Below, one piece after another: positions 1 to 28,266 of a DNA stretch of 28,266 nt. The position numbers and the translations under genes were made by a program. This stretch comes from a virus. Location: IMG/VR virus record IMGVR_UViG_3300045135_002368, positions 1-28,266 of that record; one strand, 5' to 3'. The stretch's first letter is position 1. Every line of letters begins with the position of its first letter. The notes under the pieces were generated by a model, which was not told the DNA's origin, searched no databases, and saw nothing but the letters and a program-made list of their open reading frames with translations.

Positions 1-1
1 A

Positions 2-3000
2 TCTTCTTCACCCACTCCATCAGAAACAGTCGTTAAGGAATATCCAAACAACCATTCTTCAGCATACTATATTATTAGTGTTGAAGATACAACTAATAAT
101 CGTTATGAAATGTCTGAAGTTGTACTTGTTGATAATGGTTCGGAAGCATACGTTACCGAGTTTGGTACTTTAAGTACTAATGGTTCCATTGGTCAAGTTG
201 GCGCTGCAATGACAACAAATGGAACACAACTAACATATACACCAAATGCCGATATTGATGTTGAAATTAGAGTATTTGAAGGTGCTTTGGGTCTGGTCAA
301 GGGCACTGTTCCACAAGATGAAATTGATATTAACAATGCAAAAATAAGAACTGGAAATGGTAGTTATGAAGGAACTTCTAAGGATGTTAGAAAGAGTTTT
401 GAACTTACTCATAATCAAGACCCAATTTTCTTTAGATATTTTGAAGGAAACTCTGCAGTTGGAGTTAATACTAATAACGATAGTATCTTTATTCCCAATC
501 ATTTCTTTGTTACTGGTGAAGAAGTAACATATTCTAGTTCTAGTTCAGATACTACTCAAGCAATTGGAATTGGATCCACTACAATTCCTGGCATTGGTGT
601 TACTGATAAACTTCCATCTACAGTTTTTGTTTATAAAGTCAATGAGAGTAATATTAGACTTGCGGCAACTGCAGCTGATGCTTTAAGACAAGTTCCAAAT
701 ACTTTCAATTTAACTCATGTTGGTATTGGAACATCACATAGTTTTACTGCTAAGAATCAAAACTCTAAAGTTATGTTGACAATTGATAACTATATTCAGT
801 CTCCAATTGTTGCAACTTCTATAACATCTTCTTTAAGTAAGAATGTATCAAATGCAGATAATAGACTTGAACTTACAGGAATAACATCATTCTTTAGTGG
901 AAATTTAATTAAAATTAATGAAGAGATAATGAAGATTAGTGTTATTGGTTTTGGAACCACAAATGCTATTCTTGTTGAAAGACCTTGGATGGGAACTGGG
1001 GTATCAACTCATTCGTCTGGCGACACTGTTACTATTGTTCAAGGAAACTATAATATTATAGACAACACTGTTCATTTCGTTGAACCCCCTTATGGAAAAA
1101 ATCCAATTAGTTCCGATTCTAACCCACCATCGGAAAGAGACTGGATTGGAGTTACTACATCTTCCAAATTCCAAGGCAGAACTTTCTTGAGAAGTGGAGT
1201 TATAAATTCATCCAATGAGGCTTATGCTAATAACTATATTTTTGATGATATTTCAAGTGAGTTTAATGGAGTACAAAAAGACTTTAAACTTACATCAGAA
1301 AAACAAAATGTTTCAGGATTCTCAACTTATCATGGCATTGTCTTGATAAACGGAATTTTCCAAGGACCACCTCCACAAGATGGACGACTTGGAGATTATA
1401 GTTTCAGTGAAAATGTTGGAATATCTACTATTTCTTTCACGGGAACTGCAACATCAGTTGGATATGATGTTAATAATGCAAATGTTCCTGTTGGGGGAGT
1501 TATTGTTTCTGTTGGTTCTACTCAAGGTTTTGGTTTCCAACCACTTGTTGCAGCTGGTGGAACTGCAACAGTTTCTCCCACAGGAAGAATCATCTCTGTA
1601 AGCATTGGAAATAGTGGTTCTGGATATAGAAGTGGAATACAAACAGTGAATGTTGGAGTTATGACAGAAAGTACAGGAACTCCAAATATTGATTTAATTG
1701 GAACTGCAAATATAACTGATGGACATGTTACTGATGTTAATATCACTAATCCTGGTTCTGGATATACCACATCAAATCCACCCGTAGTTATATTTGATAC
1801 ACCACTTTCTTATACTAATATTCCATTAGTATACAGTTCTTCTTCTATACAAGGCGATGGAAGTAGTGCAACTGTTGATATTGTTGTTGGACAAGGTTCT
1901 AGTGTAATTGACTTTACATTTAAAAACACGGGATATTCTTATGGCGTTGGTGAAATTTTAACAGTCAATGTCGGTGGAAACACTGGTATACCATTAGATA
2001 CAACAAAAACATATTCAGAATTCCAACTGACTGTTGATGAAATATATAAAGATAATTTCTCTGGTTGGGTTGTAGGTCAGTTTGAGCATTTAGATGATAT
2101 TAGTGGATTATTTGATGGTGCAAGAAAGACATTCCCACTTGCTATTTCAGATAATCCAGTAAGTATTAGAGCAGCGAAAGGTTCTCTCATTGACGTGAAA
2201 TCATTGCTACTTGTATTTGTTAATGATGTTTTACAAGTTCCTGGAGAGTCTTACAGTTTTGAAGGTGGTAGTGTTCTTACATTTACTGAAGCACCAGATG
2301 CTGAAGATAGTGTAAAAGTTCTATTCTATAAAGGATCTGGCGATGATGTTGATGTGGTATTCAGAGATGTTTTGGAAACTGTTAAAGTTGGCGACACGTT
2401 GAAACTTAATAATGATCCAAAACTTGGACAAAGTGTTGGTTTAAGACAAGATGCTAGAGTCGTGACCGGAATCAATACTACAGATTCTGTTCAGACAAAC
2501 CTTTATGGTGGTCCTGGTATTACTACTAATGATACTTTATTGAGACCAGTTGAATGGTGCAGACAAACTTCAGATAGAATTATTGATGGCAAAATTGTCG
2601 GAAAATCTAGAGTCAAATATGAACCTCTGATAAATCCATCTTGTTACGCTATTAGTTCTGTTGGAGTTGGAACAACAACCATATATGTTGATAATATCAA
2701 ACCATTCTTTGATGCACAAAATGAAAGTACTGTAAGATCTTTCCAAAATAAGATAACACTTACTTCTCAGGACTCTATTGTTCCTGCACTAGCAACTGCT
2801 ACTGTTTCTTCTGCAGGAACTATATCAGCAATTACCATTTCTGACGGTGGTTTTGGATATACCTCAGCACCTCTGGTTGTTATACAATCTCCGGTAGGAC
2901 TTGGAACAACTACTAGAGCCAGTGCAACAGCAAATATTTCTTCTGGTGTAGTTAACTCTATTACTATAACAGATGGAGGTTCTGGTTACGGTACAACTGA

Positions 3001-3673
3001 TACTCCAGCAGTTCTGATTGAAGCACCAAAAGTCATTACCGAAGATACTAATGTTGATCTATATGAAGGAGATTCTGGTATTATTGTTGGTTATGCAGTA
3101 ACCAACTCCATCTTATCACTCGATTTACACATTCCATACGATTCTTACTTAAAGGATGAAACTGTTGTTGGAACCGCCAAAACACTCAGTTCTCTTGATG
3201 TTGGAGATTACTTTATTGTTTATAACTCAAACATTGAAAATGCATCTACGGAAGTAAGAGCTGTAGATGCTGATTCACAAGTTGTAGGAGTCGGAACACA
3301 ATTTGTCGATAGTGTTTACTATGTACATTCTGCAGAAGATGTACAAGTCAATGTTGTTGGATTGGGAGTAACCACGGTTAGAAGAGTTGGTGCAAGAGTT
3401 GGAGTTTCTACTGTGGACTATAGTTCATCCTCAATCACTTCTGATGATAGTTTGTTATATGAATACAGTAATGTATCATTTGTTTCATCAATCCCAGATA
3501 CTGCTGGTTTTTCAACTTCACTTTTCTTTGGTAACTTTAGTTGGGGTAAGATTAACATTACTGGTCCCACTAATTCGTATAATATTTACAACCTCAATGG
3601 AATTGGTGGCATATCAACTTCAGTAGTTGTAAACCGAACAAATCCTCTTAAATATGCTAACTACACTGATTAG
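2..3673 (+). CDS. Large virion structural protein, tail/baseplate type (5' end cut by window)
   Basis: The frame is open without a stop from the left edge, so this is the C-terminal 1223 residues of a longer protein and the Met codon at 110 is internal. It is rich in Gly, Ser, Thr and Val and almost free of Cys, as expected of a beta-structured, probably trimeric tail protein. Visible modules: an AYYIISVEDTTNNRY-type segment at the left edge; an RG-type module near nt 849-1045; two related segments with 'LINGIFQGP' (near 1350) and 'FVNDVLQVPGESYSF' (near 2215); and GSGY repeats near 1620, 1755, 2845 and 2970 (for example 'DGGSGYGTTDTP'). The end reads 'NPLKYANYTD'. It resembles the large structural proteins of cyanomyovirus tail clusters. 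By position upstream of gp8 it may stand in for T4 gp7 or gp10, but that is inference. It is followed by a late-promoter-like octamer and the fibre gene. Confidence 0.8.
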   Translation, partial: SSSPTPSETVVKEYPNNHSSAYYIISVEDTTNNRYEMSEVVLVDNGSEAYVTEFGTLSTNGSIGQVGAAMTTNGTQLTYTPNADIDVEIRVFEGALGLVKGTVPQDEIDINNAKIRTGNGSYEGTSKDVRKSFELTHNQDPIFFRYFEGNSAVGVNTNNDSIFIPNHFFVTGEEVTYSSSSSDTTQAIGIGSTTIPGIGVTDKLPSTVFVYKVNESNIRLAATAADALRQVPNTFNLTHVGIGTSHSFTAKNQNSKVMLTIDNYIQSPIVATSITSSLSKNVSNADNRLELTGITSFFSGNLIKINEEIMKISVIGFGTTNAILVERPWMGTGVSTHSSGDTVTIVQGNYNIIDNTVHFVEPPYGKNPISSDSNPPSERDWIGVTTSSKFQGRTFLRSGVINSSNEAYANNYIFDDISSEFNGVQKDFKLTSEKQNVSGFSTYHGIVLINGIFQGPPPQDGRLGDYSFSENVGISTISFTGTATSVGYDVNNANVPVGGVIVSVGSTQGFGFQPLVAAGGTATVSPTGRIISVSIGNSGSGYRSGIQTVNVGVMTESTGTPNIDLIGTANITDGHVTDVNITNPGSGYTTSNPPVVIFDTPLSYTNIPLVYSSSSIQGDGSSATVDIVVGQGSSVIDFTFKNTGYSYGVGEILTVNVGGNTGIPLDTTKTYSEFQLTVDEIYKDNFSGWVVGQFEHLDDISGLFDGARKTFPLAISDNPVSIRAAKGSLIDVKSLLLVFVNDVLQVPGESYSFEGGSVLTFTEAPDAEDSVKVLFYKGSGDDVDVVFRDVLETVKVGDTLKLNNDPKLGQSVGLRQDARVVTGINTTDSVQTNLYGGPGITTNDTLLRPVEWCRQTSDRIIDGKIVGKSRVKYEPLINPSCYAISSVGVGTTTIYVDNIKPFFDAQNESTVRSFQNKITLTSQDSIVPALATATVSSAGTISAITISDGGFGYTSAPLVVIQSPVGLGTTTRASATANISSGVVNSITITDGGSGYGTTDTPAVLIEAPKVITEDTNVDLYEGDSGIIVGYAVTNSILSLDLHIPYDSYLKDETVVGTAKTLSSLDVGDYFIVYNSNIENASTEVRAVDADSQVVGVGTQFVDSVYYVHSAEDVQVNVVGLGVTTVRRVGARVGVSTVDYSSSSITSDDSLLYEYSNVSFVSSIPDTAGFSTSLFFGNFSWGKINITGPTNSYNIYNLNGIGGISTSVVVNRTNPLKYANYTD

Positions 3674-3674
3674 T

Positions 3675-3682
3675 AATAAATA
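3675..3682 (+). promoter_or_regulatory. Putative T4-type late promoter for the tail fibre gene
   Basis: The octamer AATAAATA lies just after the stop of the upstream gene and 19 nt before the fibre start codon. T4-like phages use TATAAATA as a lone -10-like late promoter read by the gp55 sigma factor. If active here, the mRNA leader would be only about a dozen bases. Such octamers are common by chance in AT-rich DNA, and GATAAATA also occurs at 3716-3723 inside the gene. Confidence 0.45.
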
Positions 3683-3701
3683 AAAGAAAACTCATTCTAC
3701 A

Positions 3702-6551
3702 ATGGCAAGAGTAGCGATAAATACCGGCTCAGCTGCAAATGATGGAACAGGTGATAGTCTTCGTGGTGCCGGTGGTAAAATAAATTCAAACTTTGTTGAT
3801 TTATACAATTTTCTGGGTGATGGTACGAATCTAACCCCTGGTTGGGATATAGTAAGTACTGGTATCGTTACTACTGCAAATGTGGGTATTGGAACTACAA
3901 TTCCTAGATTTGATTTAGAAGTTGGGGCAATTGGATCTTCTAGCACTTCTTTATATGTTCATGGAGAAGCTAATGCTACTAGTTTTTCTGGTTCTGCCTC
4001 TGGATTAACAAGTATTCCTTCAAGTCAATTGACTGGAGCACTTCCAGCTCTTGATGGTTCTGCATTGACCAACGTTGTTGGTAGTGGATCTGGTGTTGTT
4101 ATTCAAGAAGAGGGATCGGCTGTAGGAACTGCAGGAACTATTGACTTTGTGGGTTCTGCAGTAACTGCAACATTTAGTGGTGGTATTGCTACTGTTAGTA
4201 TTAGTGGTGGGGGAATTCAGGGTGTTGTTGTTCAAGAAGAGGGGTCAACTGTAGGAACTGCAGGAACTATTGACTTTGTGGGTACTGGAGTAACTGCGAC
4301 GTTTAGTGGTGGTATTGCTACAGTTAGTATTAGTGGTGGTGGAGGTGGAGGTGCCTCTTCTATTAATGACTTATCTGATGCTCATGCCGATAACAGTAGT
4401 AATCTTTCTTTAGGTACACAAGCTCTCCAACAGTTTGGTACTGGCAGCTTTACAGGACTGAGCAATGTCGCAGTTGGTAATGCTGCTTTGTATTCCAATA
4501 CATCTGGAGGTTCCAATTCATCTTTTGGTGCTGAATCTTTACGTTATAATACCAGTGGTAGTTCTAATGCCGCATTCGGATACTATGCTTTATATAGCTG
4601 TACTGAAGGTAATAACAATGTTGCTGTAGGTGTTAATGCTTTAAAGGATGCGACAACTGCAACTAACAATGTAGCAATTGGAAAAAATGCACTGAGGGCG
4701 CATGTTACAGGAAGCCGTAATGTTGCTATAGGTTATCAAAGTTTATATTATACTACAGGTTATAGTAACACTGGTGTTGGTTATGAATCACTGAACCAAA
4801 ACAGAACTGGCGACTCCAACACTGCGATTGGTAATGGTGCATTGAGGCAAAATTATGATGGAGTTCAAAATACTGCATTGGGAAATGCTGCTGGTTATGG
4901 AAATACTAGTGGTAATTATAATGTTGCCATAGGTTATAATGCTTTATTAGATAATGAAACTGGTAACCGTAACATTGCAATTGGAAATAATGCGTTAGAA
5001 AATCTGGAAAATAGAAGTGAATGTATTGCTATTGGAGCCTACGCTGGAGCAGCATCAACAAGTTCGCAATGGTTTGTTGCAATTGGAGATGGATCTCTCC
5101 AATATCAAACTACTGCCAACTACAACACGGCTTTAGGACATCAGTCTCTGGGAAAAGCAACAACAGGTGGTTCAAATGTTGCGGTTGGTGCTAATGCAGT
5201 ATATAAACTCACTACAGGAAATTATAATACTGGAGTTGGTTATAATGCATTATATGAATGTACTGGAAGTTCAACTGGTAACGTAGCACTTGGTTACAAG
5301 GCTGGAGCCGAGGTAGCAGATGCTGATTATAACACTTTTGCTGGTTATGGAGCTGGAGAAAAAGTCACATCTGGCAACGGTAACGTTGCTGTAGGTCATA
5401 ATGCTTTAGGTGTAAGTACTTCAGGAAATAATAATGTTGCTGTTGGAGAGTATGCGCTTGATGCTTCTACTATTGGATATCAAAACACTGCTCTTGGTTA
5501 TAATGCAGGAACTAACATTACAGAGGGATATTATAATGTCGCGGTTGGAGCAGATGCAGCAAAACTTTCCACGACCGGTACTAGTAATGTATCTATAGGA
5601 TACCAAGCAGCACAAACCCTAACCACTGGAAGTAATAACATAACCATTGGATATAACGCACAACCTAGTAGTGCAACTGCTTCTCATGAAATTACTATTG
5701 GTGATAGTTTTGCCAAGACCTTGCGTATTCCTGGATTAAATGGGAATGACGGTGAAGTTCTTAGTTATGATTCATCTACTTCTACTATCGGCTTTAGTGA
5801 TTATACTGGAGACCTTTCGGGTGCTGTAACAAGTAGATGGGACCTTGGTGCTAATGGTACTAATCATTACACATTTACTGGACCTGGTTTTTCTGGAGCT
5901 ACAGATGATCCAACAGTATTTTTACAAAGAGGGCATACATATGAATTTGTAAATGGACTTAATGCTCATCCTTTCCAAATTCAACTTGAGTATCAAAATA
6001 CAACAGGTACAGCGTATGGTGATGGCGTAACTAATAATGGAGCACAAAATGGCACTATAAAATTCAAAGTGCCAATGGATGCACCCAATAAACTTCATTA
6101 TCAATGTACATCCCATGTGGGAATGTCTGGAACCATCTTCATTGGACCAGCACAAAATGTTCCTGTTGGACAAAGACAAGTTGTTTCTGCATCAACTGGT
6201 AACGTAGCTTCAAACAATAGTGCAAACATCTCAATTCCTGGATTTAAAACATATAGTTTGTTAAAAGTTGATATAGATCATCCTGCATGGGTAAGATTAT
6301 ATGTTGACTCTTCTTCAAGAACATCAGATTCTAGTAGACTTTATACAACAGATCCAACACCAGGTTCTGGTGTGATAGCAGAAGTTCGCACTACAACTTC
6401 AGGTAGTAGTACATTCTTAATGTCTCCAGGAGTTATTGGATGGAATAATGATTCCACTACAAGTGAAACAATATATGCAAGAGTTACAAATAATGACTCT
6501 ATAACGAGAGACATTACAGTCAGTTTAACCGTAGTTAAAATGGAGGGTTGA
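3702..6551 (+). CDS. Tail fibre/adhesin with YadA-head-like repeats and a cupredoxin-like domain
   Basis: This 949-residue protein has the layout of a receptor-binding fibre. Residues 1-40 carry a phage-fibre N-terminus (NTGSAANDGTGDSLR, then KINSNFVDLY), probably the virion-attachment end. An NVGIGTTIP motif follows near residue 60. Residues 132-214 hold two copies of a 43-residue repeat that end in a poly-Gly linker. Residues 253-668 contain about 24 repeats of the type NVAIGxxAL...TG, as in the head of trimeric autotransporter adhesins. Residues about 700-815 look like a cupredoxin, with H756, C802, H805 and M808 in type-1 copper order. The last ~125 residues (from 'IPGFKTYSLLKVD') form a beta domain often seen at the ends of marine phage fibres. 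No intramolecular chaperone is visible. The gene is followed after 3 nt by the protease gene, so the two are probably co-translated. Confidence 0.85.
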   Translation: MARVAINTGSAANDGTGDSLRGAGGKINSNFVDLYNFLGDGTNLTPGWDIVSTGIVTTANVGIGTTIPRFDLEVGAIGSSSTSLYVHGEANATSFSGSASGLTSIPSSQLTGALPALDGSALTNVVGSGSGVVIQEEGSAVGTAGTIDFVGSAVTATFSGGIATVSISGGGIQGVVVQEEGSTVGTAGTIDFVGTGVTATFSGGIATVSISGGGGGGASSINDLSDAHADNSSNLSLGTQALQQFGTGSFTGLSNVAVGNAALYSNTSGGSNSSFGAESLRYNTSGSSNAAFGYYALYSCTEGNNNVAVGVNALKDATTATNNVAIGKNALRAHVTGSRNVAIGYQSLYYTTGYSNTGVGYESLNQNRTGDSNTAIGNGALRQNYDGVQNTALGNAAGYGNTSGNYNVAIGYNALLDNETGNRNIAIGNNALENLENRSECIAIGAYAGAASTSSQWFVAIGDGSLQYQTTANYNTALGHQSLGKATTGGSNVAVGANAVYKLTTGNYNTGVGYNALYECTGSSTGNVALGYKAGAEVADADYNTFAGYGAGEKVTSGNGNVAVGHNALGVSTSGNNNVAVGEYALDASTIGYQNTALGYNAGTNITEGYYNVAVGADAAKLSTTGTSNVSIGYQAAQTLTTGSNNITIGYNAQPSSATASHEITIGDSFAKTLRIPGLNGNDGEVLSYDSSTSTIGFSDYTGDLSGAVTSRWDLGANGTNHYTFTGPGFSGATDDPTVFLQRGHTYEFVNGLNAHPFQIQLEYQNTTGTAYGDGVTNNGAQNGTIKFKVPMDAPNKLHYQCTSHVGMSGTIFIGPAQNVPVGQRQVVSASTGNVASNNSANISIPGFKTYSLLKVDIDHPAWVRLYVDSSSRTSDSSRLYTTDPTPGSGVIAEVRTTTSGSSTFLMSPGVIGWNNDSTTSETIYARVTNNDSITRDITVSLTVVKMEG
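4095..4342 (+). repeat. Two tandem 43-codon direct repeats in the fibre gene
   Basis: Two in-frame copies with a period of 129 nt begin at 4095 and 4224. Both encode the pattern QEEGSxVGTAGTIDFVG...VTATFSGGIATVSISGGG. The copies differ at only a modest number of bases, which points to a fairly recent duplication. A poly-Gly stretch follows the second copy. Confidence 0.85.
4458..5705 (+). repeat. About 24 YadA-head-like repeats encoding the fibre shaft
   Basis: In-frame degenerate repeats of mostly 14-18 codons encode N-[VTI]-A-[VIL]-G-x-x-[AS]-[LG] followed by a short turn that often holds TG (NVAVGNAAL, NSSFGAESL, NVAIGKNAL, NTGVGYESL and so on, to NITIGYNAQ and EITIGD). They correspond to residues 253-668 of the fibre. 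In adhesins this repeat forms a left-handed trimeric beta-roll. The DNA copies are too diverged to be a CRISPR or satellite array. Confidence 0.85.
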
Positions 6552-6554
6552 TAA

Positions 6555-8243
6555 ATGTCAGATCTTAACGAGTATATTATAACTTGTAAATCATATGATG
6601 ATCTAGAAGACTTATATGAGGATATGGAGACTCCTGGTGGGTCCCTTTACATTCCAAATAGAGCAGTTGAACTTGTTCACAGAAGAAAAATTAGTCGTAA
6701 CACTCATTACATGCTGAATGAGGGAGAAGCAGCAGAAATAAGAAAAGATAGAAGAGTTATTGCATGTGAACGTCCAGCAAAAGATAGAGGATTGGTCCCT
6801 ACGCCTTTGTGGACACAAACAGGTGATTTCAATAAGACCACTGGAACATTTTCAGGTGATGATAAAAATTGGGGATTATATAGAGTTGTTGAGGGGGATA
6901 GTGTTGCCAACTGGGGCAGTGATAGCACTTCAGAAATTACAAATAAAACTATTGTAACTACAGCATCAGGAAAAAATGTTGATGTTATTATTGTTGATAG
7001 TCATATAAATCCAGACCATCCAGAATTTGCTGTTAATTCTGATGGAACTGGTGGCAGTAGAGTAAACCAGTATAATTGGTTTCAACACTCTATTGAGTTA
7101 GGATATGTGACCACTCCTGATGATTATTCTTATAGCACGTCTGGTGCTTCTCCAAATAACAATCACGGAACGCACGTAGCAGGAACTGTTGCTGGTAACA
7201 CACAGGGATGGGCAAGAGATGCTAACATTTATAATATAGCTTTCACTGATGGTCTATCTGGTGAGACCAATTGGGATGAAATGCTATTAGATTATATTCG
7301 CGAATTTCACTATTACAAAACAGCTAACGCTGCAACTGGTAGAACAAATCCAACAATCACTAACCATAGTTGGGGATATAGTTACGCTAATATTCAGTTG
7401 TCTGATATTACATCAGTTACTTACAGAGGAACAACAACTGCTGTAAGTGGAACGGATGCACAAAAGAAAGTAACGTTAGAAGATAATGGTGTTCCAGTTC
7501 CTCTCAATACGTATCTCTATAGAGTTCCCGCTAGAGTTGCTTCATTTGATGCTGATATTCAGGATGCCATTGACGAAGGTATAATTTTTGTCTCTTCTGC
7601 TGGAAATAGTTTTTGGAACTGTGATACTGCTACACCATATGGAGATGACTATAATAATAGTATAGTCGCTAGTGGCGACACCATATATCACTCTAGAGGT
7701 GCAACACCAGGATCAGCAGATAACGTTATTTGTGTTGGTTCTATTGGTTCTAAAGTTAATGAATATAAATCTGATTTCAGTAACTGGGGTGAACGTGTAG
7801 ATATCTGGGCACCAGGTAGTGATATTATTTCTGCTGTTTATGATAGTTCTAGTGCTACTACAGAAAACAGTGGTTCATATACTCCGATTGTCGCTGATTC
7901 TAGAAACTCTTCATATTATCTTGCTTCAATTAGTGGAACAAGCATGTCTTCACCACAAGTATGTGGTGTGATTGCTTGTCTTGCAGAAACTGAACCAAAT
8001 TTGACTCAAGCACAAGCACTTCAATATCTAAAAGAAAATTCTCTATCTGAACTTGGCACAACAGGAAATATCAATCACAGTACATATGAAGCGCGTGGTG
8101 ATAGTCACAATAGATATCTTTTCCTTTATCAAAAAAGACAAAAAACAGGATCTATTCAACCAACTGTTTTTGGAAATAGAAATCCAGACAGTTCTGGCGT
8201 AAAGTATCCAAGAACTAATAGAATGGTGACAAAGCGTCAATAA
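6555..8243 (+). CDS. Subtilisin-family (S8) serine protease in the tail gene cluster
   Basis: This 562-residue protein carries the full subtilase catalytic set. D148 lies in 'VDVIIVDSHI', H204 in 'NNHGTHVAGTVAG' and S463 in 'SGTSMSSPQVCG'. The substrate-binding segment 'NHSWG' is at 270-274 and the oxyanion Asn is N351 in 'SSAGNSF'. The first ~90 residues precede the catalytic fold and could be a propeptide or a virion-binding segment. There is no signal peptide. The start is supported by a strong ribosome site (GGAGG at 6542-6546, 8 nt upstream) and lies 3 nt after the fibre stop. The fold and chemistry are well supported. The target is unknown: cleaving a host surface protein during adsorption, or maturing the adjacent fibre, are both possible. 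Two Cys (C355, C472) flank the C-terminal catalytic half. Confidence 0.92.
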   Translation: MSDLNEYIITCKSYDDLEDLYEDMETPGGSLYIPNRAVELVHRRKISRNTHYMLNEGEAAEIRKDRRVIACERPAKDRGLVPTPLWTQTGDFNKTTGTFSGDDKNWGLYRVVEGDSVANWGSDSTSEITNKTIVTTASGKNVDVIIVDSHINPDHPEFAVNSDGTGGSRVNQYNWFQHSIELGYVTTPDDYSYSTSGASPNNNHGTHVAGTVAGNTQGWARDANIYNIAFTDGLSGETNWDEMLLDYIREFHYYKTANAATGRTNPTITNHSWGYSYANIQLSDITSVTYRGTTTAVSGTDAQKKVTLEDNGVPVPLNTYLYRVPARVASFDADIQDAIDEGIIFVSSAGNSFWNCDTATPYGDDYNNSIVASGDTIYHSRGATPGSADNVICVGSIGSKVNEYKSDFSNWGERVDIWAPGSDIISAVYDSSSATTENSGSYTPIVADSRNSSYYLASISGTSMSSPQVCGVIACLAETEPNLTQAQALQYLKENSLSELGTTGNINHSTYEARGDSHNRYLFLYQKRQKTGSIQPTVFGNRNPDSSGVKYPRTNRMVTKRQ

Positions 8244-8253
8244 ATCTTATCTA

Positions 8254-8261
8254 AATAAATA
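8254..8261 (+). promoter_or_regulatory. Putative T4-type late promoter for gp8
   Basis: The octamer AATAAATA lies in the 32-nt gap between the protease stop and the gp8 start, 14 nt before the ATG. If it acts like a T4 late promoter, the leader would be under ten bases. No Shine-Dalgarno sequence is visible before this start codon. Confidence 0.45.
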
Positions 8262-8275
8262 AAAACTCCCGCAAA

Positions 8276-9844
8276 ATGGCTGCAATTATAACTGATCAAC
8301 TTCGTATTTTGAATGCGAATAATTTTGTAGTTGGTGTTGCTTCTACGAGTAACTCATATTATTCATTTGTTGGTCTACCAAACGCAACAGATTATGATAC
8401 TGATTGGAATATAGATCCACCATCACCTACTGATAACTTTGGTGAGGAAAATGATTATTGGGATACAATGATCGCGTTGAAAAAAATAACAAGAGATGAT
8501 GTAAGACAGGTTGTTAGAAAGTCAACATGGACTTCTGGTATTACATATGACATGTATCGCCATGATATTAGTGCCTCTAATCCAGCAACGCCTTCCAATT
8601 CTGTTGACTTATATTCTGCAAACTACTATGTAATGAATAGTGACTTCAGAGTTTATATTTGTTTGAGTAATGGTGCAACTCCAGAAAATCCTACAGGGAG
8701 ACCTTCATTAGACGAACCAACATTTATTGATCTGGAACCAAGAGAAGCTGGGACTAGTGGAGATGGTTATATTTGGAAATATCTTTATACTATTAAACCT
8801 AGTGAATATGTGAAATTTGATACTACAGAATATATGCCAGTTCCACTAGAATGGGGAACAAACACGGATGATTCTGCTGTAAGAAATAACGCAGCAACTA
8901 GTGGTCAAATAAAAGTTGTTATTATTAAAGATAGGGGAGTTGGTATAGGAACTGCTAATAGAACATATACTAGAGTTCCTATTAAAGGTGATGGTTCTGG
9001 CGCAGAAGCAACGGTAGTTGTTAATAATGACGCGAAAGTTGATAGTATAACAGTTTCTAGAGGTGGTTCTGGATATACATTTGGAACTGTAGATTTGGTA
9101 GCAGGTGGTGTTCCATCTGGAACTACTTCTCCTGTCTTTGACGTTATCGTTCCACCTCAAGGAGGGCATGGATCTGATATCTATAGAGAGTTGGGTGCAT
9201 CCAATGTTCTTATGTATTCTAGAATTGAAAATGATACTCAGAATCCAGACTTTGTTACTGGAAATGAAATAGCAAGAGTTGGTGTAGTTCAAAGCCCTAT
9301 TAGTAATGGAACAAGTGAACTTTTAACTCTAAACAAAGCAAGTGCAGTGTACGCACTTAAATTGACTGGTATTGGATATAGTTCTGTCACTTTTGCCGCA
9401 GATACACAAATTACACAAACAATTGGTATTGGTTCTACTGCTTTTGGTAGAGTAGTTTCATATGATCAAAACACTGGAGTTTTGAAATATTGGCAAGATA
9501 AGTATCATGTTGGGTTTAATACCGATGGAACTAAAAATGCATCTCCAACATATGGTTTTGATATGCATAGATTTACTGCAGATATTGGATCCGGGGGTTC
9601 ATTAAATATTATTGGTGGATCTGCAACCTTAGGAATTGAAACTACATTTGGTAGTACTAGCAACCCAGGTATAAGTACCATAATAAATAGTAGGACATAC
9701 TATTTGGGTCAACAATTTATTAATGGAGTGTCCCAACCAGAAGTTAAAAAATATTCTGGAAATATAATTTACGTTGACAATAGACCATCAATTACAAGGT
9801 CATCTAACCAAAAAGAAGATATTAAAGTTATTTTGCAATTCTAA
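8276..9844 (+). CDS. 8: Baseplate wedge subunit gp8
   Basis: In T4, gp8 is a dimeric wedge protein that helps build the hexagonal baseplate with gp6, gp7, gp10 and gp53. The N-terminal ~195 residues match the cyanophage gp8 style: a start MAAIITDQLRILNANNFV, then YWDTMIALKKI, VRKSTWTSGITYDMYRHD near 80-97, and SGDGYIWKYLYTIKPSEYVKF near 161-181. The gene also sits in gp8's place upstream of the neck genes. At 522 residues it is much longer than T4 gp8 (334). The middle includes a GSGY-type beta repeat (SRGGSGYTFGTVDLV, 261-275) that is also found in fibre-like proteins of this window, so part of the extra length is probably inserted surface domain. The start lacks a clear ribosome site and follows a late-promoter-like octamer. 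The next gene begins 6 nt after the stop. Confidence 0.85.
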   Translation: MAAIITDQLRILNANNFVVGVASTSNSYYSFVGLPNATDYDTDWNIDPPSPTDNFGEENDYWDTMIALKKITRDDVRQVVRKSTWTSGITYDMYRHDISASNPATPSNSVDLYSANYYVMNSDFRVYICLSNGATPENPTGRPSLDEPTFIDLEPREAGTSGDGYIWKYLYTIKPSEYVKFDTTEYMPVPLEWGTNTDDSAVRNNAATSGQIKVVIIKDRGVGIGTANRTYTRVPIKGDGSGAEATVVVNNDAKVDSITVSRGGSGYTFGTVDLVAGGVPSGTTSPVFDVIVPPQGGHGSDIYRELGASNVLMYSRIENDTQNPDFVTGNEIARVGVVQSPISNGTSELLTLNKASAVYALKLTGIGYSSVTFAADTQITQTIGIGSTAFGRVVSYDQNTGVLKYWQDKYHVGFNTDGTKNASPTYGFDMHRFTADIGSGGSLNIIGGSATLGIETTFGSTSNPGISTIINSRTYYLGQQFINGVSQPEVKKYSGNIIYVDNRPSITRSSNQKEDIKVILQF

Positions 9845-9850
9845 AGAATT

Positions 9851-12800
9851 ATGTCCCAAGAAACAAACCTCAACGTATCTCCATATTTTGATGACTATCA
9901 CGAACCGATAATTGGTGGAAAAGATAATGACTATTATAAAGTTCTCTTTAAGCCAGGATATCCTGTTCAGGCAAGAGAGTTAACTACTTTACAGTCCATT
10001 TTACAAAACCAAATTGAACAGTTTGGTAATCACTTCTTTAAAGAAGGTGCCAAAGTCATTCCAGGTTCTCTTTCTTATATAAATCCATTTTATTATGTTC
10101 AATTAGAAGAAAATTTCTTAGGGATACCTATATCTCTTTATATTGATCAATTAGTTGGGAAAAAAATTCGTGGAGAAACGTCGGGAGTTGTTGGCGTAGT
10201 TAAGAAAATATTATCGGACGTAGAATCGGAAAAAGGAAACTATACGATTTATATTGATCTGATAGATTCAAACATCAATCTGTCAGATTCTTTGTTTGAA
10301 GATGGTGAGAATTTAATATGTGAAGAAGCAATTCCTTATGGTTCAACTTTCATTGCAGCAAATGAAGGATTTGCAAGATCTATCTCCACAAGTTCTTCTG
10401 GAAAGGGTAGTGCATTTGGTCTTGGGAATGGTGTATATTTTCTTAGAGGATATTTTGTAGATGTTAATGATGAAATTCTTATTTTAGATCAATACTCTAA
10501 TACACCAAGTTATAGAGTTGGTCTCGATATTATTGAAGAAATAATAACTGCTGATGTTGATCCAAACTTGAATGATAATGCAAGTGGTTTTAACAACTAT
10601 GCAGCACCTGGTGCAGATAGGTTAAAAATTACTGCTAGGTTATCTAAAAAAGATTTAAGATCTTTTGATTCTACAAGTTTTGTAGAATTGGCAAAGGTTG
10701 AAAATGGTGTATTAACCAAGATAAACACAAATACAGATTATAATCTTCTTTCGGACGAACTTGCTAGAAGAACATTTGACGAGTCTGGACATTATTATAT
10801 TAAAGCATTTAATGTCTATGCCAGAGAAAGTTTGGATGATGGCGAAGGAAATAATGGCGTTTATAAATCAACGCAGTTAACTTCTGGAGGAAATACCCCA
10901 TCTGATGATTTGATGGTGTATAAAATTTCTCCAGGAAAAGCTTATGTGAAGGGGTATGAAGTTGAAACAATCGCCCCCACATTTTTAGATGTACCAAAAG
11001 CAAGAACAACTAAAACTTTAACAAATCAAAAAGTAGGTTTTAATTTTGGTTCAACATTAAATATCAATAATGTTCACGGATCACCTTCTCTTGGTATTAA
11101 TACTTCTTCAACAATTAGTCTTAGAAGTGATAGAATTGGTATAAGTTCGGTTGATCCTGCGGGAAAGGAAATTGGAGTTGCAAGAGTATATGATTTTGCA
11201 TTAGAAGCAGGTTCTTATCAGTTAGATAATCAAGCGATAAACAACTGGGATATTTCTTTATTTGATGTACAAACATATGCAGATATATCAATTAATGAAC
11301 CAATTACTTTATCAATCCCTTCTAGAGTAAAGGGGGGTTCTAGTGGTGCTGTTGCTTACGTTAAGCATCCAATAACTGCTGGAGTTGCTGTAACTGTATA
11401 TCAAATTTCTGGTACTTTTATTAATGGTGAAAAACTAACTTTTGATGGAACAACAGAAACCAGAATTGGTACTGGTTATACTGCATTTAGTTTATCCGAT
11501 GCTAAATCTTTGTTTAGTGTTGTTGGTTCAGCAAATACCTTCTCTGGTGATATTATTCAACAAGAAACTACAGATCTTGGTACTGTAACTTTTGCTTCTG
11601 GTGGGGAAGCAAACAATAGTACAACAGTTACTAGTGCAACATTATCATTCCCAGGAATTGTTACTACTGGCAATCTTTTACAGTATAGTAGACCAAATTT
11701 CTCAGTAAAATCTTTTGCAAAAGTTGAACAAGTATCTACAAATTCTTTGACTGTTTCTGGAGTAACTACGGTTTCTGGATTTTGTGATGGTGGACTTTCA
11801 AGTTCACAATTGACTGTAAATGATATGAAATTAGTCTCTACAAGACTTCAAGATAATACAAAAGGTCTTTTAAATAATGCACTCTTCCAACCATTACCTA
11901 AAAAGAATGTAGAATCTGTCGATTTCGCTGATGGTAATCTTATTATTAGAAGACAATATGATGTAACTATCACAGATAACTCTACGAATACAATTTCTTC
12001 TGGTGACAATGAAGTCTTCATGGAATTTGATGAGGAAAGATATGTTCTCACAAGATCTGATGGCAGTACAGAAGAACTTTCTCAAGACAAGTTTGTTTTT
12101 AATGCAGCAGGAACCGAACTTACTATAAATGGACTTGGTTCAAATAGAACTGGAAGGTTAATTGCGACTTTAAGGAAATCAAATATAAATGTAAAAACAA
12201 AGAGAAAGTCAAGAATTTCTTCTTTGATTATTGACAAGTCCAAGTATGATTATTCTGGAACCGGCACAACAACACTTAATGATGGTCTTGAGTATGGAAG
12301 TTATCCATTTGGAACTCGCGTTCAAGACGAAAGAGTTTGTTTGAATGTTCCCGATGTTCAAACTGTTTATGGTATCTTTGAATCCGAAAATACTTCAGAA
12401 CCATCTCTGCCCAGGATAACTCTGGCATCTATGGATGGTCCAACATCAAAAACCGATGATTTGATTGTTGGAGAAATTTTTGTTGGTCAAAACTCTGGCG
12501 CAAAGTGCATCTATGCAGAAAAAATTGATAGTTCGTCAATTTCCCTGATTTATTTAAATTCCTTTAACTTGGAAAGAGGAGAACTTGTAAAATTTGAAGA
12601 ATCTGGAGTTAATGCTATTGCAAGTGGTTTAACTGTAGGAAGTAAAGATATTTCAGAGGACTTTGTTCTTGATACTGGTGCAAACCTTGCATATTATGAT
12701 TATAGTAGTATTAGAAGGTTAGAAGGAAGACAAGAACCAAAGAGAAAAATTAAAATCGTTTTCTCCAATGGATATTATGATTCTTCCGATACTGGAGACA

Positions 12801-15800
12801 TCACTACAACAAATTCTTATGGTGCATTTGATTATACTAGAGAAATAATTGAAACAGAAGGTTATAGAGCTACAGATATTATTGATGTAAGACCAAGAGT
12901 TTCAGACTATAGCGTAGCACAAGATTCCAGATCTCCATTTGAATTTGATGGTAGATCTTTTAATGGTGGACAACATAGTTGCCCACATATTTTAGCTTCG
13001 GATGAATCGGAGACAGTTTCCTTTAACTACTATCTCCCAAGAATTGACAGAATTTATCTCACAAAAGATGGTGTTTTCCAAGTAAAATTTGGTGCTCCAT
13101 CTGATACTCCACAATTGCCAGAAGAAGTTTCTGGTGCTTTGAACATTGCAAATATTGCTGTCCCACCTTTTGTTTATAATACCAAGAATACAAAAGTTAG
13201 TTTTATTCGACATAAGAGATATCAGATGAATGATATCTCTAGACTTGAAAATAGAATTAGAAATCTTGAGTATTATACTTCACTCTCTGCTCTTGAAAGT
13301 AATACTTTTACAATGACTATTTTAGATAGTGTTGGGCAGAATAGATTTAAGTCAGGTTTCTTCATTGATAACTTCTCCTCTGTTGGAACTCAAGACAATT
13401 CGGTTGGAGTTAAAAATAGTTTAGATTTGAAAGTTGGACATTTAAGACCAGCACACTACAGCACAACTCTTCCACTTGAAGTTGGTTCCTCTTCGATATT
13501 GGGTCTTACTGAAAATTCAAATCAAACCCAAGACAAACAGTTCTTAGAAGACGTTACTGGAGTTAACATCAGAAAAACTGGTAGTGTTGTATCTCTTGAC
13601 TATGAAGATGTTTCTTTCTTAGAGCAACCATATGCAACCAGAGTTGAAAATGTTACTCCATTCTTAGTTCAGCAGTGGAATGGTAACATTAAGTTAGAAC
13701 CAGATGTTGATGTTTGGATTGATGTTTCTAGAATGGATCTTAGAAACGTTATGATGGAAGGTTCTTTCCGTGGCGTTGCGGAAGCAATGAAAGCAGAAAT
13801 CAGAGATGATGGGGACGGAAGAAGAATTGGAGTAAGTCCAATTATTTGGAACTCTTGGGAAACTACCAATATCGACACGAATATTGACCTTTCGATGGAT
13901 GCAAATCTTTCATCAAATCAATCAGTTTCCACAGGCACTAGATTTGAAGACGAAAGGATAGATACTGGACCTAGAATAAGGGGTAGAGGAATTCCTTTCG
14001 AAGTCCATAGAACAAGTCTTACCGATCATACTATAACTACAAGGAATGAACTTAGTATTAGTGCTGGAGTAACTTTAAAGACTGAACTAGATCAGAGAAG
14101 AACTGGAGAAATAAGAACTGTTAGAGAGCAAATTGACACAGAATCTCTTGGTGACAGAATTGTAAGTAGAGACATAATTCACTTTATGCGCTCTAGAAAT
14201 ATTGAGTTCTCTGCTTCGAGAATGAAGCCAAATACTCAAGTATATGCTTTCTTTGACAATATTGATGTCAACCAATATTGTGTTCCCAAATTACTTGAAA
14301 TATCGATGTCTTCGGGGACATTCCAGGCGGGGGAAACAATCGTTGGGGCAATGAACAGTTCTTCCAATGAAGAAGCAAATATATTCGCAACTCCAGAGTT
14401 TAGTGCTAGGCTTGCGTTAGCAAATCACAAGTTTGGACCATACAATCAACCAACGGTAGTGTTTGCAAATAATCCTTACAATAGAGATGAGACAATTCCA
14501 GGACAATATTCATCAACAAGTTCTATTCTGAATATTGATACTTTCAGTCTTCAAAATGATAGCGATCCTCAGTACTATGGTCAAATAAGAGCAGGTATGA
14601 GAATTCGCGGTGAAAGTAGTGGTGCTACAGCGGTTGTCACTGAAAATAGACTCGTAACAGACTATCAAGGTGTTGTTATTGGATCACTCTTTGTTCCAGA
14701 TGGAAGTTCTACAGGAAATCCATCTTGGGAAACTGGAAGATCTGTATTTAGACTTACTAATAGTTCTTCTAACTCCCAAATTCCTGGAGTTGTAACAACA
14801 TCTTCTGAAGAAATATTCTATTCTCAAGGTGATGTTGATAACACTCAAGAAGTTACTCTCTCCCTGAGAAATGCAAGAGTTGAATTCCAAGAGTTAGCGG
14901 AAACAAGAACACTTTCTGATGTAACATCAGATCAGGCGGATGCACTCTCAATATCGGAAACAACTACGACGTTGACTACAGCAACTGGGACTGAAGTTGT
15001 TGAAGAAGGTTATAGAGATCCTCTTGCTCAGTCCTTTAAAGTTCCTCCCAATGAAACTGCTGGAATATTTGCAACAAAGGTTGACATATTCTTTAGAACC
15101 AAAGACGCAACACTTCCTGTTGAATTTTATATTAGTGAAGTCAACTTTGGTGTTCCAACATCTAGGATAGTTCCATTCACAAATGTTGTTGTTTATCCAG
15201 ATGATGTAAATCTTTCGGAAGACTCTTCCGTACCAACAACAATTACATTCGATTCTCCCGCCTACCTTGAATCTAATAAAGAATATGCATTAGTTCTTCT
15301 CTCAGATTCCACAGAATATACAGTATGGATTTCAAGACTTGGAGAATTTGACGTTCAAACATTAGAAAATGAAAGTACACAAGTTCTTGTAACACAACAA
15401 CCAACTCTTGGTTCATTGTTTAAGTCTCAGAATGCTTCTACATGGACTCCAAGTCAATATGAAGATCTTAAGTTTAACCTTCATAGAGCACAATTTGTTC
15501 CTTCAGGTTCTGCAAGTTTCTTTAATTCAGATCTTCCAGAAGATCTCAAACTGCTTTCAAAAAATCCTTTTGAAATTAATTCCAGAACTGTCAGAATTGG
15601 TATAGGAACTACAGTAAATGATGCAGATTTAACTAATGGAAATACTGTTATTCAACTCAAATCCGGTGCAACTGGAAATCTAGTTGGTAGTGCAGGAACC
15701 TGTAGTGGCGATTTAAAAATTATTAATGCTGGTATCGGATATACTCCATCCGCAAGTAATTTCACATTCAATAATATAAATTTGGTCAATGTAGAGGGAA

Positions 15801-17476
15801 CAGGAAGAAATGCAACTGCAAATATTACTATAAGTAATGGAGTTGCTATTGCAGCAACTGTTGCAAATGGTGGAACTGGATACTCTGTTGGAGATCTTTT
15901 GACAGTTTCTTCAATTGGTATTTCTTCAGTAGGAAGAAATCTAAGACTGAGTGTGTCTGAAGTTCCTGCATTGAACGAACTTATCATTAATGAAGTTCAA
16001 GGCGATTTTACTGTTGGTGCGGGATATACCTTGACATACGTCAATAGCTCCGGCATTTCTACAACCCTCAATAGCGGTGCATCTGGAAATGTAATTATTA
16101 CACAACCAGTTCAGGTTGTTAATGATGGATTACATATTAATGTATTCCAGAGAAATCATGGAATGCACTCTGATGTCAATCAAGTTACAATCGCTGGAGC
16201 AAAGAGTAACGTTAGACCTGCCACACTTTCAAATACTTATTCCGCATCAGATTCATCAGATATTATAGTTTCGGATGTATCATCATTTGGACAATTTGAA
16301 GGAGTAAGTGTTGGAAGTACAAATCCAGGTTATGCAATAATTTCTAATGAAATTATTAAGTACACTGGAGTCTCTGGCAATTCTCTAACAGGAATTAGTA
16401 GAGGAATAGATGGAACAAAGGCATTCCCACATGAAAGTGGTGACCTAGTTTATAAGTATGAACTTAATGGAGTTTCTCTCATCAGAATCAATAAAACTCA
16501 TACTTTAAGTGATGCAAGTGTTTCTAGACCTATCGGTTTAGATTATTACACAATAAAAATTGATAGAACTGCAGGAACTAATACTTCGGATAGAGAAACT
16601 GGAACAGGATTCCCCAAACTATACTTCAACGAAGATAATAAATTTGGAGGAAATGAGGTCAAGTCAACTTATAATATTCCATTCGATCTGATTACACCAA
16701 ACTTTGGTATCATAACTCCCAAGTTTACTGCAGCTAATGCTTTTGTAAGAACTGTAAGTGGAAAGAGTATTGATGGAAACGAAACTCCTTATCAGGATAA
16801 AGGGTTTGAGCAGATTTCTCTCATCAGCACAAATTATTTCGACTCACCAAGAGTTGTTGCATCTTCTGTAAATGAGAGATCAAGACTTACTGCTTTACCT
16901 GGCAATAAGTCATTCAGTATGGACATAAACATGGTTAGTGATAATAATAGGTTATCTCCATGTATTGACCTCTCAAAAACCAGTATGGTTCTTACCTCCA
17001 ATAGAATTAATAACCCAGTGACTGATTATATTTCTGACTCTAGGGTAAAATCTTATAGAGATGATCCAAATGCATTCCTGTATGTTTCATCTCCCATTCT
17101 TTTGGAGAATCCCGCAACTGCAATTAAGTTGATGATTTCTGCTTCTATACATCAATCATCTGATGTTAGAGGTTTCTATTCTATTCAAAACAGTGTAGAA
17201 GAAGAACCAGTATTCACCCCATTCCCAGGATATTCAAACTTGAACTCTTTGGGACAGAAGATAGATCCTTCTGTAAGCAGTGGAACACCAGATATTCTCC
17301 CCGCGAAGAATGATTCGTTTAATGTTGTAGGAGATCCAAGTTCTTTCAGAGAATATAGTTTCACTGATGACAACTTACCAGAATTCAAGATTTTCCGAAT
17401 AAAACTTGTGTTTGCTTCAACAAACCAAGCATATCCACCAATTATTAAAGATCTGAGAGCAATTGCTTTAGCGTAA
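9851..17476 (+). CDS. Giant DUF4815-type virion structural protein (2541 aa)
   Basis: The N-terminus is characteristic of the DUF4815 family of marine T4-like phages: NVSPYFDDYHEP, then FKPGYPVQARELTTLQ at 33-48 and FGNHFFKEGAKVIPG at 58-72. The protein lies between gp8 and gp13, the place of T4 genes 9-12 and wac, so it probably builds the baseplate periphery or fibre attachment. Visible parts: GExxxG-type repeats near residues 107, 519, 874, 1488 and 1583; a helical segment near 1120-1145 (NDISRLENRIRNLEYYTSL); a 'DPLAQSFKVPPNETAGIF' domain near 1724-1833, like tail domains that end in 'VWISRLGEFD'; GSGY-like repeats near 1957 and 2010; and an RG-type module near 2136-2203. The start follows the gp8 stop closely, with only a weak AAAG as ribosome site. 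The exact place of this protein in the particle is not shown by the sequence. Confidence 0.85.
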   Translation: MSQETNLNVSPYFDDYHEPIIGGKDNDYYKVLFKPGYPVQARELTTLQSILQNQIEQFGNHFFKEGAKVIPGSLSYINPFYYVQLEENFLGIPISLYIDQLVGKKIRGETSGVVGVVKKILSDVESEKGNYTIYIDLIDSNINLSDSLFEDGENLICEEAIPYGSTFIAANEGFARSISTSSSGKGSAFGLGNGVYFLRGYFVDVNDEILILDQYSNTPSYRVGLDIIEEIITADVDPNLNDNASGFNNYAAPGADRLKITARLSKKDLRSFDSTSFVELAKVENGVLTKINTNTDYNLLSDELARRTFDESGHYYIKAFNVYARESLDDGEGNNGVYKSTQLTSGGNTPSDDLMVYKISPGKAYVKGYEVETIAPTFLDVPKARTTKTLTNQKVGFNFGSTLNINNVHGSPSLGINTSSTISLRSDRIGISSVDPAGKEIGVARVYDFALEAGSYQLDNQAINNWDISLFDVQTYADISINEPITLSIPSRVKGGSSGAVAYVKHPITAGVAVTVYQISGTFINGEKLTFDGTTETRIGTGYTAFSLSDAKSLFSVVGSANTFSGDIIQQETTDLGTVTFASGGEANNSTTVTSATLSFPGIVTTGNLLQYSRPNFSVKSFAKVEQVSTNSLTVSGVTTVSGFCDGGLSSSQLTVNDMKLVSTRLQDNTKGLLNNALFQPLPKKNVESVDFADGNLIIRRQYDVTITDNSTNTISSGDNEVFMEFDEERYVLTRSDGSTEELSQDKFVFNAAGTELTINGLGSNRTGRLIATLRKSNINVKTKRKSRISSLIIDKSKYDYSGTGTTTLNDGLEYGSYPFGTRVQDERVCLNVPDVQTVYGIFESENTSEPSLPRITLASMDGPTSKTDDLIVGEIFVGQNSGAKCIYAEKIDSSSISLIYLNSFNLERGELVKFEESGVNAIASGLTVGSKDISEDFVLDTGANLAYYDYSSIRRLEGRQEPKRKIKIVFSNGYYDSSDTGDITTTNSYGAFDYTREIIETEGYRATDIIDVRPRVSDYSVAQDSRSPFEFDGRSFNGGQHSCPHILASDESETVSFNYYLPRIDRIYLTKDGVFQVKFGAPSDTPQLPEEVSGALNIANIAVPPFVYNTKNTKVSFIRHKRYQMNDISRLENRIRNLEYYTSLSALESNTFTMTILDSVGQNRFKSGFFIDNFSSVGTQDNSVGVKNSLDLKVGHLRPAHYSTTLPLEVGSSSILGLTENSNQTQDKQFLEDVTGVNIRKTGSVVSLDYEDVSFLEQPYATRVENVTPFLVQQWNGNIKLEPDVDVWIDVSRMDLRNVMMEGSFRGVAEAMKAEIRDDGDGRRIGVSPIIWNSWETTNIDTNIDLSMDANLSSNQSVSTGTRFEDERIDTGPRIRGRGIPFEVHRTSLTDHTITTRNELSISAGVTLKTELDQRRTGEIRTVREQIDTESLGDRIVSRDIIHFMRSRNIEFSASRMKPNTQVYAFFDNIDVNQYCVPKLLEISMSSGTFQAGETIVGAMNSSSNEEANIFATPEFSARLALANHKFGPYNQPTVVFANNPYNRDETIPGQYSSTSSILNIDTFSLQNDSDPQYYGQIRAGMRIRGESSGATAVVTENRLVTDYQGVVIGSLFVPDGSSTGNPSWETGRSVFRLTNSSSNSQIPGVVTTSSEEIFYSQGDVDNTQEVTLSLRNARVEFQELAETRTLSDVTSDQADALSISETTTTLTTATGTEVVEEGYRDPLAQSFKVPPNETAGIFATKVDIFFRTKDATLPVEFYISEVNFGVPTSRIVPFTNVVVYPDDVNLSEDSSVPTTITFDSPAYLESNKEYALVLLSDSTEYTVWISRLGEFDVQTLENESTQVLVTQQPTLGSLFKSQNASTWTPSQYEDLKFNLHRAQFVPSGSASFFNSDLPEDLKLLSKNPFEINSRTVRIGIGTTVNDADLTNGNTVIQLKSGATGNLVGSAGTCSGDLKIINAGIGYTPSASNFTFNNINLVNVEGTGRNATANITISNGVAIAATVANGGTGYSVGDLLTVSSIGISSVGRNLRLSVSEVPALNELIINEVQGDFTVGAGYTLTYVNSSGISTTLNSGASGNVIITQPVQVVNDGLHINVFQRNHGMHSDVNQVTIAGAKSNVRPATLSNTYSASDSSDIIVSDVSSFGQFEGVSVGSTNPGYAIISNEIIKYTGVSGNSLTGISRGIDGTKAFPHESGDLVYKYELNGVSLIRINKTHTLSDASVSRPIGLDYYTIKIDRTAGTNTSDRETGTGFPKLYFNEDNKFGGNEVKSTYNIPFDLITPNFGIITPKFTAANAFVRTVSGKSIDGNETPYQDKGFEQISLISTNYFDSPRVVASSVNERSRLTALPGNKSFSMDINMVSDNNRLSPCIDLSKTSMVLTSNRINNPVTDYISDSRVKSYRDDPNAFLYVSSPILLENPATAIKLMISASIHQSSDVRGFYSIQNSVEEEPVFTPFPGYSNLNSLGQKIDPSVSSGTPDILPAKNDSFNVVGDPSSFREYSFTDDNLPEFKIFRIKLVFASTNQAYPPIIKDLRAIALA

Positions 17477-17477
17477 T

Positions 17478-17702
17478 ATGAGTTTAATACCAGTAGAAGG
17501 TGAAAAGAATCTCTATAGAGATCCAAATACAAATGCAATCTTGAATACAAATCATTCTGACTATATGTCTTATATTAATAGTAGAAAAATTAGAGAGGAT
17601 GAAAGAGATAGAATCGAATCTTTGGAAAAAGATGTTGGTTCTATCAAGAGTGACTTGAATGAAATTAAACTACTACTTAGAGGTATTGCAAATGGATCCT
17701 GA
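17478..17702 (+). CDS. Small coiled-coil protein, conserved-looking, unknown function
   Basis: This is a 74-residue protein. The start MSLIPVEGEKNLYRD is followed by a charged helix from about residue 36 to 70 (RKIREDERDRIESLEKD...IKSDLNEIKLLL) with heptad-like hydrophobic spacing, so a coiled coil is likely. The start codon is 1 nt after the stop of the giant tail protein, and the last 11 nt overlap the next small gene. I recall small proteins with this start in cyanophage genomes in the same place before gp13, but no function is known to me. A chaperone or assembly accessory for the upstream tail protein is possible but unproven. Confidence 0.75.
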   Translation: MSLIPVEGEKNLYRDPNTNAILNTNHSDYMSYINSRKIREDERDRIESLEKDVGSIKSDLNEIKLLLRGIANGS

Positions 17703-17856
17703 TGACATAAAACTTGAAAGTTTGACAAAGAATTTTAATTACACTAAAACTTGCCTTGAAATTGATAAAATTAATGATATTGAGGAGTTAAGAATGTATA
17801 CTAAGTCATACATCAAACTCTATATGAAACAGCAAGAAGTTTTATCTAAGATATAA
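17692..17856 (+). CDS. Tiny helical protein upstream of gp13, unknown function
   Basis: This 54-residue protein starts at the ATG at 17692 (MDPDDIKLESLTKNF). An earlier in-frame ATG at 17659 lies deep inside the previous gene. The chosen start has an AGAGG ribosome site about 8 nt upstream (17680-17684) and overlaps the previous stop by 11 nt, which suggests translational coupling. The sequence is almost all predicted helix and charged (EIDKINDIEELRMYTKSYIK, then LYMKQQEVLSKI). Its stop codon lies inside a TATAAATA octamer that probably serves gp13. Confidence 0.7.
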   Translation: MDPDDIKLESLTKNFNYTKTCLEIDKINDIEELRMYTKSYIKLYMKQQEVLSKI

Positions 17857-17859
17857 ATA
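17852..17859 (+). promoter_or_regulatory. T4-type late promoter for the neck genes (exact TATAAATA)
   Basis: This is the one perfect TATAAATA among the promoter candidates of this window. It overlaps the stop codon of the preceding small gene and lies 21 nt before the gp13 start. An AGAGG ribosome site (17866-17870) sits between promoter and ATG, so a transcript starting about 6 nt downstream of the octamer could still carry it. Confidence 0.6.
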
Positions 17860-17880
17860 TCAATAAGAGGTATTAAATAA

Positions 17881-18729
17881 ATGGCGCAACCATCTTCAAG
17901 ACAAGATTTAATAGACTATTGTAAAAGAAAACTGGGTGCGCCCGTTCTTGAAATCAACGTTGCTGATGAGCAAATTGATGACTTAGTTGATGATGCTATT
18001 CAGTACTTCCACGAAAGACATTTTGATGGAGTAACTCAGACATTCTTAAAGTATAAACTAACCCAAGAAGATATTGATCGTGGTAGATCGAGAGGTGGTG
18101 ATAGCGATGCTGTTGGTATTGTAACTACAACAGCATCATCCACTATAGATGGTTCAGCTGTAACGTTTTCTTTTGAAGAAAATAGTAACTACTTACAAGT
18201 TCCACCTTCAGTAATTGGAATTACAAAAATATTTCAGTTTGATGGCACCAACACTGTAACTAATAATATGTTCAGTGTTAAATATCAAATGTTTTTGAAT
18301 GATGTTTATTATTGGGGAACAACTGAAACGTTGACCTATGCAATGACTAAAACATATTTGGAAGATTTAAATTTTCTTCTCTCAACACAAAAGCAAATAA
18401 GATTTAACCAAAGACAAGACCGGTTATATCTTGATATTGATTGGGGAAGTATGACAAAAGATAACTATATTATTATTGACTGTTTTAGAACATTAGATCC
18501 AAATGATTTTACAAGAGTATACAATGATAGTTTCTTGAAGTTATACCTTACAGCACTCATTAAGAGACAGTGGGGACAAAACCTCATTAAATTTCAAGGA
18601 GTTAAACTTCCTGGTGGAATAGAACTTAATGGAAGACAAATATATGATGATGCACAGAAAGAAATAGACGAAATTATGGAAAGGATGTCAAATACTTACG
18701 AGTTACCACCTATGGACATGATCGGATAA
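17881..18729 (+). CDS. 13: Neck protein gp13 (head completion)
   Basis: In T4, gp13 and gp14 close the filled head and form the collar that receives the tail. This 282-residue protein (T4: 309) has the typical start: SSRQDLIDYCKRKLGAPVLE, then VADEQIDDLVDDAIQYF and HERHFDGVTQTFLKYKL within the first 60 residues. The C-terminal half keeps LTALIKRQWGQNLIKFQG and LPGGIELNGRQIYDDA, then an acidic helix and 'YELPPMDMIG'. A good ribosome site (AGAGG) and a late promoter precede it. gp14 follows after 4 nt. No insertion of the repeat type seen in gp8, gp14 and gp15 is visible here. Confidence 0.92.
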   Translation: MAQPSSRQDLIDYCKRKLGAPVLEINVADEQIDDLVDDAIQYFHERHFDGVTQTFLKYKLTQEDIDRGRSRGGDSDAVGIVTTTASSTIDGSAVTFSFEENSNYLQVPPSVIGITKIFQFDGTNTVTNNMFSVKYQMFLNDVYYWGTTETLTYAMTKTYLEDLNFLLSTQKQIRFNQRQDRLYLDIDWGSMTKDNYIIIDCFRTLDPNDFTRVYNDSFLKLYLTALIKRQWGQNLIKFQGVKLPGGIELNGRQIYDDAQKEIDEIMERMSNTYELPPMDMIG

Positions 18730-18733
18730 GAAC

Positions 18734-20122
18734 ATGGCATTAAATCCATTTTTCCAACAAGGTTCTTCAACAGAACAAAACCTTATACAAGATTTAATCA
18801 ACGAACAGTTGAAAATGTATGGGGTTGAAGTCTTTTATTTGCCCAGACAGTATGCAACACAAAAAAGTGTCATAAAGGAAGTTATTGAATCTAAGTTTGA
18901 AAATGCATATCCAATAGAAGCATATGTAGACACATATGATGGATATAATGGACTTGGAACTCTAATGTCCAAGTTTGGTATTCAAGAGATGGATGATCTC
19001 ACTCTAACAATATCAAAAGAAAGATTTGATGAATATATTGCACCTTTATCAAGAACTATAACTGATGTTAATTTATCAACTCGACCTAAAGAAGGAGATT
19101 TGATATATTTTCCCCTTGGGGATAGATTATTTGAAATCAAATATGTAGAGCACGAAAAACCGTTTTATCAACTTCAGAAAAATTATGTTTATCAATTGAC
19201 TTGTGAACTGTTCAGGTATGAAGATGAAGTTATTGATACTGATATAACAGAAATTGATGATAATATCCAAGACCAAGGATATAATATAACTCTGACTATG
19301 GTTGGTGTTGCAAAAACCGCATCAGCATTTACAGGTCTTGTTAATAATGGTGTTAGATTTATTTCTATTACAAATAGAGGAAATGATTACACTTCAGCAC
19401 CAAGAGTAGCTATATCGACAGCACCTTCTGGTGGAGTAACAGCAGTAGGTATCGCGACAATGATTGACAATCTTGTCAATTGTTATGGTGTTACAGACGC
19501 TAAGAAGATTCAGGGAGTAGAACTTATTAACCCAGGATCTGGATACACTGTAGCACCTGGAGTTGCCTTCTTTGGTGGAGGTGGAACTGGAGCAGCAGCT
19601 ACAACAGGAATTTCGACTGGTATGGTAGGTGTTGTAACTGTCACTGACGGTGGTGGTGGATACATTTCCGAACCATTAGTAACATTCAGTGGTCCTGTTG
19701 GACTTGGAACTACAGCAACAGCAAGAGCACTTATTAGTTCTGCTGGTATTGTTACTTCCATCAGAATAATAGATGCTGGTTCTGGTTATTCCAGTGTTCC
19801 TACTATTACTATCGGAGATCCTATTGGATTAACAACATCAGGAACCTTTGAATATAATGAAGTTGTTACTGGAAGCACAAGTGGAACAACTGCTCGCGTT
19901 AATTCTTGGAATACTATTACTAATGTATTAGAACTTAAGATAGTATCTGGATCCTTCATTCCAGGAGAGACAGTTGTCGGTTCTGCAAGTAGTGCGTCAA
20001 GATCTATTCTTTCTATCAATACAGACGATATCATCGATCCATATGCAAATAATGACTTTATTGAAAGTGAGGCAGATTCTATTTTAGACTTTACTGAAAC
20101 CAATCCATTTGGCAATCCATAA
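18734..20122 (+). CDS. 14: Neck protein gp14 with inserted beta repeats
   Basis: Residues 1-185 are recognisable gp14: MALNPFFQQGSSTEQNLIQD, YGVEVFYLPRQYA, EAYVDTYDGYNG, DLIYFPLGDRLFEIKYVEH and FYQLQKNYVYQLTCELFRYE. The last ~25 residues (NDFIESEADSILDFTETNPF) also look like the normal gp14 end. Between them, about residues 190-430 consist of beta repeats: RGNDYTSAPRV near 215, NPGSGYTVAPGV at 266, DGGGGYISEPLV at 305 and DAGSGYSSVPTI at 347. Two GExxxG-type units follow near 370 and 410. This makes the protein 462 residues against 256 in T4. The insertion probably projects from the neck as surface decoration. The core identity is secure; the role of the insert is inferred. The start follows the gp13 stop by 4 nt. 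Confidence 0.9.
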   Translation: MALNPFFQQGSSTEQNLIQDLINEQLKMYGVEVFYLPRQYATQKSVIKEVIESKFENAYPIEAYVDTYDGYNGLGTLMSKFGIQEMDDLTLTISKERFDEYIAPLSRTITDVNLSTRPKEGDLIYFPLGDRLFEIKYVEHEKPFYQLQKNYVYQLTCELFRYEDEVIDTDITEIDDNIQDQGYNITLTMVGVAKTASAFTGLVNNGVRFISITNRGNDYTSAPRVAISTAPSGGVTAVGIATMIDNLVNCYGVTDAKKIQGVELINPGSGYTVAPGVAFFGGGGTGAAATTGISTGMVGVVTVTDGGGGYISEPLVTFSGPVGLGTTATARALISSAGIVTSIRIIDAGSGYSSVPTITIGDPIGLTTSGTFEYNEVVTGSTSGTTARVNSWNTITNVLELKIVSGSFIPGETVVGSASSASRSILSINTDDIIDPYANNDFIESEADSILDFTETNPFGNP

Positions 20123-20125
20123 ATA
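20118..20125 (+). promoter_or_regulatory. Putative late promoter for gp15
   Basis: CATAAATA overlaps the gp14 stop and lies 39 nt before the gp15 start codon. This leaves room for a leader of roughly 30 nt. No convincing Shine-Dalgarno sequence is visible in that leader, which is very AT-rich. Confidence 0.45.
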
Positions 20126-20164
20126 GTTTTATGGTTTTGTTAAAAAACGCACATAAATTTTAAA

Positions 20165-21166
20165 ATGTTTGAATACTTTTACCACGAAATATTAAGAAAG
20201 ACAGTAATTTCTTTCGGAACACTATTCAATGGAATGGTGATTAAACATACTGATAGTAGTGATAATACTGTTAGTGAGGTAAAAGTGCCTTTGGCATATG
20301 GACCAATGCAAAAGTTCTTGGCAAGACTTGAGCAATCTGCAGATTTGAACAAACCTGTTCAAATGAGTCTTCCAAGAATGTCATTTGAATTTACTGGTTT
20401 AAATTATGATTCTTCCAGAAAAGTGACAACAACCCAACAATTTGTTACTATTGGCGATCAGAAAAAAGCATATATGCCAGTTCCATATAACATGGCATTT
20501 GAACTTAATATTATGACAAAGTTGAATGATGATATGCTTCAAATTGTAGAGCAAATATTACCATATTTTCAACCATCTTACAATCTCAGTGTTACTCTTG
20601 TTGGGGATATTTCTGAGAAGAGAGACATTCCTGTTGTGCTTGATAGCGTAACAATGAATGATGACTATGAGGGAGATTTTTCAACAAGAAGAGCACTTAT
20701 TTATACATTACGTTTCACTGCAAAGACATATTTGTTCGGTCCAATTGCAGATGCATCCAAGGATATCATCAAAAAGGTATCTATTGGTTATCTCGCTGGA
20801 GAAACAGGAGAGGGTACAAGAGTTGTTGGAAGAGACGTTACTTACTCTGTTGAACCAAGAGCAACTAAAAATTATGACAGTAATGTTGCTACAACTATTC
20901 AGGATGACATTAGTGAAAAAGTAACAAATATTTTAGTTGCAGATGCATCTACGATTGACGCGAATAGTTACATTATCATTGATAATGAATCAATGTATGT
21001 TAGTAAGAGAAACACTACAACAAATATTCTTACTGTTAAGAGAGGTCAGGATGGAACTACTGCCGTTTCTCACGTTGCTGGAACCAATGTAGGAACTATT
21101 ACTGCTGCAGATAATGCATTGATAACTCCTGGAGATGACTTTGGATTTGATGGTGGATTCTCATGA
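20165..21166 (+). CDS. 15: Tail completion/sheath stabiliser gp15 with a C-terminal extra module
   Basis: In T4, gp15 is the terminator at the top of the contractile tail and joins it to the neck. Residues 1-210 match this family: MFEYFYHEILRKTVISFGTL, FNGMVIKH, YGPMQKFLARLEQ, QMSLPRMSFEFTGL, MPVPYNMAFELNIMTK, VEQILPYFQPSYNLSV and TLRFTAKTYLFGPI. The protein has 333 residues; T4 gp15 has 272. Most of the extra length is a C-terminal module (about 251-311: IIIDNESMYVSK, NILTVKRGQDGTTAVSHVAG), which also occurs in the giant DUF4815 protein and in the left-edge structural protein. The stop overlaps the gp16 start as ATGA. Confidence 0.92.
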   Translation: MFEYFYHEILRKTVISFGTLFNGMVIKHTDSSDNTVSEVKVPLAYGPMQKFLARLEQSADLNKPVQMSLPRMSFEFTGLNYDSSRKVTTTQQFVTIGDQKKAYMPVPYNMAFELNIMTKLNDDMLQIVEQILPYFQPSYNLSVTLVGDISEKRDIPVVLDSVTMNDDYEGDFSTRRALIYTLRFTAKTYLFGPIADASKDIIKKVSIGYLAGETGEGTRVVGRDVTYSVEPRATKNYDSNVATTIQDDISEKVTNILVADASTIDANSYIIIDNESMYVSKRNTTTNILTVKRGQDGTTAVSHVAGTNVGTITAADNALITPGDDFGFDGGFS

Positions 21167-21603
21167 AAATGACTAAAAAGTTTGATGACTTAAACGAAAC
21201 ATTTAATGTGTCAGATGATTTCATTCAACCTGAGGTTGAAGTATCTCCGATTCAAAAGGTAGATAAAGAAAAACTATCACCAGATGATATAAAGAAAGAC
21301 TATGAGTATACAAGAGGAAACTTATATTCTCTTATAGAAAAAGGTCAAGAAGCTATCAATGGCATTTTAGAACTTGCCCAAGAAAGTGAGATGCCAAGAG
21401 CATATGAAGTAGCTGGTCAGTTAATTAAAAATGTTGCTGATGCAACTGACAAGTTGATGGAACTTCAGAAAAAGTTAAAAGATGTTGAGGAAGAAAAGCA
21501 AGTAAAAGGACCATCAACAGTTAATAATGCTTTGTTTGTTGGTTCAACTGCAGACCTAGCAAAACTCTTAAAGAAAGGGTTGCCTGAAGATGAAAACATT
21601 TAG
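21163..21603 (+). CDS. 16: Terminase small subunit gp16
   Basis: gp16 helps the large terminase recognise and start packaging of concatemeric DNA. This 146-residue, mostly helical and charged protein (T4: 164) carries the family pattern KDYEYTRGNLYSLIEKGQEAI, AYEVAGQLIKNVADATDKL and MELQKKLKDVEEEKQ. The C-terminal tail has FVGSTADLAKLLKKG. The start ATG overlaps the gp15 stop by 4 nt, with an alternative ATG two codons in. Unlike in T4, gp17 does not follow directly: about 3.8 kb of small genes intervene. The last 14 nt overlap the first of these. Confidence 0.9.
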   Translation: MKMTKKFDDLNETFNVSDDFIQPEVEVSPIQKVDKEKLSPDDIKKDYEYTRGNLYSLIEKGQEAINGILELAQESEMPRAYEVAGQLIKNVADATDKLMELQKKLKDVEEEKQVKGPSTVNNALFVGSTADLAKLLKKGLPEDENI

Positions 21604-21745
21604 ACAGTTTCAAGAGGGTTGGAGTAATAAATATAAACGCACTATTGATTGCTCAAATCCAAAAGGATTTTCACAAAAAGCACACTGTGCTGCCAGAAAG
21701 AAAAGGGCAAAAGGTGAGGAAACAAAATCTAAACCAGTGAAATGA
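21590..21745 (+). CDS. 51-aa basic peptide with capsid-targeting-like N-terminus and Cys motif
   Basis: The frame reads MKTFRQFQEGWSNKYKR, then TIDCSNPKGFSQKAHC, then AARKKRAKGEETKSKPVK. The first nine residues resemble the T4 capsid-targeting sequence MKTYQEFIAE, and FQE before G fits the prohead protease rule [LIF]xE before a small residue. Cleavage would leave a 42-residue, strongly basic peptide with two Cys, suited to binding DNA. The 'NPKGFSQKAHC' core is one I have seen in small proteins and protein tails of marine phages, without a known function. The gene overlaps gp16 by 14 nt and the next gene by ATGA, which supports it as real despite its size. An AAAGGG-like ribosome site lies upstream. 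Confidence 0.72.
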   Translation: MKTFRQFQEGWSNKYKRTIDCSNPKGFSQKAHCAARKKRAKGEETKSKPVK

Positions 21746-22329
21746 ATCCAAACAAAAATTTATTTAAGTGGTCAGTTTTAGGTGTTAGTGGCGTTATTGC
21801 TATTGCACATATCGGTGTTCTTGGACATCTTATCAAGAGAGAACCACTAGTCCAACAACCACCAACATTCAATATTCCTCGTGGACCATATTCTTCCTAT
21901 CGTATTAAAGCAGGTAAGGATGGATATGAGATTGAGTATCGTGCAAATGATCCCAAAGTCTTAGAATCAGAAAGATCTCTTGATTTGGATAAAGAAAAGA
22001 GAGGACTCTTTGGTGGTGGAACTGAGAAACGCACAGAGTATCGTCGTGACCAGTACACCATGGAAGGCACCCGTAATATGGGGTCAGGAGGTGCCGTAGC
22101 AAACGGTGAGGGAAAGAGTGCAGAAGAAGTAGAGTGTTTGATCGCGGACGCTGGAGCACGGTCACAAGGTGCAATGGCAGGGACCGCAATTAGCACAGGT
22201 ATTCTTGTCCCTGCAGTAATGAATATTCCTTACATTGGATGGTTGGCAGCAGGATGGGCATCTTTATTAGGACAGAATATTGGATCTGAAGTAGGTTCAG
22301 AAGTTGGTTCAGTGTTCAACGATTGCTAA
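21742..22329 (+). CDS. Membrane protein with glycine-zipper end, unknown function
   Basis: This 195-residue protein has two hydrophobic segments: residues about 10-31 (WSVLGVSGVIAIAHIGVLGH), and about 145-178 (AMAGTAISTGILVPAVM, then GWLAAGWASLLGQ). The second runs into G181-x3-G185-x3-G189, a glycine-zipper pattern used for helix packing in membranes. The linker (32-144) is charged and Gly-rich, with GLFGGGTEKRTEYRRDQY. The start overlaps the previous stop as ATGA. Membrane proteins are unusual between terminase genes. It might act in host membrane changes late in infection or, if packaged, at DNA entry. I do not recognise the family with a known function. Confidence 0.72.
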   Translation: MNPNKNLFKWSVLGVSGVIAIAHIGVLGHLIKREPLVQQPPTFNIPRGPYSSYRIKAGKDGYEIEYRANDPKVLESERSLDLDKEKRGLFGGGTEKRTEYRRDQYTMEGTRNMGSGGAVANGEGKSAEEVECLIADAGARSQGAMAGTAISTGILVPAVMNIPYIGWLAAGWASLLGQNIGSEVGSEVGSVFNDC

Positions 22330-22331
22330 AT

Positions 22332-22350
22332 AATAGGAGAACTATTTTTT
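22332..22350 (+). promoter_or_regulatory. Small hairpin presenting the ribosome site of the next gene
   Basis: AATAG (22332-22336) can pair with CTATT (22342-22346), placing most of the AGGAGA ribosome site in the loop. A T-run follows. The linear spacing from AGGAG to the ATG at 22355 is about 15 nt, longer than usual; folding would shorten it. It could instead be read as a weak terminator, but five AU-rich base pairs are little for that. Confidence 0.3.
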
Positions 22351-22354
22351 ATTC

Positions 22355-23815
22355 ATGAAAAACGGCAAATGTCCTGCTGGTGAATATTATTGCTACACTG
22401 ATAAAAAATGTAAACCCATACCCAAAGGATTCATGGTCGATCCAGAAGGAATGCTCCGTAAGGAGAATGGACACACTGTAGATGAAGCCAACAAGAGTGG
22501 TGATAGTTCTTTGCGTGATTGGTTTGGCAAAAGTAAATCTAGTGATGGAAAACCTGGTTGGGTTCAACTGGGTGGAAAATATGCTGGAAAACCTTGTGCA
22601 AAACAACCAGGACAAACCACCAAACCCAAGTGTGGTTCTAGCAAAATGAAACGCAATCTCTCCAAGGATGAAGAAGAGAGAGCATTTCGTCGTAAAAATC
22701 GCCAAGATCCAAATCCAAATAGAAAGGGGAAAGCAATTAACGTGGCAACCGAGGAAACTAAAAAAGACCATGAGTTTTCCATGGCACGTTCTGAATTATC
22801 AACTATCAAAAACGCTGCAAAGAGGTTGAACAAAAAAATGGGCAAGAAAGGAGAAGGAGAACTGAAAGCCTGGGTTCAGTCTAAAATTACAAAGGCAGCA
22901 GATTATATTGATACTGCAGCAGACTATGTTACTAATGAAGCAGCGGGAGAGAAAGACGCTTGCTATCATAAGGTAAAATCACGTTATTCAGTTTGGCCAA
23001 GTGCATATGCGTCAGGAGCACTAGTCAAATGCCGTAAAGTCGGCGCTAAAAATTGGGGAAACAAATCCAAGAAGAACGAAGAATTCACTCCATCACAAAT
23101 TGCAGCACTTGAGTCTATTGGTGCTATTGATGTGAATGAAGAAGGACAAAAGTGTTGGAAGGGGTATGAAAAGAAGGGAACCAAAAAAATGTTTGGTAAA
23201 ACCTATAATAACTGTGTGAAGAAAGAAGATGTTGAACTAACAGATTCTTATGGAGAAACCTTCGCAGTTATTCAAGATATTATTAAACCAGAACCACTCA
23301 AACCCAGTTCAAATGGTATTGAGTTTGAAACTTATGATATTGAAAAAATGACTGAAGCAGTCCGTATGCCAACTAAAACTGGACAGATTGTTAAGGTACA
23401 TCTCTCTTGGAGAGGAAAATATTATGCTATAAAAATGTTCTTCCCCTCAATAAAAACACCAAGTCGTTCTGATGTTCAACTTCAGATAGACAAAGTATAT
23501 CCTGGCGCAAGAATACAGTCTTACCAGGTATCGGAGTATGAACCCGGAGAACCAGTCTTCCACACAGAGGGAGCAGCATGGACAAAAAAAGAAGGAAAGA
23601 ATAAAGAAGGAGGACTTAACGAAAAAGGAAGGAAGTCTTACGAAAGAGAGAATCCAGGATCTGACCTTAAAGCACCAAGCAAGAAGGTTGGAAACCCCCG
23701 TCGCGCATCATTTTGTGCTCGAATGAAGGGTATGAAAAAGAAGCTAACTAGTAAAAAAACTGCTAACGATCCCGATAGCAGAATCAACAAATCACTTAGA
23801 GCGTGGAACTGCTGA
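22355..23815 (+). CDS. Basic, multi-module mosaic protein, unknown function (486 aa)
   Basis: This looks like a string of short modules, most rich in Cys, Lys and Arg. In order: CPAGEYYCYTDKKCKPIPKG (6-25); GWVQLGGKYAGKPCAKQPG with a basic DPNPNRKGKA tail (68-127); a helical WVQSKITKAADYIDTAADY (173-191); ACYHKVKSRYSVWPSAYASG, then ALVKCRKVGAKNWG (202-235); GQKCWKGYEKKGTKKMFGKT, then YNNCVKKE (264-291); a W-x-GK...PSR...YPGA domain (about 340-400); and a C-terminal EGGLNEKGRKSYERENPGSD and RRASFCARMKGM...RAWNC block (406-486). I have seen these motifs, in varied combinations, in marine phages and some giant algal viruses. No enzyme active site is recognised. It may be a DNA-associated or head-interior protein. 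It has no MKTFKQF start, but the four genes downstream do, and one shares its W-x-GK domain. The next gene starts within the stop (TGATG). Confidence 0.8.
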   Translation: MKNGKCPAGEYYCYTDKKCKPIPKGFMVDPEGMLRKENGHTVDEANKSGDSSLRDWFGKSKSSDGKPGWVQLGGKYAGKPCAKQPGQTTKPKCGSSKMKRNLSKDEEERAFRRKNRQDPNPNRKGKAINVATEETKKDHEFSMARSELSTIKNAAKRLNKKMGKKGEGELKAWVQSKITKAADYIDTAADYVTNEAAGEKDACYHKVKSRYSVWPSAYASGALVKCRKVGAKNWGNKSKKNEEFTPSQIAALESIGAIDVNEEGQKCWKGYEKKGTKKMFGKTYNNCVKKEDVELTDSYGETFAVIQDIIKPEPLKPSSNGIEFETYDIEKMTEAVRMPTKTGQIVKVHLSWRGKYYAIKMFFPSIKTPSRSDVQLQIDKVYPGARIQSYQVSEYEPGEPVFHTEGAAWTKKEGKNKEGGLNEKGRKSYERENPGSDLKAPSKKVGNPRRASFCARMKGMKKKLTSKKTANDPDSRINKSLRAWNC

Positions 23816-23988
23816 TGAAAACTTTTAAACAATTTAAAGAACAAATTACACCATCTAAAGGAGGTGTTGCTGTCCATGGGTCTGATGGAAAAATTACCAA
23901 AATGGTTCCTCCAGTCGATTTAAGGACACTTGATCGAAAAATGCAAAATGTAAAAAATCAAGCCATAGCAAAGTTTGGAAGACCATGA
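23815..23988 (+). CDS. 57-aa protein with capsid-targeting-like N-terminus
   Basis: The protein starts MKTFKQFKEQITPSKGGVAV and ends with VPPVDLRTLDRKMQNVKNQA. The ATG at 23815 overlaps the upstream stop by 1 nt; an ATG four codons earlier would extend the overlap and lose the shared MKTFKQF start. The N-terminus matches the capsid-targeting-like peptide of its neighbours, although FKE before Q fits the cleavage rule less well than in others. The PVDLRTLDRKM segment is repeated as PIDLRTVDQKM in the gene at 24194, so the two are probably paralogues. Function unknown; a packaged internal head protein is the leading guess. Confidence 0.7.
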   Translation: MKTFKQFKEQITPSKGGVAVHGSDGKITKMVPPVDLRTLDRKMQNVKNQAIAKFGRP

Positions 23989-24194
23989 AAACTTTTAAAC
24001 AATTTCAAGAAGGTCTTTTTGATTTCTTACCTAAACAAAAAACTAAAATTAAACCAGGTGGAGTTGGTATTGTACAAGATAAAGATAAGAAATACGGAAT
24101 GCCAATGCCTAAACAACCCATTGATGGAAATAGAATGCGTATGCCGCCAGCAAAATTTACAGCACCAAATCCATACAAAACAACTTTAGTGTGA
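23985..24194 (+). CDS. 69-aa basic protein with capsid-targeting-like N-terminus
   Basis: It starts MKTFKQFQEGLFDFLPKQKT. The first 21 bases are identical to those of the gene just upstream. FQE before G is a good match to the T4 prohead protease site, and the mature 60-residue product would be basic and rich in Pro and Met (KYGMPMPKQPIDGNRMRMPP). The gene overlaps its upstream neighbour by ATGA and its downstream neighbour by 1 nt, and a GGAAG ribosome site precedes it. Function unknown; inferred internal head protein. Confidence 0.72.
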   Translation: MKTFKQFQEGLFDFLPKQKTKIKPGGVGIVQDKDKKYGMPMPKQPIDGNRMRMPPAKFTAPNPYKTTLV

Positions 24195-24352
24195 TGAAGT
24201 CATTCAAAGAATTTGTGGAACAGATGGTTGCTCCCAACAATCCCATCAAAGGCGCTGATCCTATTGATTTACGAACTGTAGATCAAAAAATGAACCTTTT
24301 AAAGAAAAAAGGAGAATTTTATAAAAAGTACAATCTATACAAAAAACCATGA
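24194..24352 (+). CDS. 52-aa basic protein with capsid-targeting-like N-terminus
   Basis: The frame reads MKSFKEFVEQMVAPNNPIKG, then ADPIDLRTVDQKM, then a Lys/Tyr-rich end (KKKGEFYKKYNLYKKP). It overlaps the previous stop by 1 nt (TGATG) and the next start as ATGA, which supports its reality. The N-terminus is a variant of the MKTFKQF peptide, closer to T4 in having E at position 6 (KEF; T4 QEF). The middle is paralogous to the gene at 23815. Function unknown. Confidence 0.7.
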   Translation: MKSFKEFVEQMVAPNNPIKGADPIDLRTVDQKMNLLKKKGEFYKKYNLYKKP

Positions 24353-24663
24353 AAACTTATAAACAGTTTTTGTCCGAGAACGTTACAATTCAAGGAGATT
24401 TTAACGGCACTTTAAATATTGGCGCAGAAGCACCTCAACCCCAAAAGGTTGGTGAATCATATTATGCCGATATTGTTTGGGAAGGGAAAATTTACAGAAT
24501 GGAAATTGAAGGAAAAATGCCATCAAAACAATCTCTTGGTGAACAACTTCAAGGAGAATATCCTGGTGCCGTAGTTCACCAAATTTATCCTTCTACTGAG
24601 AGGTCATTAAATATTAAGAGTGCTCAAAGATATCAACCAGAAAGATTAAGTTGGAGTGACTGA
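24349..24663 (+). CDS. 104-aa protein: capsid-targeting-like peptide plus W-x-GK/YPGA domain
   Basis: The start MKTYKQFLSE is the closest of the set to the T4 capsid-targeting sequence MKTYQEFIAE: same length, seven of ten residues shared when aligned straight, and LSE matching the protease consensus. The rest holds a domain with VWEGKIYRMEIEG, MPSKQSLGEQLQGEYPGAVV. This aligns with LSWRGKYYAIKMFF...PSRSDVQLQIDKVYPGARI in the 486-residue protein upstream. The start overlaps the previous gene as ATGA, and the next gene starts within its stop. A packaged head protein carrying this domain is inferred. Confidence 0.78.
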   Translation: MKTYKQFLSENVTIQGDFNGTLNIGAEAPQPQKVGESYYADIVWEGKIYRMEIEGKMPSKQSLGEQLQGEYPGAVVHQIYPSTERSLNIKSAQRYQPERLSWSD

Positions 24664-25376
24664 TGGCAAAAGATTTTTTATGGGGTGAAGAGTTTAAACT
24701 TGATGTTGCCCGTGGTAAAGCAAGAGGTGCTTCTGTAAGAAACATCTTTGGATATAACACTGCTGGTACAACTGCTCTAAGAGCAGTTTGGGATAAAGCT
24801 GCTGATTATGCATATCCAGCATCTGCAGTCACGATGACTGTAACTAATGATGATGCGGCTGATGATGGAGGAACAGTTCTTATCAAAGGTCTTGATGCGA
24901 ACTATGCAGAAGTTTCCGAGACTGTAACTACTAATAATGCAACTCCACCAACTACTACCCAAACATTTTTGAGAATCAATGATGTAATTTATACAAACAC
25001 TGGTGCAAATGCAGGCATCATTGATGTGAGTAATGGTGGTGTAGATTACGCAAGAATTCGTGCTGGTGACGGTAGAAATCAGGCATCAATTTACACAGTT
25101 CCTGCAGGATGTGAGTTTTACTTATATCGTATTGATGCGTTCTCTTCAGATGGTACTGCTGCAAAACCATTCATCTTTAGAAACTACACCCGTACTTCTG
25201 CGGGAGCAGAATATAATACTGCTAGAACAACTGCTCTTGGTAACATGAGTATTCAGAGAAGACTTCCCTTTAAATACTCAGAGAAGACTGATATCCAACT
25301 CCAAATGTCAACTAGTTCAGGAACTCATGAACTTGCTGTATTTAGTGAAGGTATCCTAATTAAAGAATCTATGTGA
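24663..25376 (+). CDS. Probable virion structural protein, beta-rich, unknown role
   Basis: This 237-residue protein lacks the MKTFKQF start (it begins MAKDFLWGEEFKLDVARGK). It has strand-rich sequence such as VTMTVTNDDAADDGGTVLIK, GLDANYAEVSETVTTN and YTVPAGCEFYLYRIDAFSS, ending in LAVFSEGILIKESM. The pattern looks like a jelly-roll or Ig-like capsid surface or fibre protein, and similar ones occur in marine phages, but I cannot name it. It starts within the stop of the previous gene (TGATG) and lies 7 nt before gp17. Its position among head and packaging genes favours a head-associated or decoration role. Confidence 0.7.
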   Translation: MAKDFLWGEEFKLDVARGKARGASVRNIFGYNTAGTTALRAVWDKAADYAYPASAVTMTVTNDDAADDGGTVLIKGLDANYAEVSETVTTNNATPPTTTQTFLRINDVIYTNTGANAGIIDVSNGGVDYARIRAGDGRNQASIYTVPAGCEFYLYRIDAFSSDGTAAKPFIFRNYTRTSAGAEYNTARTTALGNMSIQRRLPFKYSEKTDIQLQMSTSSGTHELAVFSEGILIKESM

Positions 25377-25383
25377 GTAAATT

Positions 25384-27036
25384 ATGAGTGATAATGTATA
25401 CCTTGGCAATCCTAATTTAAAAAAAGCGAACACCCCTATTGAGTTTACAGAGGATCAAGTTCGAGAATTTATTAAATGTAAAGAAGACCCAGTTTACTTT
25501 GCAAACAACTATATTAAAATTGTTTCTCTTGATGAGGGTCTGACTCAGTTTCACCCATACCATTTTCAAGAGAAGTTAATCAATAACTTCCACAATAACA
25601 GATTTAATATCTGTAAGATGCCTCGTCAGACTGGTAAATCTACTACAGTCGTATCTTACCTTTTGCATTATGCTGTATTTAACGACAGTGTGAACATTGG
25701 TATTCTGGCAAACAAAGCAGCAACTGCAAGGGAACTTCTTGGAAGGTTACAAACTGCATACGAGAACTTACCTAAATGGATGCAACAGGGTATTATATCC
25801 TGGAACAAAGGCAGTTTGGAGTTAGAGAATGGCAGTAAGATATTGGCAGCTTCTACGTCTGCGAGTGCTGTCCGAGGTATGTCATTTAACATCCTCTTTC
25901 TCGACGAATTCGCGTTCGTCCCAAATCACGTTGCTGACTCGTTCTTTGCATCTGTTTATCCTACTATTACTTCTGGTAAAAACACCAAAGTAATTATTGT
26001 ATCTACCCCACATGGTATGAATCACTTCTACCGCATGTGGCACGATGCGGAGAAAGGAAAGAATGAGTATGTTCCGACAGATGTTCATTGGTCAGAAGTT
26101 CCTGGAAGGGATTTGAAGTGGAAAGAAACAACTATTGCAAATACATCAGAACAGCAATTTAAAGTTGAGTTTGAATGTGAGTTCTTAGGATCAGTTGATA
26201 CCCTGATTGCTCCAAGTAAACTAAGAACACTAATATACGATAACCCAATTCAAAAAAATGCTGGTTTAGATGTCTATGAGGCATCAAAAGAAAACCATGA
26301 CTATGTGATGACAGTTGACGTTGCAAGAGGAGTTGGAGAAGACTACTCTGCATTTGTTGTTGTAGATATTACACAGTTCCCCCATAGAGTTGTTGCAAAA
26401 TATCGGAACAATGATATCAAACCGATGTTGTTCCCCAATATCATATATGAGGTAGCAAAGAATTATAATAGTGCATTCATCTTATGTGAGGTAAATGATA
26501 TTGGAGATCAGGTTGCAAGTATTCTTCAGTATGATCTGGAATATCAGAACTTATTGATGTGTTCTATGAGAGGCAGAGCAGGACAGATTGTTGGACAAGG
26601 ATTCTCTGGCAAGAAGACTCAACTTGGCGTCAAGATGTCTAAGACTGTTAAGAAGGTTGGTTCACTCAACTTAAAAACTTTAATTGAAGAAGATAAACTG
26701 ATTTTCAATGACTATGAGATTATCTCTGAACTGACAACCTTTATCTCAAAGCATAACTCATTTGAGGCAGAAGAAGGTTGTAATGATGACTTAGCAATGT
26801 GTCTTGTCATCTATGCTTGGTTGGTTCAGATGGACTACTTTAAAGAGTTAACTGACCAGGATGTTCGTAAGAGATTATATGAAGAGCAAAAAAATCAGAT
26901 TGAACAAGACATGGCACCATTTGGTTTTATGGATGATGGATTGGATGATGCAAGTTTTACTGATGATCAAGGTGATAGATGGTTTAAGGCAGATGAGTAT
27001 GGCGACAAGTCTTATATGTGGGAGTATTTTTCATAA
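25384..27036 (+). CDS. 17: Terminase large subunit gp17 (packaging ATPase and nuclease)
   Basis: gp17 pumps DNA into the prohead and cuts the concatemer. The ATPase half shows Walker A MPRQTGKST (79-87; K85), Walker B ILFLDEFAF (170-178; D174, E175) and the coupling motif VSTPHG (206-211). The nuclease half shows the RNase H-like acidic set: D312 in MTVDVARG, E369 in FILCEVNDIGDQ, and D468/D469 in GCNDDLAMCLVIYAW. At 550 residues it is shorter than T4 gp17 (610), but all catalytic residues are present. The start is 7 nt after the previous gene. The stop overlaps the start of the zinc-ribbon gene (TAATG). Confidence 0.97.
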   Translation: MSDNVYLGNPNLKKANTPIEFTEDQVREFIKCKEDPVYFANNYIKIVSLDEGLTQFHPYHFQEKLINNFHNNRFNICKMPRQTGKSTTVVSYLLHYAVFNDSVNIGILANKAATARELLGRLQTAYENLPKWMQQGIISWNKGSLELENGSKILAASTSASAVRGMSFNILFLDEFAFVPNHVADSFFASVYPTITSGKNTKVIIVSTPHGMNHFYRMWHDAEKGKNEYVPTDVHWSEVPGRDLKWKETTIANTSEQQFKVEFECEFLGSVDTLIAPSKLRTLIYDNPIQKNAGLDVYEASKENHDYVMTVDVARGVGEDYSAFVVVDITQFPHRVVAKYRNNDIKPMLFPNIIYEVAKNYNSAFILCEVNDIGDQVASILQYDLEYQNLLMCSMRGRAGQIVGQGFSGKKTQLGVKMSKTVKKVGSLNLKTLIEEDKLIFNDYEIISELTTFISKHNSFEAEEGCNDDLAMCLVIYAWLVQMDYFKELTDQDVRKRLYEEQKNQIEQDMAPFGFMDDGLDDASFTDDQGDRWFKADEYGDKSYMWEYFS

Positions 27037-27257
27037 TGGACTTAGATGGTCAAATAAAACTTGGTCATCTTTTACTTCAAGATAGAAGATGTAGATCTTG
27101 TGGAGAAATAAAAAATTTAGTAGAGGATTTTTACAGAACTAGAAAAGATAGAGGTCCAGTAGCTTCATCTTATTCATATGAATGTAAGGAATGCACAATA
27201 AAGAGAATAATGAAAAATAAAAAATGCGATAATAGTTGGGATTATCCAGATTGGTAG
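27036..27257 (+). CDS. Small zinc-ribbon protein between gp17 and gp18
   Basis: This 73-residue protein has two CxxC pairs, C19/C22 (CRSCGEIK) and C50/C53 (CKEC), separated by a basic stretch with FYRTRKDRG. This is a four-Cys zinc-binding pattern. The start at 27036 overlaps the gp17 stop by 1 nt; an in-frame ATG six codons earlier lies inside gp17 and is less likely. Phage HNH endonucleases often carry such an N-terminal ribbon, but no HNH motif is present, so it is not called a nuclease. A role with DNA, for example alongside the terminase, is possible. A terminator-like hairpin follows. Confidence 0.8.
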   Translation: MDLDGQIKLGHLLLQDRRCRSCGEIKNLVEDFYRTRKDRGPVASSYSYECKECTIKRIMKNKKCDNSWDYPDW

Positions 27258-27273
27258 TTCACGTCACGTTTCC

Positions 27274-27293
27274 CCTGTGAAAACATAGGTTTT
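27274..27293 (+). terminator. Probable intrinsic terminator upstream of gp18
   Basis: CCTGTG, then an AAAA loop, then CATAGG forms a 6-bp stem with one G-U pair, directly followed by TTTT. It lies in the 82-nt gap after the zinc-ribbon gene, just before the gp18 promoter, where it would insulate sheath expression. Confidence 0.5.
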
Positions 27294-27301
27294 AATAAAT
27301 A
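27294..27301 (+). promoter_or_regulatory. Late promoter for tail sheath gp18
   Basis: AATAAATA directly follows the terminator T-run and lies 38 nt before the gp18 start. The predicted leader holds a CGGAG ribosome site at 27326-27330. The terminator-promoter-ribosome-site order is what a highly expressed structural gene would need. Confidence 0.55.
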
Positions 27302-27339
27302 TTTTCAGATAAAACACGATTGACACGGAGAATCAAAAC

Positions 27340-28266
27340 ATGGCGACTCCTCAATTATCTCCTGGTGTATTAACTAGAGAGGTTGACTTAACTGTAGGAA
27401 GAGCTGATAATGTCTTAGATAATATTGGTGCTATTGCAGGTCCATTCCAAATCGGACCTGTTGAAGAGGCAGTTGACATTCAGACAGAACAGCAACTCAT
27501 TAATTCCTTTGGTAGACCCATTGGAACCGATGCTCAGTATGAGTATTGGATGAGTGCATCTTCTTTCCTTTCTTACGGTGGCGTCCTCAAGGTAGCGAGA
27601 GTTGACGGAGCGTCACTCAATACTGCTAATGCAGCACCAGGATACGCTGCTACAACAAGTCTCAAAATCAAGAACTACGACGACTATAACAACAATCACT
27701 CAGGTGAAGCAGTCGAGTATGTTTATGGAGCGAAGACTCCTGGTTCTTGGTCAAACAACTTAAGAGTTTGTTTCATTGATGACCTTGCAGACCAAAGAAT
27801 TGGAATTAACACAACCAATTTGAGTGCATTTGGAGCACAGGTTGGTTATGGTATTACTACCTCCCTTAGTAGCACTTTACCTGGTGCTGGAACAACATCA
27901 ACCTTTAATGGATATCTTAAGGGTATCATCACTGGAGTTTCAACAGATACAACTAACGGAAACAGCACCATTGATGTAAAGGTTGTTTCTAGAGTTTCTT
28001 CTGCAGGAACTGTGACAAACATCGATTATGGTCAAGGTAGTGCTCTTAACTCATATGAGACTGCTGACACTGTTTTCTTTGTTAACAACTCAGGTATCAA
28101 CACAGGTAACGTAACTTCGGTTGCTGGTGTAACCGCTGGCGAAGTTCTTGACTGGTATGACCAACAAACATTGGGTTTAACAAACTCCACTGTATATTGG
28201 AAGACTCTTGCACCAAAACCAAGAACCAATCAGTACTCTGCTGATAGAAGTGGCAGAAACGATTCA
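27340..28266 (+). CDS. 18: Tail sheath protein gp18 (3' end cut by window)
   Basis: gp18 forms the contractile sheath around the tail tube. The first 309 residues are present, open to the right edge. The N-terminus is typical of myovirus sheaths: MATPQLSPGVLTREVDLT, then IGAIAGPFQIGPVEEAVDI, then FGRP...YWMSASSFLSYGGVLKVARV. This is the N-terminal strand that links neighbouring sheath subunits, followed by the conserved GG..KVARV region. Residues about 165-280 (rich in Ser, Thr and Gly) probably form the outward, variable domain. The start ATG at 27340 has a CGGAG ribosome site 9 nt upstream and its own promoter and upstream terminator. Confidence 0.93.
   Translation, partial: MATPQLSPGVLTREVDLTVGRADNVLDNIGAIAGPFQIGPVEEAVDIQTEQQLINSFGRPIGTDAQYEYWMSASSFLSYGGVLKVARVDGASLNTANAAPGYAATTSLKIKNYDDYNNNHSGEAVEYVYGAKTPGSWSNNLRVCFIDDLADQRIGINTTNLSAFGAQVGYGITTSLSSTLPGAGTTSTFNGYLKGIITGVSTDTTNGNSTIDVKVVSRVSSAGTVTNIDYGQGSALNSYETADTVFFVNNSGINTGNVTSVAGVTAGEVLDWYDQQTLGLTNSTVYWKTLAPKPRTNQYSADRSGRNDS

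Follow-up and report, generated by a model that had tools for sequence, protein, structure and literature searches.

Five small genes between the terminase genes of a cyanophage share a probable T4-type capsid-targeting sequence and may form a hypervariable internal-head-protein cassette

Why do five small genes near a phage terminase begin with almost the same nine or ten residues and then go separate ways? The question is raised by the window analyzed here, a 28,266-nt stretch of viral DNA (IMG/VR record IMGVR_UViG_3300045135_002368). Its open reading frames at 21590, 23815, 23985, 24194 and 24349 encode proteins that start MKTFRQFQE, MKTFKQFKE, MKTFKQFQE, MKSFKEFVE and MKTYKQFLSE, exactly as a sequence-only reading had listed them. 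That reading took the source to be a marine T4-like phage, and the assignment held: the fragment belongs to a Kyanoviridae cyanophage whose large terminase subunit, gp17, is 95.8% identical to gp17 of Synechococcus phage S-SM2. Our favored answer, to which we assign a probability of about three in four, is that the five genes form a hypervariable cassette of internal head proteins, each with a T4-type capsid-targeting sequence (CTS) and a cargo body, swapped in and out before gp17. The genes from gp16 to gp17 are as follows, with a slash marking a junction here and below.

21163..21603, forward strand: gp16, terminase small subunit, left edge of the hypervariable gap (phrog_445, E=4e-55; Pfam DNA_Packaging above cut-off)
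21590..21745, forward strand: p51 (ORF, 51 aa), nine-residue CTS MKTFRQFQE and a 42-aa basic, putative cargo domain (GWSNKYKRTIDCSNPKGFSQKAHCAARKKR...)
21742..22329, forward strand: p195, conserved, without CTS (phrog_605, E=2e-87)
22355..23815, forward strand: p486, multi-domain, Lys/Cys-rich, with C-terminal DUF6321, without CTS (Pfam DUF6321, E=9e-23; phrog_727)
23815..23988, forward strand: p57 (ORF, 57 aa), CTS MKTFKQFKE and a basic body
23985..24194, forward strand: p69 (ORF, 69 aa), CTS MKTFKQFQE and a basic, Pro/Lys-rich body
24194..24352, forward strand: p52 (ORF, 52 aa), CTS MKSFKEFVE and a basic body, p57 paralogue
24349..24663, forward strand: p104 (104 aa), CTS MKTYKQFLSE, predicted gp21 site LSE/N, then an acidic domain (phrog_1742, E=7e-41)
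24663..25376, forward strand: p237, without CTS (phrog_8198)
25384..27036, forward strand: gp17, terminase large subunit, right edge of the gap (Terminase_6N/6C)

The five had been described as one set. All do lie in the terminase gap, but they are not contiguous: the p195 and p486 genes stand between p51 and the other four, leaving two groups. The first 14 nt of p51 are shared with the 3' end of gp16. The p57, p69, p52, p104 and p237 genes overlap by 1 or 4 nt (TGATG/ATGA), an arrangement of the last four CTS genes and p237 that resembles translationally coupled operons. Homologues of p195 are found at other genome positions in S-SM2, S-SCSM1, Syn9, S-SM1 and P-SSM2. The fragment stops before gp21 and thus leaves this phage's own prohead protease out of view, a point against the cassette reading; gp21 is annotated in S-SM2, S-SCSM1, P-SSM2 and S-CREM2.

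Within the 28-kb record, the DNA pattern for MK[ST][FY]xxF matched five times on the forward strand, never on the reverse strand, and never in its reversed-pattern control. Across 11 whole phage genomes, the motif occurs in 11 of about 5,400 first-ATG open reading frames of at least 45 aa. Because this background rate is only about 0.2%, finding it in five out of nine genes in a row greatly exceeds what chance would give. With the Glu included, the motif outscored all 200 permuted motifs in the whole genomes of P-SSM2 and S-CREM2, and in the T4 genome it recovered ipII, ipIII and gene 61.1, the shorter form adding ipI. The sequence-only reading had suggested such an N-terminal search over this genome and its relatives, which returned exactly five proteins in the record and CTS-tagged proteins in related phages; it had also named wide occurrence of the peptide in phages without a prohead protease as evidence against itself. 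T7-like phages are not known to have a gp21-type protease, and 853 kb around 80 of their capsid genes yielded no strict and one relaxed match, compared with 37 strict and 40 relaxed matches in 918 kb around 80 gp17 genes of T4-like phages. The motif including Glu had no match in the HTVC008M or S-PM2 genomes, and the tag is therefore not universal among T4-like marine phages.

Conservation is most easily followed in the p104 family, where the CTS is present in 100 of 101 homologues. Cultured phages that carry both p51 and p104 include S-CAM9, S-SKS1, Sf-CH5 and S-T4. M1, K2, F7 and E10 are invariant (the count for K2, F7 and E10 being over 75 distinct homologues), Ser3 is found in 73 of the 75 and Phe4 in 74, and position 8 is Leu, Ile or Met. 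The underlying codons vary: Ser3 is written AGT, TCA, TCT or TCC, which covers both Ser codon families, and the Phe, Leu and Glu codons vary too. The N-terminus appears to be conserved in residues rather than codons and behaves as a protein signal would. Chance or codon bias was considered as the origin of the shared peptide and is ruled out by the pattern controls and this synonymous variation. The conserved positions include 4, 7, 8 and 10, which are those important in the T4 CTS; in T4 IPIII mutants, residues 4 and 7 control targeting, while 8 and 10 control processing (PMC9026906). An aromatic residue 4 and F7 are present in the N-terminal targeting motif of all five fragment proteins. The shared peptide is very probably a T4-type CTS, as had been proposed, because four lines of evidence point that way: residue conservation, a fusion at the gp23 junction, virion proteomics of three relatives (S-CREM2, S-SCSM1, S-SM1), and the outcome of the controls in T4 and around T7-like capsid genes.

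The fusion is the sequence result that we would regard as most telling for the CTS reading. S-SM2_108, encoded inside the same gp16–gp17 gap, has the N-terminus MKTLKQFLKE/TPTNSVGNGGYTSAGGQTVAGYD; gp23, the capsid protein of S-SM2, has IAE/QPTNAVGNGGYTSSGGQTVAGFD at its predicted gp21 cleavage site. A second relative, at locus L030 in the same gap, has MKSFKQFLSE/QPTNSVGSDGY. Both junctions copy the segment that follows the gp23 cleavage Glu, so the CTS Glu occupies the position of the predicted gp21-cleavage Glu. At its C-terminal end, S-SM2_108 also contains an internal KTFEEFRE, after which comes the p51 domain. This domain begins exactly at GWS whether it follows a CTS, lies inside large DUF6321 proteins (xxE/GWS, in many relatives) or comes directly after Met, and such variable placement indicates that the CTS is a detachable module. 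Like the motif, its conservation and the hypervariable slot described below, the modularity and the fusion can be read directly from the sequences.

Virion proteomics in relatives bears on packaging. The S-CREM2 virion list comprises 52 detected products of 219 genes (Table 3, PMC10665884), and all five S-CREM2 motif matches are in it: the SAM hydrolase gp6, gp13, the APH/ChoK-like kinase gp14, gp136, whose gene sits in the terminase gap, and the cytidylyltransferase gp154. The hypergeometric probability of this overlap is 6e-4, a partly post hoc figure, the pattern having been widened after the gp136 sequence was seen; the original narrower pattern gave three matches, all three in the list (p about 0.013, calculated by hand from 52/219). 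The S-SCSM1 NMNAT (MKSFLQFLKE) is an annotated virion protein, and its S-SM1 counterpart, T4-GC190 (MKKFSAFLNE), is reported from virions (PMC3037559). These S-CREM2 and S-SCSM1 virion enzymes (SAM hydrolase, APH/ChoK-like kinase and NMNAT; PMC10665884, PMC9602691) share the N-terminal motif of the five proteins but, unlike the small gap proteins, are large and encoded elsewhere in the genome. The accessible text of those reports does not mention CTS-based packaging, and a term search of the S-CREM2 text (PMC10665884) found neither targeting nor N-terminal signals mentioned. In S-CREM1, 14 proteins were detected in virions, and positions 1–50000 of its record carry no virion notes.

Products of the untagged neighboring genes also have homologues in virions, namely SSCSM1_29 (annotated) and S-CREM2 gp137 (Table 3, PMC10665884) for p486, and SSCSM1_31, an annotated virion protein, for p237. 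SSCSM1_30, the p104 orthologue, is annotated as hypothetical whereas its neighbors SSCSM1_29 and SSCSM1_31 are annotated virion proteins, an observation that we count against the cassette reading.

The end of the tag sets p104 apart from the other four. It alone has [LI]xE there (LSE, residues 8–10); p51, p57, p69 and p52 have FxE at residues 7–9 and [LI]xE nowhere in their sequences. The earlier proposal that the tag is removed after [LI]xE can thus stand for p104 (LSE/N) but does not extend to the other four, and this too we count against the cassette reading. In the least unlikely alternative, p104, with its 10-residue CTS, would be the sole true internal protein, and the nine-residue forms would be decayed or different, non-functional signals. 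Such an account agrees with the absence of FxE from the predicted gp23 sites, where [LI]xE occurs in 32 of 32 and P3 is always Leu or Ile and never Phe, and with the rarity of the p57, p69 and p52 families (two, two and five homologues, all CTS-tagged). It is harder to square with the p51 family, for which 35 CTS-tagged homologues were retrieved and in which E9 is invariant, or with the recurrence of K2, F4, F7 and E9 among several unrelated bodies that carry a nine-residue tag. T4 targeting depends on residues 4 and 7 and not on those that serve cleavage (PMC9026906), and T4 IPI itself begins MKTFKEF without an adjacent LxE, its ITE lying at residues 17–19. S-CREM2 gp136 (MQTFSMFFSE) has Phe at P3, yet it is in the virion list. 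We consider the restriction to p104 unlikely and keep all five proteins in the proposed cassette.

Past the peptide, the bodies had been said to diverge, which is mostly so; the exceptions are p57 and p52, which are paralogous (DLRT[LV]D[RQ]KM), and p104, whose body repeats a domain within the adjacent p486. The bodies of p51, p57, p69 and p52 have a pI of 9.9–10.6 and, judging by this basic character, could bind DNA. That of p104 is acidic (pI 5.1), unlike the T4 internal proteins, a further observation on the side against the cassette reading. Searches of the PHROG and Pfam profile libraries gave no match for p51 or p69 and marginal ones for p57 and p52; the PHROG matched by p104 (phrog_1742) has no known function.

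Within the bodies, [LI]xE occurs once, as an LGE in p104 (residues 63–65). Several such sites are present in T4 scaffold proteins, and this weighs against a second, also unlikely, alternative in which the five proteins are targeted to the prohead core but serve there as non-essential scaffold components, broken down or pushed out and hence missing from mature heads and not injected, like the fragments of T4 gp67 and gp68. T4 core proteins are indeed cut to fragments that mostly exit the head (PMC9026906), and the absence of a virion annotation for SSCSM1_30 would fit. However, gp67 and gp68 adjoin gp21 and lack the motif, and motif-bearing proteins are kept in the virions of S-CREM2 and S-SCSM1, as far as the published lists go. 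Core proteins of the gp67/gp68 type were also rejected as an identity for the five: those are encoded between gp20 and gp21 and have several [LI]xE sites and no CTS, whereas the five lie between gp16 and gp17, carry a CTS and have at most one internal site.

The location of the genes is itself variable. Millard 2009, as cited in PMC3037559, describes gp16–gp17 as a variable cyanophage region where small hypothetical genes are gained and lost. The papers found on this region present a hot spot of hypothetical genes and do not describe it as a CTS-tagged cargo slot; among the papers searched, co-mention of "capsid targeting sequence" and "cyanophage" occurs in a T4 review only. We compared 84 loci over the space between the DUF6321 gene and the downstream gp17, here called the slot. 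It holds 0 to 5 genes per locus, and 50 of its 55 small open reading frames carry a CTS on bodies that fall into seven clusters by BLAST; among the five untagged frames, at least the one at L032 resembles a shifted gp17 fragment. The present fragment has the fullest slot, with four CTS genes and p51 additionally upstream. Three CTS genes occupy the slot at L173, one of them (p69) clearly in common with the fragment; L172 and L169 have one each, and L007, L010, L015 and L016 have none. That no multi-gene cassette had been described between the terminase genes therefore needs qualification: the CTS-tagged slot appears undescribed there, but the region was known to be variable, and T-even phages are already known to have, at loci other than this one, hypervariable sets of internal proteins with a CTS. 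Very improbable is the notion that the shared N-terminus is a by-product of such a shuffling hot spot, a homologous stretch that aids recombination or translation initiation and has no protein-level function: it would suit the known variability of the gap (PMC3037559), the overlaps of translational-coupling type and the near-identity of p57 and p69 over their first 27 nt (one difference), but not the conservation of residues over codons, the motif common to T4 internal proteins and distant-locus enzymes present in virions, or the gp23 cleavage-junction sequence placed exactly after the tag Glu in two relatives.

For the five proteins of the proposed cassette, we infer packaging, cleavage, ejection and a role as cargo. 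Through its CTS (K2, an aromatic residue at position 4, F7 and a Glu at the end), each late-phase protein would attach to the scaffold core of the prohead, and the mostly unrelated bodies would be carried into the head, with ejection alongside the DNA a possible outcome. p104 would be trimmed after residue 10 at the consensus prohead-protease site LSE/N, while the FxE tags of the other four would either be retained or be removed after Glu9 by a protease with a less strict specificity. The cargo genes, in turn, would be exchanged in and out of the slot before gp17.

The T-even (Tequatrovirus) internal proteins IPI, IPII and IPIII have the same N-terminal MKT[FY]xxF and small, mostly basic, non-conserved bodies. 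Their loci are described as hypervariable, multi-gene and found via the signal (Repoila 1994, cited in PMC12373910; PMC9026906), and at least 10 ip genes have been recognized by it among T4 relatives (PMC12373910). The genes described here differ in lying in the terminase gap of a cyanophage rather than at the ip loci, in having bodies with no noticed similarity to those proteins, and in the nine-residue FxE form of four of the five tags. Moreover, packaging and anti-restriction have been demonstrated for the T4 proteins, where Ip1–Ip3 are injected and inhibit different GmrSD restriction enzymes (PMC12373910), whereas the five cyanophage proteins are known here from their genes alone. By this comparison, the closest functional counterpart of the cassette would be the T-even ip cassettes, from which its new locus and its shortened tag form distinguish it. 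Head proteins of phiKZ and SPN3US likewise have propeptides, which a protease related to gp21 cuts off behind a short Glu-ending motif (PMC9026906), but another phage group and another motif set them apart from the five proteins by description.

If the cassette reading is correct, a ten-residue tag would make it possible to tell from sequence which proteins a cyanophage carries in its head, metabolic enzymes included, and would account for the repeated finding of NMNAT and similar enzymes in cyanophage virions. Tagged proteins could reach the host with the DNA, ahead of phage gene expression. The injected internal proteins of T4 are dedicated anti-restriction factors (PMC12373910), and the cassette would indicate a variable repertoire of effectors that probably act early against picocyanobacteria. 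A broader reading, on which we are evenly balanced, is that cyanophages load their heads through a general, interchangeable tag that serves small gap proteins and enzymes (NMNAT, SAM hydrolase, kinase) alike and is in part fused to a mimic of the capsid protein N-terminal arm; the second, nine-residue FxE form would then imply a different processing rule.

A minor observation concerns the p104 domain, whose structural model has a mean pLDDT of 69, rising to about 84–90 in the core (residues 41–80). Its best PDB matches, non-significant and none with E below 1e-3, are the RNA polymerase inhibitor T7 Gp2 (E=0.26, TMt 0.58) and YkzG (E=0.35), an RNA polymerase interacting protein (RNAP epsilon), and this modeled likeness to a T7 Gp2/RNAP epsilon-like fold may serve as a lead rather than a result.

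Non-capsid proteins repeatedly carry a mimic of the N-terminal arm of the capsid protein gp23, the segment directly past the gp21 cleavage site. The mimic was located in the following genes and comparison loci:

L006:21377-21805, S-SM2 gene 108
L030:259-693
L241:467-631, T4 gene 61.1
S-CREM2 gp160
SSCSM1_97 (S-SCSM1)
S-SM1 152805-153353
Syn9 about 154414

In S-SM2 gene 108, the L030 protein, and T4 61.1, the mimic immediately follows the capsid-targeting sequence (CTS), and the T4 61.1 score was reached by none of 2000 shuffles. S-CREM2 gp160 and SSCSM1_97 were detected as virion proteins. Matches resembling 61.1 occur in 1402 phage records, part of which may be gp23 itself. The mimic possibly serves as an anchor to the inner capsid.

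The CTS is also present on packaged cyanophage enzymes, namely an NMNAT/cytidylyltransferase, a SAM hydrolase, and a kinase, at these genes and positions:

S-CREM2 gp6, gp14, gp154
S-SCSM1 88819
S-SM2 130761
P-SSM2 158143
Syn9 149735
S-SM1 148256

Residues 17-25 of the Cas9-like nuclease S-CREM2 gp12 contain a CTS-similar motif, LRFASFMAE|A.

Within the terminase gap, p195 (phrog_605; 21742-22329) has counterparts situated far from the gap in S-SM2, S-SCSM1, Syn9, S-SM1, and P-SSM2, and has therefore moved. The p486 family (22355-23815) consists of small Lys/Cys-rich domains in series, several of which begin directly after Glu (TE|GAAW, TE|AVRM, EE|GQKC); it could be a polyprotein of cargo units cleaved inside the head. 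The modeled core of p104 (24349-24663) weakly resembles T7 Gp2 and RNAP epsilon (PDB E 0.26-0.35); it is a possible binder of host RNA polymerase.

Amid the tail and baseplate genes, an ORF at 6555-8243 encodes a subtilisin-like serine protease with HGTHVAG and GTSMSSPQ motifs. A 949-aa protein (3702-6551) adjoining the baseplate genes combines YadA-like repeats (NVAVGYNAL...) with a stretch at its C-terminus that resembles cupredoxins.
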